Shown one piece after another: positions 1 to 64,000 of a DNA stretch of 64,000 nt. Under the pieces are notes generated by a model. The model did no database searches and was not told where the DNA came from. It was given only the letters and a program-made list of their open reading frames with translations. Made by a program: the position numbers and the translations under genes. Source of the stretch: Natronosalvus halobius (GTDB lineage: Archaea > Halobacteriota > Halobacteria > Halobacteriales > Natrialbaceae); the NCBI RefSeq assembly GCF_024138145.1, contig NZ_CP099997.1, forward strand, positions 1,426,001-1,490,000, read 5' to 3'. How positions within the stretch are numbered: position 1 is the first letter of the stretch; the number at the start of each line of letters is the position of its first letter.

Positions 1-284
1 CCGACGTTGATCACCACGTCCAGTTCGTCGGCGCCGGCCTTCCAGGCGAGTTCGCCCTCGAGGTGTTTCACCTCGTGGCCGTGCTGGCCGTGCGGGAAGC
101 CGATGACGGTCGCGAGCGTGACGTCCGGGTGGGTTTCGGCGGCATCTCCGACCGCGTACGGCGGAATGCAGGCGTTCATTCCGTGTTCTGCAGCCTCGTC
201 CAGGACGCGTTCGACGTCCGACGGCGTCGTCTCGGGGCCGAGGACGGTGTGGTCGATCAGGGGTGCGAGTTCGCTGTGGTCCAT
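1..284 (-). CDS. deoC: Deoxyribose-phosphate aldolase, N-terminal part
   Basis: This is the first ~94 residues of a class I aldolase that cleaves 2-deoxyribose-5-phosphate to glyceraldehyde-3-phosphate and acetaldehyde. The reading starts [15 protein letters not shown], the LIDHT motif typical of DeoC, and contains VIGFPHG, then ELDVVINVG at the window edge. The Schiff-base lysine lies beyond the window, so catalytic completeness cannot be judged. The start is an ATG on the minus strand at 284. Confidence 0.9.
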
Positions 285-356
285 ACCGGCCCGACTCGCT
301 CGTGGGATAAAAAGGCGCCCGGTAGTGGGCGGGCTGCGGGTCGAGGTTTGTGGCAG

Positions 357-857
357 TTACCTCGAAATGTCGACCTCGAGGTCGTCGCGTTCGACGGCCA
401 GCCGGAACGTGGGGACCGTCCGATACTCGACCTCGACGACGTCCTTGCGCCGGAGGCTCTGAAGGCCGGATCGGACCTCATCGACGTCGGGGTCGACGTC
501 GAACGAGTCCCGGAGGGCGTGGAGGACGGCGACGACGCTCTGGGAACGCTCCTCGGGTCCAGCGAGCACCTCGACGATTTGCGCCTGGAGTTCGGGGACG
601 CGGATCCGCGAGGGCGGACCCTCGCCTTCCTCGCTGACGACGCCGGGTTCGACATCGACCAGGTCTGCCGCCTCGGGGGTCGCCCGAATCAGGCTGTTGT
701 CGTCCCGGAAGTAGTACTCACCCAGTTCGTTCTCGAGGAACTGGTGGACCTCGCTCCCGCTCTCGAGGTTCCACCGATCCTGCAACTCGCTGTTTTTCGT
801 CGGCTGTAGCTCCACCACGTCCGCCAGTCGATCGCGAGCGTCCTCGGAGAGCGTCAT
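357..857 (-). CDS. Conserved haloarchaeal protein, DUF5797-like
   Basis: A 166-residue acidic soluble protein with no membrane segment. The N-terminal third (LQPTKNSELQDRW and onward) looks like a winged-helix segment, followed by a middle linker with a run of acidic residues and a second helical module near residues 88-140. It matches, from memory, a family found only in Halobacteria and named DUF5797, of unknown role. A DNA-binding function is only inferred from the helix-turn-helix look. The gene is followed by deoC on the same strand after about 70 bases. Confidence 0.75.
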   Translation of the reverse strand: MTLSEDARDRLADVVELQPTKNSELQDRWNLESGSEVHQFLENELGEYYFRDDNSLIRATPEAADLVDVEPGVVSEEGEGPPSRIRVPELQAQIVEVLAGPEERSQSVVAVLHALRDSFDVDPDVDEVRSGLQSLRRKDVVEVEYRTVPTFRLAVERDDLEVDISR

Positions 858-1165
858 CCTCGTATCACCTCGACGTACGGGCGTCCGCTATTTTTGCGTT
901 GCGTCACGGGGACGAGGCCCGAGGGTGACCGCTGTGTCGGCCGATACGACGCGAACAGCATGAGTTCGAAACGAGAACGGTCAAGGGGCACAGTACGCGT
1001 ACGCCCCCACTGTGTTCAATACTATAAAATATATAGTAATACCACACAGGACTCCAAATCGGTCGGCTGTCACACCGAGCAATTCCGAAGTTCAGAGCAT
1101 CCGAGGTTTGGAGAATTCGGTATTCAGAATCCGGGCTACGGCTCGAGTTGTCCAGATAGCCCGGA
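858..1165. other. Intergenic region with AT-rich core
   Basis: This 308-base gap separates the DUF5797-like gene from the agmatinase gene on the same strand. It contains an AT-rich core at about 1018-1045 with overlapping TATA-like words. These could serve a transcript toward the DUF5797-like gene, but they lie about 160 bases upstream of its start. The hairpin at 1131-1164 is listed separately. No convincing coding sequence was found. Confidence 0.5.
1131..1164 (-). terminator. Hairpin just after the agmatinase stop
   Basis: Perfect 8-base inverted repeat, CCGGGCTA at 1131-1138 and TAGCCCGG at 1157-1164, with an 18-base loop. It begins one base after the speB stop codon on the minus strand. 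There is no strong U-run downstream, so a transcript-end or stability role is inferred from position only. Confidence 0.4.
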
Positions 1166-2017
1166 CTACGACTCGAGCGCGTCGACGCGCGAGAAGACGA
1201 ACTCCCGGAGCAACTTCCCGGCCAGCGAGGCGGCCTGTCCGTCGTCGCGGTCGTTGACCTCCACCGCGTCGAATCCGGTAGCTTGTGGTGCGACAGTCCG
1301 CACGACGTCGCGCATCGTCGGGGGCTCGAGGCCGAACGGCTCCATCGTCCCCGTGCCCGGCGCGTAGGCCGGGTCGGCGCCGTCGATGTCGACGCTGAGG
1401 TACGCCTCCCGACCCTCGAGGCGGTCCTCGAGTTGGGGGACGAACGCCGGCACGTCCTCTGGAGCGACGACGGTCACGTCGTCCTCGCTCGCGCGCTGCC
1501 ACTCCTCTTCGCTCCCCGTCCGCGCGCCGAGGATGATCGCCTCCTGGACGTCGATGTCGGGTGCGTCGTCGTAGTCGTCAGGATCGAGGATGCGGCGGGT
1601 CACGCAGGCGTGACTGAGCGGATTGCCGTCGTACTCGCTTCGCAAGTCGAGGTGGGCGTCCAGGCAGACGAAGACGTCCGGATCGACCGCGCCCGCACCC
1701 GCCGCCGAGACGGTGTGTTCGCCGCCGAGCATCAGGGGGACGGCGTCGTCCCAGTGGACGTCCCTGAGAGTGCCCTCCAGGAACTCGAGGTACTCGTCTA
1801 CTGCGTCCCAGGCGTGCACATCGCCCGCGTCGTGGACGGCGCAGTCGGTGAATCGACGGCCCGTCCGGTGGTCGTAGTCGTCGAACGTCTCCGAAAAATG
1901 GCGGATGCGTCGGGGGCCGAAGCGGGTCCCCGGCGCGAAGGTCGTCGATGCATCGAGGGGCGCACCGACGACCACGAAGTTCGCCTCCGTTCGATCGGCG
2001 GTCGCCCCCGGGTACAT
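1166..2017 (-). CDS. speB: Agmatinase-like ureohydrolase
   Basis: A 283-residue ureohydrolase of the arginase/agmatinase fold, which normally hydrolyses agmatine to putrescine and urea with two Mn ions. The metal ligands are visible: GGEH at residues 98-101, DAHLD at 120-124 and SVDIDGADP at 208-216. The ATG overlaps the aIF5A stop codon by one base (TGATG), so the two are almost certainly translated together. In Haloferax the equivalent agmatinase-like gene next to aIF5A has been proposed to act in IF5A modification, turning agmatine-modified IF5A into the deoxyhypusine form. That proposal is prior knowledge; the sequence shows only the family and the coupling. Confidence 0.92.
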   Translation of the reverse strand: MYPGATADRTEANFVVVGAPLDASTTFAPGTRFGPRRIRHFSETFDDYDHRTGRRFTDCAVHDAGDVHAWDAVDEYLEFLEGTLRDVHWDDAVPLMLGGEHTVSAAGAGAVDPDVFVCLDAHLDLRSEYDGNPLSHACVTRRILDPDDYDDAPDIDVQEAIILGARTGSEEEWQRASEDDVTVVAPEDVPAFVPQLEDRLEGREAYLSVDIDGADPAYAPGTGTMEPFGLEPPTMRDVVRTVAPQATGFDAVEVNDRDDGQAASLAGKLLREFVFSRVDALES

Positions 2018-2391
2018 CAGACGATCTTGCGCTGGCCTTCCATCTCGAGGTACTCGATGTTGTCGTCGGGGGACGCGTCGACGTCCTCGGGGATGCGCAT
2101 CGTAATGGTCTCGTAGGACTCGAGGTCCATGACCTGCATGTCGTTGCCGTCGACGGAGACGATCTGACCCTGTTTGCGGTTGATGATCGGGACCCAGATC
2201 TTCGCGTCGACGGGCTGGGACAGCGATCGTCGCTTGCCGTCGAAGACGCCTCGAGCCTCGATTCGGGCCTTGGCGCTGCCGTGTTTGCCGGGCTTTGCCG
2301 TCGAGTAGGAGTCGATTTTACACGCTGCGTCGTCGATCAGGACGTAGCCGCCTTCGCCGAGGTCGCGAACTTCTTTTTGCTGTTTCGCCAT
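2017..2391 (-). CDS. eif5A: Translation factor aIF5A
   Basis: A 124-residue aIF5A, the ribosome-binding factor that relieves stalling at difficult peptide bonds. The hypusination loop PGKHGSAK is present, and the modified lysine is predicted to be K36. The N-terminal SH3-like barrel is followed by an OB-fold C-terminal domain, and the length is normal for the archaeal family. It is the first gene of a two-gene operon with speB, overlapping it by one base. A TATA-like element lies 23-30 bases upstream of the start, which suggests a nearly leaderless transcript. Confidence 0.96.
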
Positions 2392-2413
2392 ACAGCGGGG
2401 TACTCAATCGAAC

Positions 2414-2421
2414 GTGATAAA
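2414..2421 (-). promoter_or_regulatory. TATA-like box of the aIF5A-speB operon
   Basis: On the minus strand this reads TTTATCAC, 23-30 bases before the aIF5A ATG, the spacing expected for a leaderless or short-leader haloarchaeal transcript. Confidence 0.5.
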
Positions 2422-2622
2422 GGGATTGAATCGTGCTCTGTGTCGAGTCGACGGCCTCGGGCGGTCGATCTGGCGCGACAGCGAGTATCGCGAGTCGCGG
2501 CGTCCAGGTGGCGCTGGTTCGTGGTGCGACGAGAGATTCCACGTCGCCGCCTCCGTCGGCGAATTCGTCGTGGATCGACGGCGGTTTCTCGGTTCCTAGC
2601 CCGAGATCGGCGTCGACGATGT

Positions 2623-2676
2623 GGGCGAGAACAACGACGTGGACGAGAACAACGACGTGGACGAGATCGACGACGG
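2623..2676. repeat. Imperfect 18-base tandem repeat, 3 units
   Basis: Three 18-base units (2623-2640, 2641-2658, 2659-2676) built on GGACGAGAACAACGACGT. The first two differ at one base and the third has diverged. Confidence 0.7.
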
Positions 2677-2708
2677 CCGAATCCAGTCGAAGGTAACGAA
2701 CTTTTGAC

Positions 2709-3797
2709 TTACCCGATCACGCGACTCACCCGCTCGAGTCCCTCCTCGAGTTCCTCGGTCGGGAGGCCATACCCGATGCGGAAGTAGTCCTCGAAGCCGA
2801 AGAGGTCGCCCGGCGCGAGCACGACGCTCTCTTCTTCGACGACCGTCCGGCAGAACTCGGTCCCGTTCTCGAAGCCGTCGGGAATCGTCACGAACCCGTT
2901 GACGCCGACGGGGTCGTACCACTCGAGGCCGTGGGCGTCGACGAACTCGCGAACGCGGTCGCGGTGGGCCGCCGCGAGGGCACGGTTCTCATCGAGGATG
3001 TCGTCTTCCTGCTCGCCGAGGGCCTGCTTCGCGACGTGCTGGCCGAAGATGGAGGGCGAGATGGTGGTGTAATCCTTCCAGGTCCAGGCGGCCTCGATCA
3101 CCTCACGGTCGCCGACGAGCCAGCCGAATCGGGTCCCGGCGAGGCCGTAGGCCTTCGTGAGGCTGGTCGTCGAGAGCCCATGAGGGCCGAGGCTGGCGAC
3201 CGGCGGCAGGGGGTCGTCGGCGAGCAGGCGGTAGACCTCGTCACAGAGCAGATAGGCGTCGTTGTCCGCTGCCAGGTCGTAGAGTGCCTCGACTCGCTCG
3301 AGCGGGTGGTACCGCCCCGTGGGATTGTTCGGGTTGTTGAGGACGATAATCCGGGTGTCGGGACGGATCGCGTCGGCGACCGCGTCCACCTCGAGTTCCC
3401 ACGTCGGCGGTTCGAGCGAGACGCGCGTAACCTCCCCGACGGCCTCGGGAACCGCGTGGAGCGCCTGGTAGGTGGGTGTGACGACGACGGCGTGGCCGTC
3501 CCCCCTCGGTCGCGACGACGACGCGTCGGCGCCGAGCAGGGACAGAAACGCCAGGAAGTTCGCCTCCTGGGTACCGACGGTGAAGAGCACCTCGTCGGCC
3601 TCGCGGTCGTACCGGTCCGCGATATCGGCCCGGAGGTCGGGGTCGCCGTCGGTCGGAATTACGTACCCCAGATCGCCGGGATCGGTGTCGAAGCGACTCG
3701 CTGGCAGGCTCCGAATTCCGCTCTCGGCGAGCATGATGTCCGCCTCGTGTTCGTACTCGGCGAACCAGCGCTCGAGGCCGAAGGGTTCGATGTGCAT
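2709..3797 (-). CDS. PLP-dependent class I/II aminotransferase
   Basis: A 362-residue fold-type I aminotransferase. Visible features are LNNPNNPTGR in the cofactor-binding region, CDEVYR preceding the catalytic segment, and the PLP lysine in SLTKAYG, followed by GTRFGWLVG. The substrate cannot be assigned from sequence. The family context (aspartate/aromatic-type) is only a general guess. I chose the ATG at 3797 (MHIEPFGLERW) because it gives the usual N-terminus; an upstream in-frame ATG at 3824 would add nine residues. It is on the same strand as the enolase-like gene but separated from it by 128 bases that include a 22-base tandem repeat. Confidence 0.85.
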   Translation of the reverse strand: MHIEPFGLERWFAEYEHEADIMLAESGIRSLPASRFDTDPGDLGYVIPTDGDPDLRADIADRYDREADEVLFTVGTQEANFLAFLSLLGADASSSRPRGDGHAVVVTPTYQALHAVPEAVGEVTRVSLEPPTWELEVDAVADAIRPDTRIIVLNNPNNPTGRYHPLERVEALYDLAADNDAYLLCDEVYRLLADDPLPPVASLGPHGLSTTSLTKAYGLAGTRFGWLVGDREVIEAAWTWKDYTTISPSIFGQHVAKQALGEQEDDILDENRALAAAHRDRVREFVDAHGLEWYDPVGVNGFVTIPDGFENGTEFCRTVVEEESVVLAPGDLFGFEDYFRIGYGLPTEELEEGLERVSRVIG

Positions 3798-3874
3798 GCC
3801 AAAATGAGAGGGACGAGACGGCAAAGAGGCACCGACTCGCTATCCCAGAAACCCGAATTACGACCACCGAAATC

Positions 3875-3918
3875 CGACTCGACTACCTCAGAAACCCGAC
3901 TCGACTACCTCAGAAACC
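3875..3918. repeat. Two perfect 22-base tandem units
   Basis: The unit CGACTCGACTACCTCAGAAACC occurs at 3875-3896 and 3897-3918. Related partial copies (AGAAACCCGA and CACCGRAATCCGAC words) flank it at 3846-3880 and 3928-3945, immediately after the stop of the enolase-like gene. Confidence 0.75.
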
Positions 3919-3925
3919 CGATTTG

Positions 3926-5029
3926 CTACCACCGGAATCCGACCCGCTCGTCGTCCGCCGGTGGCTCGAGCGGACTCGGTGGCAACCCATCGGCGACCTC
4001 GGGGTCGTTGTAGACGCCGGGGGCGACGTCGTTGGGGCCGTCGGGATAGTACAGCGCGGCCAGCAACTGAATCTGCCCGCGGCCGACGCCGAGTTCGAAC
4101 TGCCCGCCGCCGTAACACCGAATCCCGCGCTCCTCGCAGTAGGCGATCGTCTCGAGCAGCGACTCGAGCGAGCCAAACCGGGAGGGCTTGACGTTCAGCC
4201 ATCGCGACTCCCACGGCAGGGCCTCGACGTCCTGGACGCCGTGAATCGGGGCGTCCCAGGAGAGTCGGTTGCGAACCTCCGGGGCCTCGAGCAGTGGGCG
4301 CGTCTCCTCGGTCACGCCTGGATCCTCGATCACGGCCTCGGGGAACGACTCGAGGATGCGTTCGTAGAACTCCGGGTCCGCTGGCACGTCCACTTCGGTC
4401 CCCTCGTACTGCCCTTTCAGGTCGAGGATTCGGACGGCGTCGGTCTCGACCAGGTCCTCGATCACGGCGTCGGTCCACTCAGGCGTCGGATCGAGTTTGA
4501 ACTCGAGGGACGGCACGGCTTCGCGAAGGTGCTCGACTCGGTCGGTCGACGGCGGCTCCCCGAGACGGGTGCTCGCGACGAAGCGGAGCGGTTTCGGTTC
4601 GCGATCGAGTGCGTCCCCGAGCGAGGTTCCCGCCTGGCGCAACGCCAGGTCGAGTGCCGCGCTCTCGAGCGCCCAGCGCCGGTAGTCCCGGAAATCCGCA
4701 CGATCCGGTGCGCCCGCCGGGAACAGGTCCAGGTCCTCGAGGCGGTCGGAGAACGACGCCAGCGTGAACTCGCCCTCGAGGTCGTCGGTCGGCAACCCGA
4801 CCTGATGGAGGGCATCGTGTTCCTCAGCGTCGTAGGTGACATCTTCGCCGCGTCCCGTGACTCGACCGTCGTCACGGTCGTCGTCAGGGCCGTCGTCGGC
4901 GGGACCGGGACCCGCGAACGCAACCTCGGTCGTCACCCGCGTGAACTCGCTCGAGGTGTCGCGCTCCAGGCGACGGAGTTCCACGTCGTCGATGCGCACA
5001 TCGAGGCCGGCCAGACGATCGAAATCCAT
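3926..5029 (-). CDS. Enolase-superfamily-like protein
   Basis: A 367-residue acidic protein that I recognise as a haloarchaeal enolase-like family. Landmarks of a muconate-lactonizing or mandelate-racemase type barrel appear in order: EFKLDP near 175, ILDLKG near 199, VIEDPG near 234 and LNVKPSR near 283. These correspond in position to a lysine/acid metal-binding series. The exact catalytic set is not clearly conserved, so substrate and even activity are uncertain. An Asp-rich insertion occupies residues ~40-70. It stands alone between the aarF and aminotransferase genes. Menaquinone enzyme MenC is an alternative, but I see no other men genes nearby. Confidence 0.65.
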   Translation of the reverse strand: MDFDRLAGLDVRIDDVELRRLERDTSSEFTRVTTEVAFAGPGPADDGPDDDRDDGRVTGRGEDVTYDAEEHDALHQVGLPTDDLEGEFTLASFSDRLEDLDLFPAGAPDRADFRDYRRWALESAALDLALRQAGTSLGDALDREPKPLRFVASTRLGEPPSTDRVEHLREAVPSLEFKLDPTPEWTDAVIEDLVETDAVRILDLKGQYEGTEVDVPADPEFYERILESFPEAVIEDPGVTEETRPLLEAPEVRNRLSWDAPIHGVQDVEALPWESRWLNVKPSRFGSLESLLETIAYCEERGIRCYGGGQFELGVGRGQIQLLAALYYPDGPNDVAPGVYNDPEVADGLPPSPLEPPADDERVGFRW

Positions 5030-5112
5030 GGTCGTCGTTGAACTGCCAGGACGATGAACGTTGGTGTGGCCTCGTTGCGCACCCCTCCGAAAGTACCTGC
5101 GAAACGGCGACG

Positions 5113-6717
5113 TTACTCCTGCTCGCGTCGCTGTCTGAGGTTCTGGCGCGTGAACTGCGGTTTCGTCGAGATGGAACTCGGCGTCCGGAACGACCAGTAG
5201 AGGACGATCGAGAGGACGGCCGAAAAGACCGCCGCGACGACCGCCGCGATGGGTGCGTCGAGCGCGTAGAGGACACCCATCGAAAACAGCGACATCGTCA
5301 ACAACATACCGTAGACCAGGCGTTTCGCCAGGGTGGCGAACACCTGATCGCTGTCCTCGACACCGATCCGGACGAACTGGTCGTCCCGGTCGAGTCGGTC
5401 GAGCGTCCGCTCGAGTTTCGGCGGGATCCTGACTGCGGATCGACTGGCATCCCTGACCTCGCCCGCAGTGTCCTCGAGGACCCGCTGTATCGACTCCTCT
5501 CGGTAGCCCTGCTCGGTGAGATAGTCCGTCGCCGTGGCGATGAAGTCGAAGTCGGGATCGAGGGTCACGCAGACGCCCTCGACGACGGTCGCCACCCGAA
5601 GCACGAGTGCGAGATTCTTCGGGAGGCGGAACGGAAACTCGTAGATCGAGTCCTCGATCTGGCCGACGATCTGCTGGACGCGGTACTGCTCGATGTCCTC
5701 CCCGCGCGCGTCGGCGATGGCGAGTTCCATCACGTCGGCCATCACGGCCCGATCGGCCTCCGGGCTCAGCGTCCCGATCGCGATGAGAGAGTCGAGGATC
5801 GCATCGATGTCCTGGTTGGCGATTGCGATGTAGAACTCGACGATCCTGTCCTGGACGAACGAGTCGACGCGGCCGCTCATCCCGAAGTCGTAGAAGACGA
5901 TCCGTCCGTCGTCGGTCACCGCGAGGTTACCGGGATGGGGATCGGCGTGAAAGACCCCGTCGTCGATGATCATCTGGAGATACGACCGCTGGAGGTTCTC
6001 CGCGACCTGCTGGCGGTCGATCCCCTTCGCGTCGAGTTCGTCGACCTGATTGATCTTCGTCCCGTCGATGTAAGCCATCGTCAGGACCCGGTCGCTCGAG
6101 TAGGCCTCGTACACCTCCGGGATGAGAAACCGGTCGTCGTCCGCGAAGTTCGAGCGGATCTCGGCGAGCATCCGGGCCTCGCGATGGTAGTCAATCTCCT
6201 CGCGAATCGTCTTCGCGAACTCGTCGGCCAGGTTCCCGAGGGAGAACGACCTGGATTCGTCGACGAACCGGATCAGTACCGGGAGCGACCACCGAATCAC
6301 CCGGAGGTCGGCCTCGACGAGCGCCTCGATTCCCGGGCGCCGAATCTTGACGGCGACATCGTCGCCGCCGACCGAGGCGTGGTAGACCTGCCCCAGACTG
6401 GCGCCGCTGATGGCGTCGGTATCGAACTCGTCGAACCGCTCCTCGACCGGGCCGAGATCCTCCTCGACGACCACTCGCGCGTCGGCCCAGTCGGCCGGGG
6501 GAACCTCGTCCTGGAGGGCTGAAAGCACGTCGATGTACGCCGGCGGGAGGACGTCCGGGCGCGTCGAAAGCAACTGCCCGAGTTTGATGAACGTCGGACC
6601 GAGCGTGAGCAACGATTCGAGCAGGACCTCCGCGCGCTCGCGGTGGGTCTCCGAGCCGACGCGGCGCGGCCGTCCGAAGACGAGCCAGCGCCGACGGTCG
6701 CGAGCGTACGCCAGCAA
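5113..6717 (-). CDS. AarF/UbiB (ABC1) family atypical kinase
   Basis: A 534-residue member of the AarF/UbiB/Coq8 family, which supports quinone synthesis or membrane lipid handling. It shows the family signature (GPTFIKLGQLLSTRPD), ISGASLGQVY in place of the usual P-loop, and HADPHPGNL followed by the metal-binding DFGMSGR. Two predicted membrane helices sit at the C-terminus (about residues 455-505). The start is unclear. TTG at 6717 is the first accepted start, but the same frame continues upstream to a TGA at 6786-6784 and encodes a family-like segment (LRAYRRF). That suggests a CTG start near 6777 or a sequence frameshift. It follows hsp20 closely on the same strand. Confidence 0.9.
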   Translation of the reverse strand: MLAYARDRRRWLVFGRPRRVGSETHRERAEVLLESLLTLGPTFIKLGQLLSTRPDVLPPAYIDVLSALQDEVPPADWADARVVVEEDLGPVEERFDEFDTDAISGASLGQVYHASVGGDDVAVKIRRPGIEALVEADLRVIRWSLPVLIRFVDESRSFSLGNLADEFAKTIREEIDYHREARMLAEIRSNFADDDRFLIPEVYEAYSSDRVLTMAYIDGTKINQVDELDAKGIDRQQVAENLQRSYLQMIIDDGVFHADPHPGNLAVTDDGRIVFYDFGMSGRVDSFVQDRIVEFYIAIANQDIDAILDSLIAIGTLSPEADRAVMADVMELAIADARGEDIEQYRVQQIVGQIEDSIYEFPFRLPKNLALVLRVATVVEGVCVTLDPDFDFIATATDYLTEQGYREESIQRVLEDTAGEVRDASRSAVRIPPKLERTLDRLDRDDQFVRIGVEDSDQVFATLAKRLVYGMLLTMSLFSMGVLYALDAPIAAVVAAVFSAVLSIVLYWSFRTPSSISTKPQFTRQNLRQRREQE

Positions 6718-6792
6718 CAGCGGCAGGAAGTGCCACGCGACGACGACGAACCGTCGATACGCGCGAAGGGTGCCCAGGTCAGGTCACCCGAG

Positions 6793-7200
6793 TTAGCCGT
6801 CCTCGTCGGCGTCTCCATCGACGTCTTCGGCGGCCGAGTCCTCGGGATCGCTCACGACGTCGATCGGCGTCCTGTCTGATCCCTCCCGTTTCGGTAGGGT
6901 GAGTTCGAGTACACCACGGTCGACGCTCGCCTCGGCGTTCGACTCCGTCGCGTCGTCGGGTAGCGGGAGGTCGACGTCGAGAAAGAGCGGGCGGTTCTCC
7001 TCGAGGTAGTGGTACTCTCCCGGGAGATCCTTCTGGCGGCGGGCCTCGATCCGAATGCGACCATCCTCGACGACGACGTCGATGGTCTCGGCAGCGACCC
7101 CCGGCACGTCGAGCACGAGGAGGTAGGAATCGTCGCTCTCGAGGAGATCGAAGAACGCGGCGTCGGAGAGATCCCGGAGGGCGTCGCGCAGCGCTGACAT
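6793..7200 (-). CDS. Hsp20 / alpha-crystallin small heat shock protein
   Basis: A 135-residue small chaperone that holds unfolding proteins. The alpha-crystallin domain spans about residues 20-105, with VLDVPGV near its start and the RGVLELTLPKR strand near its end. The C-terminal tail is very acidic and lacks a clear IXI motif. The ATG at 7200 (MSALRDALRDLSDA) is preferred over an in-frame extension to 7305, which encodes non-conserved residues. The stop lies a few bases before the AarF-family gene, so co-transcription is likely. Confidence 0.85.
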   Translation of the reverse strand: MSALRDALRDLSDAAFFDLLESDDSYLLVLDVPGVAAETIDVVVEDGRIRIEARRQKDLPGEYHYLEENRPLFLDVDLPLPDDATESNAEASVDRGVLELTLPKREGSDRTPIDVVSDPEDSAAEDVDGDADEDG

Positions 7201-7365
7201 GGTGACAGGTTCGAACGCCGCTACGAAAAAGGCCGCGGTCCCGACCGACCGTATCCGTGGTGATCGATCGTTTCCATACAGACCCACCATTCCTGTCCCG
7301 ACCACTCGCTCCCGTGGTGACCCAGCGTTCCCGTACCAATCAACTGTCTCATGCCGACAAGCAGA

Positions 7366-8196
7366 TCAGATACCGCCGACGCCGACGGCGAAAGAGAGGG
7401 AGAGGGCGAGAAACAGAACACCCGCGAGCGCCGAGACCAACCCCCGGACCGCGACGCGGAGTGCCGCACGGCGGTCGGTCACGTCGAAGAGCAGAAATGG
7501 TGGGCCGAGCAGGCGGTGGCGAACGCGAGCCAGCAGTCCTGGCTCCGGCGGGACCGACCGCTCGACGACGGCGTTCACCTGGCCCGTCTCTCGAGAGGCC
7601 GTCGTGTCGCGCCGAGCCGTGCCAAGCAGGTGAACCGCCTCGCCCAGGTCCAGTCGACGCTCCAGGTAGCGCCGGTCTCGCCCGGTCGAAATCTCGAGCG
7701 GCCCGAGCGAGAGGCTCGTGTTCTCGTCGGACACGTCCTCGTCGCGCTCGATGTAGCGGGCGATCGGCGCCGGTGGCGCCTCGCCACCCTCGACGCGAAT
7801 CCGTGTGTCCACCGTGAGACGCAGGTCCGCCCCTTGCGGGTCGACCAGAACGTTCCCCGTCTCGTCCTCGAGGCGAAACGGCACGACCCGGGTCCCGCCG
7901 TCGATTTCGACCCACTTCGTCCGGCTTCCATTGTTGGTGGACTTCCGGCGTTTCTCCTCCACGGTGTACTCGACGGCGACACAGCCCGTCTCGGTGAACG
8001 GCGACTCCAGGACGTCGTCCCAGGCGAGCACGGTTCCGGACAGTTCGACGAACCCGTCGTTCGGCGTGTCGAGTACCGTATGCGGCTCGCGTGCAAAGAT
8101 TCGATGGGCGAGGCCCAGTTCGCGGAGCCCGTAGGCGAGAAGTGCGACGCCGAGGAGCGCACCGAGGGCGGCCAGAGAGAGGAGCAGGACGGACAT
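7366..8196 (-). CDS. GIDE-domain membrane protein
   Basis: A 276-residue protein with one N-terminal membrane helix (about residues 3-23) and one or two at the C-terminus (~252-274). Between them is a domain (FVELSGTVL near residue 50, CVAVEYTVEE near 72) that resembles the GIDE domain of mitochondrial E3 ligase MUL1/MULAN. In archaeal homologues the RING finger is absent, and none is visible here. The biochemical role is unknown; a membrane stress role is only inferred. It is transcribed divergently from moeA, with 91 bases between the starts. Confidence 0.7.
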   Translation of the reverse strand: MSVLLLSLAALGALLGVALLAYGLRELGLAHRIFAREPHTVLDTPNDGFVELSGTVLAWDDVLESPFTETGCVAVEYTVEEKRRKSTNNGSRTKWVEIDGGTRVVPFRLEDETGNVLVDPQGADLRLTVDTRIRVEGGEAPPAPIARYIERDEDVSDENTSLSLGPLEISTGRDRRYLERRLDLGEAVHLLGTARRDTTASRETGQVNAVVERSVPPEPGLLARVRHRLLGPPFLLFDVTDRRAALRVAVRGLVSALAGVLFLALSLSFAVGVGGI

Positions 8197-8287
8197 GTTC
8201 GAATCCCAATTTGTAGGTGAAGGTAAAAGACGTCTGGTTCACAGCCGACCCGCACGTTTTTCATCGCCGGCCACCCCTCTTTGCAGT

Positions 8288-9589
8288 ATGAAGGGTGCCG
8301 ACCGTGACCGCAAGGAGTCGGGGTTCAGAGTCAGAACCCGCGTCGACGACGCCCAGTCGACCCTCGAGACGGCGCTCGAGGCGCGAAACGTCCGGTGTGA
8401 CCAGGAGCGTGTGGCGCTCGAACGCGCCGACGGACGCGTCCTGGGCGAGTCGATCACTGCCGACGTCGACGTCCCCCACTACGAACGAGCGGCGATGGAC
8501 GGCTACGCCCTGCAAGCGGCGGACACGTTCGGTGCGAGCGAACGCTCGCCCGCGGTCTTGCGCCTCGAAGACCGGCCCGACCCCGAATCCGCGCTCCCCC
8601 CAGAAACGGCCCGTCGGGTCCACACCGGGAGCGCCATCCCCGACAACGCCGACGCGGTCGTCATGCTCGAGCACGCCGAATCCCTCGCGACGACGGGCGA
8701 ACTCGAGGTGCTCGACGCGGTCGCCGAGGGCGAGAACGTCGCTCCCGTCGGGGAAGACGTGGAGGCCGGACAGCGGCTGTACGAATCGGGCCACCGACTG
8801 CGGCCCTCGGACCTCGGTCTCCTTCGATCGGCAGGGAACGACCGACCGCTCGTCTCGAGCCGGCCGTCCGTCGGCGTCGTGCCGACCGGCGAGGAGGTGG
8901 TCCAGGACGATCCCGACCCCGGCGAGGTGATCGAGACCAACGGGCTGACGGTCTCGCGACTGGTCGAACGCTGGGGCGGACGCGCGACCCACCGCGAGGT
9001 CGTGACGGACGATGCCGAGGCGCTTCGCGTGGCGATTCAGCGCGATCTGACGAAGGACGTCGTCGTCACGACAGGCGGCTCCTCGGTCGGCCAGCGGGAT
9101 CTCCTGCCGGAAGTGATCGACGACCTCGGCGAGGTGCTGGTTCACGGCGTCGCGCTGAAACCCGGCCACCCGGTGTGTCTTGGAATCGTCGAGGAGACGC
9201 CGGTGCTCGCGTTGCCGGGGTACCCGGTGGCGTGTCTCATCAACGCGGTCCAGTTCCTGCGGCCGACGCTCGCGTGGGTCCAGGGGACCGAAGCGACCCC
9301 ACATCCGACAGTGACGGCGCGTCTCGGACGAAAGATCGCCTCCGAGCCAGGAACGCGAACGTTCGCCCGGGTGTCGCTCGAGGCGGATGAGGGAGTCGAG
9401 GAGGCAGACGAAGAAGGTGAGGACGGGAGCGAAGGTGGGAATCTGGTCGCAACTCCCACGCGAGCGAGCGGGTCGGGCGTGCTCTCGAGCGTCGCGCTCG
9501 CCGATGGCTGGGTCGTCGTCCCAGAGGATCGAGAGGGAATTCCAGCAGACGAGACGGTGGCGGTGGAGAACTGGGAGCCCTGGTTCTGA
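8288..9589 (+). CDS. moeA: Molybdopterin molybdotransferase MoeA (short form)
   Basis: A 433-residue MoeA, which inserts molybdate or tungstate into adenylated molybdopterin. Family blocks are visible: YERAAMDGYAL near residue 73, HTGSAIPDNADAVV near 115, GVVPTGEEV near 198, TTGGSSVGQRDLL near 260 and LPGYPVACL near 308. The Gly/Ser-rich loop is the pterin-binding segment. The C-terminal domain has an acidic insertion, and there is no periplasmic-binding-protein-like extension. The ATG at 8288 (MKGADRDRK) is preferred. A second moeA with an extra domain follows after 221 bases, the usual two-MoeA arrangement of haloarchaea. Confidence 0.93.
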   Translation: MKGADRDRKESGFRVRTRVDDAQSTLETALEARNVRCDQERVALERADGRVLGESITADVDVPHYERAAMDGYALQAADTFGASERSPAVLRLEDRPDPESALPPETARRVHTGSAIPDNADAVVMLEHAESLATTGELEVLDAVAEGENVAPVGEDVEAGQRLYESGHRLRPSDLGLLRSAGNDRPLVSSRPSVGVVPTGEEVVQDDPDPGEVIETNGLTVSRLVERWGGRATHREVVTDDAEALRVAIQRDLTKDVVVTTGGSSVGQRDLLPEVIDDLGEVLVHGVALKPGHPVCLGIVEETPVLALPGYPVACLINAVQFLRPTLAWVQGTEATPHPTVTARLGRKIASEPGTRTFARVSLEADEGVEEADEEGEDGSEGGNLVATPTRASGSGVLSSVALADGWVVVPEDREGIPADETVAVENWEPWF

Positions 9590-9810
9590 GAGGATGGCCG
9601 ACGATGGCCGGGACCGTTGCGGACAGGCGACACACCGCTATCGCGATCCGTCGTGTCGCACGACCGCCGCGCGGATCGCGTCTCGAGTCAGTTCACGCCG
9701 GGGTTGGCCGCCCATTCGTATATAAATCACCGCACAACGATCGGGGCGCAGTGAGCCGAGCGCGCGGGTGGACACTCGAGGTTTTTACCGCATCGCTTCC
9801 AAGAACACCC

Positions 9811-11685
9811 ATGGACCGCAAGGAATTTCGGGATCTCGCGACGCCCGAGGAGGCCCACGAGGCGATTCGGTCGCTGTCGCTCGAGGGTGGCATCGATCGC
9901 GTCCCCCTGTCGGAGGCGCGTGGCCGAGTGCTGGTGACGCGCGTCGACGCCGAACTGGACGTCCCCGGGTTCGATCGCTCGAGCCTGGACGGCTACGCCC
10001 TCCGCGCGAGCGACACGTTCGGCGCAGACGAGGCCGACCCGGCCCGCCTCGAGCTCGTGGGGGAGGTCCACGCCGGCCAGGAACCAGAAGTCGAGGGCGG
10101 GGACGGCAAAGCGGTCGAAATCTCGACCGGAGCGGTGATGCCGCCGGGAGCCGACGCGATGGTTCCCGTCGAGCGGACGGACGTCGAGGATGGGACGGTC
10201 CTGGTCCGCACGAGCGTCGCTCCAGGAGACAACGTCATGTTCGCCGGGGCCGACGTCGCCGCCGGCGAGCGCGCGCTGGGGCCGGGGACGCAGCTGACGC
10301 CGCGGGAGATCGGGCTACTCTCGGCGCTGGGCGTCGACGAGGTCCCCGTTCGTTCCCGTCCCCGCGTAGGAATCGTCTCGACCGGCGACGAACTCGTCCG
10401 CCCGGGCGGCGACCTCGAGAGTGCCCGCGGGCAGATCTACGACGTCAACAGCTACACGGTCGCGGCGGGCGTCGAGGAGGCAGGCGGCGAGGCGGTGCTC
10501 TACCCGCACGCGGGTGACGATCCGGCGGAGATGGAGCGCGTGCTTCGGGACGCGGCCGAAGAGTGCGATCTCGTGCTCTCGTCCGGATCGACGAGCGCGA
10601 GCGCGGTCGACGTGATCTACCGGGTAATCGAGGAACAAGGCGAGTTGCTGTTGCACGGCGTGAGTGTCAAACCCGGGAAGCCGATGCTGATCGGGCGCCT
10701 CGAGCGGTCGGATTCGGCGGGACAGTCCGCCTACGTCGGCCTCCCCGGCTACCCCGTCTCGGCGATGATGGTCTTCCGGACGTTCGTCGCGCCCGCCATC
10801 CGCGAGGCGGCCGGTGTTCCCGAACCCGAGACGGCGACGCTGACCGGCCGCCTGGCTCGAGAGGAGCGATCCGAGCAGGGTCGTCATCGCTTGCTTCCGG
10901 TCGGCGTCACGACTGACGGGGACGGCGAGTACCTGGTCTACCCCGTCGACAAGGGGAGCGGGGCGACGACCAGCCTCGTCGAGGCCGACGGCGTCGTCGA
11001 GATCGACGCCGACACGGACTACCTCGAGGTCGGCGCAACACTCGAGGTCCGGCTATTCTCGCCCGATCGCCGGCTCCCGACGCTGTTCGGCGTCGGCGAG
11101 GACGATCCGACCCTCAACCGGGTGCTCGATCGCCTCGAGCGACCCCGGTACCTCCCGATCGGGTCGCGCCCCGCACTGCGGCGGCTTCGGACGGGAACGC
11201 CTGACGTGGCCGTGGTCGCCGGGCCGATCGAGCCGGATCGCGAACCCGAGGGCACCGAACTCGGCTCCTGGAAGCGGGAGTGGGGGCTGATCGTGCCAGC
11301 GGGGAATCCGGTGGAGGTCGAAGGGCTCGAGTCGCTCGTCGACCGCGACCTGCGGTTCGTCAACCGGACGACCGATTCGGGATTGCGGACGAGCCTGGGC
11401 GTCGCCCTCACGGAACTCGCGGACGAACGCGACCGGGACCGCCACGACCTCACCGCGGCAATCGACGGCTTCGACATGGGGCTGCGTGCCCACGAGAGCC
11501 CTGCTCGGCGGGTCATCGCCGGGGAAGCGGACGTCGCGCTCGGACTCCAGGAGACGGCTGAACGATTGAGCCTCGGATTCGTTTCCTGCGGCGAGCAACC
11601 CGTCCAGGTCTGGACGGCGGCCGACCGCGTCGACAAACCGGGCGTTCGGGAACTCGAGTCGGCTCTTCGTGAGAAACTCGAATAA
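9811..11685 (+). CDS. moeA: MoeA fused to a PBP-like substrate-binding domain
   Basis: A 624-residue two-part protein. Residues ~1-400 form a complete MoeA (DRSSLDGYAL, STGAVMPPGADAMVPVE, GIVSTGDELV, SSGSTSASAVDVIY, LPGYPVSAMM). From about residue 420 there is a periplasmic-binding-protein-like domain of the PF12727/LysR-effector type, ending in LGFVSCGEQPVQVW. In other prokaryotes that domain is thought to bind molybdate, tungstate or a cofactor precursor. The catalytic loop here is SGSTSAS rather than GGSSVG, so the two MoeAs may differ in metal. The start ATG at 9811 has a TATATAAATC-like element about 90 bases upstream. Confidence 0.93.
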   Translation: MDRKEFRDLATPEEAHEAIRSLSLEGGIDRVPLSEARGRVLVTRVDAELDVPGFDRSSLDGYALRASDTFGADEADPARLELVGEVHAGQEPEVEGGDGKAVEISTGAVMPPGADAMVPVERTDVEDGTVLVRTSVAPGDNVMFAGADVAAGERALGPGTQLTPREIGLLSALGVDEVPVRSRPRVGIVSTGDELVRPGGDLESARGQIYDVNSYTVAAGVEEAGGEAVLYPHAGDDPAEMERVLRDAAEECDLVLSSGSTSASAVDVIYRVIEEQGELLLHGVSVKPGKPMLIGRLERSDSAGQSAYVGLPGYPVSAMMVFRTFVAPAIREAAGVPEPETATLTGRLAREERSEQGRHRLLPVGVTTDGDGEYLVYPVDKGSGATTSLVEADGVVEIDADTDYLEVGATLEVRLFSPDRRLPTLFGVGEDDPTLNRVLDRLERPRYLPIGSRPALRRLRTGTPDVAVVAGPIEPDREPEGTELGSWKREWGLIVPAGNPVEVEGLESLVDRDLRFVNRTTDSGLRTSLGVALTELADERDRDRHDLTAAIDGFDMGLRAHESPARRVIAGEADVALGLQETAERLSLGFVSCGEQPVQVWTAADRVDKPGVRELESALREKLE

Positions 11686-11765
11686 CGCACGGAGACAGTC
11701 TCAGGGCCCCGGTAGTCAGGATCTTCGAAGTAGCAGTTTTACGCCCGAGCGGTGTAGGGTGCGTG

Positions 11766-12413
11766 ATGTCGACGATTGCCGAGTTTCGGATTCCGGCCTC
11801 GGATACGGCCATGGAAACGACGTTCGAGCGAGCGCCACAGGCCAGGCTCGAGCTCGAGTCCTCGGTGTCGAAGACGCTCCCGTCGATCTGGGTCTCGGGG
11901 ACGACCTGCGAGGCGATCGAGAACGCCTTTGCGGCCGACGACACGATCGAGCGATTCGAACTGGTCGCGAGCGCCGAAGATCGGCTCCTCTACGACGTCG
12001 ACTCCGAGCGCGGGCAGTACCTCTACGACGAGTTGCTCTCTTCTGGCGGCTCGTTGCTCGAGGCGAGCGGCGTCGATTCCTGGTGGCAGTTCAAGATGCG
12101 GTTTCGGACGCGCGAACACCTCGTCGACACCCACGAGACGCTCGAGAGCCAGGGCATCGTAGTCGATTTGATCCGCGTCACCGACGTCACGACGGTGTCG
12201 ACGGGGAATACGCGGCTCACGCCGGAGCAACACGAGGCGTTGACGGCCGCGTTCGAGAAGGGGTACTTCAAGATTCCGCGCCAGATTTCGATGGAGGAAC
12301 TCGCGAGCGACCTCGGCATCTCCCACCAGGCGCTCTCGGAACGACTGCGGCGCGCGTACGGGACGCTGGTCGACGCGGAGGTACAGCCAGTGAACGAGCA
12401 AACGACCGACTAG
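11766..12413 (+). CDS. Bat-type HTH-10 transcriptional regulator
   Basis: A 215-residue regulator with a C-terminal bacterio-opsin-activator HTH (HTH-10, about residues 150-205). It begins with LTPEQHEALTAAFEKGYF and includes ISMEELASDLGISHQALSERLRRA as the recognition region. The N-terminal ~130 residues form the small-molecule or partner domain common to this family, with no PAS or GAF signature. A GTG directly precedes the ATG at 11766 in the same frame; I chose the ATG. Its stop overlaps that of the convergent HAD gene at a CTAG. Targets are unknown. Confidence 0.85.
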   Translation: MSTIAEFRIPASDTAMETTFERAPQARLELESSVSKTLPSIWVSGTTCEAIENAFAADDTIERFELVASAEDRLLYDVDSERGQYLYDELLSSGGSLLEASGVDSWWQFKMRFRTREHLVDTHETLESQGIVVDLIRVTDVTTVSTGNTRLTPEQHEALTAAFEKGYFKIPRQISMEELASDLGISHQALSERLRRAYGTLVDAEVQPVNEQTTD

Positions 12414-13039
12414 AACAGTTCTTCGAACGAGTGGACGCGGTAGTCGCCGAGCACGCAGCGTCCGCGCCTGTCGTGGCCCACTCGTTCGACGTGGATCGCG
12501 TCGAGACCCGCGTTCCAGGCGGCGCCGACGTCGCCAGCGCCGTCGCCGGCGAGGACGCCCCGGTGTCCGTTCTCCGCGACGCCCAGATTCGTCATCACCC
12601 GCTCGACGGGGGTTGGGTCGGGCTTCCAGCCCGTCTCCGGGGTACAGCACAGCACGTCGTCGAACCAGTCGCGAATCCCGACGTGGTCGAGGACGGGGTC
12701 GGCTAAAAACTGCTGGCAGTGGGTGACGAGGCCGACCGGCGTCTCCAGGTCGCCGACGAACGCGGCGTCCTCGTGGAGGTACGTCTGCTCGGCGCGGACG
12801 AGCGGATCCTCCTCGGCGTGGAAGGCGTCCCAGAACGCCGACGGCTCGATACCCCAGGCCCTGAGCTGGGCGTCCCGAGAGCCGGTGAGGCCGTTCCAGA
12901 GGATGTCGGCCTCCCGGTCGGTGAACTCCCGACCGAGTCGATCGCCGACGCGGTCGAACACATTGCGAGTGTAGGACCACTCGACGTCGACCAGGGTTCC
13001 GTCGAGATCGAGGAGCCAGAAGTCGTACTCCGAGACCAT
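12410..13039 (-). CDS. HAD-superfamily phosphatase
   Basis: A 209-residue hydrolase with motif I LLDLDGTLVD at residues 8-17, motif II in LVTHCQ near 106, a lysine in GWKPDPTPVE near 137 and motif IV in LAGDGAGDVGAAWNAG near 163. The cap is the helical C1 type found in phosphoglycolate phosphatase and beta-phosphoglucomutase relatives. The real substrate cannot be named. It converges with the upstream HTH regulator, sharing a CTAG at the stop codons. Confidence 0.85.
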   Translation of the reverse strand: MVSEYDFWLLDLDGTLVDVEWSYTRNVFDRVGDRLGREFTDREADILWNGLTGSRDAQLRAWGIEPSAFWDAFHAEEDPLVRAEQTYLHEDAAFVGDLETPVGLVTHCQQFLADPVLDHVGIRDWFDDVLCCTPETGWKPDPTPVERVMTNLGVAENGHRGVLAGDGAGDVGAAWNAGLDAIHVERVGHDRRGRCVLGDYRVHSFEELF

Positions 13040-13116
13040 GTGGAGCTATCAGTAAACGCTCTACTTATAAGTGTGTGTCGCCGCGGGCGCCGCCGCCATC
13101 GGTTTCTTCGGTTTCC

Positions 13117-13207
13117 CACGTTACACGTTACACGTCACACGTCGCACGTCGCACGTTACACGTCACACGTCGCACGTCACACGTCGCACGTCACACGTCA
13201 CACGTCG
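13117..13207. repeat. Heptamer tandem array, 13 units
   Basis: Thirteen consecutive 7-base units of the form CACGTYR (CACGTTA, CACGTCA, CACGTCG) run without interruption from 13117 to 13207. The array lies between the HAD gene start and the 3' end of a small zinc-finger gene. Confidence 0.95.
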
Positions 13208-13228
13208 ATCGCCCAGGGAGCCCGAAAC

Positions 13229-13438
13229 TCACCGCCGCGGTGCCTCGATCCTGACCTCCCTCGTCTCGACGCCAGCACAGGAGGGACAGACGAACCGGTA
13301 GTGGACGGACCGTCCGGACGTCGTCACGTGCCATCCCGCGTCGTCGCCGTCGTAGCCGCACTCCCGGCACCGGGCGCAGGTTCGGTCGAGTCGCTGGCGC
13401 AGCCGTTCGAACGGCGATCGGCTTCTCTGAATAGACAT
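13229..13438 (-). CDS. Small zinc-ribbon protein, HVO_0649-like
   Basis: A 69-residue protein with two knuckles, CARCREC near residues 21-27 and CPSC near residues 50-53. Together they can form a zinc ribbon. It resembles a haloarchaeal micro-protein family that I recall as HVO_0649. The basic N-terminus and ribbon suggest nucleic-acid or protein contact, which is inference. A TATA-like element 24-29 bases upstream supports this start. It is divergent from the Bat/LOV regulator. Confidence 0.75.
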   Translation of the reverse strand: MSIQRSRSPFERLRQRLDRTCARCRECGYDGDDAGWHVTTSGRSVHYRFVCPSCAGVETREVRIEAPRR

Positions 13439-13461
13439 GTGTTAACATACAACTCGACGTC

Positions 13462-13467
13462 GTATAA
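13462..13467 (-). promoter_or_regulatory. TATA box of the zinc-ribbon gene
   Basis: On the minus strand this reads TTATAC, 24-29 bases before the start at 13438. A TGTTAAC word lies at 13440-13446, next to the start, and recurs at 13495-13501 near the divergent promoter. Confidence 0.5.
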
Positions 13468-13521
13468 TTGTCCGCATCAGTCACGAACGAAGAATGTTAA
13501 CCACCGCGATAGGGACTGGCG

Positions 13522-13529
13522 TTTTATGA
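13522..13529 (+). promoter_or_regulatory. TATA-like box of the Bat/LOV regulator gene
   Basis: TTTTATGA located 17-24 bases before the ATG at 13546, consistent with a leaderless transcript. Confidence 0.4.
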
Positions 13530-13545
13530 CCGGTCCGAAACTAGA

Positions 13546-15114
13546 ATGGACATGGACGACACCGACGGGCGGCACGGGGCAAACGACGTCGATCGAGCCG
13601 TGAAGGCGAGGGCGATCGACGAGGCACCGATCGGTGTCTCGCTCTCCGATCCGTCACGCGAGGACAATCCGCTGGTGTACATCAATCCGGCCTTCGAACG
13701 ATTCACCGGCTACGACGGCGAAGCGGTTCTCGGACGAAACTGTCGATTCCTCCAGGGGCCGGACTCGAGCCCCGAAGCAGTCGCGGAAATGCGGGCCGCT
13801 ATCGAGGAAGAACGGCCAACCACGGTCGAACTCCGGAATTACCGGGACGACGGCACCGAGTTCTGGAACGAGGTGACGATCGCCCCCGTCCGCGACGAGA
13901 CGGGAACCGTCACCCACTACGTCGGCTTCCAGAACGACGTCACGGCCAGAAAGGTAGCCGAGTTGGCCCTCGAAGAACGAACCGAGGAACTGGAGTACAT
14001 CCTCGAGCGCGTCGAAGGACTGATCCAGGACGTGACCAGCGTCGTCGCCGGATCGACCTCCAGGAGCGATCTCGAGACTGCAGTGTGTAACCGAATCGCT
14101 GAGGAAGCCGCCTACGAGGGTGCCTGGATCGGCGAACGCAACCCCGCCACAGACACGCTCGAGGTGCGAGCGAGCGTCGGCGTCGATCCCGGCGATGTGC
14201 CGATTGACGCCGATCACCCCGCGACGACTAGCCTCGCTTCGGGGTCCGTCGTCGTCGACACGGTCGAGGGGTGGACCCACGCTTCGTTCCCGCTCTCCTA
14301 CAACGGCGTCGAGTACGGGACGTTGACGGTCTGCAGCGACCCCTCGCGCGGCGTCGACGACCGCGAGACGATCATCCTCTCGGCGCTCGCGCGGGCGGTC
14401 GCCAGCGGAATCAACGCTCGCGAGACCAGTCGTATGCTCGCGACGGACGCCGTCGTCGCCGTCGAACTCGAGATGACCGACCACGACCTCCCACCAGTCG
14501 CGATCAGTGCCGAGACGGGCGGCCGCCTCGAGTACCGTCGGTCGGTTCACCGGGCGGGCGACGACACGGCATCGCTGTTTACGGTCACGAACGCTGTCAC
14601 CGAAGAACTGGCGGCGGCCACCGACGATCTCGAGGGGATCGACCTCGAGGTGCTCGTCGAGCGGGCGGACCGCACGTTGATCGAACTCAACGCCGAGGCG
14701 GATCTCGTGGGTTGGCTCTCCGAACGCGGCATTCTCGTCCAGTCGATCATCGCTGAAGGTAGCCACGCCCGCGTGACCCTCGAGATCCCGCACTCGACGA
14801 ACGTTCGCGGCGTCGTCGAGTCGGTTCAGGCACGGTACGACGGAACGGACGTCATTTCTTTTCGCCAGCACGAACGCGGGGGCGAGACTCGCGAGGAGTT
14901 TGCCGCCAGACTCGAGGATGCGCTCACCGACCGCCAGTTCGCCTCCCTGCAACGGGCGTACCTCGGCGGATACTTCGAGTGGCCCCGTCCGACCACTGGC
15001 GAAGAACTCGCCAGTTCGATGAACGTCTCCCGGCCGACGTTTCACGAACACCTCAGAAACGCCGAAGCGAAACTCTGTCGAGCGTTCTTCGGTGACGAGT
15101 TGGCCGAAGAATGA
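13546..15114 (+). CDS. Bat-like regulator with LOV, GAF and HTH-10 domains
   Basis: A 522-residue multi-domain regulator. Residues ~20-130 form a PAS domain with GRNCRFLQGP, the flavin-binding signature of LOV photoreceptors; C66 is the position that forms the photo-adduct. A coiled linker (~135-165) leads to a GAF domain (~170-290), then the Bat middle domain (~295-455). The C-terminus is an HTH-10 (~465-515) with LTDRQFASLQRAYLGGYFEW and a recognition helix around NVSRPTFHEH. Bat in Halobacterium activates bacterio-opsin and carotenoid genes. Whether this protein senses blue light and which genes it controls are inferred. No opsin or crt gene is in the window. Confidence 0.9.
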   Translation: MDMDDTDGRHGANDVDRAVKARAIDEAPIGVSLSDPSREDNPLVYINPAFERFTGYDGEAVLGRNCRFLQGPDSSPEAVAEMRAAIEEERPTTVELRNYRDDGTEFWNEVTIAPVRDETGTVTHYVGFQNDVTARKVAELALEERTEELEYILERVEGLIQDVTSVVAGSTSRSDLETAVCNRIAEEAAYEGAWIGERNPATDTLEVRASVGVDPGDVPIDADHPATTSLASGSVVVDTVEGWTHASFPLSYNGVEYGTLTVCSDPSRGVDDRETIILSALARAVASGINARETSRMLATDAVVAVELEMTDHDLPPVAISAETGGRLEYRRSVHRAGDDTASLFTVTNAVTEELAAATDDLEGIDLEVLVERADRTLIELNAEADLVGWLSERGILVQSIIAEGSHARVTLEIPHSTNVRGVVESVQARYDGTDVISFRQHERGGETREEFAARLEDALTDRQFASLQRAYLGGYFEWPRPTTGEELASSMNVSRPTFHEHLRNAEAKLCRAFFGDELAEE

Positions 15115-15185
15115 TCGGCTTATACTCGCGGTCCATCGCGTAGTCGCTCCTTAGCATCGACGACCGTCCTGGACAGTCACCAGCG

Positions 15186-15193
15186 TTTATATA
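15186..15193 (+). promoter_or_regulatory. TATA box of the DUF1328 gene
   Basis: TTTATATA, 25-32 bases before the ATG at 15218; typical leaderless spacing. Confidence 0.65.
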
Positions 15194-15217
15194 CCAGTTT
15201 GTGGTGGCTGCTCACAC

Positions 15218-15400
15218 ATGCTCGAGATTCCACTCCAGATCGGTGGCGGCGGATTCCTGTACTGGGCGATCATCTTCTTCGTCCTGGCGATTATCGCCGC
15301 GGCGGTCGGTTCCCGCGGCGTCGCCGGGGTGAGTATGGAGATCGCACGGATATTCGTGTTGATCTTCATCATCCTCGCTGTCGTCGCTCTGTTACTGTAG
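15218..15400 (+). CDS. Small membrane protein, DUF1328 family
   Basis: A 60-residue protein that is almost entirely two membrane helices (about residues 13-30 and 42-60), joined by a short loop containing GSRGVAGVS. This matches the DUF1328/YtjA family of small stress-associated membrane proteins found in bacteria and haloarchaea. The function is unknown. It has its own promoter and no operon partner. Confidence 0.85.
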   Translation: MLEIPLQIGGGGFLYWAIIFFVLAIIAAAVGSRGVAGVSMEIARIFVLIFIILAVVALLL

Positions 15401-15436
15401 TGATCCTCGAGTGTCGGTACTCAGAAATCGAGACTC

Positions 15437-15499
15437 GAGATCGGGGACAGGAGGATGGAGACCAGATACCGGATACCGGAGACCGGAGACCGGAGACCG
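15437..15499. repeat. Heptamer tandem array, 9 units
   Basis: Nine 7-base units in phase. The last five are GATACCG, GATACCG, GAGACCG, GAGACCG, GAGACCG (15465-15499). The four before them are degenerate (GAGATCG, GGGACAG, GAGGATG, GAGACCA). It lies between the DUF1328 gene and the aldehyde oxidoreductase gene. Confidence 0.85.
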
Positions 15500-15634
15500 G
15501 AGAAGCAACGACAGAGTGCGGACTCGCCACCGGGACGAGTCTGTCGACGTTCTACGCGATGTAAGCGGATTCGGTTACGTGCCTGTGGGAACGCCTAACA
15601 GGCTTCGAGACGAATATAACGGACAGAGTTTACC

Positions 15635-17554
15635 ATGACAGAACTTGGCGGTTTTCAAGACAGGGTTGCTCGCATCGATCTCTCCTCAGGCTCGGTCGAC
15701 TACGAGCCGATCGACGACGAGGACGCCAGGAAGTACATTGGGGCCCGCGGCCTCGGCGTGAAGTACGTCTTCGAAAACGGACCGGACGTCGACCCGGAGG
15801 GACCCGAGAACCTGCTCGCGTTCATGAACGGTCCGCTCACTGGCTCGCAGGTTCCGATGTCCGGACGAATCGCGGTCTGTACCAAATCGCCGCTGACCGG
15901 AACCGTCACCGACAGCCACCACGGCGGCTGGTCCGGCGCGCGGCTGAAATGGGCCGGCTTCGATGGCCTGCTGTTCGAGGGGAAGGCCGACGACCCCGTC
16001 TACGCCGTCGTCGAGGACGGTGAGGTCGAACTCCGTGACGCCTCTCACCTCTGGGGAAGCGGCGTCCACGCGACTCGCGACCAGCTCGAGGAGGAGGTAG
16101 AGGGTGCTTACGGGAAGAACCTCTCGCTGATGGCCATCGGTCCTGGCGGCGAGAACGGCGTGAAGTACGCCTGCATCATGAACGAGGACGACCGGGCCTC
16201 CGGCCGTGGCGGCACCGGCTGCGTGATGGGGTCGAAGAACCTCAAGGCGGTCGTCGTCAAATCGACGACGAAAATGCCCAAGCCCGCGGATCAGGAGACG
16301 TTCAGGGAGGGCCACCAGCAGGCGATGAAGGCGATCCAGGAGTCGGACGTCACCGCGCCCAACGAGGGCGGCCTCTCGATGTATGGGACGAACGTCCTGA
16401 TGAACATCGGCGAGGAGATGGACGGCCTCCCGACGAAGAACGCCCAGTACACATCGACCGAGAGCATGCGCGAGGCCGAAGGCGTCGACATCGACGCCGA
16501 GCGCGTCTCCGGGGAGAACGTCCGCGAGAACATCCTCGTCGACGAACCGACCTGTCACTCCTGTCCGGTCGCCTGCAAGAAGGAAGTCGAGGTGCAGACG
16601 ATGCACAAGGGCGAGGAGATGAACGTCAGGACGGAGTCATACGAGTACGAGTCGGCCTACGCACTCGGCCCGAACTCGGGACACACCGACCGCGACGCCG
16701 TCGCCCTCATGATCGAGCGCTGTAACGACGTAGGCGTCGACACCATCGAGACGGGCAACATGATGGCGATGGCTATGGAGATGACCGAGCAGGACAAACT
16801 CGAGGAGGGCGACCTCGAGTGGGGCGACTACGAGACGATGATCGACATGATCGACCGAATCGGTCGGCGCGAGGACGACCTCGCCGACCTGCTCGCGGAG
16901 GGGCCACGCCGAGTCGCCGACCGCAAGGACGCTCAGGACAACTCACTAGCGGTCAAAGGCCAGACCATCGCCGCTTACGATCCACGCTGCATGAAGGGGA
17001 TGGGCATCGGCTACGCCACCTCCAACCGCGGCGCGTGTCACCTGCGCGGGTACACGCCTGCCGCCGAAATTCTCGGCATTCCCGAGAAGGTCGATCCGTA
17101 CGAGTGGGAGGGCAAAGGCGAACTGACCGCCGCCTTCCAGGACCTCCACGCCATCTCCGACAGCTTCGACATCTGCAAGTTCAATGCATTCGCAGAGGGC
17201 ATCGAGGAGTACGTCTCCCAGTACAACGGCATGACCGGCCTCGACGTGAGTGAGGACGAACTCCTGGAGGCTGGCGAGCGCATCTACAACTTAGAGCGCT
17301 ACTACAACAACCTCGCCGGCTTCGACGGTGCGGACGACTCCCTGCCGGCGCGCTTCCTGGAGGACGGCATCCGCGGCCAGGGCGCCAGCGAGGGCGAGTA
17401 CTGCGAACTCGAGGAGATGAAGGACGAGTACTACGAACACCGCGGCTGGGTCGACGGCGTCGTTCCCGACGAGAAACTCGACGAACTCGGCATCGACATG
17501 GGTCCCGGTACCGGCGTTTCGGCGGGCGATTCGCCGGCTCCGGCCGACGACTGA
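15635..17554 (+). CDS. aor: Tungsten aldehyde:ferredoxin oxidoreductase
   Basis: A 639-residue AOR-family enzyme that oxidises aldehydes to acids with ferredoxin. It uses a tungsten bis-pterin cofactor and one Fe4S4 cluster. The cluster ligands are CHSCPVAC near residues 307-314 and a distal cysteine in FDICKFN near 512. The pterin-binding stretch AYDPRCMKGMGIGYATSN occurs near 447-464. The N-terminal domain carries GARGLGVKYVF and GPGGENG. The length is normal for the family. It probably depends on the MoeA proteins and UbaA of this window for cofactor maturation. The physiological aldehyde is not evident. It is monocistronic here, with the formaldehyde-dehydrogenase-like ADH following after 257 bases. 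Confidence 0.93.
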   Translation: MTELGGFQDRVARIDLSSGSVDYEPIDDEDARKYIGARGLGVKYVFENGPDVDPEGPENLLAFMNGPLTGSQVPMSGRIAVCTKSPLTGTVTDSHHGGWSGARLKWAGFDGLLFEGKADDPVYAVVEDGEVELRDASHLWGSGVHATRDQLEEEVEGAYGKNLSLMAIGPGGENGVKYACIMNEDDRASGRGGTGCVMGSKNLKAVVVKSTTKMPKPADQETFREGHQQAMKAIQESDVTAPNEGGLSMYGTNVLMNIGEEMDGLPTKNAQYTSTESMREAEGVDIDAERVSGENVRENILVDEPTCHSCPVACKKEVEVQTMHKGEEMNVRTESYEYESAYALGPNSGHTDRDAVALMIERCNDVGVDTIETGNMMAMAMEMTEQDKLEEGDLEWGDYETMIDMIDRIGRREDDLADLLAEGPRRVADRKDAQDNSLAVKGQTIAAYDPRCMKGMGIGYATSNRGACHLRGYTPAAEILGIPEKVDPYEWEGKGELTAAFQDLHAISDSFDICKFNAFAEGIEEYVSQYNGMTGLDVSEDELLEAGERIYNLERYYNNLAGFDGADDSLPARFLEDGIRGQGASEGEYCELEEMKDEYYEHRGWVDGVVPDEKLDELGIDMGPGTGVSAGDSPAPADD

Positions 17555-17811
17555 TTGCGAGGCCCGACTCGAGGGGCTCGACCACCGATCACGGCGCATT
17601 TTTTCGAGTCTCCTGGGTAGTGCCGGCCACTCTCGGTACGGCTGCTCGGTCGACTCGGGTGCCAACGTTCCAGTCGGTGCTACTCTCTCCACAGCCGGTC
17701 CCTCCCAGCGTTCGAACCGACGGGCGCTAAATATTTCACGCCCGGGGAGACGCCGCACACGGGAACCTTTACAACGACGTTAGTGGTCCGTTCCTCGAGG
17801 TTTGGTACCAA

Positions 17812-18978
17812 ATGTCAATGAGCGCTGTCGTATACCAGGGACCGCACGACGTGGCCGTCGAGGAGGTCGACGAGCCACAGATCGAACACGAAAACGACGT
17901 CGTCCTCGACATCACGACGACGTGCATCTGCGGTTCGGACCTCCACATGTACGAGGGTCGGACCGCGGCCGATCCAGGAATCGTCTTCGGGCACGAAAAC
18001 ATGGGCACCGTGACCGACGTCGGCGACGCCGTCACGACGCTCGAGGAGGGCGACCGAATCGTGCTGCCGTTCAACGTGGCCTGCGGATTCTGTCGGAACT
18101 GCGAGAACGGCTACACCGGCTTCTGCACCAACGTCAATCCGGGCTTCGCCGGCGGTGCGTACGGCTACGTCGCGATGGGACCATACAAGGGCGGCCAGGC
18201 CGAGAAACTCCGCGTCCCCTTCGCCGACTTCAACGCGCTGAAACTGCCGGAGGGGAACGAACACGAGGACGCCTTCGCGCTCCTGGCGGACATCTTCCCG
18301 ACGGGGTGGCACGGCACCCGCCTCGCGAACCTGAAACCGGGAGAGTCCATCGTGATCTTCGGGGCCGGTCCGGTCGGGCTGATGGCGGCCTACAGCGCCA
18401 TGATCCAGGGCGCCTCGGAGATTTACGTCGTCGACCGCGTCGAGAGTCGACTCCAGATGGCCGAGGACCACTGCGACGCCCACCCGATCAACTTCGAGGA
18501 GTCCGACCCGGTCGAACAGATCGTCGACCAGCACGGGGACGAGGTCGACAAGGGAGTCGACGCCGTCGGCTACCAGGCGATCGACCCCGAAACGGACGTC
18601 ACCGACGACGCGTATGACCCCGCCCGTGAGAACCCCGCAGTCGTCCTCAACCAGTTGATCCAGACCGTCAGGCCGACGGGCGAAATCGGCGTACCAGGGC
18701 TGTACGTCCCCTCCGATCCCGGTGCCCCGAACGAGATGGCTGCACAGGGCCGCCTCGGCATCGACTTCGGGAAGCTCTTCGAAAAGGGCCTGCGCTTTGG
18801 CACCGGCCAGTGTAACGTCAAGCAGTACAACCGACAGCTCCGAGACATGATCATCGAGGGTCGCGCGGACCCCAGCTGGGTCGTCTCGCATCGAGTCGAC
18901 CTCGAGGAAGCCCCCGAGATGTACGAGCGCTTCGACGAGCGAGAGGAGGGCGTGATCAAGGTGTTACTCGAGCCCTGA
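17812..18978 (+). CDS. Zinc ADH, glutathione-independent formaldehyde dehydrogenase type
   Basis: A 388-residue medium-chain alcohol dehydrogenase. The catalytic zinc ligands lie in CICGSDLH near residue 40 and FGHEN near 62. The structural zinc site is CGFCRNCENGYTGFC near residues 88-102. The NAD-binding motif GAGPVGL is near 182. The long insertion and the C-terminal FGTGQCNVKQYN match formaldehyde dismutase or glutathione-independent formaldehyde dehydrogenase relatives. Short-chain aldehyde or alcohol oxidation is therefore likely, but the substrate is unproven. The position after aor suggests shared aldehyde metabolism, which is inference. Confidence 0.88.
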   Translation: MSMSAVVYQGPHDVAVEEVDEPQIEHENDVVLDITTTCICGSDLHMYEGRTAADPGIVFGHENMGTVTDVGDAVTTLEEGDRIVLPFNVACGFCRNCENGYTGFCTNVNPGFAGGAYGYVAMGPYKGGQAEKLRVPFADFNALKLPEGNEHEDAFALLADIFPTGWHGTRLANLKPGESIVIFGAGPVGLMAAYSAMIQGASEIYVVDRVESRLQMAEDHCDAHPINFEESDPVEQIVDQHGDEVDKGVDAVGYQAIDPETDVTDDAYDPARENPAVVLNQLIQTVRPTGEIGVPGLYVPSDPGAPNEMAAQGRLGIDFGKLFEKGLRFGTGQCNVKQYNRQLRDMIIEGRADPSWVVSHRVDLEEAPEMYERFDEREEGVIKVLLEP

Positions 18979-19051
18979 CGGGTCGCGCGGAATCCGATTT
19001 TTTGCTCGTGGCTCCCACGGGACGGACGAGCACCGGTCACCGAGGTGATCC

Positions 19052-19240
19052 TCAGCTGCGAACCCAGGCCATCGGGTGATCGTCGCGGAGGTGGTCCTGA
19101 TATCGTTTGATCAGTTCCGGGTAGGACCCCGCAACCGCGTGCCACTCGCAGTGATCGCATCCCCGTTCGACTGTGTCGTTCGCGCTCTGGACGTATCCGC
19201 CCCTTCCGCACATGCAGAACGCGGTCCGCTGTGGCGCCAT
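19052..19240 (-). CDS. Small Cys-rich protein, possible zinc ribbon
   Basis: A 62-residue protein with CMCGRGG near residue 9 and CDHCEWH near residue 28, giving four cysteines and a histidine suited to zinc binding. The C-terminal half is helical (SYPELIKRYQDHLRDDHP). The family is not recognised beyond haloarchaeal small zinc proteins. The ATG at 19240 gives the compact form; an in-frame extension to 19327 adds 29 less convincing residues. Confidence 0.6.
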   Translation of the reverse strand: MAPQRTAFCMCGRGGYVQSANDTVERGCDHCEWHAVAGSYPELIKRYQDHLRDDHPMAWVRS

Positions 19241-19325
19241 AGCCTTTGTGTTGTTGGTCCTCTCCTGCGGGACGGATTCCTCGATCGGAGAAACTGGTAT
19301 GGTCCCGAACGGCGTACCCAGATCC

Positions 19326-19481
19326 ATGTGCCAGTACTGTAGCTATTCCCTCCACGACGGGTGGACGCAATTGCTCGAGTACGACGACGTCTACCAGAAC
19401 GCGTTCTCGGACGGCGTGACCGATCAGTCGACGCACGGTTTCCACGAGTCCTGGGAGGAACTCAGCGACCAGCTCGCGTAA
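19326..19481 (+). CDS. Hypothetical 51-residue acidic protein
   Basis: A short reading with GC-rich third positions and an acidic composition like neighbouring genes. It starts MCQYC, a single CxxC knuckle. Its last 20 bases overlap the 3' end of the convergent cobW-like gene. The upstream gap of 85 bases is shared with the divergent small Cys-rich gene. No family was recognised, and it may be a chance frame. Confidence 0.4.
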   Translation: MCQYCSYSLHDGWTQLLEYDDVYQNAFSDGVTDQSTHGFHESWEELSDQLA

Positions 19482-20679
19482 CGAGTGCCTCCAGCGGAAA
19501 CGGATCGGCCGTCGCGTCGACCGTCTCGCGTTCGTCGTCGACCAGACAGGTCTCGAGTTCCGCGCGAATCCGCGGTTCGTCCATCTCTCGACCGATGAAC
19601 ACCAGTTGCGTCGTCCGGTCGTCGGTCGGTCGCCACGGGCCGATGGGACCGGCTTTCACCGAGGGGCCCGCCTGGCTGACGCCGATTACCTCCTCGCGGT
19701 TCGCGACGTGGCAGACGCCCTTGGCTCGAACGATGGCTCCGTCCCACTCCTCAAGCCAGCTCGCGAGCCGCTCCGGATGGAACGGGGTCTCGGAGCGAAA
19801 GACGAACGAGGAGACGCCATGCCGTTCGGCGACGCCGGGTTCAACGTCGTGGTTGGCACTGTGACCGTGGTCGGCGTCGTGATCGAGTTGAGTGCCGTGG
19901 TCGTGGTCGGCGTCGTGACTATGGTCGGTGCCGTGACCGTGCCCACCTCCCTCCCCACGCAGGTGGCGCTTCCACCCCTGGGAACGGCTCGCCGCCTCGA
20001 AATCGAACCGTCCGGTATCGAGCACGAGGTCCGGGTCCACGTCACAGTAGGTCGTTCGGAGCCGAGTCGCTCGCGGTTGGAGCGTCTCGACGACGGCTTC
20101 GATTTCCTCGAGGACATCCTCGGGAACCGCGTCGACCTTGTTGAGCAACAGGACGTCGCAAAACTCGATGCCCTCGACGAGCACGTCGCTCAGCGGTCGA
20201 TCCGTATCCGGCTCGAGACCGTCCGGAAGGCGGGCCCCGGCGTCGAACTCCTTCCAGAAGCCGTACGTGTCCAGAACGGTGACCATGGTGTCCAGCCGAA
20301 ACAGGTTCGGGTCAGCGTCGCTCGCGTCCGTTCCCTCGAGAAACACCTGGGCGATGGGAATTGGCTCGCTGATTCCCGAGGCTTCGACCAGCAGGGCGTC
20401 GAAGTCGCGGCGTCTCGCTAGTCGCGTCGCTTCCTCGAGCAGGTCCCCCCGCAATCGACAGCAGATGCACCCGTTCGAGAGGTCCACGATGCCGTCGTTC
20501 TCGTCGTCGCTGGCTCGCGCGATGAGGTCGGCGTCGATGTTTACCTCCCCCATGTCGTTGACGATCACCGCCACTCGACGTCCGCCGGGGTTCGACAGCA
20601 CGCGGTTGATCAGCGTCGTCTTTCCCGCGCCGAGGTAGCCGCTGACGACGGTGACGGGGACTGGCTCTATGCTCGCCAT
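19462..20679 (-). CDS. CobW/ZNG1-type GTP-dependent metal chaperone
   Basis: A 405-residue COG0523 GTPase. It has Walker A GYLGAGKTTL near residue 14, the metal-binding GCICC near 70, EASGISEP near 99 and the specificity motif NKVD near 180. A histidine/aspartate-rich loop (about residues 258-295) contains many HxH and HD units. The CobW C-terminal domain follows it (FVFRSETPFHPERL). Such proteins deliver zinc, cobalt or similar metals to client enzymes. The client is unknown, and no cobalamin genes are nearby. Zinc supply is favoured only by analogy. Confidence 0.9.
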   Translation of the reverse strand: MASIEPVPVTVVSGYLGAGKTTLINRVLSNPGGRRVAVIVNDMGEVNIDADLIARASDDENDGIVDLSNGCICCRLRGDLLEEATRLARRRDFDALLVEASGISEPIPIAQVFLEGTDASDADPNLFRLDTMVTVLDTYGFWKEFDAGARLPDGLEPDTDRPLSDVLVEGIEFCDVLLLNKVDAVPEDVLEEIEAVVETLQPRATRLRTTYCDVDPDLVLDTGRFDFEAASRSQGWKRHLRGEGGGHGHGTDHSHDADHDHGTQLDHDADHGHSANHDVEPGVAERHGVSSFVFRSETPFHPERLASWLEEWDGAIVRAKGVCHVANREEVIGVSQAGPSVKAGPIGPWRPTDDRTTQLVFIGREMDEPRIRAELETCLVDDERETVDATADPFPLEALVTRAGR

Positions 20680-20915
20680 GTGGTATCGAAAACCACGACG
20701 AGAGTACTAAACGACCGGGTGGCTCTCGTTGAGAGTCTCGAACGCTGATGCTCCTATCCCTAATTCGTCGGGGCCGGCTCGAGCAGGCGTCGCTCGACTC
20801 CGAAGTGCGGACTGAACGAGGATCCGAAGCGAAGACCGACTGGAACCTCCGAAAGCCACCGACGGGTCACTCCAAATCGCTCCTGCACGCTGCCTCGGCT
20901 CTCTTTCAGTCGTCG

Positions 20916-21395
20916 TCAGCAGATCGGTTCACTCGTGCCGTAGGCGGCGACGACCACTGCGGCCTGGTACGCCCCAGATTCATCCTCCGTCGTTTCGACC
21001 TGGACAGACGGCTCGTCGAACGCCCAGTCTCGAAATTCCTGGCCGGCCTCGAGACCGTCGAGGGCACGCTCACGAACCGAATCGGGGTCAGTCCCGGTCG
21101 TCTCGTAGAACAGGCCCGGACCCTCGCCGTCGCCGGATTCGGCCCACGCGAGGGCGGCGCTCGCCGGTTCGTTATCGGCGGCCGTCGCGTGTCCCTGGAC
21201 GACGGTCAGCCGATTTCCGACCGGGCCGAGATCGGGGGCGGTGCCGACCGCCTCGACGCGAGCGGTCGCCGGAATCACGGACGAAACGGTCACGAGGTTG
21301 TAGTTCTCGATTCCGGCGTTCGCGAGCGCGGCGTCGTAGGCGGCCATCTTCGTCGGTCCCGCCGCCGTTCCCCAGACGACCCGAATAGTGCTCAT
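20916..21395 (-). CDS. pdaD: Pyruvoyl-dependent arginine decarboxylase
   Basis: A 159-residue proenzyme that decarboxylates arginine to agmatine. The self-cleavage site is in LVTVSSVIPA near residues 34-43. Cleavage between the two serines would turn the second into the pyruvoyl group of the alpha chain. The length matches the archaeal PvlArgDC family. It is transcribed after PAN on the same strand with a 98-base gap. Its product feeds the agmatinase encoded at 1166-2017, so it is the likely first step toward the IF5A modification. Confidence 0.92.
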   Translation of the reverse strand: MSTIRVVWGTAAGPTKMAAYDAALANAGIENYNLVTVSSVIPATARVEAVGTAPDLGPVGNRLTVVQGHATAADNEPASAALAWAESGDGEGPGLFYETTGTDPDSVRERALDGLEAGQEFRDWAFDEPSVQVETTEDESGAYQAAVVVAAYGTSEPIC

Positions 21396-21493
21396 AAACG
21401 GACGTAGGTGGACGACGGCGTAAGGACTTGCGATTTCGGATCGATTCGAAACACGCGAAACGCGGTAGAAACAACTTCGGTCTCGAGCCTGTG

Positions 21494-22720
21494 TCAGTCG
21501 AAGAAGTAGTTCGCCGACGTGACGACTTCCGTTTCGCCGGCCTCGATCTTCTCGAGGGCCGCCTCGAAGTCCGCCTGCCCGACGGTCGTCCGGTCGTCGC
21601 GGATGGCAAACATCCCGGCTTCGGTCGTGACAGATTCGATCTCCGCGCCCGTGAACCCGACCGTCTGTTCGGCGAGGGCCTCGAAGTCGACCTCGTCGTC
21701 GACGTTCATGGTTCGCGTATGAATCTCGAAAATCTGCTGTCGTCCCTCGCCGTCGGGTTCTGGAACCTCGATGAGGCGATCGAACCGTCCTGGACGGAGG
21801 ATCGCGTCGTCGAGCATGTCGAAGCGGTTCGTGGCGGCGATGATGCGGATGTCGCCGCGCTCGTCGAACCCGTCCATCTCGTTCAGTAGCTGCATCATCG
21901 TTCGCTGGACCTCGGCGTCGCCAGAGGTCTTCGACTCGGTGCGCTTGGCGGCGATGGCGTCGATTTCGTCGATGAATATGACGGCGGGTTCGCGCTCGCG
22001 GGCCATCTCGAAGAGGTCTCGAACCAGGCGGGAGCCCTCGCCGATGAATTTGCGGACGAGTTCGGAGCCGGCCATCTTGATGAAGGTGGCGTCGGTCTGG
22101 GTGGCGACGGCTTTGGCGAGCATCGTCTTCCCCGTACCTGGCGGCCCGTAGAGCAGGACACCGGCTGGCGGTTCGATCCCCACGTTCTCGAAGAGCTCGG
22201 GCTGAGCGAGCGGTTGCTCGACGGCCTCCCTGACTTCGCGAACCTGGTCGTCGATCCCCCCGATGTCGTCGTAACTGACGTCGGGTTTTTCCGTGATCTC
22301 CATCGTCTGTGCGCGAGCGTCTGTCTCCGCCGAGAGGATCCGCTGGATACCGAAAGAATCGTTGACGGCGACGCGGTCTCCGTAGTCGATTTCCTCGGCG
22401 AAGTCGGGGCCGATCTCGGTGAGTACCTCCTGGTTGTTCCCGTGTTGCTTGACGATAACCTCGTCGCCCATATGGTCCTCGACGGTCGCGAGGTACAGCG
22501 ACGAACTCTTGAGGACCTCGTTTTCGCGTTTGGTACGGTCGACCTGTTCTTTGAGTCGCGTTCGCCTGTCGCGGGCGACGTCAAGTTGCTCTGACAGCTG
22601 TTCGCTGGCCGCTGTCAGCTGCATAAAGTGGTCGTGGAGCGCTTCAAGCCGTTCTTCGTCCGAGAGATCGGGGTCGATCTCCCGGCTCGGTGTGTCGGGG
22701 AGCGAGGGACTTCGAGACAT
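21494..22720 (-). CDS. pan: Proteasome-activating nucleotidase
   Basis: A 408-residue AAA ATPase that unfolds substrates for the 20S proteasome. It has an N-terminal coiled coil (about residues 20-70), an OB domain, Walker A GPPGTGKT near residue 188, Walker B IFIDEIDAI near 247 and the arginine-finger region LRPGRFDR near 306. The C-terminus reads ANYFFD, so the usual last-three HbYX docking motif is altered (FFD). The ATG at 22720 (MSRSPSLPD) is chosen; the open frame extends further upstream but collides with the divergent gene at 22880. Confidence 0.95.
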   Translation of the reverse strand: MSRSPSLPDTPSREIDPDLSDEERLEALHDHFMQLTAASEQLSEQLDVARDRRTRLKEQVDRTKRENEVLKSSSLYLATVEDHMGDEVIVKQHGNNQEVLTEIGPDFAEEIDYGDRVAVNDSFGIQRILSAETDARAQTMEITEKPDVSYDDIGGIDDQVREVREAVEQPLAQPELFENVGIEPPAGVLLYGPPGTGKTMLAKAVATQTDATFIKMAGSELVRKFIGEGSRLVRDLFEMAREREPAVIFIDEIDAIAAKRTESKTSGDAEVQRTMMQLLNEMDGFDERGDIRIIAATNRFDMLDDAILRPGRFDRLIEVPEPDGEGRQQIFEIHTRTMNVDDEVDFEALAEQTVGFTGAEIESVTTEAGMFAIRDDRTTVGQADFEAALEKIEAGETEVVTSANYFFD

Positions 22721-22879
22721 CCTGACGACCGAGCATAGCTGCCGACGGTACATCTGCCTTTGGGTCCCGGAGAGGATATCGATGCGGTTTCGATTCGCTG
22801 GCGAAAGCCTGCGGCTCGGGCCGGGCACCCGTCGTCCGCCGCCCGCGCCATTTAAGCGGTCGGGGTCCCCTTCCCCGAT

Positions 22880-23269
22880 ATGGCCACGGGTCTGCTCACA
22901 GACGAAAGGGCTGATCAGATCGTCACCACCTGTCGAACCGCCGTCGGCGACAGCCTCCGGTCGGTGACGTACTTCACCCGGGACGACTTCGAACAGCTGT
23001 ACCTCCGCGGCGATCTCGAGCGCGACGCCGACCTCACGAGCTTCATCGGTCACGAGTGGCGCGGCTTCAAGACCGCCCAGACTGCCTACGAGGGCTCAGA
23101 ACTGGGCGACTACGAGTACACCATCCGCGTGTTCGAAAACGGCTTTCTCATCCGCGTGACGACCGATCGGGAGGGCGTCTTCGCGACGACCGACGGGCTA
23201 ACGGTCAAGGACTTCGAAGAAGTTGCGACCGGTCTCGAGTCGTTCCTGGGCGAGCGCAACCGCGAGTAA
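22880..23269 (+). CDS. Conserved haloarchaeal protein, DUF7522-like
   Basis: A 129-residue soluble protein. The N-terminus (ADQIVTTCRTAVGDSLRSVTYF) is helical and the C-terminal half is strand-rich (YEYTIRVFENGFLIRVTTD). I recall it as a Halobacteria-only family, DUF7522, of unknown role. It is divergent from pan with a 159-base intergenic region and ends just before a possible 48-residue gene on the opposite strand. Confidence 0.75.
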   Translation: MATGLLTDERADQIVTTCRTAVGDSLRSVTYFTRDDFEQLYLRGDLERDADLTSFIGHEWRGFKTAQTAYEGSELGDYEYTIRVFENGFLIRVTTDREGVFATTDGLTVKDFEEVATGLESFLGERNRE

Positions 23270-23275
23270 GCGCCG

Positions 23276-23422
23276 TCAACACGCTTCCGACCGCTCGTCG
23301 TCGTCGCTAGACTCGCTCGGTCCGTCGAGGGAGCCGATCGGTAATCCCGAGCCGAGTTCTCCGTCGGTGCCGAGCAGTCGAGCGAACCGTCGTTTCTCCG
23401 CAGCGTACTTATCGAGTGCCAT
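23276..23422 (-). CDS. Hypothetical 48-residue protein
   Basis: A short minus-strand frame starting MALDKYAAEKRRFARLLG, with a helical basic N-terminus and an Asp/Glu/Ser-rich tail ending in cysteine. Codon use is like that of the neighbours. It converges on the DUF7522-like gene with six bases between the stops. No family was recognised. It is the only candidate gene in the 360-base gap at 23270-23629. Confidence 0.4.
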   Translation of the reverse strand: MALDKYAAEKRRFARLLGTDGELGSGLPIGSLDGPSESSDDDERSEAC

Positions 23423-23629
23423 GCTTCCGACGAACGGTCGACCCACGTGTAGTTATGCACGACATTAACGCTGTTTCCCACCGTTGTTCGCGACGAAACG
23501 AACGGAACCGATCGAATGCCGGTGAAATGGTAACTGAAGTGATGGGATGATTCCATTCGACCCTTACCTCGCAAGCCGCACCCCGCTATTGGCGTAACAC
23601 CCATTTTCGTACCGACCCTCTACCCACGT

Positions 23630-24172
23630 ATGACGACGTTACCGACGCCTATTGCCGACGCACTCGAGGAGCACAAGTCGTTTTCGCCAGTCGACGACGC
23701 GACGTACGCACTCGAGACCACCGTCTTCGAGGCGCGCGTGACCGCGACCGCCGCCGAGGGGCCGCGAGATGGCTCGGTTACTGTTGTCGTCCGGTTGCCG
23801 ACGCTCGACGCGGCAACCGCCGACCGCGTCGCCCCGGTGGTCGAAGACGGCTGGTTCGAGACGCTCGAGCGTCGACTCGCAGACGTGTTTACAGTCGCCG
23901 AAACGGACACTCACGACGCCCCGCAGATCGACCACGAGGACGGCGTCGTGACGGTCACCCTCGAGTACGTCGCCTGGGACGCCAGAGAGGGGGTCGACGA
24001 CGCCAAGGCCCTGATCGAGTACGTCGAGGGAACCTACGCACAGGGTATCATCCCGGGGTACGAGTACGAGGGGCCCGCAGCGACGCTGCTCGAGAACGCC
24101 CAGACTGCAGGAGAGCGGGCTGCCGAAGGCGCTGCTGGCGGCCACGACGACGAGTACGATAGCCCGTTTTGA
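23630..24172 (+). CDS. Conserved haloarchaeal protein, DUF5813-like
   Basis: A 180-residue acidic protein with alternating strands (TVVVRLPTLDA, VVTVTLEYVAWD) and a helical C-terminal part with YVEGTYAQGIIPGYEY. It matches my memory of DUF5813, found in Halobacteria. The fold may be a beta-rich half-barrel plus helix, but the role is unknown. It is a monocistronic unit. Confidence 0.75.
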   Translation: MTTLPTPIADALEEHKSFSPVDDATYALETTVFEARVTATAAEGPRDGSVTVVVRLPTLDAATADRVAPVVEDGWFETLERRLADVFTVAETDTHDAPQIDHEDGVVTVTLEYVAWDAREGVDDAKALIEYVEGTYAQGIIPGYEYEGPAATLLENAQTAGERAAEGAAGGHDDEYDSPF

Positions 24173-24313
24173 TCACGCTCACTCGCCTCGCATCGCGTCG
24201 AACGGATGTGTCTGCGTTGTTGGTTCGAGGCGTGCTGTGCCCCCTCTAGTTGTAGTTACTACGAACTCGAGCGACGGATCTTCCGCACTGTACGCAATCT
24301 CGCAATCGTCGTT

Positions 24314-24544
24314 TCAGTCCATCGCGATGTAGGTCTTCGTATCCGAAACACCATCGAGACTCTGGATATCTCCCGAAGCCGCCTTCAGGACGCCGTACAC
24401 CTCGTCGGCGTCGACCTCGGCGATTATGTCGTAATTACCGGCGACGATGTGGGCGTCCGAAACGCTCTCGAGGTCGCGGATGCCCGCCAGGAGTCCTTCG
24501 GATTTACCGGCAGCGGTCTTCACCATGATGAACGCGTGAACCAT
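24314..24544 (-). CDS. Stand-alone Lrp/AsnC ligand-binding (RAM) domain protein
   Basis: A 76-residue protein that is a single RAM domain without a DNA-binding part. The start is MVHAFIMVKTAAGK and the end is TKTYIAMD. Glycines and aspartate in HIVAGNYDIIAEVDAD match the effector-binding face. Such proteins form decamers and sense amino acids or act as partners of full-length Lrp proteins. The second copy at 26496-26726 has the same length and ending. Confidence 0.88.
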   Translation of the reverse strand: MVHAFIMVKTAAGKSEGLLAGIRDLESVSDAHIVAGNYDIIAEVDADEVYGVLKAASGDIQSLDGVSDTKTYIAMD

Positions 24545-24705
24545 TGCTTTCGTGTGGTACTCCTTGACACGACTAAAGTGTTTGCCCGGTCACGGACGAT
24601 GACGTCTCGAGAATTCGTCGAAACTTTCGTATCAAAAGTCCCACGGTGAGTGCAACGAGACGTCGAAGCAGTAACTGGCAAAAACCTGGAGGCCGAAGTG
24701 AGTAC

Positions 24706-24903
24706 ATGGCACGAACCATCACGGTAACTGGCATGAGCTGTGGCGGCTGCGAGGACACGGTCGAATCGGCGCTCGAGGACGTCGACGGCGTCGTCGAGGC
24801 ATCGGCGGACAACGAATCGGACGCCGTCACTGTCGAGGGTGACGCCAACGTCGACGCACTCGTCGAGGCAATCGAGAACGCTGGCTACGACGTCTCTGCC
24901 TGA
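24706..24903 (+). CDS. CopZ-like heavy-metal-binding protein
   Basis: A 65-residue ferredoxin-like HMA domain with the metal site MSCGGC at residues 10-15, near the start of the first helix. It likely carries Cu(I) to a P-type ATPase. No copper ATPase is in the window. The second half is very acidic. It stands alone between the RAM gene and a hypothetical gene. Confidence 0.88.
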   Translation: MARTITVTGMSCGGCEDTVESALEDVDGVVEASADNESDAVTVEGDANVDALVEAIENAGYDVSA

Positions 24904-24942
24904 AATCGGACCACTCGCGAACGCCCGCTCGTTCTACACGTT

Positions 24943-25569
24943 TTACCGGTCGATCGGATCGTCGATCCAGTTGTAACACCGAAAGTGCTCCGGCCGCTTT
25001 TCGCTCGTGAGCATCTCGAGGGGGATGAATCCCTCGCCGCCGCGAGCCCCCGCCTCGCGCTCGCCGGGGTCGTCGGAGAAGGTCATGAGCTTCGCCTTCA
25101 CCGAAAACGTGACTTCGAGCGTGCCGGTGTGATTGTCGTCAGGGTCGAAGCGCATCGAGACGTCGCCGGCGCCGACGCCGAAGATGGCACGGTCGGTCGG
25201 CGTCGAGACGCCCACGTCGTGACTGGCGAGTCCGCTCGAGAGGTCCTCGAGCCACGCGCGCATCGACTCGCGGTCGAGGGCTTGCTCGAGGTCGAACCCG
25301 CCGTCCTCGTCCATCGACCCCGATTCGAACGCGAAGACGGGGTAGGCGAGTTTCTCGTCGGGAAGGACGTGCGAACTCGTTTCCGGGTCCGGCGAGGTTT
25401 CGGGGACGCCCAGTTCGTCGCTGATCGCCGACCGGACGGTCGCTTCGGCGTTCGATGCGTCCACGGGTGTCGATTTCGCGTCACTCACGTCGCTTGGGCC
25501 GTCCGCGTCACCCGCCTCACCCACTGCTTCCGTCTCGTCGCCCGCTTCCGCCGGCGGTTCCCCGTCCAT
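24943..25569 (-). CDS. Conserved haloarchaeal hypothetical protein
   Basis: A 208-residue protein with an acidic, probably disordered N-terminal ~45 residues. A structured region follows, with VGVSTPTDRAIFGVGAGDVS near 118 and a beta-rich stretch (GTLEVTFSVKAKL near 149) before a basic end with HFRCYNWID. No catalytic motif or membrane helix is visible. I do not recognise the family. Confidence 0.6.
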   Translation of the reverse strand: MDGEPPAEAGDETEAVGEAGDADGPSDVSDAKSTPVDASNAEATVRSAISDELGVPETSPDPETSSHVLPDEKLAYPVFAFESGSMDEDGGFDLEQALDRESMRAWLEDLSSGLASHDVGVSTPTDRAIFGVGAGDVSMRFDPDDNHTGTLEVTFSVKAKLMTFSDDPGEREAGARGGEGFIPLEMLTSEKRPEHFRCYNWIDDPIDR

Positions 25570-25750
25570 GCTATCGTCGGTATCTCGAGTCGTAGCTCAT
25601 AGTCCTGCTGGTCGTCCTCGAGCGACGCGTTCGGCGACGTGGAACTTTGACCCGTCGTGGGCCACTCCGACTCGTCGTCACCGCGCCTACTCACACCCAC
25701 GCCCGTGAACCGGGGTAACATTATTCACGGCCGCCGGCGTAGCCCACTCC

Positions 25751-26494
25751 ATGCGGTTCGTCATCATCGGCGCCGGTCGGGTCGGCCTCCGCACTGCGCG
25801 CGTCTTGCGCGAGGAGGGTCACGAGGTAACGCTGGTCGAGTACGACGAGGCAAAGGTCCGCCGTGCGCGCGGTCAGGACTTCGAGGTCGTCCAGGGCGAC
25901 GGCTCTCGCGAGGAGACCCTCGAGGAAGCGGGCGTCCATCGGGCCGACGCCCTCGGCGCATTGACGGGCGACCTGAACGTCAACTTCGCGGCGTGCATGA
26001 TCGCCAAACACCACGGCTGTCGGACGATCATGCGCATCGACGAGGACTACCGCGAAGAGATCTACCGCAAGTACGCCGACGAGGTCGACGACGTGATCTA
26101 CCCCGAGCGCCTGGGCGCGATGGGCGCGAAGAACGCACTCCTGGGCGGGACGATTCGGGCCATCGCGGACATCGCCCAGCATCTCCAGGTAGTCGAGTTG
26201 ACGATCACCGACGAAGCCCCGGTTCGGGGGTACACGATCAGCGAACTCCAGCTGCCGGCCAACGCAACCCTGCTCGCGTTCGGTAAGGCGGGCCACCAGC
26301 TCGCGATTCCAACCGAGGACGAGTCGCTCGAGACTGGCGACCGCCTGGTCGTCCTGGCGGATTTCGACGTGTTGAGCGACGTCAGACAGATTCTCGTGGG
26401 CGAGTCACCGGATCGGCCGGTGTCGGCCGATGGCGGAAGTGTCGACGGGATCCCGAATGCAGCGAACGACGGCGAACACGACGGAGGCAACTAG
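25751..26494 (+). CDS. trkA: TrkA-type K+ uptake regulatory subunit
   Basis: A 247-residue protein with an RCK-N Rossmann domain, GAGRVGLRTARVL at the start and a binding aspartate/glutamate after the second strand (VEYDEAKVRRARG). It has a GDGSREETLEEAGV segment and an RCK-C domain from about residue 150 (VVELTITDEAPVRGY). It gates a TrkH-type potassium channel in response to NAD(H) or ATP. The TrkH partner is not in the window. The stop is one base before the RAM gene, so the two are co-transcribed. Confidence 0.88.
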   Translation: MRFVIIGAGRVGLRTARVLREEGHEVTLVEYDEAKVRRARGQDFEVVQGDGSREETLEEAGVHRADALGALTGDLNVNFAACMIAKHHGCRTIMRIDEDYREEIYRKYADEVDDVIYPERLGAMGAKNALLGGTIRAIADIAQHLQVVELTITDEAPVRGYTISELQLPANATLLAFGKAGHQLAIPTEDESLETGDRLVVLADFDVLSDVRQILVGESPDRPVSADGGSVDGIPNAANDGEHDGGN

Positions 26495-26495
26495 T

Positions 26496-26726
26496 ATGGT
26501 CACCGCGTTCATCATGATCAAGGCGAATACGGGCGAGGCGGATCGACTCAGGGACAACATCGAAGAGATCGAGGGCGTCGAATCGGCGCACATCGTCGCG
26601 GGCGACGTCGACATCATCGCGAAAGCGCGCGTCAAGACGCCCGCTGCAGTGAAGGAAATTTCGGCGACCCGGATCCAGGGCATTCAGGGCGTCGAGGACA
26701 CGCAGACGTACATCGCGATGGACTGA
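26496..26726 (+). CDS. Stand-alone Lrp/AsnC ligand-binding (RAM) domain protein
   Basis: A 76-residue single RAM domain, paralogous to the protein at 24314-24544. It shares HIVAGDVDIIAKA with the HIVAGNYDIIAEV of the other copy and ends TQTYIAMD. The ATG is one base after the trkA stop, so translation is coupled. Coupling to TrkA suggests a ligand-responsive partner for potassium control, which is inference. Confidence 0.9.
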   Translation: MVTAFIMIKANTGEADRLRDNIEEIEGVESAHIVAGDVDIIAKARVKTPAAVKEISATRIQGIQGVEDTQTYIAMD

Positions 26727-26799
26727 TCGGTAGTCTCGACGTCGCCAGGTGATCGGTTCGACCTCGGTGATTTATGCTGTTTTGTCCCGTGAAACCCGT

Positions 26800-28329
26800 A
26801 TGCAGGAGTTTGACTTTCTCGTCGTTGGATCGGGTTCGGGCCTCGACGTGGCGAACGCAGCCGTCAACCAGGGACAGTCCGTTGCCGTGGTCGAGAAGGG
26901 GCGTCTCGGCGGGACGTGTCTCAGTCGTGGTTGCATTCCCTCGAAGATGTTGCTCTATCACGCCGACGTCCTCGAGACGATCGAGTCCGCCGACGAGTTC
27001 GGGATCGACGCGACCGTCGACGACGTCGACTTCGCCGGTATCGTCCGCGAGGTCAACGAAGACGTGAAAGCGGACGCCGAATCGATCCGCCGCGGCCTGC
27101 GCTCCTCGTCTGATCACGCCCTGTTCGAGGCCGAGGGACGATTCGTCGACGACCGAACGCTCGAGATCTCCGGCGGCGAGGATGACGGCGAACGCCTCCG
27201 GGCCGACACGATCCTCATCGCGGCCGGGACTCGCCCGACAATCCCGCCGATCGAGGGCATTCAGGACGTCGAGTACCTGACCAGTACCGAGGCGCTGCGC
27301 CTCGAGCGTCCACCGGAACACCTGGTGATCGTCGGAGGCGGGTACGTCGCGGCCGAACTTGGCCACTTCTTCGACACGTTCGGCAGCGACGTGACGATCG
27401 TCGGGAGGCGGCCGTTGCTCCTCCCCGAGGCCGACGACGAGGTCGCCGAGGCGTTCACCGACCGATTCGACGACCGGTTCACCGTCTACACCGGCCACGA
27501 GGCGACCGCCGTCTCGGCCTCCGACGGTCAGATCACCGTCGAGGCGAAGCCCTACGAGTACGGCGATGGACTCCTCGAGGACGCTCAGCCGGTGACCGCC
27601 ACCGGCGACGCGCTGTTGGTCGCCGCCGGTCGCCGACCGAACACGGACACTCTGAACCTCGAGGCGACGGGCGTCGAGACGGATGCTCGAGGCTTCGTCG
27701 AGACCGACAAGTACCTGCGGACGGCCGCCGAGGGCGTCTGGGCGCTCGGCGACATCGTCGGCGAGTTCCTGCTGAAACACAGCGCGAACCACGAAGCCCA
27801 GGCGGTCGCCCGCAACCTCTTCGGGGACGAACTCCAGCCGGTCGATTACGACGCGATGCCGTTCGCCGTCTTCACGTCCCCCGAAGTCGCCGGTGTCGGC
27901 GCTCGCGAGGCCGACCTCCGGGACGACGGTCGGGAGTACGCGACGAACACGTACCGCTACGAGGACACCGCCCGCGGCGCGGCGATGAAAGCCGAGGGGT
28001 TCGTGAAGGTGCTCATCGATCTCGAGGGAACGATCCTGGGGTGTCACATCGTAGGGCCGGACGCCTCGACGCTGATCCAGGAGGTCGTCGTCGCGATGAA
28101 GTCCGGTTCGGGGACGGTCCAGGACGTTCGGAGTGCGGTCCACGTTCACCCGGCGCTCCCCGAGGTCGTCCAGCGCGCGTTTGCTGGGCAGTTCGCCCGA
28201 GGTGACAGCCACGATCACGATGCCCAATCCGACCATCATCACGGTCACGGTGACGATCACCGAGACGATCATCAAGACGATCACGGTGACGACCACCAGG
28301 ACGATCACGACTCCGACCATCAACACTAA
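26800..28329 (+). CDS. Dihydrolipoamide-dehydrogenase-like flavoprotein disulfide reductase with His-rich tail
   Basis: A 509-residue class I pyridine nucleotide-disulfide oxidoreductase. It has GSGSG for FAD at residues 9-13, the redox pair in GGTCLSRGCIPSK near 37-49, NAD-binding GGGYVAAE near 180 and the C-terminal His-Glu pair in HVHPALPE near 448. It is commonly named dihydrolipoyl dehydrogenase. A bis-gamma-glutamylcystine reductase function, known for a Halobacterium relative, is an equally plausible reading. The last ~42 residues form an unusual His/Asp tail of DDH and QDDH units, absent from ordinary family members. The ATG at 26800 (MQEFDFLVVG) is supported by the family N-terminus. 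Confidence 0.88.
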   Translation: MQEFDFLVVGSGSGLDVANAAVNQGQSVAVVEKGRLGGTCLSRGCIPSKMLLYHADVLETIESADEFGIDATVDDVDFAGIVREVNEDVKADAESIRRGLRSSSDHALFEAEGRFVDDRTLEISGGEDDGERLRADTILIAAGTRPTIPPIEGIQDVEYLTSTEALRLERPPEHLVIVGGGYVAAELGHFFDTFGSDVTIVGRRPLLLPEADDEVAEAFTDRFDDRFTVYTGHEATAVSASDGQITVEAKPYEYGDGLLEDAQPVTATGDALLVAAGRRPNTDTLNLEATGVETDARGFVETDKYLRTAAEGVWALGDIVGEFLLKHSANHEAQAVARNLFGDELQPVDYDAMPFAVFTSPEVAGVGAREADLRDDGREYATNTYRYEDTARGAAMKAEGFVKVLIDLEGTILGCHIVGPDASTLIQEVVVAMKSGSGTVQDVRSAVHVHPALPEVVQRAFAGQFARGDSHDHDAQSDHHHGHGDDHRDDHQDDHGDDHQDDHDSDHQH

Positions 28330-28407
28330 CGCCCGTCTTCACCGAGCAACGCCTCTCGAGAAGCGACCACAAAGACCGCACGTTCGAGACTCGAACTCGC
28401 TCGCGCG

Positions 28408-29454
28408 TTAGTGCTCGAGTTCCTGCACGTCGTGGTCGGCGAGAAAGCCCTCGAGCCAGGCGCGCTGGTCCTCGAGCCGGGGCGTCGGCTCGTCGTAGAC
28501 GGATTCGAACACGTCCGACGGATCGGGGGCCGGCGCCTCCTCGGCCGTCTCGACGGCCGCCTCGACTTCGGCCTCGACGTCCTCGCGGACCGACTCGACG
28601 ACGTCGTCGTCCAGGACGCCCTGCTCGCGGAGATACGTTTCGTAGCGCTCGAGCGGGTCAGCGGTTCGCCACTCGGGGAGGTCCTCGCGGTCGTCGCGAT
28701 ACCGCGAGGGGTCGTCGCTGGTCGTGTGGGCGCCCTGGCGGTAGGTCAGGCTCTCGACGAGGATCGGTTCGCCGTCGCGGGCGCGCTCGAGGGCGCGCTT
28801 CGTGACGCCCAGGACGGCCAGCGGGTCGTTCCCGTCGACCTGGACGCCGGCGAAGCCGTAGGCCTCGGCCTTCTGGGCGATGGTGGCGCTCGCGGTCTGT
28901 TTCTCCCGGGGGAGCGAAATCGCCCAGTCGTTGTTCTCACAGAAGAAAACCGTTGGCGCGTCGAAGACGCCCGCGAAGTTGAGTCCCTCGTGGAAGTCGC
29001 CCTCGCTCGTGGCGCCGTCGCCGAAGTAACAGAGGACGGCCTCGTCGGACGCGCGGTAGTTCGCGGCCATCCCCAGCCCTGCCGCGTGGGGAATCTGAGT
29101 CGCGATGGGGACCGCCTGCGGGAATACGTTGAGGTCGTGGTTCGAGGTGTACTCGGGGTGGCCCCGCCGAAAGAGGAAGATGTCGCTCATCGGGACGCCG
29201 TGGGCGATCTGGAGCGCGTTCGAACGGTAGGTCGGGACGACCCAGTCGTCCTCGTCGAGGGCGTGGGCGGCCCCCACCTGCGAGGCCTCTTGCCCCTTGT
29301 AGGGCGGGTAGCCACTCATCCAGCCCCGGCGCTGGAGGGCCAGCGCCCGCTCGTCGAAGCGTCGCGTCCGGACCAGATCCCGGTAACACGCGAGCGCCTC
29401 CGTCTCGCCAAACGGCGTCTCCTCGAGGTCGTACTCCCCGATGATTCGGTGCAT
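28408..29454 (-). CDS. 2-oxoacid dehydrogenase E1 alpha subunit
   Basis: A 348-residue TPP-dependent dehydrogenase alpha subunit. It shows YKGQEASQVG near 52, the TPP motif GDGATSEGDFHEGLNFAG near 146, FFCENNDWAISLP near 170 and the phosphorylation-loop-like RQGAHTTSDDPSRYR near 243. It decarboxylates pyruvate, branched-chain or other 2-oxoacids together with an E1 beta subunit that is absent from the window. It converges with the DLDH-like gene, but no E2 or E1 beta gene sits nearby. The gene name (pdhA or bkdA) is therefore left open. Confidence 0.88.
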   Translation of the reverse strand: MHRIIGEYDLEETPFGETEALACYRDLVRTRRFDERALALQRRGWMSGYPPYKGQEASQVGAAHALDEDDWVVPTYRSNALQIAHGVPMSDIFLFRRGHPEYTSNHDLNVFPQAVPIATQIPHAAGLGMAANYRASDEAVLCYFGDGATSEGDFHEGLNFAGVFDAPTVFFCENNDWAISLPREKQTASATIAQKAEAYGFAGVQVDGNDPLAVLGVTKRALERARDGEPILVESLTYRQGAHTTSDDPSRYRDDREDLPEWRTADPLERYETYLREQGVLDDDVVESVREDVEAEVEAAVETAEEAPAPDPSDVFESVYDEPTPRLEDQRAWLEGFLADHDVQELEH

Positions 29455-29512
29455 GGCGGGTGGGTCACCCGGAGCGGTGAAAGTGGTTCTGGTTCCGACG
29501 CGTTCGCCGCGA

Positions 29513-29560
29513 GTTCAGGTTCAGGTATAGGTTCAGGTATAGGTTCAGGTTCAGGTTCGA
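29513..29560. repeat. Hexamer tandem array, 8 units
   Basis: Eight consecutive 6-base units, mostly GTTCAG with two GTATAG and a final GTTCGA, upstream of the E1 alpha gene start. Confidence 0.85.
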
Positions 29561-29593
29561 CAGGGAAAAGAGCCCCCGGCCGATACTCGAGGT

Positions 29594-29914
29594 ATGGTGT
29601 CGCCCCTCGACGCGATCGGGCTCCTCGTTATCGTCGGTGCCCACACGTTGTTTGCCGCCGTCGCGACCCGCTTCTTCCGCATTCGACTCGAAACCGACTG
29701 GGGAACCCTGGTTTACGTCGCGCTCGTGATACCCGTCGTGCTATTCGTCTCGCTACTGGTCCTCTCCGGTCCGCTGGGACTGGGACCAAATCTCGGCTCG
29801 GCGGTGACGGCGTTCGTCGTGGCCATCGCCCTGCCGATCATGCTGGGGTACACGATCGACGTGTTCTGGATGCCACACCCTGAAGAGGTCGACCTGCCGG
29901 ACACCGCTGAGTGA
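29594..29914 (+). CDS. Small membrane protein of unknown family
   Basis: A 106-residue protein with three predicted helices (about residues 6-24, 38-60 and 68-92) and an acidic tail. The motif RLETDWGTLVYVALVIP sits between the first two helices. It appears conserved in Halobacteria, but I cannot name the family. It lies between E1 alpha (minus) and tmk (minus) and has no operon partner. Confidence 0.65.
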   Translation: MVSPLDAIGLLVIVGAHTLFAAVATRFFRIRLETDWGTLVYVALVIPVVLFVSLLVLSGPLGLGPNLGSAVTAFVVAIALPIMLGYTIDVFWMPHPEEVDLPDTAE

Positions 29915-29963
29915 CGTCCCCGTCGAATCGTCTAATAGTCGAATCGTCGAACCTGCAGCGCGA

Positions 29964-30569
29964 TCAGCGCGCGTCCGCTTCGAGGCGGTCCGCCAGCACC
30001 GACTCGACGGCCTCGAGGACGTCCTCCGGGGGCTGGCTGGCGTCGACCCGGACGAACCGGTCGGGTTCGTTCTCGAGCAGGCGCTCGTAGTTCGCCCGTA
30101 CCTGCGAGAGGTACGCGGCGTGTTCGAACTTGTTCGTCGCGCCCGCTCGAGCGGCGGCCGTCTCCGGATCGAGGTCGAGATAGATCGTCAGGTCCGGGTC
30201 GATCGTGAACGCCCGGTGGATGCCCACGATGTACTCCATCGGTCGGGTGACTTGCCCCTCGAGGGTCGCCCCCTGGTAGGCGTAGCGCGAGTCCGAGTAC
30301 CGGTCGGAGATGACCAGGTCGCCACGCTCGAGGGCGGGTTCGATCACGCGCGAGAGGTGGTCGGCGTGGTCGGCGGTGTACAGGAAGAGTTCCGCGAGGG
30401 AGTCGGCATCGTCGTCCTGGATCGAGCGGTAGACGGCTTCCCCGTACCAGGATCCCGTCTCGCCCGACGTCGGTTCCCGGGTGAACGTCGCGTCTGGATA
30501 GACGTCGTGTAAAGCCTCCCAGACCGTCGTCTTGCCGGTGCCGTCCAGTCCCTCGAGCGTGACCAACAT
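29964..30569 (-). CDS. tmk: Thymidylate kinase
   Basis: A 201-residue dTMP kinase that phosphorylates dTMP to dTDP. The P-loop is GLDGTGKTT near residue 8. TREPTSG near 31 carries the DR/E-type region, and [12 protein letters not shown] near 89 holds the catalytic arginine. The ATG at 30569 ([10 protein letters not shown]) is the standard N-terminus; a 27-base extension to 30596 is less likely. The gene is divergent from the NDUFA9-like gene. Confidence 0.93.
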
Positions 30570-30662
30570 ACACGAATATCCTGCCGTGGGGTACAATTAT
30601 GTGTCGACGACAGGTCGTCGCTCGAGACCGCGCTGTACGCTGAGGTACGCTGTAAGGCCGTA

Positions 30663-30670
30663 CTTATAAG
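30663..30670 (+). promoter_or_regulatory. TATA box of the NDUFA9-like gene
   Basis: CTTATAAG, 25-32 bases before the ATG at 30695. Confidence 0.6.
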
Positions 30671-30694
30671 CCGCCCGACATCCTCTCTCGAACC

Positions 30695-31633
30695 ATGAAC
30701 GTACTGGTCGCCGGCGGAACCGGCTTCATTGGCACGAATTTGTGTCGCGAGTTGCGAGACCGCGGCCACGACGTGACTGCACTCGCTCGGGATCCGAACC
30801 CCGACTCGGTCCCGGAGGGCGTCGAAACCGCGGTGGGCGACGTGAGTGCGTACGATTCGATCGTCGAGACGGTCGCCGACCACGACGCCGTCGTCAACCT
30901 CGTCTCGCTCTCGGTGCTGTATCAGCCGCCGAGCGGAACCAGTCACGAGGAGGTCCACTTCGGCGGGACGAAGAACCTCCTGGACGCGGCCGAGGAGGGA
31001 GGTGTGCAGCGGTTCGTCCAGATGAGTAACATGGGAGCGGATCCGACCAGCGACGTCGCCTTCTTCCGCGCGAAAGGAATGGCCGAAGACGCCGTTCGCG
31101 AGTCCGACCTCGAGTGGACCATCTTCTGTCCATCCGTCGTCTTCGGCGACGGTGGCGAGTTCGTCGAGTTCACGAAGAAACTGACGACCCCCTACCTCAC
31201 AATACTGCCAGGCGGGGGAAACACCCCCTTCCAGCCGATCTGGGTTGGCGACCTGGTGTCCATGCTAGCGGACGCGCTCGAGGACGACCGCCATGTCGGC
31301 GAGCGCTACGAAATCGGCGGTCCCGACGTGTTCACGCTGAAAGAAGTGACCAAACTGGCCTACAGGGCCGAGGGGCGCTCGGTGACCGTCTTTCCGGTGC
31401 CGATGGCGCTGGCGAAGCTGGGATCCATTCTCGTCGGGCCGGTACCGTTTGTCCCGTTCGGACCGGACCAGGTTCGGTCGCTCAAACTCGACGATACCGT
31501 CACGAACAACGATGTGACGGCGTTCGACCGAACCGAGGCCGACCTGCGGACGCTCGAGGAGTACCTCGGGCTTTCGGGATCGGAGTCAGGGTCGGAATCG
31601 TCACCCTCGAGTCACCAATCGGAAGCCGCCTGA
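30695..31633 (+). CDS. NAD(P)-binding atypical SDR, complex I NDUFA9-like
   Basis: A 312-residue extended/atypical SDR with GGTGFIGTNLCREL at residues 7-20. It has the FVQMSNMGADP strand-4 region, FRAKGMAEDAVRES with a YxxxK-type lysine position occupied by FxxxK, and a C-terminal half typical of proteins called complex I NDUFA9 in haloarchaea. The catalytic tyrosine is replaced, suggesting binding rather than catalysis. The last ~20 residues are a Ser/Glu-rich tail. It may assist respiratory complex I assembly or membrane lipid metabolism, which is inferred from the family name. Confidence 0.82.
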   Translation: MNVLVAGGTGFIGTNLCRELRDRGHDVTALARDPNPDSVPEGVETAVGDVSAYDSIVETVADHDAVVNLVSLSVLYQPPSGTSHEEVHFGGTKNLLDAAEEGGVQRFVQMSNMGADPTSDVAFFRAKGMAEDAVRESDLEWTIFCPSVVFGDGGEFVEFTKKLTTPYLTILPGGGNTPFQPIWVGDLVSMLADALEDDRHVGERYEIGGPDVFTLKEVTKLAYRAEGRSVTVFPVPMALAKLGSILVGPVPFVPFGPDQVRSLKLDDTVTNNDVTAFDRTEADLRTLEEYLGLSGSESGSESSPSSHQSEAA

Positions 31634-31655
31634 CGGGCACTGGCCATCAGCGTGG

Positions 31656-33353
31656 TCACAGCCCGGTAATCGTTCCGTCGGGCCGGACGTCGAGTGCTTT
31701 CGCCGCCGGTTCGGCCGGGAGCCCCGGCATCGTCATCACGTCGCCGGTGAGCGCGACGACGAAGCCCGGCCCCGCGGCGGGGTAGAGCCGACGAATCGAA
31801 AGCGTCCACCCCGAGGGAACGCCGAAGGCCGTGGGATCGTCCGACAGCGACGACGGAACCTTCGAGATGCACACCGGAAGGTCGTCGAATCCGTGTTCGG
31901 CGAGGTGCTCGAGATCCGTCCTGGCCTGGGCGGTGAATTCGACGCCGTCGGCGCCGTATACCTCGGTTGCGATCGTCTCGATCTTCTCCCGAACGGCGGC
32001 CTCGAGGTCGTACAGCGGCTCGAAGTCCGGCGCCCCGCGGTCGGCCGCGTCGCGGACGGCGCGGGCGAGTTCGATTCCGCCCTCGCCGCCGTTCCGGTAC
32101 ACGTCTGACACCTCGGCCGTGACGCCGCGTTCGCGACAGTGTGCCTGCACGGCCTCGAGTTCGGCTGCCGTGTCGTCCGGGAATCGGTTGATGGCGACGA
32201 CCGGCTCGAAGCCAACGTGCTCGAGCACGTCCAGATGATGGTCAAGATTTTCGAATCCTGCTCGGAGCGCCCCCAGGGAGTCGTCGGTCTCGCCGGCGAG
32301 GCCGTCGCTCCCGTGGTGTTCCAGGGCGCGAACCGTCGCGACCAGCACGACGGCGTCGGGCTCGAGGTCGTTTCGTGACACGATGTCGAAGAACTTCTCG
32401 GCCCCGAGGTCGGCCCCGAAGCCGGCCTCGGTGACGACGTACTCGGCGTGGGTGAGCGCGAGTCGATCCGCGAGGATGCTGCTCGTCCCGTGGGCGATGT
32501 TCGCGAACGGGCCGCCGTGGACGAACGCCGGCGTCCCGGCGAGGGTCTGGACGAGGTTCGGCCTGATGGCGTCGCGAAGGACGGCGGCGACGGCGCCGGT
32601 GGCCTCGAGGTCGTCGACCGTGACGGACTCGCCGTCGACGTCGGAGGCGACGATGACGCGACCGACCCGCTGTTTGAGGTCGGGAATGTCGCTCGCCATG
32701 CCGACGACGGCCATCAGCTCCGAGGCGGCCGTGATGACGAACTCGGCTTCCCTGGGGACGCCGTTTACGGACCCACCGAGGCCGACGACGACGTTCCGGA
32801 GTGCACGGTCGTTCATATCCATCGCTCGCGGCCAGACGACCCCATCGGGGTCGATGGTCGGTTCGTTTCCCTGGTGAAGGTGGTTGTCGAGCATCGCCGC
32901 GATGAGGTTGTGCGCGACGGTGATCGCGTGGATGTCGCCCGTGAAGTGAACGTTGATCTCGTCCATCGGAACGACCTGAGCGTACCCACCGCCTGCAGCG
33001 CCGCCTTTGATACCGAAAATCGGGCCGAGCGAGGGCTGGCGGATCGCGACTGCCGCGTTCTCGCCGAGTTCACCCAGCGCCTGCCCGAGCCCGACGGTCG
33101 TCACGGTCTTGCCCTCGCCCGCCCGCGTCGGCGTCATCGCCGTGACGAGGACGAGTCGCCCGTCCTGCTCGCCCGCGGACGCTCGCTGGATCGCCTCGTG
33201 GGTTACCTTCGCCTTGTGCGTCCCGATTCGCTCGATCTCCGTCGGCTCGAGGCCGAGATCCGCGGCGACGTCCTGGATGGGACGATACGTCGCGGCGTTG
33301 GAGATTTCGGCGTCGCTGGGTATCGCTTCAAATTGTGAATCCGTCCTGATCAT
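31656..33353 (-). CDS. fhs: Formate--tetrahydrofolate ligase
   Basis: A 565-residue ATP-dependent ligase that makes 10-formyl-THF from formate and THF. The P-loop TPTRAGEGKTVTTVGLG lies near residue 75. Family blocks QPSLGPIFGIKGGAAGGGY near 104, FTGDIHAI near 136 and TEAGFGADLGAEKF near 314 are intact. The length is normal. It fits C1-folate metabolism and could draw formate from formaldehyde oxidation. It converges with the NDUFA9-like gene and is divergent from cetZ, with a promoter about 30 bases upstream. Confidence 0.95.
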   Translation of the reverse strand: MIRTDSQFEAIPSDAEISNAATYRPIQDVAADLGLEPTEIERIGTHKAKVTHEAIQRASAGEQDGRLVLVTAMTPTRAGEGKTVTTVGLGQALGELGENAAVAIRQPSLGPIFGIKGGAAGGGYAQVVPMDEINVHFTGDIHAITVAHNLIAAMLDNHLHQGNEPTIDPDGVVWPRAMDMNDRALRNVVVGLGGSVNGVPREAEFVITAASELMAVVGMASDIPDLKQRVGRVIVASDVDGESVTVDDLEATGAVAAVLRDAIRPNLVQTLAGTPAFVHGGPFANIAHGTSSILADRLALTHAEYVVTEAGFGADLGAEKFFDIVSRNDLEPDAVVLVATVRALEHHGSDGLAGETDDSLGALRAGFENLDHHLDVLEHVGFEPVVAINRFPDDTAAELEAVQAHCRERGVTAEVSDVYRNGGEGGIELARAVRDAADRGAPDFEPLYDLEAAVREKIETIATEVYGADGVEFTAQARTDLEHLAEHGFDDLPVCISKVPSSLSDDPTAFGVPSGWTLSIRRLYPAAGPGFVVALTGDVMTMPGLPAEPAAKALDVRPDGTITGL

Positions 33354-33379
33354 AGGGAGTACTCGACCAGCCGAAACGG

Positions 33380-33386
33380 TATAATA
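33380..33386 (-). promoter_or_regulatory. TATA box of fhs
   Basis: On the minus strand this reads TATTATA, 27-33 bases before the fhs ATG at 33353, a leaderless-type spacing. Confidence 0.6.
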
Positions 33387-33587
33387 GGTGCCTGATTGTT
33401 ACGTGCTGGGAACGGCATACGGCGGTGGCGTGAGCCCGGTTCCAGCACGCGGAGCAACCCCGTTCTCAGTTCAAATAATCGACCAGTATGAGGGTTTCAC
33501 GGCGACGTTCACGACGCACTCACACCGTCGCCCTCTGCCAGATTCCGTCGACGTTCAGGGGTGTGAGACTTTCAGACTAACACAAAG

Positions 33588-33594
33588 TTTATAT
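33588..33594 (+). promoter_or_regulatory. TATA box of cetZ
   Basis: TTTATAT about 45-51 bases before the cetZ ATG at 33639, so a leader of roughly 20 bases is expected. Confidence 0.55.
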
Positions 33595-33638
33595 CCCTCA
33601 TCGCTCTGTTTTCGAGTCAACGGAGCCCCCTACTAACA

Positions 33639-34820
33639 ATGAAGTTGGCGATGATTGGATTCGGACAGGCCGGTGGGAAGGTCGTCGATCGATTTCTCGA
33701 TTTCGACGACCGGACCAACAGCGGAATCGTCCGTGCGGCGATCGCTGTAAACTCCGCGAAAGCGGACCTCATCGGACTCGAGAATATACCCCAGGAGAAT
33801 CGCGTGCTCATCGGCCAGGCCCGGGTAAAGGGCCACGGCGTGGGCGCAGACAACGAACTCGGCGCGGAAATCGCCGAGGAAGACATCGACGAGGTGCAAA
33901 ACGCCGTCGACGCCATCCCGACTCACGAGGTCGACGCGTTCCTCGTCGTTTCGGGCATGGGCGGCGGCACGGGTTCGGGCGGCGCGCCCGTCCTCGCGAA
34001 GCACCTCAAACGTATCTACACGATCCCCGTCTACGGTCTGGGCATCCTACCCGGGACGGACGAGGGTGGCATCTACACGCTGAACGCCGCCCGTTCGTTC
34101 CAGACGTTCGTCCGCGAGGTCGACAACCTGCTCGTCTTCGACAACGACTCCTGGCGACAGACCGGCGAGTCCGTCGAGGGCGGCTACGATCAGATCAACG
34201 AGGAGATCGTCCGTCGCTTCGGCATCCTCTTCGGTGCCGGCGAGGTTGGCGAGGGCCAGGAAGTCGCCGAGAGCGTCGTCGACTCCTCGGAGATCATCAA
34301 CACCCTCTCGGGTGGCGGCGTCTCGACGGTCGGGTACGCCTCCGAGGACGTCGAACTCAACACCAGTGGTGGGCTCCTCTCTCGATTTACCGGCGGTGGC
34401 GCCGGCGCCGACGACGGCCTCGACGCGGCCAACACGACCAACCGCATCACGAGCCTCGTCCGCAAGGCCGCCCTCGGCCGCCTGACCCTGCCCTGCGAGA
34501 TCGAGGGCGCCGAGCGCGCCCTGCTCGTCCTCTCCGGCCCCAGCGAGTACCTGAACCGGAAAGGCATCGAGCGCGGGCGGAAGTGGCTCGAGGAGGAAAC
34601 CGGCAGCATGGAGGTCCGCGGCGGGGACTACCCCCAGAACGTCCCCGAAGTGTCGGCGGCGATCTTGCTCTCGGGCGTGACGAACGTCCCGCGAATCAAG
34701 CGCCTCCAGCAGGTAGCCATCGAGGCCCAGGACAACATGGAGGACATCGAGTCCCAGAGCAAGGAGAACCTCGAGACCCTCGTCGAGGACGACGAGGACG
34801 AACTCGAGCCGCTGTTCTGA
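33639..34820 (+). CDS. cetZ: CetZ tubulin-family cell-shape protein
   Basis: A 393-residue tubulin/FtsZ-like GTPase of the CetZ class. The nucleotide-binding loops are GFGQAGGKV at residues 6-14, the tubulin signature MGGGTGSGGAP near 110 and the N/D-rich switch around AARSFQTF near 148. The C-terminus is a flexible acidic tail, as in CetZ and not FtsZ. In Haloferax, CetZ1 controls rod shape and swimming and CetZ2 an unknown process. Which paralogue this is cannot be decided from sequence alone, although the position beside cofC/cofG is typical of the CetZ1-like group. Confidence 0.93.
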   Translation: MKLAMIGFGQAGGKVVDRFLDFDDRTNSGIVRAAIAVNSAKADLIGLENIPQENRVLIGQARVKGHGVGADNELGAEIAEEDIDEVQNAVDAIPTHEVDAFLVVSGMGGGTGSGGAPVLAKHLKRIYTIPVYGLGILPGTDEGGIYTLNAARSFQTFVREVDNLLVFDNDSWRQTGESVEGGYDQINEEIVRRFGILFGAGEVGEGQEVAESVVDSSEIINTLSGGGVSTVGYASEDVELNTSGGLLSRFTGGGAGADDGLDAANTTNRITSLVRKAALGRLTLPCEIEGAERALLVLSGPSEYLNRKGIERGRKWLEEETGSMEVRGGDYPQNVPEVSAAILLSGVTNVPRIKRLQQVAIEAQDNMEDIESQSKENLETLVEDDEDELEPLF

Positions 34821-35082
34821 GCTGACCGGCCCCCGTCCTCTGTTTTCGTGGATCGGCGGTTTCTGTGCGTACGACGCGTACGGCGGTTTTGAGGTGTTCG
34901 ACCGTGCGACACGTTCGACCCGTTCGCCCCTTCAGATCACCCTCGAGCGACGGCCGTCGACCCTATGCTCTCTGACGACCGGCCGCATTCCTTCGGGCCA
35001 CTGCTAGTAATCGACGGAAGAACTCCACGACACAACGCCGACTCCGAGGCGCTTTTACTCCCTGGTTCGAAAGGGTCGACGA

Positions 35083-35718
35083 ATGCAGGTCGTCGTTCCA
35101 TTCGCCGACGAATCCCCCAAGTCCCGCCTCGCGCCCGTCCTCGAGCGCGAGGAGCGACGACGACTCGCCCGAGCGATGATCGCCGACGTCTGCTCGACGC
35201 TCCGAGCGGTGGGTCGAGACCCGACGATTCTCGCGACGGAGCCACTTTCGGCGTCGACGCTGAACGCGCTCGACGATCCCGAAGTGAACGTGATCGTCGA
35301 CGACCAGGCGCTCTCGCCCGCGGTCAACGCCGTCCTCGAGTCCGTTGACCACACGGTCGCGATCGTCATGGCAGATCTGGCGCTCGCGACGCCCGCGGCA
35401 CTCGAGACGCTGTTCGAGACGCCCGGCGACGTAGTCGTCGCACCGGGACGCGGCGGCGGCACGAACGCGCTCGTCGTTCGTCACCCCGAGTTCCGCACGG
35501 ACTACCACGGCGCGTCCATTCTAGACCACCGGGAGCAGGCCCGCGAAATCGGGACGACCCTGGAGACGGTCGACTCCTTCCGGCTGGCGACCGACATCGA
35601 CGAGCCGGCGGACCTGGTCGAGGGATGGCTCCACGGTGGCGGCCACACGCGAGCGGCGCTCGAGGCGTTCGGCTTCGACCTCGAGATGACCGAGGGGCGA
35701 GTTCGGCTGGTTCGGTAG
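35083..35718 (+). CDS. cofC: 2-phospho-L-lactate guanylyltransferase
   Basis: A 211-residue nucleotidyltransferase that activates 2-phospho-lactate (or PEP) with GTP for coenzyme F420. The N-terminal FADESPKSRLAP carries the nucleotide-binding lysine and arginine. VIMADLALATP near 91 holds the metal-binding aspartate, and APGRGGGTNALVVR near 126 forms the active-site loop. cofG follows after a 93-base gap on the same strand, so an F420 operon is likely. Confidence 0.92.
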   Translation: MQVVVPFADESPKSRLAPVLEREERRRLARAMIADVCSTLRAVGRDPTILATEPLSASTLNALDDPEVNVIVDDQALSPAVNAVLESVDHTVAIVMADLALATPAALETLFETPGDVVVAPGRGGGTNALVVRHPEFRTDYHGASILDHREQAREIGTTLETVDSFRLATDIDEPADLVEGWLHGGGHTRAALEAFGFDLEMTEGRVRLVR

Positions 35719-35811
35719 ACGAGAGTGGGTATTCGCATGTGCCGGCGTCGCCCGGTTGCCGGTAAAGTGAAGCGTTTTAGGCCGGGGACGACTCCCTCCA
35801 GACGAGAACCG

Positions 35812-37002
35812 ATGATTCCGGGGACAGCGGAGTACGACGTCGAGGTGTCCATCGCCGAATCCGAGATCGAGCGCCTGCTTCAGGTGACGCCGAGCGACGT
35901 CGAACCCGCCCCCGAACTCTCGTTCTGTCGGAACGTGTTCATCCCGCTCACGACCGCCTGCCGGTACACCTGCACCTACTGCACGTACTTCGACCCGCCG
36001 GGCCAGGCCTCGCTCCTCTCGCTCCAGGAGGTCCGCGACATCTGCCGACGAGGGTCAGACGCCGGCTGTACCGAGGCACTGTTCACGTTCGGTGACGACC
36101 CCGACGATCGGTACACACGGATTCACAACCAGCTCGCCGACTGGGGCCACGACTCGATCCACGACTACCTGCGGGCGGCCTGCGAGGCCGCTCTCGAGGA
36201 AGGACTGCTCCCGCACTCGAACCCCGGCGATCAGACACTCGAGCAGATGGCCAAGGTGGCGGACGTGAACGCGAGCATGGGTGTGATGCTCGAGACGACG
36301 GCCGACGTAGACGCCCACGCGGGGGCGCGACGAAAGCTACCCGGCCAGCGCCTGCGGACGATTCGGAACGCGGGCGAACTCGACGTGGCGTTCACGACCG
36401 GGATCCTGGTCGGCATCGGAGAGTCCTGGCGTGACCGCGCCGAGAGCCTGCTCGCGATTCGCGAACTGCACGAACGCTACGATCACGTCCAGGAGGTGAT
36501 CGTCCAGCCCGTCGCAAACAACGAGCGCTGGACGGACGGGTCGCCCGGCCTCGAGACGATGCGTCGGGTGACGGCGATGGCGCGGGTCGCCCTCCCCGAG
36601 GAAGTGTCGGTCCAGGTGCCCCCGAACCTCGCCCCCGCCCGGGATCTGGTCGACTGCGGCATCGACGACCTCGGCGGCGTCTCGCCGGTGACCGACGACC
36701 ACATCAACCCGGACTACGCCTGGCCCGCGCTGGACGAACTCGAGGCCGTCGCCGAGCATGCCGGCGTTCCGCTCCGCGAACGGCTACCGATCTACGAGCG
36801 GTTCCTGCCTGCCGGGATGCGAAGTGCCGATTTCGACGGGGTCCTGGCCGACGGGGTCGACGGAATACAGGCCAGCGGCGTCGACGACGGAGTGAAGCGA
36901 GCGAGCGACGCCCACGGTCGAGCGTGGCTCTCCTCAACGATTCGGCAGGCTCTCGAGGCCGACGACGACGCCGGGCGCCGCTTTCGAGCGACGCTCGAGT
37001 AG
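35812..37002 (+). CDS. cofG: FO synthase subunit CofG (radical SAM)
   Basis: A 396-residue radical SAM enzyme that, with CofH, forms the deazaflavin FO ring of F420. The cluster motif CRYTCTYC lies near residues 48-55. LFTFGDDPDDRY near 91 and ANVNASMGVMLETT-like segments near 150-165 match the family. ATG at 35812 is preferred over an in-frame upstream start. CofH is not in the window. The C-terminal ~40 residues are a low-similarity acidic extension. Confidence 0.93.
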   Translation: MIPGTAEYDVEVSIAESEIERLLQVTPSDVEPAPELSFCRNVFIPLTTACRYTCTYCTYFDPPGQASLLSLQEVRDICRRGSDAGCTEALFTFGDDPDDRYTRIHNQLADWGHDSIHDYLRAACEAALEEGLLPHSNPGDQTLEQMAKVADVNASMGVMLETTADVDAHAGARRKLPGQRLRTIRNAGELDVAFTTGILVGIGESWRDRAESLLAIRELHERYDHVQEVIVQPVANNERWTDGSPGLETMRRVTAMARVALPEEVSVQVPPNLAPARDLVDCGIDDLGGVSPVTDDHINPDYAWPALDELEAVAEHAGVPLRERLPIYERFLPAGMRSADFDGVLADGVDGIQASGVDDGVKRASDAHGRAWLSSTIRQALEADDDAGRRFRATLE

Positions 37003-37153
37003 CCCGCTGGAGAAGGGCCAGCTTCCGGACGCCGCGGTCGTGATCGTGCTCGACAGGCAATACGTGCGACACGGGTCGGTTCTGAGGACGGCGTTTACTC
37101 GAAATCGAGTTGGAGAACGGCGCTGTCAGCAACGGTGACCGGTGTGACTGGGT

Positions 37154-37160
37154 TTTATGT
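37154..37160 (+). promoter_or_regulatory. TATA-like box of the 39-residue zinc-ribbon gene
   Basis: TTTATGT, 24-30 bases before the ATG at 37184. Confidence 0.45.
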
Positions 37161-37183
37161 ACGAGTATAACTAATCCAGTACT

Positions 37184-37303
37184 ATGGCAACAGTCAGCGC
37201 CTGCCCGAAGTGCGGTTCCAGTTCGCTCGGCCTCGAACAGCGCGGCTTTGCGTGCGGCGATTGCGACTGGGTCGCCTGTCCAGAGTACCTGATGGAAGTG
37301 TAG
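37184..37303 (+). CDS. 39-residue zinc-ribbon micro-protein
   Basis: Too short for most gene finders. It reads MATVSACPKCGSSSLG, then CGDCDW, and ends PEYLMEV. Two CxxC knuckles (CPKC, CGDC) plus a further cysteine form a CPxCG-type zinc ribbon. It has a promoter at the leaderless distance and GC-rich codons. Related micro-proteins are widespread in Halobacteria, and some affect swarming or biofilm in Haloferax. No specific role is known here. Confidence 0.7.
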   Translation: MATVSACPKCGSSSLGLEQRGFACGDCDWVACPEYLMEV

Positions 37304-37321
37304 GCGCCCCGTCGGCGGCGG

Positions 37322-38167
37322 TTACTCGGCCGGTAGCGAACAGGTTTCTTCGTAGCTCGCGTCACGAACCGACTCGATAGCGGGCTCTTCGCCACAAACT
37401 GGGCAGTCCGGATTGTGCCTGAGTTCGACGGTCTCGAAGGTCATTCCCATCGCATCGTACAGCAAGAGGCGTCCCTCGAGCGTCTCGCCCGTTTCGAGGA
37501 GGAGCTTTACGACCTCGGTCGCCTGGATGCAGCCGACGGTTCCTGGCAGGACGCCGAGCACGCCGGTCGTCGCGCAGTCGGGAACCGTTCCGGGTTCGGG
37601 CGCTTCCGGGAAGAGACAGCGGTAACACGGCGGCGTCGATTCCGTCTCCGTCCCGCGGTTTCGGTTGTCGAACGTCGTGATCTGTCCCTCGAATCGGTAA
37701 ATCGCGCCGTGAGAGAGTGGCGTCCCGGTCAGGACGCAGTGATCGTTGAGGAGGTACCGGGTCGCGAAGTTGTCACTAGCGTCCAGGACGACGTCGTAGT
37801 CGGCGACCAGATCCGCGACGTTCGTCTGGGTGAGGCGTTGCTCGTGTTTCTCGACGGTGACGTCCGGGTTGAGTTGCGTGACGTAGTCGGCCGCGCTGTC
37901 CACCTTCGGTCGGCCCACATCGTCGTCGCCGTGGACGATCTGGCGCTGGAGGTTCGACCGATCGACGATGTCGTCGTCGACGATGCCGAGCCGACCGATG
38001 CCCGCCGCGGCGAGGTACTGAATTGCTGGCGACCCGAGGCCACCCGCCCCGACGACCAGGACCGACCCCTCGAGCAGCCGTTGCTGGCCTTCGGGGCCGA
38101 CTTCGTCCATGATGACGTGTCTCGAGTAGCGGTCGAGCTGGGTGGGGTCGAGGCGAAGGTCGCTCAT
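37322..38167 (-). CDS. ubaA: E1-like activating enzyme UbaA (ThiF/MoeB/HesA family)
   Basis: A 281-residue adenylating enzyme. Its ATP-binding motif is GAGGLGSPAIQYLAAAGIG near residue 38, followed by DRSNLQRQ with the arginine finger. Zinc knuckles are CYRC near 185 and CPVC near 262. The probable acceptor cysteine lies in PDCATTGVLG near 202. In Haloferax UbaA adenylates ubiquitin-like SAMPs both for protein conjugation and for sulfur supply to molybdopterin and tRNA thiolation. The MoeA pair and AOR of this window would need that sulfur path. ATG at 38167 is chosen; the open frame runs on to 38350 without conserved sequence. Confidence 0.92.
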   Translation of the reverse strand: MSDLRLDPTQLDRYSRHVIMDEVGPEGQQRLLEGSVLVVGAGGLGSPAIQYLAAAGIGRLGIVDDDIVDRSNLQRQIVHGDDDVGRPKVDSAADYVTQLNPDVTVEKHEQRLTQTNVADLVADYDVVLDASDNFATRYLLNDHCVLTGTPLSHGAIYRFEGQITTFDNRNRGTETESTPPCYRCLFPEAPEPGTVPDCATTGVLGVLPGTVGCIQATEVVKLLLETGETLEGRLLLYDAMGMTFETVELRHNPDCPVCGEEPAIESVRDASYEETCSLPAE

Positions 38168-38256
38168 GTTCCACACTTCGGACGGGAACGAGAAAAGTCC
38201 GCGGGAACCAACCACGCTGTCAGAGTATGACTGATAATGACTGTCACTACCCGATG

Positions 38257-38264
38257 CTTTATGT
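38257..38264 (+). promoter_or_regulatory. TATA-like box of the HVO_0416-like gene
   Basis: CTTTATGT, 22-29 bases before the ATG at 38286. Confidence 0.4.
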
Positions 38265-38285
38265 GCGTGTATGGTGTGTTGTAGC

Positions 38286-38477
38286 ATGACTATGGCATCA
38301 TCACCCAACGGTGCCGGAGACGACGTTTTCGACCAGTTCCTCGCCGACAACGGCCATACGACGGAGCGGGCGGGCTGGGAACGTGATTACAACAAGAAGC
38401 AGTGTCCGGATTGCGGCGGCCTTCACGATACGTCCGCGACGACCTGTACCGTCTGTGGGTGGGATCCGCGGCCGTAG
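38286..38477 (+). CDS. Small zinc-ribbon protein, HVO_0416-like
   Basis: A 63-residue protein with a helical first half (VFDQFLADNGH) and a C-terminal zinc ribbon. The knuckles are CPDC and CTVC, the second embedded in TVCGWDP. The NKKQCPDCGG junction matches my memory of the HVO_0416 family of small haloarchaeal zinc fingers. A second in-frame ATG two codons later is possible. It is divergent from ubaA with about 118 bases between the starts. Confidence 0.78.
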   Translation: MTMASSPNGAGDDVFDQFLADNGHTTERAGWERDYNKKQCPDCGGLHDTSATTCTVCGWDPRP

Positions 38478-38691
38478 CCAGGATCCACATCGCTTTTTCG
38501 CCGTGCTCGAGTCGACTTCTTCTCTGTACTCGAATCGACCGTCGCAATCGCCACCGCCCGGTGTGCCTACAGCGTCCAAACGAGCCCAGCGCAGGACGAG
38601 GACCGCGATACGCGCTTCGGTGCCGTGGCGCCACGGTACCACGCTATTCCTACTCGACCTTCATAATTTCATATATTCGTAGTCGGTAGAA

Positions 38692-38699
38692 TTATTATA
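38692..38699 (+). promoter_or_regulatory. TATA-like box of the DUF7563-like gene
   Basis: TTATTATA, 34-41 bases before the ATG at 38733, in an AT-rich stretch starting near 38660. Confidence 0.5.
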
Positions 38700-38732
38700 C
38701 CGTATCGCTGACGGAGAAACGAGGGATCATCA

Positions 38733-38891
38733 ATGCCGAAATGCCAGAACTGCGGTGCGTTCGTGACGGACGCGTATGCGAGAGTGTTTACCCCTCGGAA
38801 CGTCGACGACCCGCGCGTCTGTCCGGAGTGTACCGACAAGATACGCGACGGCGCGGAGATTCGTCGGGCCCGCTCGCCACGGAATAATTGA
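38733..38891 (+). CDS. 52-residue zinc-ribbon protein, DUF7563-like
   Basis: It starts MPKCQNCGAFVTDAYARVF, and the second knuckle is CPEC in VCPECTDK. This is a treble-clef-like ribbon followed by a basic helix (IRDGAEIRRARSP). I recall the family as DUF7563, abundant in Halobacteria and their viruses. Its own AT-rich promoter region precedes it. The function is unknown, and nucleic-acid binding is inferred. Confidence 0.8.
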   Translation: MPKCQNCGAFVTDAYARVFTPRNVDDPRVCPECTDKIRDGAEIRRARSPRNN

Positions 38892-39087
38892 ATCACACCC
38901 CAAAATTGTCCCGAGATCGTTCCCGGAATCGTCCCTAAAGTCCCCGGAACCATCCGAAATTTTCTAGAGAAACCCGTCGACGAGTCACTCTTCGATTCTG
39001 TAGCCTCGAAGTCGACGAAAGAGCGAACACGCCGTGGGTCCCTGACTCGTCAATTATTCGCCCGTTCGTCGGATGAAACCCACGTGA

Positions 39088-39095
39088 CTTATAGG
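39088..39095 (+). promoter_or_regulatory. TATA box of the UvrD/Rep helicase gene
   Basis: CTTATAGG, 24-31 bases before the ATG at 39119. Confidence 0.5.
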
Positions 39096-39118
39096 AGTCG
39101 CGTCCCTGATATGGTACA

Positions 39119-41047
39119 ATGGCTACAACGGAGACGGATGCGGATGCTGAGGCGGGGGCGCACGTCACTCGTCTGTTCGGCGGCCCCGGCAGCGGGAAAA
39201 CGACGGCACTCCTCGACCACGTCGAAGAGATTCTCGAAGCAGACGACGTGACGTTTCGAGACATCCTCGTCGTCTCCTACACGCGAGCGGCCGCCCAGGA
39301 GATTCGAGAACGGCTGGCCGAGCGCCTCGACGAGAGCCCACGCGCCCTCCAGGGCAACGTCTGTACGATGCACGCCAAGGCGTACAACCTGCTCGACCTC
39401 TCTCGCGGCGACGTCATCGGCGAGAAGGACAAAGAGGAGTTCTGCGAAGACTACGGCCTCGAGTACGAGGACGAGTACAGCGGCGCAGGACGGCGTACCG
39501 CACGGTCGACGACTATCGGGAACAAGATCATCGCGACGAGTCAGTGGCTCCAGCGCACCCGCCGGGACGTCGCCGACTGGTACGACGTACCCTTCCAGTG
39601 GGACGTCGAGGAGGTCCGACTCCCGCCCGAAATCGACCCGAACGCCCAAGAGGGGAACAAGTACACGCCGACGTGGCCCTCCGACGACGACCGGATCGAC
39701 GTCCCCGAGGCGATTCGCGCCTGGCGTAACTACAAGGGACAGGAAGGTAAGATCGGCTTCGCGGACATGCTCGAGCGGGTGAAACAGCGCTCGCTCATCC
39801 CGAACGTCGACTACCTGGTCATCGACGAGTTCCAGGACATCACGACCCTGCAGTACGACGTCTACGAAGAGTGGAAACCCCACGTCGAGCGAGTCCTGAT
39901 CGCCGGCGACGACGACCAGGTCGTCTACTCCTGGCAGGGGGCCGACCCCGCACTCTTGCTCGACGAGGAGGTCGACGAGGACGTCATCCTCCCGAACTCC
40001 TACCGGCTGCCCTCGAACGTTCTCAACGCAGTCAACCAGGAGATTCGCCACATCGATGTTCGCCAGGACAAGGACCTCAACCCGCGCAAGGAGGGTGGCC
40101 TCGTCGAGGCCTACCAGAACCGATCGATGCTCGACCTGGTTCGGATGGTCCGCCAAACGCTGGTCGAGGACGACGGAACGATCATGCTACTCTTCCGGGC
40201 ACGCTACCAGATGTTCCAGTTCATCGACGAGTTCATCACCGAGGGGATCCCCTTCACCGCGCTGACCGACCAACGGATGTGGACCGATCGACTGACGCAG
40301 TACGTCCGCGCTATCGAGGCCATCGACGCGGACGAAGACGTCACCGGCTTACAGGCCCGGCGCCTCGCCGACATGCTCATGGACTCGGCGTTCGGAACCA
40401 ACGAACGCGACGCTCTCTTCGACGAGATCGACGAGCGTCAGGAGGACGCCGGTATCGACGACCTCGAGGAACTGATGATCCCGGTGGACGTGATCAGGGA
40501 CTACGCGCCGTTCCTCCCTGACCCGGCCTCGGCCTCGGACATGGTCCGGAAGGTGACGAACTTCCAGAAGAAGTCGATCAAGGCCTACTTCGCCATCGGC
40601 ACCTACGAGGGAATGGCCACGGACCAGGTTCGTGTCGGCACGATTCACTCCGCGAAGGGTCGCGAGGCCGACCACGTCTTCGTCGGCACCGACCTCACCG
40701 AGAAAGTGGTCGAGCAGATGGTCGCCACGGTCGACGACCCCGAGGACATCCCCGGCGTCGAGGAGTTCACCAAGACCAGCTCGCCCGTACCCGTCCTGAC
40801 GGACAACGAGCGTCGCGTCTTCTACGTCGGTATGTCCCGCGCCCGGGAACGCCTCGTCCTCCTCGAGAACCTCGTCGACGGCGCGCCGACGCTCTCGATC
40901 GACGTCTTGCTCAACAACCGCCAGACCGGCGCCGACCTCGAGGAACTCGTCGAGCAGGCCCAGCTGTCCGAGGACGAGCGACTCGATGGCGAGGGTGACG
41001 CCGATGCCGACATCGACGCCGACGAAGCCGAAATCGAAGCGCCGTGA
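39119..41047 (+). CDS. UvrD/Rep family superfamily 1 helicase
   Basis: A 642-residue SF1A DNA helicase. Motif I is GGPGSGKTT near residue 22, motif Ia is VVSYTRAAAQEI, motif II is VIDEFQDIT near 238, motif III is GDDDQVVYSWQGA, motif V is TIHSAKGREADHVFV near 510 and motif VI is VGMSRARERLVL near 575. It translocates 3' to 5' on single-stranded DNA in repair or replication restart. The acidic C-terminal tail carries Asp/Ala repeats. Its stop overlaps the next start by four bases (GTGA). Confidence 0.93.
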   Translation: MATTETDADAEAGAHVTRLFGGPGSGKTTALLDHVEEILEADDVTFRDILVVSYTRAAAQEIRERLAERLDESPRALQGNVCTMHAKAYNLLDLSRGDVIGEKDKEEFCEDYGLEYEDEYSGAGRRTARSTTIGNKIIATSQWLQRTRRDVADWYDVPFQWDVEEVRLPPEIDPNAQEGNKYTPTWPSDDDRIDVPEAIRAWRNYKGQEGKIGFADMLERVKQRSLIPNVDYLVIDEFQDITTLQYDVYEEWKPHVERVLIAGDDDQVVYSWQGADPALLLDEEVDEDVILPNSYRLPSNVLNAVNQEIRHIDVRQDKDLNPRKEGGLVEAYQNRSMLDLVRMVRQTLVEDDGTIMLLFRARYQMFQFIDEFITEGIPFTALTDQRMWTDRLTQYVRAIEAIDADEDVTGLQARRLADMLMDSAFGTNERDALFDEIDERQEDAGIDDLEELMIPVDVIRDYAPFLPDPASASDMVRKVTNFQKKSIKAYFAIGTYEGMATDQVRVGTIHSAKGREADHVFVGTDLTEKVVEQMVATVDDPEDIPGVEEFTKTSSPVPVLTDNERRVFYVGMSRARERLVLLENLVDGAPTLSIDVLLNNRQTGADLEELVEQAQLSEDERLDGEGDADADIDADEAEIEAP

Positions 41048-42387
41048 CCGAGCGGGCGTCACACCCGACAGCAACCGACGAGACCACGCGAGCGCGGGTG
41101 TGGGAGACTATTCGAACGCGCCTCCAGGACCGATCGGCAACGGCGTTCGTTCACTGCGGTCCGGTTCGCGACCCCTTGATCCGATACTGTCTGCTTTTCA
41201 GCGGCGATGGCGCTCGGGAACCGAAGTCGGACTCGAACTCGAACTCGAACGCGAACGCGAACGCGAGCACAAAGCCGACCGATTCGACAATGCCGACTGC
41301 GAACGCGCTGCTAGCGAACGCGCCGGTCGCTGCCGGAACGACGGTCGCGGTTGCCGTCGACCGCGACCACGACCACGACCACGACCACGACCGTGACCGC
41401 GAACGCTGGCACATCGAGACGGCGACCCGGAAACAGCGAGCGAACGGAACGACCCACCCTGCCGAAATCGTGGCGAGGGCGATTTCGCAGGCACACGGAG
41501 ACGGCGAGAGTTACGAACGCGTCCTGACACCGGCCACGATTCCGCACGACGCCGCCTGCTACCTCGAACGGGCCGGGTTCTCCCTCGCCTCGAGCGACGT
41601 TCTGTCGGCGCTTCGAGCGACTAAAGCCGACATCGAACTGGCGGCCCTCGAGCGCGCCCAGACGGCCGCTGCCGACGGCCTCGAGCGAGCGAGGTCGATG
41701 CTGGCGGCGGCGACGGTCGTAGACGGTGATGATGATTCCGACACGAAACGCGACGACGTGCGAACGGAAACGGAAACGGGGACGGAAACCAGAACGCGCT
41801 CGCTCGAGTTCAGGGGTGAGAGTGAGGGTAATCCCCTCACACCAACCGACGTCTCCGGCGCCGTCGGCCAGGCCGTTCTCGACGCCGGATGCCGACCGGT
41901 GTCGACGACCGTGACGGGTGACGATCGGTTAGTGGCCGACCGACCGATCGAGATCGATACGCTTGTTCGGACGCCGTCGGGCTACCACGGCCGGCTCGTT
42001 CGAACCCTCGTCGTCGATCCGCACGGCGGGGCCGAACGGCGAGCACACGTCGCGCTCACTCACGCCTTCCGATCGGTCCGGACGATGGCCGGCGCCGGCG
42101 ACCACACGGTCTCCGCCCTCGAGGCTGACCTCGAGGCGGAGATTCGCGCGTTCGGGTTCGGCGAGTCGGACGAAATCGACGTCCAGGTGGCGGGGATCGG
42201 ACTCGAGCCTCGAGAGCGACCGATCGGCAGCGGTGAGTCGGTTGCCGTCGGGGCGACGATTTGTGTCGATGCGACGGTGGGGACCGATGCTGGACGCGTT
42301 CGTCTCGCGGACGTCCTGGCTCGAACCGAAGACGATGCACAGTGGCTCTCGCCGGTCTCGTGGTCGATGCGGCCCTCGAGTGAGTAG
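41044..42387 (+). CDS. Degenerate M24 (creatinase/aminopeptidase-fold) protein
   Basis: A 447-residue protein with a GTG start overlapping the helicase stop. The first ~180 residues resemble the N-terminal domain of Xaa-Pro peptidases (LTPATIPHDAACYLERAGF). They carry two low-complexity insertions, an Asn/Ser/Ala run near residues 63-74 and a DHDHDH run near 107-116. The pita-bread domain follows. The metal aspartate pair of M24 enzymes appears as D305, but the second position is arginine (GYHGRL for the usual GxxGDL). The usual histidine and glutamate motifs near 380-420 are also replaced. Peptidase activity is therefore unlikely. Helicase coupling suggests a structural or regulatory role, which is inference. 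Confidence 0.75.
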   Translation: MTERASHPTATDETTRARVWETIRTRLQDRSATAFVHCGPVRDPLIRYCLLFSGDGAREPKSDSNSNSNANANASTKPTDSTMPTANALLANAPVAAGTTVAVAVDRDHDHDHDHDRDRERWHIETATRKQRANGTTHPAEIVARAISQAHGDGESYERVLTPATIPHDAACYLERAGFSLASSDVLSALRATKADIELAALERAQTAAADGLERARSMLAAATVVDGDDDSDTKRDDVRTETETGTETRTRSLEFRGESEGNPLTPTDVSGAVGQAVLDAGCRPVSTTVTGDDRLVADRPIEIDTLVRTPSGYHGRLVRTLVVDPHGGAERRAHVALTHAFRSVRTMAGAGDHTVSALEADLEAEIRAFGFGESDEIDVQVAGIGLEPRERPIGSGESVAVGATICVDATVGTDAGRVRLADVLARTEDDAQWLSPVSWSMRPSSE

Positions 42388-42397
42388 TGGTTCGGTC

Positions 42398-42460
42398 GTG
42401 AGGTGTGAGGTGTGAGGTGTGAGGTGTGAGGTGTGAGTTGGGAGTTGGGAGTTGGGAGTC
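42398..42460. repeat. Heptamer tandem array, 9 units
   Basis: Five perfect GTGAGGT units followed by GTGAGTT, two GGGAGTT and one GGGAGTC, all in phase with a 7-base period, between the M24-like and thioesterase genes. Confidence 0.9.
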
Positions 42461-42569
42461 GTGGGCCAGCGCTCTTGGTTCGACAGTAGTGAATCGCGAA
42501 CCGCGTATCGTGACTCGTGAACCGCGAATGTCCTAACACTGACCACTGATCACGGCCACAGGCCGGGAG

Positions 42570-43040
42570 TCACTCCGGCCGAAAGAGCCGATAGGATCCC
42601 TGCCCGGTCGCGACTTCTCGCGTTTCTCCGTCCGGTGTCGTGCTCTCGACGGTTACCTCGCTCACGCCGACGCTGGTCCCCGCCCGCACGATTTTGGCCG
42701 TCGCCTCGAGATCGCCCGTCGCCGGCCGAAGGTAGTTCACGTTGAGATTGATGGTCGCCGAACCCGCCTCGAGGGGCTTCTCGAAGGTGGTGTGAAAGAC
42801 GAGGCCGCCGACGGTGTCGACGAGCGTCGCAGCGACGCCGCCGTGAATGTCCGGACGTCGCTCGCTCCCATCGACCCGTGACGGCCGTGTGTTCGTCAGC
42901 TTCTCGTCGTAGGGGATGGCCATGCACATCCGCCCCTCAGAGACGTCCTCGACCGTCGTTCCCAGCCACGAGAGGAACTCGTGGTTCTCGTCGATGTATT
43001 CCTGCAGAACGGCGGCGATGTCGTCGTAGGACGCAGTCAT
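42570..43040 (-). CDS. PaaI-type hotdog thioesterase
   Basis: A 156-residue hotdog-fold protein of the PaaI/4HBT group that hydrolyses acyl-CoA thioesters. The signature DIHGGVAATLVDTVGG near residue 64 includes the catalytic aspartate/glycine region on the long helix, and LNVNYLRPA near 98 is the following strand. The ATG at 43040 (MTASYDDIAAVLQEY) is preferred; the open frame to 43277 encodes unconserved residues. The substrate is unknown. Confidence 0.88.
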   Translation of the reverse strand: MTASYDDIAAVLQEYIDENHEFLSWLGTTVEDVSEGRMCMAIPYDEKLTNTRPSRVDGSERRPDIHGGVAATLVDTVGGLVFHTTFEKPLEAGSATINLNVNYLRPATGDLEATAKIVRAGTSVGVSEVTVESTTPDGETREVATGQGSYRLFRPE

Positions 43041-43276
43041 ACCCTCGAGTGTGCAAGCCAGTGATTTGTGTCCTGCGTTTGTGCGCTGGCCCGATCGAGT
43101 CAGTTTCTTCGCATTCACTTCGTCCGCAGATGAGCCACCACTCGTATGGCCTCGCGGATACCCACCCCTCGAGTAGCCAACGCGCTGTCGCGCTTTATCC
43201 GAAATTTCCGTCTCCTCCTCCCTGTGACGTGCAAAAACACGAACTATCAATAGGGTCCAGTGTAGCTCTCTACACA

Positions 43277-44755
43277 ATGCGAATCGCTTCCAAACTGGTC
43301 TCCAGGATCGGAGGTCGGCGGACTATCCTGTATCTCGGTGGGTTCTACACGATAGTTGCCGCCGGATTTCCGCTGGCGTACGCCTTCGAGCTACGAATGC
43401 TCGACGACGTGATCACCATCTCGATCCTGTCAGGATTTGCTGGATTGACCCTTCTCTACGGCGGGTACCAGTTACCGAGTACCGACATCAGGCCCGATGC
43501 GTACGAGAGCGTGGCCAAATGGTGCCTCCGCGCGATCGGGGCGATACTCGTTATCTTGCTGTTCGTCCACGTCGTTTCGGGCCTCAGCGACGTCGTCGCG
43601 AACCTCCTCATCCTCACGTCACTCGCCGCTACTGCTGGTCTCGGGATGGGATACCACGATGGACGGGCGAAGACCCGAACGCTGGACGCCCGGGAACGGC
43701 GACGCGAAGCCGAACGCTACAGCCAGGAACTCGAGCGCTACAAGACGATCGTCGAAACCGTCAACGACGGCATCTTCGTCGTCGACGACGACGGGAACTT
43801 CCTGCTGGTCAACGATACCTACGCCGAGATGGTCGGATACTCCCGCGACGAACTCGTCGGGTCGCACTCGTCGATGCTCATAGAGGACTCAGAAGCGGAC
43901 CCGGAGGTGCTGATGGAACGCGCAAAGCGGGACGTCGCGAACGAATCGGACGAACGACTCTCCTACGAGATGGCGCTCGAGACCGCCTCCGGCGAGACGG
44001 TCGACGTCGAGTGGACGATTTCACCGCTTCCAGGCCGTGGAGCGGGCAACGAACCGGGTCTCACCGGCGTCGTCCGCGACGTCACCGAACGAAATCGGCG
44101 CAAACGGCAACTCGAGAAACAGAACGAACGCCTCGAGAGTTTCGCGGGAATGGTCGCTCACGAACTCCGAAATCCCGTCTCGATCGGCCAGATCTACAGC
44201 CGCGAACTCCCGGCAGACGAGAACCCGGAGGCACACGCCTACGTCACCGAGGCCTTCGACCGCATCGAGGACATCATCGAGATCATGCTCGTGCTCACCC
44301 AGGGGCGAAGCGTCCACGCCGAGCGCACGCCCATGGAACTCGCGGCGGTCGCCCGCGATGCGTGGGACGAGATCGACGGCGGGGAGGCGACTATCGACAT
44401 CGAGACCGATCAGACGGCGGTAATCGACGAGACGTACGTCCAACACCTCTTTCGCAACCTCTTCGATAACGCCATCGAGCACGGTGGCAGCGACGTCACC
44501 ATTACGGTCGGTGATCTCCCGACCGGGTTTTACGTCGCCGACGACGGGGTCGGCATCACCGAGAGCGAACGCGAGGAGATCTTCAAGACGGGGTACACGA
44601 CGGCCGGCGACCACGGTGGAATGGGCCTCGGGCTCACGTTCGTCCAGGAACTGGTCGACGCCTACGGCTGGGATTGTTCGGTGACCGACAGCGAATCCGG
44701 CGGTGCTCGATTCGAGTTCGAGAACGTAATCGAGGCCGAGCCTGTCACCAGTTGA
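43277..44755 (+). CDS. Membrane histidine kinase with PAS domain
   Basis: A 492-residue sensor kinase. Four hydrophobic helices occupy residues ~15-120. A coiled segment and PAS domain (~150-270, with VNDGIFVVDDDGNFLLVN) follow. HisKA has the phospho-acceptor histidine in MVAHELRNPVSI near 295. The HATPase has N-box RNLFDNAIEHG near 397, VADDGVGI near 421 and GMGLGLTFV near 447. No response regulator is adjacent, which is common for orphan haloarchaeal kinases. The signal is not evident. Confidence 0.88.
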   Translation: MRIASKLVSRIGGRRTILYLGGFYTIVAAGFPLAYAFELRMLDDVITISILSGFAGLTLLYGGYQLPSTDIRPDAYESVAKWCLRAIGAILVILLFVHVVSGLSDVVANLLILTSLAATAGLGMGYHDGRAKTRTLDARERRREAERYSQELERYKTIVETVNDGIFVVDDDGNFLLVNDTYAEMVGYSRDELVGSHSSMLIEDSEADPEVLMERAKRDVANESDERLSYEMALETASGETVDVEWTISPLPGRGAGNEPGLTGVVRDVTERNRRKRQLEKQNERLESFAGMVAHELRNPVSIGQIYSRELPADENPEAHAYVTEAFDRIEDIIEIMLVLTQGRSVHAERTPMELAAVARDAWDEIDGGEATIDIETDQTAVIDETYVQHLFRNLFDNAIEHGGSDVTITVGDLPTGFYVADDGVGITESEREEIFKTGYTTAGDHGGMGLGLTFVQELVDAYGWDCSVTDSESGGARFEFENVIEAEPVTS

Positions 44756-44921
44756 GTGTCGCTCCCGTTCCACTGCACCCTCTGCGCTCTCGATCCCACG
44801 TACTCTCGTTCGCGATAGGGGCAGACGGTCCTCGAGTGTCTGTGATTCGAATCCAGTTGATTCGGGTGAGTCGATCATGCGTGCGTTCGCATCGAGTTGG
44901 TGTAGTACGAATTTGCGTCGA

Positions 44922-44996
44922 GCGTCGTCTATGGAGAGCGTCGTCTATGGAGAGCGTCGTCTATGGAGAGCGCCGTCTATGGAGAGCGTCGTCTAG
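44922..44996. repeat. 16-base tandem array, four units and a partial
   Basis: The unit GCGTCGTCTATGGAGA repeats at 44922, 44938 and 44954. A fourth copy at 44970 has one change, and a partial copy follows from 44986. Confidence 0.9.
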
Positions 44997-45020
44997 GAGC
45001 GTTCTATTCGTCTAAAGAAG

Positions 45021-45100
45021 CAGCGCGGGGCTAACAATGATGTGGTAGTTGGTTGGTAGTGAGGGCGACGTTGGCAACGACAAACCCCCTCCCCGCGCTG
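45021..45100. repeat. 80-base unit bounded by perfect 10-base inverted repeats
   Basis: CAGCGCGGGG at 45021-45030 and CCCCGCGCTG at 45091-45100, with 60 bases between them. An internal palindrome, CGTTGGCAACG, lies at about 45068-45078. No target-site duplication is obvious, so a MITE-like origin is only one option; an RNA stem is another. Confidence 0.6.
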
Positions 45101-45167
45101 ATAGGTAGTTATCCTCGAGAGTCGTAATCGTATCGGCCGAGTTGGGCCGTCCTACACACCCGCTCGA

Positions 45168-45222
45168 GCCACGATAGCGTGGCGAAACGCCGTCAAAGGC
45201 GTTGGTAAGCCGGTATTCCCGG
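45168..45222. ncRNA. Candidate structured RNA element
   Basis: Three short perfect hairpins occur in a row. GCCACG-ATAG-CGTGGC spans 45168-45183, AACGCC-GTCAAA-GGCGTT spans 45186-45203 and CCGG-TATTC-CCGG spans 45210-45222. Linkers are only 2-6 bases. The dense packing is unlike coding DNA. Orientation is not known, and no family was recognised. Confidence 0.35.
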
Positions 45223-45430
45223 ATGTAAGGCAGCCCGATCAGGCCACCACCGCACCAAAACAATTCTTATCTACCGAGTAGCCGTTTTCCTAAGATGGAT
45301 GGAACGACCTTGAGACGTTCCTCGAACACAACCGCCTACGTATTCGCCGGAAGCGCAGCGACAACGTGAGAATGTATCCTGGCTGTAATCGCCGGCGAAC
45401 TCGTTCAAGAGTGACGAACAGTTCAGGACG

Positions 45431-46228
45431 TTATTCCGCATCCTGTAATTCTTCTACCCACCGTGGCATCTCGACAGAAACGTTATTCGACGTGTAATCG
45501 TACGAAATTCCCTTTGTGAACGATTCATCAGTAGTCCAGCTTGTATGGAGATACTCTGCGTAGGTTTCCGCTCCAGGAGTAACGGTGTACGAGACGTCGG
45601 CAGCGGTGACGGTGTACGAATGCGGATCGACGCGTACCTGTCCACTCGAACCGGTGATGCGGTATCCACCGTCGAACCATCCGTTCTGGGGTTCGTATAT
45701 ATGTCCCTCAGCTGATTTCTGGACACGTTCGTAGTTGGTACTTCGAAGGTTCTCCACGACGAGCGAAGCGGTCATTTTGACAGTGATTTCGCAATCGGCA
45801 GTGTTCTCCTCTCGAGTGAAGAAAACGACGCCCTCTCCGTCACGGTCGACGCGAAGTATATGCTGATCCTCACGCTCTTCGATTCTTTCGAGGACTTGTT
45901 CGGCATCATCCTCCTCAGGATATTCACTTCGCGTATAGACCTCCTCACAGGGCCCAGCCTGGTATGAAACGCTTTTCACGTTCTTCACAGTGAGAGACAG
46001 ATATCGCGCACCGTCCTCGACGACGGCTTCCTCTAAAACCAAATAATCGTCACCGTCAATGGTTATCGCACCGGAAACGTGGTACTCGCTGCCTTCGACA
46101 GTACTGAATTGCTCGTCTTTCACCGCATGCGGTTCCGACGTGCTAAACGGATACGTCACCGACAGAATAAGTACCAGACAGATAACTGCCAGGAGTCCAA
46201 CGATGATCCCTGTAGTTCGACGTTTCAT
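45431..46228 (-). CDS. Hypothetical membrane-anchored or secreted protein
   Basis: A 265-residue protein with one N-terminal hydrophobic helix (TTGIIVGLLAVICLVLILSV, about residues 5-24) and a long beta-rich exterior domain. No lipobox cysteine is present just after the helix. Cysteines at about 100 and 149 could form a disulfide. Codons are clearly richer in A/T than those of the flanking genes, suggesting recent gain. A GTG start nine bases upstream is an alternative to the ATG at 46228. The family is not recognised. Confidence 0.65.
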   Translation of the reverse strand: MKRRTTGIIVGLLAVICLVLILSVTYPFSTSEPHAVKDEQFSTVEGSEYHVSGAITIDGDDYLVLEEAVVEDGARYLSLTVKNVKSVSYQAGPCEEVYTRSEYPEEDDAEQVLERIEEREDQHILRVDRDGEGVVFFTREENTADCEITVKMTASLVVENLRSTNYERVQKSAEGHIYEPQNGWFDGGYRITGSSGQVRVDPHSYTVTAADVSYTVTPGAETYAEYLHTSWTTDESFTKGISYDYTSNNVSVEMPRWVEELQDAE

Positions 46229-46634
46229 CTCTGACACGACATGTGAGAAAGTAATAATTCTTGTGTCGAGACGGACACCAAATTGTCGCTGAGGACAGAT
46301 GCTCTATTCCATTCCTTCGAAAACTCCATCGACGAGTTCGATGGCCACGTTCCGTCCCCAATCTGGCCCCACGTTCCGTCCCCGACCAGGCCCCCGTGAC
46401 TCGTGGCTATCGACGTCGGTCCGCTCCTGGTGACCGACTGGGACGGGTGGAGCAAACTCGAGACGATCCTCGAGTGCTACCGCGGAACCTATAACCGGAG
46501 CAACAATGAGAACTTAAACAAGGAGACTGGTTCTGGCGATTGTGCTGTAGAGGAATTGTGTACTACATGGCCTGAGAGTATCGTTCGTTGTCGTTTGACG
46601 GCAAATATTTCCCTCTCAAGTTGCAAGGAGGTGT
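46229..46634. other. Intergenic region with remnant-like frame
   Basis: A 406-base gap between a minus-strand and a plus-strand gene. It carries a 15-base direct repeat (46345-46383). A GTG-started frame from 46403 reads AIDVGPLLVTDWDGWSKLE with normal haloarchaeal codons for about 30 residues, then drifts into A/T-rich codons. It looks like a gene fragment rather than an intact gene. Confidence 0.4.
46345..46383. repeat. 15-base direct repeat, period 24
   Basis: CCACGTTCCGTCCCC at 46345-46359 and 46369-46383. Confidence 0.7.
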
Positions 46635-46910
46635 ATGGGGGGTAACGATGAAGATGGCGATTCGGTACGAGAGGAATACGACTGGTCGGCTACGCGACCG
46701 AGCATCGCCGTAATCGACGCCGTTGCGCACGCTGAAGACGTCGAAATAACCGACGTTTCGTCCGCCCTCGATACAACGCTGTATGGGCAGATTGATCCGG
46801 ACGCTCTCGACACACTCGTCACCGGTTCTGATTACGTTTCGGTCGCCTTCTCTGTCGACGATTATGACGTCCAGATTGAGGGAAACGAGATACTGGTCAG
46901 CGGCGAATAG
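46635..46910 (+). CDS. HalOD1 output-domain protein
   Basis: A 91-residue protein matching the HalOD1 domain, a haloarchaeal output module of two-component systems. PSIAVIDAVAHAEDVEITDV starts the domain and VSVAFSVDDYDVQIEGNEI ends it. Here it stands alone without a receiver or kinase. A strong ribosome-binding word AAGGAGGTG lies 3 bases before the ATG, unusual in this largely leaderless genome. Slightly A/T-rich codons fit the surrounding accessory stretch. Confidence 0.8.
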   Translation: MGGNDEDGDSVREEYDWSATRPSIAVIDAVAHAEDVEITDVSSALDTTLYGQIDPDALDTLVTGSDYVSVAFSVDDYDVQIEGNEILVSGE

Positions 46911-47049
46911 AACACCTGTTGATTCTCTTTGACCGCTCGACGCCTGAAGACCAGTCGTTCCAACACGATTCTTCGCATACAATTGTGCGAGAATTACGTG
47001 GGTAAGAGGTGGTAGGGAGTGTTAAATGCTAACGCGGCAAATATTGTGT

Positions 47050-47382
47050 ATGGTCGCGCTGGACGAAGTCTTTGAGTTGTTGAAAGACCAGAGACGACGA
47101 TACGCGCTGTACTATCTCTACGAGAAGGATGGACCAGTTGCAGTTTCTGAACTCGTCAAAGCAATAGAGAAATGGGAAGCAGATCCACCGAAAACGAGTG
47201 GTCGGTTAGATCGGTTCGAAGAAATTGCGCTCGAATTGAAACACCACCATCTTCCAAAGTCTGCCGAAGTAGATTTCGTTCAGTACGACAAGGAACAGGA
47301 GGTGATCCAGGTCCAGGGGTCACCTGAGGAATTCGATGCCCTCCTCACGATCGCAAAGTTAGTGGAAGAACCGGAAGAATGA
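47050..47382 (+). CDS. DUF7344-like winged-helix protein
   Basis: A 110-residue protein starting MVALDEVFELLKDQRRRYALYYL, the typical opening of a haloarchaeal winged-helix family I recall as DUF7344. A small basic-acidic wing (SGRLDRFEEIALELKHHHLPK) and a C-terminal strand/helix follow. It often accompanies HalOD1 proteins in accessory regions and is probably a DNA-binding regulator. An earlier ATG at 47026 is possible but adds unconserved residues. Confidence 0.75.
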   Translation: MVALDEVFELLKDQRRRYALYYLYEKDGPVAVSELVKAIEKWEADPPKTSGRLDRFEEIALELKHHHLPKSAEVDFVQYDKEQEVIQVQGSPEEFDALLTIAKLVEEPEE

Positions 47383-47791
47383 GGCGAAACCTGAGCGGAG
47401 ACTGGACCGCTCGATCGGATTATCGACGCTCACAGCGGCCTCCCTCGAGCGCAGTGAACCTCTCGAGTGCATCCGCGTCAGAGTCAGCGAAGACCCGTCG
47501 ACGAACTCCTCACATCACTCGCACTCGCAATTTCCGACGAGTCAGCTCCTCGAAGCCTCCGCGGGTTCAGCTACGAGTTCGAAATTCATCGATCCGTCCA
47601 GGACGGCGGCCGTAGCTCCCCATTCACAGTCAGGAACGGTCGCCGCTACGTGGGAAGTGGAGACAGTCGAAATTAGGCCTTCTGCGAAGGGTTGTTACGG
47701 GATTTGAACCACGGTCGCAGCAAAGCCGCTCCCTGATTCAAATCCTTCGTGGACATGATTCGCTCCTCACCTCCGTTCGTCACAGAATCAT
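47383..47791. other. Intergenic region downstream of tRNA-Arg
   Basis: A 409-base gap. A frame at about 47480-47640 reads VDELLTSLALAISDE and onward, and could be a degraded HalOD1-like tail. Two nested inverted repeats lie next to the tRNA 3' end: 47700-47744 (GGATTTGAACCA and TGATTCAAATCC) and 47754-47792 (CATGATTC and GAATCATG). A minus-strand 27-codon frame (47673-47756) begins after a perfect GGAGGTGA word. Confidence 0.5.
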
Positions 47792-47865
47792 GGGCGCTAC
47801 AGGATTTGAACCCGTGACAACTTGGTCCGAAGCCAAGCACTCTGTCCAGACTGAGCTAAGCGCCC
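47792..47865 (-). tRNA. tRNA-Arg (anticodon TCG)
   Basis: A 74-base cloverleaf. The acceptor is GGGCGCT/AGCGCCC. The anticodon stem CTTGG/CCAAG has the seven-base loop CTTCGGA, giving anticodon TCG for CGA. The T-arm is ACGGG TTCAAAT CCTGT. No intron and no encoded CCA are visible. It lies at the border between the accessory stretch and the lipid-synthesis block. Confidence 0.93.
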
Positions 47866-48019
47866 TCACTCCCTGCTTTTCGTCGACCCGGTATAAGTCA
47901 CTCGATTCGGGTCGTCCGAGTCACGTGATCTCACTCTCGAGGCCGCCCCCACCCCTGTTCCCAGGTGGTGATAATCACCAGCATAGATACCAGTAACGGA
48001 AGCCAACTCGTAAGTAAGC

Positions 48020-48202
48020 ATGACTGTCTCCGAAACCCCGGTCGAGTCACCGACCGACCGATCAGCCGACGTACTCGAGTTGCTCACTGACGAGGCAGGC
48101 ACCTGGACGATGGTCCCCATGAGTGCGACCGGTGACGAGCGAATGACCCAGTGGATTTCCGTCGATAGCGCCGTGCTGTGTGACCTCGAGGAGATGCGCT
48201 GA
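48020..48202 (+). CDS. Small conserved protein, DUF7511-like
   Basis: A 60-residue acidic protein with a Ser/Thr/Pro-rich start and a conserved-looking core TWTMVPMSATGDE followed by TQWISVDSAVLCDLEEMR. This matches my memory of DUF7511 from Halobacteria. The function is unknown. Confidence 0.65.
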   Translation: MTVSETPVESPTDRSADVLELLTDEAGTWTMVPMSATGDERMTQWISVDSAVLCDLEEMR

Positions 48203-48386
48203 CCATCGGAGACGATAGCAGTTTCCGTGGACCTGGGCCTTTCACGGCCCACTCTGCATTTTCCTTGGCGACGGTGGAGTCTCTAGCGCCCTCGAGCGTC
48301 CTGGACGAACTCGGCCGACCCCAATCCCGAGCGACTCCGAGCATCCTCGAGCGTCCTGGAGCACCGCGGGTGAACGTATCGGTCCG

Positions 48387-48393
48387 TTTATAC
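48387..48393 (+). promoter_or_regulatory. TATA box of the UbiA-family gene
   Basis: TTTATAC, 24-30 bases before the ATG at 48417. Confidence 0.55.
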
Positions 48394-48416
48394 GCAGTCG
48401 CTGATCACTCCAGAGC

Positions 48417-49262
48417 ATGGCGACGGGAGAGACGGTCCGTGGGCTAATCGAACTGACGAGACCGATGAACGTCGTCGCGGCCTCGGTGCTGACGTTCATC
48501 GGCGCGTTCGTCGCCGGTGGAGTCGGTGAGGCGCCGCTACAACTGAGCGCGGCAGTCGGGGCGACGGCGTTCGCCGTCGGTGCGGGCAACGCGATCAACG
48601 ACTACTTCGATCGGGAGATCGACCGGATCAATCAGCCACAGCGCCCGATTCCTCGGGAAGCGGTGTCCCCGCGGGGGGCGCTCGCGTTCAGTCTGGCGGC
48701 GTTCCTCGCGGCCGTGGCGTTCGCCGTCACCTTGCCACCGACCGCGATCGCCATCGCAGTGGTCAATCTCCTCGCGCTGATCACGTACACGGAGTACTTC
48801 AAGGGGCTGCCCGGAATCGGGAACGCGCTCGTAGCCTACCTCGTCGGAAGTACGTTCCTGTTCGGTGCGGCCGCCGTCGGCGACATCCAGGCGACGGTCG
48901 TCCTGTTTCTGCTCGCTGGCGTGTCGACGCTGACGCGGGAGATCATCAAGGACGTCGAGGACGTCGACGGCGACCGCGAAGAGGGACTCAACACGTTGCC
49001 AATCGCGATCGGCGAACGGTCCGCCCTCCACGTGGCGACGGTCCTGCTCGTCGTCGCAGTGGTGGCGAGTCCGTTTCCGTACCTGGACGGCTATTTCGGC
49101 GTCGCCTACCTACTCGTCGTCGTCCCCGCGGACCTCGTCATGCTGTACGCGGCCGTCGAGAGTTACCGGAACCCGACGGCGGGGCAATCACACCTCAAGT
49201 ACGGCATGTTCCTCGCAGCGCTGGCGTTCATCGTCGGTCGCGGAGCGCTGCTCCTCGCGTAA
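48417..49262 (+). CDS. Digeranylgeranylglyceryl phosphate synthase (UbiA family)
   Basis: A 281-residue membrane prenyltransferase with about nine helices. It adds the second geranylgeranyl chain in archaeal ether-lipid synthesis. The two aspartate-rich motifs are AINDYFDREIDRIN near residue 58 and DVEDVDGDREEGLNTLP near 181; both bind Mg-diphosphate. The length and motif spacing fit DGGGP synthase better than menaquinone MenA. It has its own leaderless-type promoter. Confidence 0.92.
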   Translation: MATGETVRGLIELTRPMNVVAASVLTFIGAFVAGGVGEAPLQLSAAVGATAFAVGAGNAINDYFDREIDRINQPQRPIPREAVSPRGALAFSLAAFLAAVAFAVTLPPTAIAIAVVNLLALITYTEYFKGLPGIGNALVAYLVGSTFLFGAAAVGDIQATVVLFLLAGVSTLTREIIKDVEDVDGDREEGLNTLPIAIGERSALHVATVLLVVAVVASPFPYLDGYFGVAYLLVVVPADLVMLYAAVESYRNPTAGQSHLKYGMFLAALAFIVGRGALLLA

Positions 49263-49477
49263 GTCCACCGGTCACGCCACCTCGAGACCTGGCCGCGAGC
49301 GTGCAGCGTTGCCGATCCTACTCGCCAGTCAATAGCCTCGTTTCCGACGCGAAATACACGCACACAACTGTATAATCAAAAGTACTATATCCCGGTTGCT
49401 GCATCTACATACCATACGTCAGTGCAGTCACCGGGGAGTGCCGTCGACCGTGGCTGCCGACGAACGGGGTATCTGGT

Positions 49478-50101
49478 ATGTACGATCTCGCAGACGTCCG
49501 CCCGGAGGAGTCAATTGCTCCGGGGACGAACGTGCTGATTGCTGGGCCGCCGCTCACGGGAAAGCGCAATCTCGCGCTCGACGTGCTCGCGAGCGGCGCC
49601 GACGGGGGAGAGGGGACGATAATCGTTACGACGAAAGACAGCGCCGAAAAAGTTCTCACCGAGTTTACGACGCGGACGGTGAACGACGATCCCGACGTGG
49701 GGGTCGTCGACTGCGTGACCAAACAGCGGGGGATCGGCACGGCCGACGACGACCCGCGGATCAAGTACGCGTCCTCGCCGGTCGACATGACCGGAATCGG
49801 GATCAAACTCTCTGAGTACCTCCAGGACTTCTACGAGGTTCGCGGATTGACCGAAAATCGCATCCTCCTGCACTCGATTTCGACGCTACTCATGTACTCG
49901 GACCTCCAGACAGTCTTTCGATTTCTCCACGTCTTTACCGGCCGAATCCAGAGCGCCGACGCCCTGGGCGTCTACGTCATCGACTCGACGGCCCACGACG
50001 ACCAGACGATGAACACGCTCAAACAGCTCTTCGACGGCGTCGTCGAGATCGACGAGGGAGGCGATGGCGAGCAGACGATTCGAACGGCCGGGTTGTCCTG
50101 A
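49478..50101 (+). CDS. RAD55/KaiC-like RecA-fold ATPase
   Basis: A 207-residue single RecA-fold protein with Walker A GPPLTGKRN near residue 24 and a hydrophobic Walker B ending LGVYVIDSTAHDD near 165. KaiC phosphorylation motifs are absent. In haloarchaea such proteins are often paired with gas-vesicle or signalling genes, but the neighbours here do not point to one. The role in regulation or repair is open. Confidence 0.82.
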   Translation: MYDLADVRPEESIAPGTNVLIAGPPLTGKRNLALDVLASGADGGEGTIIVTTKDSAEKVLTEFTTRTVNDDPDVGVVDCVTKQRGIGTADDDPRIKYASSPVDMTGIGIKLSEYLQDFYEVRGLTENRILLHSISTLLMYSDLQTVFRFLHVFTGRIQSADALGVYVIDSTAHDDQTMNTLKQLFDGVVEIDEGGDGEQTIRTAGLS

Positions 50102-50189
50102 GTTCGAGGGTACGTCTCGAGTTCGTTGGCGGCAGTCTCGTCGTTCGGCTACAGACTGCCCTGAGGGGTGCCTCCGACTCGAATCCCGG

Positions 50190-50265
50190 TCAAGTGCCAT
50201 TCAATCCCCGTCAAGTGCCCGTCGAGTCTCCGTTAAGTGCCCATCCAATCCCCGTAGAGTCTCCC
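50190..50265. repeat. Imperfect ~22-base tandem array
   Basis: Diverged units built on TCAAGTGCCCATTCAATCCCCG alternate with forms ending in GTCTCCG, roughly three and a half units upstream of the CoA-binding gene. Confidence 0.7.
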
Positions 50266-50337
50266 ACACGACCCTATCTGGTACCCGTCCGCCAGAAAAT
50301 AGATACGTTGACCCGCTTCCAGCACGAAGCTCGAACC

Positions 50338-50748
50338 ATGCCAGTTACCGACGATACCACGCTGCGGGAGATTCTCGAACGAGAGACGATCGCTGTCGTC
50401 GGCTGTTCGGGGACGCCCGGAAAGGCGGCACACGACGTGCCGACGTACTTACACCAGCACGGCTACGACGTGATCCCGGTCAACCCGCACGCCGACGAAC
50501 TCCTCGGTCGAGAGGCGGTCGGCGAACTCGCCGACGTCGACGAGGAAATCGATGTCGTCAGCGTGTTTCGACCCAGCGAGGAGGTTTCGGAAATCGTCGA
50601 CGCGGCCCTCGAGCGGGCGGACGCCGACGTCATCTGGACGCAACTGGGAATCGTCGACGAGGACGCCACCGAGCGGGCCGAGGACGCGGGTCGGACGGTC
50701 GTCCAGGATCGGTGTATGAAGGTCGAGCACCGCCGGCTGGTGGCGTAG
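50338..50748 (+). CDS. CoA-binding domain protein
   Basis: A 136-residue YccU-type CoA-binding Rossmann protein. GCSGTPGKAAHDVPTYL near residue 22 is the CoA-binding loop, and NPHADELLG near 47 and VFRPSEEV near 74 complete the fold. It is a stand-alone domain with no ligase part, so enzymatic activity is not expected. The ATG at 50338 is supported by the family N-terminus (MPVTDDTTLREIL). Confidence 0.88.
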   Translation: MPVTDDTTLREILERETIAVVGCSGTPGKAAHDVPTYLHQHGYDVIPVNPHADELLGREAVGELADVDEEIDVVSVFRPSEEVSEIVDAALERADADVIWTQLGIVDEDATERAEDAGRTVVQDRCMKVEHRRLVA

Positions 50749-50790
50749 TTTTGGGCAGTATTAGAGACTAGCGAACGAATCCGTTTTCCG

Positions 50791-51771
50791 TTACCCTTCC
50801 CACTCCTCGAACGAGCGATAGATCCCCTTCGAGAGGTAGCGCTCGCTCGAGTCGGGAAACACCGTGACGACCGATTCATGGGGGGCGTCGATCTCGTCGC
50901 TGTCGATTCCCTCGGCGACGTGTCGCGCAGCGACGCTGGCCGCGCCGGCGCTCGAGGCGACGAGGTGACCCTCCTCGGCGGCGAGACGCGTGAGTTCGTC
51001 GTGGGCTGCCCGGTCGCCGACCGCGAAGACGTCGTCGACGAGGTCGGGGTCGAACAGTTCGTTCGTCTCGACGTTGTGCGTGCCGATTCCCTCGATCTTG
51101 TACTCGCCCTCCTCGCGATCCTCGCCGAGGAACTCGCCATAGAGGGAACCCTCTGGTTCGACGGCGGCGACGTAGGTTTCGGAATTTTGTTCGCGGGCGT
51201 AGCGAGCGAGACCCATGAGCGTCCCGGCCGTCCCACAGCCGGCGACGACGGCGCCGACGGATCCGTCGAGCGCCTCGTAGATTTCGGGGGCGGTCGTTTC
51301 GTAGTGTGCTTCGGTGTTGAGCGGGTTCGAGAACTGCTGGGGAACGACGGCGTCGTCGAGTTCTTCGGCCAGCAGATGGGCGCGTTCGATCGCCCCGTCC
51401 ATCCCGTCTGAACTCGGCGTGTTGATGATCTCGGCGCCGAGTGCATCCATCAGCTGCTGTTTCTCGACGCTGAAGCGCTCGGGGACGACGAAAATCGCGT
51501 CCAGCCCCAGCTGGCCGGCGGCGACGGCGATGCCGATGCCGGTGTTGCCGGCGGTCGGTTCGATGATCGTTCCACCGGGTGCGACGTCGCCACGCTCGAG
51601 CATCCGTTCGAGCATGTAGCGGCCGATACGGTCCTTGACGCTTCCCCCCGGATTGAACGTCTCGAGTTTCGCGTAGATCGGGACGTCGGTCGGTCCCTCG
51701 TGGATCCGCACGAGCGGCGTCTCACCGATCGTCTCGAGCACCGAATCCAACGGTCGCTCGTAGGTCGTCAT
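50791..51771 (-). CDS. Cysteine synthase / CBS-type PLP enzyme
   Basis: A 326-residue fold-type II PLP enzyme. TPLVRI near residue 18 starts the fold. The PLP lysine is in GGSVKDRIG near 42, the asparagine loop reads EPTAGNTGIG near 70, and the phosphate cradle GCGTAGTLMG lies near 175. PTAGNTG instead of PTSGNTG is typical of the cystathionine-beta-synthase-like and archaeal cysteine synthase branch. O-acetylserine or O-phosphoserine as the acceptor cannot be decided here. Confidence 0.9.
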   Translation of the reverse strand: MTTYERPLDSVLETIGETPLVRIHEGPTDVPIYAKLETFNPGGSVKDRIGRYMLERMLERGDVAPGGTIIEPTAGNTGIGIAVAAGQLGLDAIFVVPERFSVEKQQLMDALGAEIINTPSSDGMDGAIERAHLLAEELDDAVVPQQFSNPLNTEAHYETTAPEIYEALDGSVGAVVAGCGTAGTLMGLARYAREQNSETYVAAVEPEGSLYGEFLGEDREEGEYKIEGIGTHNVETNELFDPDLVDDVFAVGDRAAHDELTRLAAEEGHLVASSAGAASVAARHVAEGIDSDEIDAPHESVVTVFPDSSERYLSKGIYRSFEEWEG

Positions 51772-51922
51772 CGTGCTGGCAAATGTTACCCCTGTTGTTA
51801 GGTCTTCTCATCACCACCGGCGCAAGCGTCAGTTTGGAGGGCGAACCGCCAGAAAAAGCCGTACTGGACGAAACGCCTGACTCCAGTGGTGGTCGATACC
51901 GACTCCGAATCGAAGCGGGTCG

Positions 51923-52261
51923 TTACTCGCCCACCTGGGTCGGCGCGTCGGTGTCTGCGTCTCCTTTCGCATCCCCTTCCGTCTGGGCCGATTCATCCTC
52001 GTCGTCCGTTCCCTCCGGGTCGTCGATCGCCGCGTCGGCGAGAATCTGTTCGCCGTCGATCCCGTGCTCGTCGGCGATTGCGAGGAGGAGCGCCCGCTGT
52101 TCGGTGACGTTGTGGTCGAGTTTCGTCACCGTGTCGTGGGTGTGGTCGACTTCCTCCTCGAGGTGGATGATTCGCTGCTGGAGTTCCTGCACCTGCCGAT
52201 ACATGGCTTCCGCGCGATCCGAGAGGCTCTGGATCTTCTTGGCCGTACTGCCGAGTCCCAT
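51923..52261 (-). CDS. Coiled-coil protein, DUF5798-like
   Basis: A 112-residue protein beginning MGLGSTAKKIQSLSDRAEAMY. A long coiled coil (about residues 5-65) has a heptad pattern through the EEVDHTHDTV region. The tail is very acidic, a family look I recall as DUF5798 in Halobacteria. The function is unknown. The start ATG at 52261 gives the family N-terminus; longer frames run antisense to the next gene. Confidence 0.8.
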   Translation of the reverse strand: MGLGSTAKKIQSLSDRAEAMYRQVQELQQRIIHLEEEVDHTHDTVTKLDHNVTEQRALLLAIADEHGIDGEQILADAAIDDPEGTDDEDESAQTEGDAKGDADTDAPTQVGE

Positions 52262-52397
52262 ACCAGCCGATGCGAGCGCCAGCGGGTTGAGTGTTGTCTT
52301 CCGTCTCGCGGCGCGTACCCGCTTGCCCTCGTCTCTCGGTTCGCGTGAGGCTTCGACAATCGCCGCAGTTAAACGATCTGCCTTCGACCCCTCGAGC

Positions 52398-52811
52398 ATG
52401 CACGCACACCAGCGACCGCCCACGCTCGGGGTCGTCGCGGCGCTCACGTACGTGCTCGCCGCGCTCGCGCCCTACGTCCTCCTGGAGGTCGAGACGAGTG
52501 TCCTGGAGGTGTACTACGCCGCCGGGCTCGCTGGCCCGAACCTGCTCTCGCTGTTCGCGCTCGTCGCCGTCGTCCTCTTCGCGGCAGGGAGACAAACCAG
52601 GACCGAACCGGACCTGGTCGCCGGCGTGACGCTCGTCCTGGGACTGGTCCTGTTAGCCGTGACGGCCCTCTGGGCCGTTTCAGTCCCCGAAAGCGTCGTC
52701 TTCGAGCCCGGCGCCGACTGGTTCGTCTACCATCGCTGGCTCACGACTGCGATTTCGGCCGTGATTCCCGCTGCCGCCGTCTGGTACGCCAGGACGCTCG
52801 ATCTCGTCTGA
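52398..52811 (+). CDS. Four-helix membrane protein, DUF7548-like
   Basis: A 137-residue protein with four predicted membrane helices at about residues 10-32, 44-65, 74-94 and 112-132. Short acidic loops join them. Sequence memory suggests DUF7548. It is divergent from the coiled-coil gene with 136 bases between the starts. The role is unknown. Confidence 0.7.
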   Translation: MHAHQRPPTLGVVAALTYVLAALAPYVLLEVETSVLEVYYAAGLAGPNLLSLFALVAVVLFAAGRQTRTEPDLVAGVTLVLGLVLLAVTALWAVSVPESVVFEPGADWFVYHRWLTTAISAVIPAAAVWYARTLDLV

Positions 52812-52944
52812 CTCCGCCTGGGTTCGTTCTCACTGCTCGCGAACACGATTCAGCAGGCTGAAAACTATCGTCTCCGTCACAGTCTACCTGTTCTACCAAT
52901 ATTTCGACAGGAAAGCTTATGACGCGCTACTCGGGTTATCGGGT

Positions 52945-53265
52945 ATGGCACGTGACACTCCGGCAGCAGACGACGTACAGCACCACTCCACCCTCCCACA
53001 CCTCGTGACCATCGTCGGTCGCGGGGTCCCCTCGAATTTCGAGATTACGGTCGACGGCGACCTAGAGATGGTCGACGACGAACCCACTGAGTCGGCGACC
53101 GTCGTCTCGGGAAGCGGCGCCGAAGGTGCGGTCGACACCGGTGTCAGGCGGTTCCGATTCTCCGGGGAGATGGCGAACGTGCGCGTCGTTGACTGGAACG
53201 GAAACACTGCCCCCGAATCAACGAGCGTCCCGACGGTTCACGTCGATTACGGCGTCACGAACTGA
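52945..53265 (+). CDS. Hypothetical 106-residue protein
   Basis: A beta-rich acidic protein with LVTIVGRGVPSNFEITVDG near residue 20 and FRFSGEMANVRVVDWNG near 70. There is no membrane helix or cysteine. The pattern looks like a small beta-sandwich seen in haloarchaeal proteins of unknown role. A 24-base higher-order hexamer array follows just after its stop. Confidence 0.6.
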   Translation: MARDTPAADDVQHHSTLPHLVTIVGRGVPSNFEITVDGDLEMVDDEPTESATVVSGSGAEGAVDTGVRRFRFSGEMANVRVVDWNGNTAPESTSVPTVHVDYGVTN

Positions 53266-53296
53266 CCGTCTCGTTCCTTCGCACTATCGCGCAACC

Positions 53297-53398
53297 AGCG
53301 ACAGCGACGGCAATGGCAACGGGGACGGCAACGGCAACGGCAACGGGGACGGCAACGGCAACGGCAACGGGGACGGCAACGGCAACGGCAACGGCGAT
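53297..53398. repeat. Hexamer array with 24-base higher-order repeat
   Basis: Seventeen 6-base units, mostly GGCAAC. Every fourth unit is GGGGAC, giving a 24-base higher-order period repeated three times (from 53321). It starts with two AGCGAC units and ends in GGCGAT. Confidence 0.9.
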
Positions 53399-53503
53399 AC
53401 CAGGCCGTGACACACCCAGTCGCCGACCACCGGTAACAGCCTCGACCGACGCGATCACGACCGTAACGACTACGTCTCGAGAATTCGTCGCGGTCGGTAA
53501 CCC

Positions 53504-54082
53504 GTGTCCGACGCCGACTCGAACGACACCGATCCGTCACCCACCATCGACGACGAACTCCTCGCCCGCGCCCGGATCCACGCGCGAGACGTCGACATCG
53601 ACGTCGACTGGGACCGTCTCGAGTGGGACGTCTCGGCACGAGCGAAGCGTCGGGCGGGAGCCTGTCGCTGGCACGCGGACCGGGGGGTGGCGACCATCGT
53701 GCTCTCGCGCCGGGCCTACGAGGCCTATGACTGGGAGACCTTCGCCGCGGTCGTCCGCCACGAACTGGTCCACGCCTGGGAGTACCAGCGCTTCGGCGAG
53801 TCGGGTCACGGCGAGCGATTTCGTCGCGTTGCCGCCGAACTCGAGGCCCCACGTCACTGCCCCTCGTTCGCGGAACCGCGGTACGTCCTGCGCTGTCTGA
53901 ACGACGGTTGCGACTGGCGGGCACGTCGCCACCGCGCGTCGGCCCCCGTGACGACGCCCGAACGGTACCGCTGTGGGAACTGCGGGAGCGACTACGCCGT
54001 CGAGCACGCCGAGAGCGGTCGCCGCTGGACGACCGCGAGCGAGTACGGCGGCGCAAAGGCCGCACTCGGCGACGATTGGTAG
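53504..54082 (+). CDS. SprT-like zinc metalloprotease
   Basis: A 192-residue SprT-family protein. The zinc-protease motif HELVHAWEY lies near residue 86 with a distal histidine in GHGERF. C-terminal knuckles C-x4-C (CLNDGC) and CGNC near 131-168 form a zinc ribbon. SprT relatives (SPRTN/SprT) cleave DNA-bound proteins or act near transcription. It uses a GTG start at 53504, with no better ATG. Confidence 0.85.
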   Translation: MSDADSNDTDPSPTIDDELLARARIHARDVDIDVDWDRLEWDVSARAKRRAGACRWHADRGVATIVLSRRAYEAYDWETFAAVVRHELVHAWEYQRFGESGHGERFRRVAAELEAPRHCPSFAEPRYVLRCLNDGCDWRARRHRASAPVTTPERYRCGNCGSDYAVEHAESGRRWTTASEYGGAKAALGDDW

Positions 54083-54187
54083 CGAGAAAAGGGGGGCCCT
54101 CGGCGACGACTGATAATAGGAAAATCGATCCCGATCCTCGGCGTTCGATATTCGACAGACGGCGGACCAGGAGGGAATCCCGTACAG

Positions 54188-54195
54188 TTATTTAC
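54188..54195 (+). promoter_or_regulatory. TATA-like box of the CARF-like regulator gene
   Basis: TTATTTAC, 21-28 bases before the ATG at 54216, which supports that start over an upstream one. Confidence 0.45.
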
Positions 54196-54215
54196 TTGCC
54201 GTGGGCGGTCGTCGT

Positions 54216-55034
54216 ATGGACGTCGTCAAGCGCGTACACATCGTGCCCCTCGGCTACGAGTTCGACCGCGTCCTCGAGCCGATTTGCGACCAGCGGGCCG
54301 ACCTCGTCTACCTCCTCGAGCACCCGACGGACGATCCGGACCGGGTCGTCCCCGACTACCGCGAGGAACTCGTTTCGGACATCGAGTCGGCCGCAGCCAC
54401 GGTTCGTCGCCGCGAGTGCGATCTGACGGACGTCTACGCCGTCCTCGGGGAGGTGACGACCCTGGCCGACGAGCACGCGACCGATTCCGTCTCCGTGAAC
54501 GTCTCCGGCGGCGGCACCATCGCGGCCATCGGCGCGACCATGGCCTGCATGGACGTCTCGACCGACGCGACCGCCTACTACGTCGAGCCCGAGGACTACG
54601 CACACGATCCGACGACGATCCCGATCTCGAACGGGACCGCGGACGTCTACGGTCTCCCGACCTATCCAATCGAATCGCCCACCCGCGACCAGATCGCGAT
54701 CATGGGCTTTCTCGCCGATCCCGCGTCCTGGAACGGCTATCACGAGGAACGGACGACGCCACCGAAGAAGAAAGACTGCATCGAGTTCGCCCGGGACGTC
54801 GGCCTCTCGTTCATGGCCGACCGCGCCCCGCCGGAGTCCCACCCTGGCGGCGAGGACAAGGGCGCCTTTCGCGTCCTCGACACGCACGTCCTGGATCCCC
54901 TCGAAACCGACGGCTACGTCGAGATCGAAGCGGTGGGTCGTCGCCGCGTGATCACGCTCACCGATCAGGGCGAAAACGCGTACCGGGCGTTCAGGCACAA
55001 ACTCAAGTACGCCGAGAACTATCCTGGCGAGTGA
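54216..55034 (+). CDS. CARF-like (DUF6293) transcriptional regulator
   Basis: A 272-residue protein with an N-terminal CARF-type Rossmann fold (VHIVPLGYEFDRV at the start, VNVSGGGTIAAIGATMA near 95-111, the ligand-binding loop) and a C-terminal winged helix (about 200-272). I recall the family as HFX_2341/DUF6293. CARF domains bind cyclic oligoadenylate or related nucleotides in CRISPR defence, and here no CRISPR genes are nearby. A nucleotide-sensing role is inferred. Confidence 0.8.
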   Translation: MDVVKRVHIVPLGYEFDRVLEPICDQRADLVYLLEHPTDDPDRVVPDYREELVSDIESAAATVRRRECDLTDVYAVLGEVTTLADEHATDSVSVNVSGGGTIAAIGATMACMDVSTDATAYYVEPEDYAHDPTTIPISNGTADVYGLPTYPIESPTRDQIAIMGFLADPASWNGYHEERTTPPKKKDCIEFARDVGLSFMADRAPPESHPGGEDKGAFRVLDTHVLDPLETDGYVEIEAVGRRRVITLTDQGENAYRAFRHKLKYAENYPGE

Positions 55035-55125
55035 CGGCGGTTCCCGTCCTCTCCGACTGCTCGACGAGTGACGGTGACCCCCGTCCTCTCCATCTGCTCG
55101 ACGAGTCAGCGCGGTGAGTCCGGTT

Positions 55126-55383
55126 CTACTCGTCCGCCTGCCGAGTCACCGAACCGGCGCGGATCCAGGGAGCAGTGATGGCGACGTACCCAGCCGCCCC
55201 GCCGACGAGGAGCACGTAGAACGCCCACCTTGGCCAGGCCGTCTCGAGGAAGAGGAGCGCCAGGAAGACCGTCCAGAGGGTGAGAATGGCGAGATCCGCG
55301 AGAAGGCGGATCCAGCCGAGGACGAGCGTCCGATACGTTCGCGCGCCGTCGGTCGAGTCATGTCGTCGTGATGTGGTGGTCAT
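55126..55383 (-). CDS. Small two-helix membrane protein
   Basis: An 85-residue protein with helices at about residues 26-46 and 53-73, a basic Ser/Thr start and a short charged tail. The ATG at 55383 (MTTTSRRHDSTDG) is the only good start. It is 56 bases after the protease start region on the same strand, in the reverse order, so it is probably separate. No family was recognised. Confidence 0.6.
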   Translation of the reverse strand: MTTTSRRHDSTDGARTYRTLVLGWIRLLADLAILTLWTVFLALLFLETAWPRWAFYVLLVGGAAGYVAITAPWIRAGSVTRQADE

Positions 55384-55439
55384 TGGTAGTGGCTGCTCTC
55401 GTGGGCTGGTATGGTGTTGGTGTTGGCTTTGACGTGCGT

Positions 55440-56609
55440 TCAGAAGTGAAACCCATGCTGTTCGGTCAACTGATAGGCCGCGATACCCCAGACGTAACTC
55501 TGACCTGGCCACCAGGTTCGGGCGTTGTTGAAGCCCGCGACGAGGACGCTTCCGTCGTCACCGACCGGGTCGGCGTGAAAGCTCACCGACCCGCTGTCGC
55601 CGTCGGCCATGTCCGTCTCGTCGCCCCATCGCAGCTGGCCGCGCCGACACACCGAGCCGGTGAGACAGGAGACGGCGTCGATCCCCTGGATCTCGCCACT
55701 CGTCTGGCCGGTGAGCGCGCCGACCTTTTCGAGGGGTTCGTCACGGGCGACCAGGTCGGCCAGGCCGTATCGGGTGAATTGCCCCTGAATGTCGTACCGG
55801 CGGTCTCCTTCGATCGTGCTGCTCGGCCGATACGGACCCGTCGGTTCGATGGTTACGACGTCCGCAACCGGATAGCTCTCGGTGACCGTCCCGAGTTTCG
55901 TTCGTTGGCCGTTCTCGAATGGAAGCGAGACGGTCGCCCCACGCGCGTCCTTGACACCGTCGAACGCGTGGTGAGCGGTCGAAAAGTAGCGGGTATTGGA
56001 CCCGGGCTCGTACAGTGCCGGCCCGAGCGTGGCGATGCTCGTATCGGTCTCACAGGAGATGCCGGCCGGAACGAGCGTCGACGCCGGGTCGCGGGCTCGA
56101 CGGGGCTCGCGCTTGACGTCGTCCTCGAGGCCGTCCAGATTTCGAATGGTATCGACGTTGATCGACACGCCGTCGACCGCCCGATCGAGTACCTCGCGAA
56201 CGGTGTCGGCTTCGACGGATACCTCGACCGTGATCGTCGCACCACCGTCGTCGTACGTTCCCGGGACGACGGCGCTCCCGAGGTAGCCGGTGACCGTCGA
56301 CTCCGCGAGGAGTTCGTTGAGTTCGAACGCTTTAGCGACGCTCGCGTACCACGACGCCGGCACCGATCGCGTTCGGGTGTCGACGGACCACGGGTCGTCG
56401 GGATCCGTTCGAACGAGGGCCGTGACGACGGGAACCTCGCCGTCTGCCGCGGCGAGGAAGTCGTCGACGCCGAGGACGCGAGCCAGGCCGAGGCTGTACC
56501 CCGCCGCGACGAGCGTCCGGATGAACTCCCGCCGGTCCATGCCGCGAGCGACCCGCTCGCGGAGAGACGCCAGTCGCTGTTCGGTCGACCCGTCGGTATC
56601 AGGATTCAT
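55440..56609 (-). CDS. Tat-exported trypsin-like serine protease
   Basis: A 389-residue secreted protease. A twin-arginine signal DRREFIRTLVAAGYSLGLAR lies near residues 25-45. The chymotrypsin-like motifs include a histidine in TAHHAF near 212 and the nucleophile in GDSGSV near 340. The catalytic aspartate was not pinned down. Cysteines near 187 and 314-320 may form a disulfide. It likely degrades extracellular protein in high salt. The start ATG at 56609 (MNPDTDG) leaves a short N-region, the usual Tat layout. Confidence 0.78.
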   Translation of the reverse strand: MNPDTDGSTEQRLASLRERVARGMDRREFIRTLVAAGYSLGLARVLGVDDFLAAADGEVPVVTALVRTDPDDPWSVDTRTRSVPASWYASVAKAFELNELLAESTVTGYLGSAVVPGTYDDGGATITVEVSVEADTVREVLDRAVDGVSINVDTIRNLDGLEDDVKREPRRARDPASTLVPAGISCETDTSIATLGPALYEPGSNTRYFSTAHHAFDGVKDARGATVSLPFENGQRTKLGTVTESYPVADVVTIEPTGPYRPSSTIEGDRRYDIQGQFTRYGLADLVARDEPLEKVGALTGQTSGEIQGIDAVSCLTGSVCRRGQLRWGDETDMADGDSGSVSFHADPVGDDGSVLVAGFNNARTWWPGQSYVWGIAAYQLTEQHGFHF

Positions 56610-56971
56610 CGTGCCTCGAGAGACGAGCGTAGATGGCCCTCCAACGGGGAAAGCTAATTCTCCCGTACAGCGACAGGTCGAGTGCACAGATCGAACAATC
56701 CACACTTACCCACTAAATTGGTGTACTTGCGTGATTCCGGGGACACGCGTCGAACGTGTGCAACTGTGGCGGTGGTCACGAGGGTCGATCTCCGGAACCG
56801 ACCCCTGTCTCGCCCTCGTCTCGCCGTCACTTCGCGGGTCACCGGATCGTTCGGCTTACCCTACTCGACGACGCGCAGCGAGACTACTCCGAGGGATGCA
56901 ATACGGTATCACGAATTCCGCAACCGAGCGAAAGGGAAAACGGTTTTTCCCCCCTCCTCGCAGCATTTGCC
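56610..56971. other. Divergent intergenic region
   Basis: A 362-base gap between the protease (minus) and the carboxylase (plus). A short inverted repeat (ACACG and CGTGT at about 56741-56759) and an AT-richer stretch near 56890-56960 are the only features. No gene is supported. Confidence 0.45.
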
Positions 56972-58744
56972 ATGAACGTTCGTATCGGACCGGGTGCGTC
57001 CGACGAGGAGGTGTCGGCGATCGGGACGGCGCTGGCCGAGTACGTCGGAAACGAAGTCGAAGTGTACGTCGGGGACGGGGAGGAACCAGCCGTCGTCGTC
57101 TCGCCGCCGGATTCGAACTCGAGTTCGAGCGACGGCGACGGCGCTGCAGCCACCAATCAGGCTGTCGCCACGGCGTCCGCCGCGGCGGACGACCTCGGCC
57201 CGACCGAACGCGAGGAGAAACTCCTCGCAGAAATCGAGAAGATCCTGGAGGGAGGCCACGAAAAGTACAAGGAACAGTTACCCGAGGAAGGGAAACTGTT
57301 CGTCCGCGATCGAATCGACCTCTGGTTCGACGGCGAGAACAGCAAGTTCCTCTTCGAAGACGGGAAGTTCGCAGAGTTCGACGCGGACGACCGCCTCCCG
57401 GCAGACGCCCTGATTACGGGCGCGGCCACTTTCGAGGGCCGGGACCTGCACTTCATGGCCAACGACTACACCGTCAAGCGTGGATCGATGGCCGCTAAGG
57501 GTGTCGAGAAGTTCCTGCGTATGCAACAGCGCGCCCTGAAGACCGGTCAGCCGGTACTCTACCTGATGGACTCCTCTGGGGGGCGAATCGACCAGCAAAC
57601 CGGCTTCTTCGCCAACCGCGAGGGGATCGGCAAGTACTACTACAACCACTCGATGCTCTCGGGGCGGGTGCCGCAGATCTGCGTCCTGTACGGCCCCTGC
57701 ATCGCTGGAGCGGCCTACACCCCGGTCTTCGCCGACTTCACCATCATGGTCGAGGGGATGTCCGCGATGGCGATTGCCTCCCCACGGATGGTTCAGATGG
57801 TCACCGGTGAGGAGATCAGCATGCAAGAGCTCGGCGGCGCACAGGTTCACGCCAGCGAATCCGGGTCGGCCGACCTCGTGGCGACCGACGAGGAACACGC
57901 CCGGGAACTCGTTGCCCAACTGATCACCTATCTGCCCGACAACGCCGACGAACAGCCGCCGCAGATGGAGCCTCGATCCCCGTTGCAGAGTCCAGAGGGG
58001 ATCGACTCGATCATCCCACAGCACCCGAACCGTGGCTACGACATGGTCGACGTCATCGAGCGTGTCGTCGACGCGGGGAGCTACTTCGAGCTGAAACCCG
58101 ACTACGGCAAGGAGATCATCACCGCCTACGCCCGGATCGACGGCCGCCCCGTCGGCATCGTCGCCAACCAGCCAGCCCACCGCGCGGGAGCCATCTTCCC
58201 CGACGCCGCCGAGAAGGCCGCCGAGTTCATCTGGAAGTCCGACGCGTTCAACATTCCGCTGTTGTACCTGTGTGACACGCCCGGCTTCATGGCCGGTTCG
58301 CAAGTCGAGAAGGACGCCATCCTCGAGAAGGGGAAGAAGTTCATCTACGCCACCTCGTCGGCGACGGTCCCGAAACAGACGGTCATCGTCCGGAAGGCCT
58401 ACGGTGCGGGTATCTACGCGATGGGTGGCCCGGCCTACGACCCCGAGAGCATCATTGGCCTTCCGTCTGGCGAAATCGCCATCATGGGCCCCGAGGCGGC
58501 GATCAACGCCGTCTACGCCCGGAAACTGGCAGAGATCGACGACGAGGACGAGCGCGCCGAGGAGGAGGCACGCCTCCGCGAGGAGTACCGCGAGGACATC
58601 GACATCCACCGCATGGCCAGCGAGGTCGTCGTCGACGAAATCGTCCCGCCGAGTTCGCTCCGTGAGGAACTGGCCAACCGCTTCGCGTTCTACGAGGGCC
58701 TCGAGAAAGATCTGCCGAGCAAGAAACACGGCACGATTCTGTGA
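56972..58744 (+). CDS. Acyl-CoA carboxylase carboxyltransferase subunit
   Basis: A 590-residue biotin-dependent carboxylase beta subunit of the propionyl/acetyl-CoA type. The N-terminal ~45 residues (MNVRIGPGASDEEVSAIGTA) resemble an epsilon/PccX-type small subunit and are joined by a Ser/Asp linker. The carboxyltransferase core follows, with oxyanion glycines in LMDSSGGRID near residue 196 and GPCIAGAAYTPVF near 238, and CDTPGFMAG near 430. The biotin-carboxylase/BCCP partner is not in the window. The acyl substrate (propionyl or acetyl) is not decided. Confidence 0.88.
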   Translation: MNVRIGPGASDEEVSAIGTALAEYVGNEVEVYVGDGEEPAVVVSPPDSNSSSSDGDGAAATNQAVATASAAADDLGPTEREEKLLAEIEKILEGGHEKYKEQLPEEGKLFVRDRIDLWFDGENSKFLFEDGKFAEFDADDRLPADALITGAATFEGRDLHFMANDYTVKRGSMAAKGVEKFLRMQQRALKTGQPVLYLMDSSGGRIDQQTGFFANREGIGKYYYNHSMLSGRVPQICVLYGPCIAGAAYTPVFADFTIMVEGMSAMAIASPRMVQMVTGEEISMQELGGAQVHASESGSADLVATDEEHARELVAQLITYLPDNADEQPPQMEPRSPLQSPEGIDSIIPQHPNRGYDMVDVIERVVDAGSYFELKPDYGKEIITAYARIDGRPVGIVANQPAHRAGAIFPDAAEKAAEFIWKSDAFNIPLLYLCDTPGFMAGSQVEKDAILEKGKKFIYATSSATVPKQTVIVRKAYGAGIYAMGGPAYDPESIIGLPSGEIAIMGPEAAINAVYARKLAEIDDEDERAEEEARLREEYREDIDIHRMASEVVVDEIVPPSSLREELANRFAFYEGLEKDLPSKKHGTIL

Positions 58745-59076
58745 TCCGGGAGGTGCGTTCTGTGATCCGGTAGTCGGTCACTGATCACTCGATGCGTATT
58801 TCGACGCGCTGCTGAACGAGTGTGGGCGATGTTGATCGCCTACGAGTGTGGCCGATATCGACCTCCGAGTGTGGCCGACACCGATCGTTTGCGAATAGAG
58901 TCAATGCCGATTACCTGCGAGTACGACCGACTACGATTTCTCGAGCCTGTAGCATCCGCTTACTCGCCAGTAACTCGAACGTACGCCTGCCTCGAGACTC
59001 CATAACAATAGCCGGCTCCGCGGTAACGGGAGACGCTCTCGCTGGCTCATGCCGGTTCGATTCCGGCAGGGAGCGT
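58745..59076. other. Intergenic region with repeats and a tRNA-like arm
   Basis: A 332-base gap. Three diverged units starting CGAGTGTGG at 58817, 58843 and 58866 have a period of 23-26 bases. A TTCTGTGATCCGG word repeats near 58738 and 58758. A tRNA T-arm-like hairpin is at 59051-59067. No gene was recognised. Confidence 0.5.
58817..58885. repeat. Diverged tandem repeat, three units
   Basis: Units begin CGAGTGTGGGCGAT or CGAGTGTGGCCGA at 58817, 58843 and 58866. The periods are 26 and 23 bases, with a shared GATCG-like ending. Confidence 0.6.
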
Positions 59077-59442
59077 ATGTCCACGGACGGCCTTCGCGCC
59101 CGGGTCCAGCAGTCTCGTCGCCTTCGACTCGAGACGGCCCGAATGGACCGCCTCGAGACCATCCTCTGGCTAGTCGTCGCCGTCTCGCTCGTCGGCGACG
59201 TCGTCACGACGTTCGTCGGCCTCCAGCTCGGCCTCGCGGAGTCGAACCCCGTCGCCCGCGGGGTGATCGACAACTGGGGGCTCCTCGGGATGCTCGCGCT
59301 CAAGGCGGGCGCCGTCGCCATCGCACTCGCCTGCCGGACCGTCCTCGAACGAGCCTACCGACCGATCATCCCGGCGGCGCTGGCGCTGCCGTGGGTGATG
59401 GCCGTGGTACTCAACGTCTACCTGATCTCGTCGGTTCTCTGA
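59077..59442 (+). CDS. Small membrane protein, DUF5658-like
   Basis: A 121-residue protein with three to four helices and the conserved membrane-edge motif VGDVVTTFVGLQLGLAESNP, typical of DUF5658. The first ~25 residues are basic. A later start at about 59143 (MDRLETILWL) is possible. The function is unknown. It sits between the carboxylase and the GNAT pair. Confidence 0.7.
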   Translation: MSTDGLRARVQQSRRLRLETARMDRLETILWLVVAVSLVGDVVTTFVGLQLGLAESNPVARGVIDNWGLLGMLALKAGAVAIALACRTVLERAYRPIIPAALALPWVMAVVLNVYLISSVL

Positions 59443-59484
59443 GTCGATGGCGTGAGAGCAATGGGCTGAGGGCGCGGTAACCCT

Positions 59485-60123
59485 TCACCGACTTGCTTCG
59501 AGTGACACCATCGAGCGTCTGCTCGAGGGATCGTAACTCGCTCGCGTAATCGTGTACCGAATCGCGTCGGTCGGTTCGTCGACGGCCATCGTCCACCAGT
59601 TTCGGAGCCGACAGTTCCGGGTCCCGCCGAGGCGCTCGACGTACCGGTCGCAGGCTCGCAGCGAGCGCTCGTTGTCCGCCTGGACGAGCACCGAGACAAC
59701 CTCCAGGTCGAGGTGCTCGAACGCGAGGGTTACGAGCGCGTCGGCTCGTTCGCCCGAGTAGCCCCGGCCCCAGAAGCGTTCGCGGAGCCAGATTCCCAGG
59801 TCACCGGTTCGTTTCGTCCAGTCGACGCCGAGGCCGCAGGTGCCGGCGATGTCGCTGGTCCCCTCCTCGTCCTCGTCCACTCGCGGGCGTATCACGTAGT
59901 CCGCCGACCGCGATTCGTTCCAGGCACCCTCACGGCTCGCGAGGAACTCGAGAGTCTCGCCCGGCGTCTCGTGTGGATCCCAGGGCGTGTACCTCGTCAC
60001 GTCGCCGATGGCCGGATCCAACCCACAGATCCGGTAGTACGCGAGGGGGTCGACCGTCCCGCCCGAGAGGCGCTCCAGGAGGAGGCGGTCGGTTTCAATG
60101 GCGTCGGGAAAGAGGTGGCTCAT
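59485..60123 (-). CDS. GNAT acetyltransferase (RimJ-like), second of a pair
   Basis: A 212-residue GNAT of the RimJ/RimL type with TDRLLLERL near residue 11 and the acetyl-CoA loop RFWGRGYSGERA near 123. DNERSLRACDRYVERLGG near 154 closes the fold. It probably acetylates an amino acid, amine or N-terminus. Its start overlaps the stop of the first copy by four bases (ATGA), so the pair is co-translated. The two copies share the same layout and are likely an ancient duplication. Confidence 0.88.
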   Translation of the reverse strand: MSHLFPDAIETDRLLLERLSGGTVDPLAYYRICGLDPAIGDVTRYTPWDPHETPGETLEFLASREGAWNESRSADYVIRPRVDEDEEGTSDIAGTCGLGVDWTKRTGDLGIWLRERFWGRGYSGERADALVTLAFEHLDLEVVSVLVQADNERSLRACDRYVERLGGTRNCRLRNWWTMAVDEPTDAIRYTITRASYDPSSRRSMVSLEASR

Positions 60124-60827
60124 CGGCCCCGGCCTGCATCGTCGTCCGTTCGTTCTTCCCGTACCCCCGCGTCGAGTCGCCCTCGAGCCTCGTCCGAAAA
60201 CGAGACGCCCACGTCCGGCCGATTCTCGCACTCGCGGTACTCCTCCTGGGAGACGCTGTAACGATACAGGTCGATCGGCTCACCGTCCTGGATGCGCCAG
60301 TTGCGAAGGAGGCCGTCGCGACCGCCGCCGTGGGCCTCGGTGTAGCGCTCGATTGCACGGTTGGAGTTCTCGTTGTCGACCAGCGCTGTGACGGCCACCA
60401 ACTCGAGGTCTAGGCGCTCGAACGCGAGTTCCATAAACGCGGCTGCACGCTCCCCGGAGTACCCGCGCCCCCAGAAGCGCTTGCGGAACCAGACGCCGAG
60501 CGTCATGGTTCGTTTCTCCCAGTCGATGCTGAAGCCAGCGTCGCCGGCGAACTCGCCCGCGCCGTCCTCTCCATCTCGCAAATAGACGGCGTAGGAGCCG
60601 CCGCTCGAGTCGTCCCACTTCTCGCTGACGTACTCGAGGAACTCGAGGGTCTCCTTCGGCGTTCGGTGCGGATCCCAGGTGACGTATTCGGTGACGTCCT
60701 CGATTCCCGGATCCGACGAGCAGATCTCGTAGAGGTCGAACAGCTGGCCGGCGTCGGTCTCGTCGACGTGGAGCGCCTCGAGACGGAGGCGGTCGGTTTC
60801 GATCGCCTTGGGAAAGAGTGCAGTCAT
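60120..60827 (-). CDS. GNAT acetyltransferase (RimJ-like), first of a pair
   Basis: A 235-residue GNAT, paralogous to the next gene, with TDRLRLEAL near residue 11 and RFWGRGYSGERAAAF near 126. The C-terminal ~30 residues are an acidic extension absent from the other copy. The start ATG at 60827 has a TTTTTA box about 24-29 bases upstream, so this is the promoter-proximal gene of the operon. Confidence 0.88.
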   Translation of the reverse strand: MTALFPKAIETDRLRLEALHVDETDAGQLFDLYEICSSDPGIEDVTEYVTWDPHRTPKETLEFLEYVSEKWDDSSGGSYAVYLRDGEDGAGEFAGDAGFSIDWEKRTMTLGVWFRKRFWGRGYSGERAAAFMELAFERLDLELVAVTALVDNENSNRAIERYTEAHGGGRDGLLRNWRIQDGEPIDLYRYSVSQEEYRECENRPDVGVSFSDEARGRLDAGVREERTDDDAGRGR

Positions 60828-61133
60828 ACCGACCGAGACGGACGGAGGGTAAAAAGCACTACCCAGGGTGTGGTAGCTAGTCACAACACTGTATTGCTGG
60901 TGAGTTCGTCGTCATTGCCCACGAGTGTGTGACGACAGCAGTTTCGAAGGCACAGGACAAATCGAGTGGCGAAAGGAGTGGGCGAGGCGGTGAGTTGGCC
61001 TCGTTTCCCGGGAACGAGGCGCGACGGGCCGAGACGACGCGCAGTGCCGGTCGTGACGTGAAAAGCGTCTTGTAACCGGCATCAGTAGGTGGTAGGCGAA
61101 CGAATAAAAAGTCAATGGTCTCGGCAGTACGGG
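60828..61133. other. Intergenic region upstream of the GNAT pair
   Basis: A 306-base gap holding the GNAT TATA-like element (about 60851-60856) and no other recognised feature. Minus-strand frames are Arg-rich shadows and not supported. Confidence 0.45.
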
Positions 61134-62072
61134 TTACAGTCGCCGATCTCGCAGGGCCGGAAACCGCGACCGGACGTTCGAAACGGCCCCCGCGTCGACG
61201 TCGGCCATCACCAGGGCCGAATCGTCCCCGCTCGAGGCCAGTACCGTCCCCCAGGGGTCGTAGACGGTCGACCGTCCGAGCAGCGTGGCCTCCTCGAACG
61301 ACCCCGACCCGTTGATCGTCGCCACGTAACACTGGTTCTCGATCGCTCGCGCTCGAGACAGCGTCTGCCAGTGCTCGAGACGTGGGTACGGCCATGCGCT
61401 CGGGACGAGAATCAACTCGACGCCCTGGTCGACCAGCCGTCGGTACAGTTCCGGGAATCGCAGGTCGTAACACGTGCTCACGCCGACAGTGAGCCCACAG
61501 ACTGTTGCCGTATCGATGGCCTCCCCGGGGACGAGGAGTTCGGTTTCGGCGGACTCGTACCCGAACAGGTGGTGTTTCCGGTAGACCAACTCGATGTCGC
61601 CCGACGAGGAGAGCAGTGCCGTGGTGTTCGCGTATCCCTCGTCGGCGGGTGTCTCCACCGACTCGGTTGCCGCGAGGTCCTCGACGAAGCTGCCCGTGAG
61701 CACGGCGACGTCGTTCTCGATGGCAGCGTCGCGAAGTCGGTGCAGGGTCTCTCCCTCGAGCGGTTCGGCGCTGCGCGCGTACAGGTCGAACTCGAAGTAC
61801 CCCACCGTGAAGAGTTCGGGCAGTGCGACGAGGTCGGCGCCGCGAGCGGACGCTCGCTCGATTGCCTCGACGGCCCGGTCGCGGTTGCCCTCGAGGTCGC
61901 CTGCCTGGACGGCCAGTTGAGCGAGTGCGAGGGAGATGTTTTCGCTCTCGTCCACGTCCTCGTGTTCGTGTTCGTCCTCGTTCTCGTCTACCTCCCCGTT
62001 CTCACCCTTGCGCCCGGCCGTTCCGTGCTCGTCTGTCGTCGCCTCCGTCGCCGCGTCGGTATTTTCGGTCAT
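61134..62072 (-). CDS. Carbon-nitrogen hydrolase (nitrilase superfamily)
   Basis: A 312-residue amidase-type hydrolase. The first ~45 residues form an acidic tail with EDEHEHEDVDE. The catalytic glutamate is in LPELF near 85, the lysine in RKHHLF near 158 and the nucleophilic cysteine in STCYDLRFPE near 191. Possible roles are omega-amidase, N-carbamoyl or beta-ureidopropionase activity, none assigned. The ATG at 62072 (MTENTDAATEA) is chosen. The SRPBCC gene lies 67 bases upstream on the same strand. Confidence 0.88.
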   Translation of the reverse strand: MTENTDAATEATTDEHGTAGRKGENGEVDENEDEHEHEDVDESENISLALAQLAVQAGDLEGNRDRAVEAIERASARGADLVALPELFTVGYFEFDLYARSAEPLEGETLHRLRDAAIENDVAVLTGSFVEDLAATESVETPADEGYANTTALLSSSGDIELVYRKHHLFGYESAETELLVPGEAIDTATVCGLTVGVSTCYDLRFPELYRRLVDQGVELILVPSAWPYPRLEHWQTLSRARAIENQCYVATINGSGSFEEATLLGRSTVYDPWGTVLASSGDDSALVMADVDAGAVSNVRSRFPALRDRRL

Positions 62073-62139
62073 GGTGGTGTGTGAGTCCGTCGTGCGTGTC
62101 TCGTCTACCGTACTCGTGACCCGCCCGTCAGCGTCCCGG

Positions 62140-62565
62140 TCACTCGACCTCGCGTTCGAGTTCGCGCTGCAGGTTCTCGAGTTCACCGTCCAGGTTGCGC
62201 TTGAAGAAGCGTTCGACGCCCGGCAGGTGTCCGTCGACGACGAAGGTATTGTTGAGGCGGCTTCCCCCGCTCGTCTCGGTGATCTCGTGTTCGCCCGTGA
62301 CGTCGAGCAGTTTCGACCGGCCGACGAACTTGACGTACTCGGGCGGGCGCCTGATGACGTCCTCGGTGTCGACGCTGACCGTTCGCGTCACCAGCGGAAG
62401 CGGGATCTCGACGTGCCAGGTCGCCCGTCGGCCGTCGGGGTCGTCCGTCGTGAAGTCTTTGACGACGCTAATCGCTCGAGCGCGCTTTTCCGGATCGGCG
62501 ATGAACGCCCAGACGCGCTCGGGTGGTGCCTGTAACTCGAACGACCGATCGATCCGAACAGTCAT
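62140..62565 (-). CDS. SRPBCC/START-like protein
   Basis: A 141-residue helix-grip protein of the CoxG/polyketide-cyclase type. ELQAPPERVWAFIADPEK near residue 10 is the typical start. The long C-terminal helix (VERFFKRNLDGELENLQREL) ends the fold. It binds a hydrophobic ligand, which is not identifiable. The ATG at 62565 gives the usual N-terminus MTVRIDRSFEL. Confidence 0.85.
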   Translation of the reverse strand: MTVRIDRSFELQAPPERVWAFIADPEKRARAISVVKDFTTDDPDGRRATWHVEIPLPLVTRTVSVDTEDVIRRPPEYVKFVGRSKLLDVTGEHEITETSGGSRLNNTFVVDGHLPGVERFFKRNLDGELENLQRELEREVE

Positions 62566-62714
62566 ACGCCTTTCTCGGTGGGTGAACGGTAAAAAGACGG
62601 TGAATTGAGCGAACCGCCGTTCACACGCTATCGACAGGTCGGCCGCTGCCGGGGCCACACTCTCGAACGGTTCGGCCGTGCGGCCGTGCCGCCGTTCGGT
62701 TCGAGACCGAGCGG

Positions 62715-62939
62715 TTAGCTCATCGTGACCTTCCAGGTCGTCGAGCGCGCGCGGCCCCACTTCTCGATGTCGATGTCCTCGGTCTTCTCGGCGAGGTGGG
62801 GGAGGCGGACGCCGACCTGTTTCGAAGAGAGGCCGATCGCCTTGGCGATGTTTTTCGCACGGAAGTACTGCTCGCCGCGGGCGGCGCTCTCACGGAGGTA
62901 CGAGATTATCCGCTGCTCTTCGTCGGAGTAGTCCGTCAT
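62715..62939 (-). CDS. Small winged-helix protein, DUF7123-like
   Basis: A 74-residue DNA-binding-type protein. DYSDEEQRIISYLRESAARGE is helix one, AKNIAKAIGLSSKQVGVRL is the helix-turn-helix core, and ARSTTWKVT is the wing. It matches my memory of DUF7123, a conserved haloarchaeal regulator of unknown targets. It has its own start 149 bases upstream of the SRPBCC gene. Confidence 0.8.
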   Translation of the reverse strand: MTDYSDEEQRIISYLRESAARGEQYFRAKNIAKAIGLSSKQVGVRLPHLAEKTEDIDIEKWGRARSTTWKVTMS

Positions 62940-63017
62940 CGTCCGTATATGAGATAGGTCGTCTGTGGCCTTAACTCTTGAGAGGGGTTTCAGCCGATGG
63001 CGGTCGAAGAGAACTGC

Positions 63018-63115
63018 CGTCAGCCGTCAGTCGTCAGTCGTCAGTCGTCAGTCGTCAGTCGTCAGTCGTCAGTCGTCAGTCGTCAGTCGTCAGTCGTCAG
63101 TCGTCAGTCGTCAGT
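63018..63115. repeat. Heptamer tandem array, 14 units
   Basis: CGTCAGC followed by thirteen perfect CGTCAGT units, 98 bases without a gap, between the DUF7123-like and DUF7525-like genes. Confidence 0.96.
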
Positions 63116-63151
63116 CGTCCGCTCTCTATCGTCTGTCTCGAGCGGGTGCGG

Positions 63152-63337
63152 TCAGTGCCAGTAGAAGTGCATGCCGACGATCGCCAGCGCGCTGAACGTG
63201 ACGGCGGCGGCGAAGCCCCAGGCCGCATGGATCTCCGGTGCCGTCGTGAGCATCACGAGTGCGCTGAGGATCGCAACGGCGCCGAACACCAGCCCCACTC
63301 CGACCCCCTTGTCGGTCGTCTGCGTGTGATCTGCCAT
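63152..63337 (-). CDS. Small two-helix membrane protein, DUF7525-like
   Basis: A 61-residue protein with helices at about residues 14-32 and 38-58, and a start MADHTQTTDKGVGVG. It resembles DUF7525 from memory. The function is unknown. The start ATG at 63337 is preferred over an in-frame upstream one. It lies just after a heptamer array. Confidence 0.75.
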   Translation of the reverse strand: MADHTQTTDKGVGVGLVFGAVAILSALVMLTTAPEIHAAWGFAAAVTFSALAIVGMHFYWH

Positions 63338-63561
63338 GCTGGCGCGTTTTGTGGGGGCCTCCTTAATTGCATTCATTCGCGTCAACGATTCCGGTCATTC
63401 GTGGCAACGACTCTATTCGTTCGCGTCAAGATTGTCGTCTTCCAGCCGATCCAGGAGCCCCTTCGCAGGCACCTCGATCGACGGTGGAGTCGCCGATACC
63501 GATCCCTGACGATCCCGCACGTTTACAGTCTCGAGGTTCCAACGGATCTCACGACGAACGC

Positions 63562-64000
63562 ATGGTACTTCAGACACTCCGATCACTCTTTCTCGGGAGC
63601 GCCTTTCGAATCGCGGGAACCCTCGTGCTCGCTGTTGCCGTCACCATCGCCGGCGCGTTCGGTGCGGGGGTACTCGGCGTCCTCACGCTCGAGTCGATGG
63701 ACAACGAGTTCGGGGACGTCGACGACGAACGAACCGAGATCCTGACTGACCTGACGATTCACAATCCGAACCCGATCGGCCTGGGTTCCGCCGATGTCGA
63801 CGCGACCTACGACGTCTCGATGAACGGCGTCGAGATGGCCAACGGGAGCGGCCAGGACATCACCGTCGAGCCGGGCACGTCGACTGAATCGCTCCGGACG
63901 GAGATGCGAAACGAGCGCATTCCCGACTGGTGGGTGACCCACATCGAAAACGGTGAGGAGACCCACGTCGAGATCGATGCGACCGTCTCGAGCGGCCTCC
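63562..64000 (+). CDS. LEA type 2 / WHy-domain protein, partial
   Basis: The first 146 residues of a protein whose end lies beyond the window. An N-terminal hydrophobic helix (AGTLVLAVAVTIAGAFGAGVL, about residues 18-38) is followed by a LEA-2/WHy beta-sandwich. Its marks are LTDLTIHNPNPIGLGSADV and a YDVSMNGVEMANG strand pair. The family is linked to desiccation and salt tolerance. Membrane anchoring is inferred. The ATG at 63562 fits the helix position. Confidence 0.85.
   Translation, partial: MVLQTLRSLFLGSAFRIAGTLVLAVAVTIAGAFGAGVLGVLTLESMDNEFGDVDDERTEILTDLTIHNPNPIGLGSADVDATYDVSMNGVEMANGSGQDITVEPGTSTESLRTEMRNERIPDWWVTHIENGEETHVEIDATVSSGL

Follow-up and report, generated by a model that had tools for sequence, protein, structure and literature searches.

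Does the regulator encoded at 13546-15114 of a 64,000-nucleotide stretch of the Natronosalvus halobius chromosome (hereafter the window) sense blue light, and which genes might it control? The original prediction described a Bat-type regulator with a complete LOV photosensor signature followed by GAF and HTH-10 domains, and considered its regulon not obvious. Pfam and PDB matches confirmed the open reading frame, the domains and the LOV signature, in the order LOV-GAF-BAT-HTH_10. The PAS_9 (39-134), BAT (301-453) and HTH_10 (460-511) matches exceed their Pfam cut-offs, and the GAF match falls below its own. The features of the gene are as follows.

13552-15114, + strand: LOV-Bat regulator gene; the probable true start is the second ATG, the earlier ORF start lying at 13546.
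13522-13527, + strand: TATA-like box of the LOV gene (TTTTAT), 25 nt before ATG 13552 and identical in the sister genomes.
13612-13953, + strand: LOV (PAS-fold) domain, aa 23-136, identified by Pfam PAS_9, PDB sequence matches, fold search and the structural model.
13741-13743, + strand: TGT codon of the adduct-forming Cys (C66; C64 from the second ATG) in the motif GRNCRFLQGP.
13942-14052, + strand: linker helix of 37 residues from LOV to GAF, a candidate signalling helix (AlphaFold2 helix 131-167, 520-aa numbering).
14059-14412, + strand: GAF-like domain, aa 172-289 (Pfam GAF_2, E=2.4e-4; 21.7 bits against a cut-off of 28.6).
14446-14904, + strand: BAT domain, aa 301-453 (Pfam PF15915, E=1.2e-33).
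14923-15078, + strand: predicted HTH_10 DNA-binding domain, aa 460-511 (Pfam PF04967, E=9.5e-19).
15031-15057, + strand: RPTFHEHLR, the presumed HTH recognition helix, invariant among orthologues.

In an alignment with the two closest genomes, ATG 13546 reads GTG or ACG, ATG 13552 is kept in both, and more distant orthologues start with MDD- or MED-like sequences. With the start at ATG 13552, C66 becomes C64, first-ATG numbers being two higher throughout; the start is expected to be leaderless. Overall confidence in the AlphaFold2 model is modest (pLDDT 72.7, pTM 0.50), and it is lowest in the N-terminal part of the LOV domain and in the HTH, so the mutual placement of the domains was not read from it; its GAF-like region is a confident mixed alpha/beta fold.

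The photosensor is complete by the residues that define LOV domains. GRNCRFLQGP carries the reactive cysteine in its GxNCRxLQ context, and the flavin-contacting Asn/Asn/Gln of the later strands are N98, N108 and Q129 when aligned to YtvA. Together with N65, R67 and Q70, all canonical LOV residues are present, and in second-ATG numbering this set (Cys64, Asn63, Arg65, Gln68, Asn96, Asn106, Gln127) is invariant in 28 of 28 aligned orthologues. Of 50 named homologous loci with a readable motif, 48 carry the LOV cysteine, and the other two encode Bat-like proteins with a Cys-to-Pro change. The best 60 of 153 PDB sequence matches almost all bear names of LOV or blue-light photoreceptors (among them YtvA, E=2e-35), with alignments running through GRNCRFLQG, NYR, FWN and the FQND glutamine, and a fold search likewise placed LOV structures at the top. 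No other LOV-like domain was found in the window's genome; the next-best matches to the LOV domain are PAS domains with only 28-36% identity, and a motif scan of their loci showed no LOV Cys signature. Since a sequence-complete LOV domain is joined here to GAF, BAT and HTH_10, the natural reading of the gene product is a blue-light-sensing one-component transcription regulator. The direct blue-light transcription switch proposed in the original prediction is thus well supported at the level of sequence, as a member of a class that has already been described.

The same cysteine position reads GRNPR in several Bat homologues, namely the opsin-linked Bat proteins of L071, L072, L073 and L074 and those of L267 (Halorubrum yunnanense) and L268, which keep the other flavin-contact residues read; this pattern suggests a Cys-less flavin sensor in the opsin-linked proteins. 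A flavin domain of this kind could also serve mainly to report redox or oxygen state, with light secondary. Such a role has been proposed for Halobacterium Bat, which was described with a redox-sensing PAS/PAC domain and acts at low oxygen (PMC2253796), and the flavin pocket retained by the Cys-to-Pro relatives would suit it. For the window protein we regard this explanation as improbable, because redox sensing alone can hardly account for an adduct cysteine that never varies among the aligned orthologues. That invariance, set beside the Cys-to-Pro change in opsin-linked relatives, argues instead for selection on photochemistry and so for the light-sensing reading.

Orthologues of LOV-Bat were found in 97 of 125 Natrialbaceae genomes. 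In a quick tree, 29 orthologues of the window protein formed one group (SH-aLRT 100), distinct both from the Bat proteins linked to opsins and from a Bat paralogue located close to crtID. The label "Bat-type" therefore holds for the PAS-GAF-BAT-HTH_10 architecture and fails for orthology: the protein belongs to a separate supported group and resides in a genome that has no opsin gene to which it could be linked or which it could regulate. The absence of opsins noted for the window extends to the whole genome, and none was detected in 10 other genomes carrying an orthologue, so an opsin was rejected as the target. All six LOV-less genomes of our first family set have opsins, and lack of an opsin separates genomes with and without the LOV gene unconvincingly. 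Elsewhere, LOV-Cys-bearing Bat homologues directly adjoin opsin genes (L061, L065, L067, L069 and L070), and in those lineages an intact LOV sensor could control opsin. The window itself holds a second Bat-family regulator three genes upstream (11763-12413, + strand), with HTH_10, a marginal BAT match and no sensor, whose position here is conserved chiefly among members of the genus.

The original prediction placed C66 in the first PAS domain. This is correct for the window copy and does not extend to orthologues outside a trio comprising the window protein and two sister proteins (92% and 89% identical to it), which have a PAS domain before LOV. Elsewhere, orthologues share the opening few residues and then have about 100 further codons, with PAS-model matches in some, whereas the trio runs from MDDTDGRHGAN directly into DVDRAVK.

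13553-13579, + strand: approximate site of the N-terminal PAS deletion, where orthologues have about 100 extra codons.

The comparison indicates that the first PAS domain was lost by a clean in-frame deletion in the window's genome and its two sister species, and tblastn found no convincing match to a remnant elsewhere in the window. The same three genomes have no detectable opsin, and the other five of the genus do. We treat these two losses in one lineage as a coincidence of events rather than as a test.

The genes next to the regulator offer one possible regulon.

13229-13438, - strand: divergent gene for a small CxxCG...CPxC zinc-finger protein, above the NCBIfam cut-off for the HVO_0649 family.
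15218-15400, + strand: DUF1328 small membrane-protein gene, a conserved downstream neighbour.
15635-17554, + strand: aldehyde ferredoxin oxidoreductase (AOR) family gene, the next conserved neighbour.

The small divergent zinc-ribbon gene that had been predicted is thus real. Its product is Brz-like as that class is defined (two CxxC patterns 7-40 residues apart, at least one of them CPxCG-like, in a protein under 100 aa), having 69 aa with CRECG and CPSCA at a spacing within those limits, and it adjoins LOV-Bat in orthologous loci. Intergenic 7-bp tandem arrays flank the locus (CACGTCA x12.9 at 13117-13206 and GGAGACC x6.7 at 15457-15503). If light regulated these immediate neighbours and not carotenoid genes, one would expect the constancy that we observed, with the order zinc finger (divergent), LOV-Bat, DUF1328, AOR recurring in nearly all of 20 genomes, and the pairing of small zinc-finger genes with Bat homologues in Halobacterium salinarum (PMC2253796) would fit as well. 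Three genomes (G018, G028 and G017) nevertheless lack the LOV gene between the zinc finger and DUF1328, with about 0.2 kb left there, and retain these two genes side by side, mostly with AOR; the neighbours are thus independent of the LOV gene. The zinc-finger, DUF1328 and AOR promoters of the LOV-bearing genomes tested also score at background for the palindrome described below. On both counts, we consider a neighbour regulon quite unlikely and rejected these genes as the main target. In a further genome without the LOV gene, G032 (L280, 700-5900), the zinc finger and DUF1328 are separated by about 5 kb with other ORFs, one of them 836 aa long.

The original prediction also noted that the divergent genes share a region with matching TGTTAAC words.

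13440-13446, + strand: first TGTTAAC word, close to the start of the zinc-finger gene, in sequence that is only partly conserved among relatives.
13495-13501, + strand: second TGTTAAC word, which reads TGTTCAC in both sister genomes.

Both lie in the 108-bp gap, and the window has no other copy. The three strand matches at these two sites (one site matching on both strands) compare with 1.19 expected, and 10 of 100 shuffles reached at least three. With the second word not conserved in the two closest genomes, and the first only partly kept in sequence close to the zinc-finger start, genome comparison contradicts a shared control region; that the pair forms the operator of the divergent genes is hardly credible.

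A different element emerged when orthologue promoters were aligned at the start codon, where a palindrome with the core CCTANGTAGG lies between the TATA box and the ATG (CCTACGTAGG in one relative). It was first spotted by eye, and its link to crtID was one of several genome matches that was then tested in further genomes. LOV promoters scored a mean of 6.79 out of 9 against 5.23+-0.14 after shuffling, mostly at -12 to -17. The promoters of the window trio lack the palindrome. In a scan of 61 genomes for a longer form, about half of the sites fell at LOV promoters and one lay upstream of the CrtID TATA box (G011). Genome-wide, the strict 16-bp palindrome was no commoner than its reversed control, so only its repeated placement counts.

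The second repeated placement is at crtID. Closely packed on one strand, crtID is followed by genes for a UbiA-family prenyltransferase and CruF (CrtID and CruF above their NCBIfam cut-offs), and in the window's genome some 0.99 Mb separates this operon from the LOV gene. These genes belong to the pathway of bacterioruberin, a red protective C50 carotenoid. Among 37 family genomes in the first set, crtID promoters of LOV-bearing genomes averaged 6.81 against 5.39+-0.13 shuffled, mostly at -47 to -52, and those of the six LOV-less genomes averaged 5.5. A second LOV-bearing set, from the search of 125 genomes, averaged 7.57 against 5.34+-0.12, and most of the added LOV-less genomes were at background. 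A crtID site scoring at least 7 of 9 was present in 77% of 71 LOV-bearing genomes versus 8% of 25 LOV-less ones; grouping by genus and state, a rough correction for shared ancestry, gave p=0.015 for the association, one 67%-complete genome being left out. The association has exceptions, as several LOV-bearing genomes have no clear crtID site (e.g. G009, G013, G021, G036 and G088). Within Natronorubrum, G140 and G143 lack both the LOV gene and the site, and eight congeners score 7-9, but in these two the whole crtID promoter has changed, including the TATA box, and not the palindrome alone. In the window's genome the crtID site reads CCTACGTGGG and lies upstream of the TATA box. The composite pattern CCTACGTR-N8-18-TTTAT occurs once in this genome, at crtID (C1:450882-450906, minus strand), and likewise once, at crtID, in both sister genomes. 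As the LOV promoter in the window lacks the palindrome, the carotenoid link in this genome comes from the crtID site alone. We propose, with moderate confidence and from sequence comparison, the bacterioruberin operon as a candidate regulon outside the window.

The protein could be a real LOV regulator and the crtID palindrome nonetheless be bound by another factor that controls both genes, such as another HTH_10 protein or a zinc-finger protein. The window's genome (3.85 Mb) encodes 39 HTH_10 domains, and several relatives have a Bat paralogue without LOV some 5 kb away from crtID (L127, L131, L132, L133 and L139). Two genomes in which our search found no LOV gene (G069 and G113) keep the crtID site, and LOV-less G018 (L131) has the dyad CCCTATTCACGTAGGG directly before the crtID start codon, the position that the palindrome occupies in LOV promoters elsewhere. 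The distribution of the paralogue does not follow that of the site, however: no Bat homologue was seen near crtID in G000 (the window's genome), G001 or G007, of which G000 and G007 nevertheless carry the site, and G018 and G028 have a crt-linked Bat but lack the site at -51. Site presence tracks the LOV gene, and the presumed recognition segment RPTFHEHLR is both invariant within the LOV group and particular to it: its counterpart is mostly R[SQ]TFHQHLR in paralogues, almost all of which differ from the window group. We consider a different binding factor unlikely, though it deserves to be taken seriously.

Our preferred reading, in which the LOV protein itself binds the palindrome, can be set out as a mechanism. 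By established LOV chemistry, the domain would bind FMN and form a Cys66-flavin adduct in light; the resulting conformational change would pass from LOV through the 37-residue helix to GAF, BAT and HTH_10. Judging from the conserved promoter sites, the family regulator would bind the palindrome and act on the crtID-prenyltransferase-cruF operon from a site immediately 5' of the TATA box, a placement that suggests activation. In most relatives it would also control its own gene from the site between the TATA box and the start codon, which is a typical repressor position and suggests self-repression. The window's lineage would have lost this self-site along with the N-terminal PAS domain and kept the carotenoid site; its regulator should thus lack autoregulation at that site and have LOV as its first input domain. 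That the protein is a one-component blue-light regulator that binds this palindrome and activates the crtID operon, with autoregulation in most relatives, strikes us as evenly poised between right and wrong. The wider proposal, that the orthologue group is the bacterioruberin blue-light switch of the Natrialbaceae, activating crtID and repressing itself through one operator, and that the window lineage dropped self-control and an input PAS, is tentative and falls a little short of even.

What is new here is the Natrialbaceae-wide orthologue group, the N-terminal PAS loss, the rejection of the TGTTAAC words and the palindrome common to LOV and crtID promoters. In our literature search no paper assigned a target gene to an archaeal LOV-HTH protein, and, if the proposal is true, this protein would be the first of the archaeal LOV proteins to have a known target. 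With a candidate operator and operon, an unassigned photoreceptor becomes a testable light-to-pigment circuit, for which the 125 genomes supply ready comparisons through their natural losses of the gene, the site and the domain. A one-component LOV regulator that tolerates salt and has a defined operator could also become a light-control tool in haloarchaea.

Among known systems, the closest class is that of the archaeal LOV-HTH proteins, which Losi and Gärtner had listed by 2014, one arrangement being Bat-like and none having then been investigated (PMC4844311). Like the window protein, these proteins of Halobacteria combine LOV with PAS/GAF domains and end in an HTH, and the window protein fits their arrangement (RR/GAF/PAS)+LOV+nPAS+kGAF+HTH with a GAF below the Pfam cut-off; to that survey we add one orthologue group defined by locus, domain loss, candidate operator and target. 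Halobacterium salinarum Bat shares PAS, GAF and a C-terminal HTH, and small zinc-finger genes lie near Bat homologues there too (PMC2253796). The adduct Cys is absent from Halobacterium Bat (PMC4844311) and is replaced by Pro in four of the opsin-linked relatives read, whereas the window protein keeps it, falls in a separate group and belongs to a genome without opsin. The bacterial LOV-HTH protein EL222 follows the same one-component blue-light DNA-binding logic with a similar LOV domain (PDB 8a5r, E=7.6e-25), but places LOV next to a different HTH, whereas the window protein connects LOV to HTH_10 via a long helix, GAF and BAT. The YtvA-type LOV family gave the best NCBIfam match (aa 21-156) as well as a top PDB match, although the window protein lacks the STAS output domain and stays below that family's full-length cut-off. 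Finally, ALovD-1, an archaeal LOV from Lake Diamante, is likewise a canonical haloarchaeal LOV; studied as a domain only, without a target gene, it photocycles in 3 M salt (PMC12202551).
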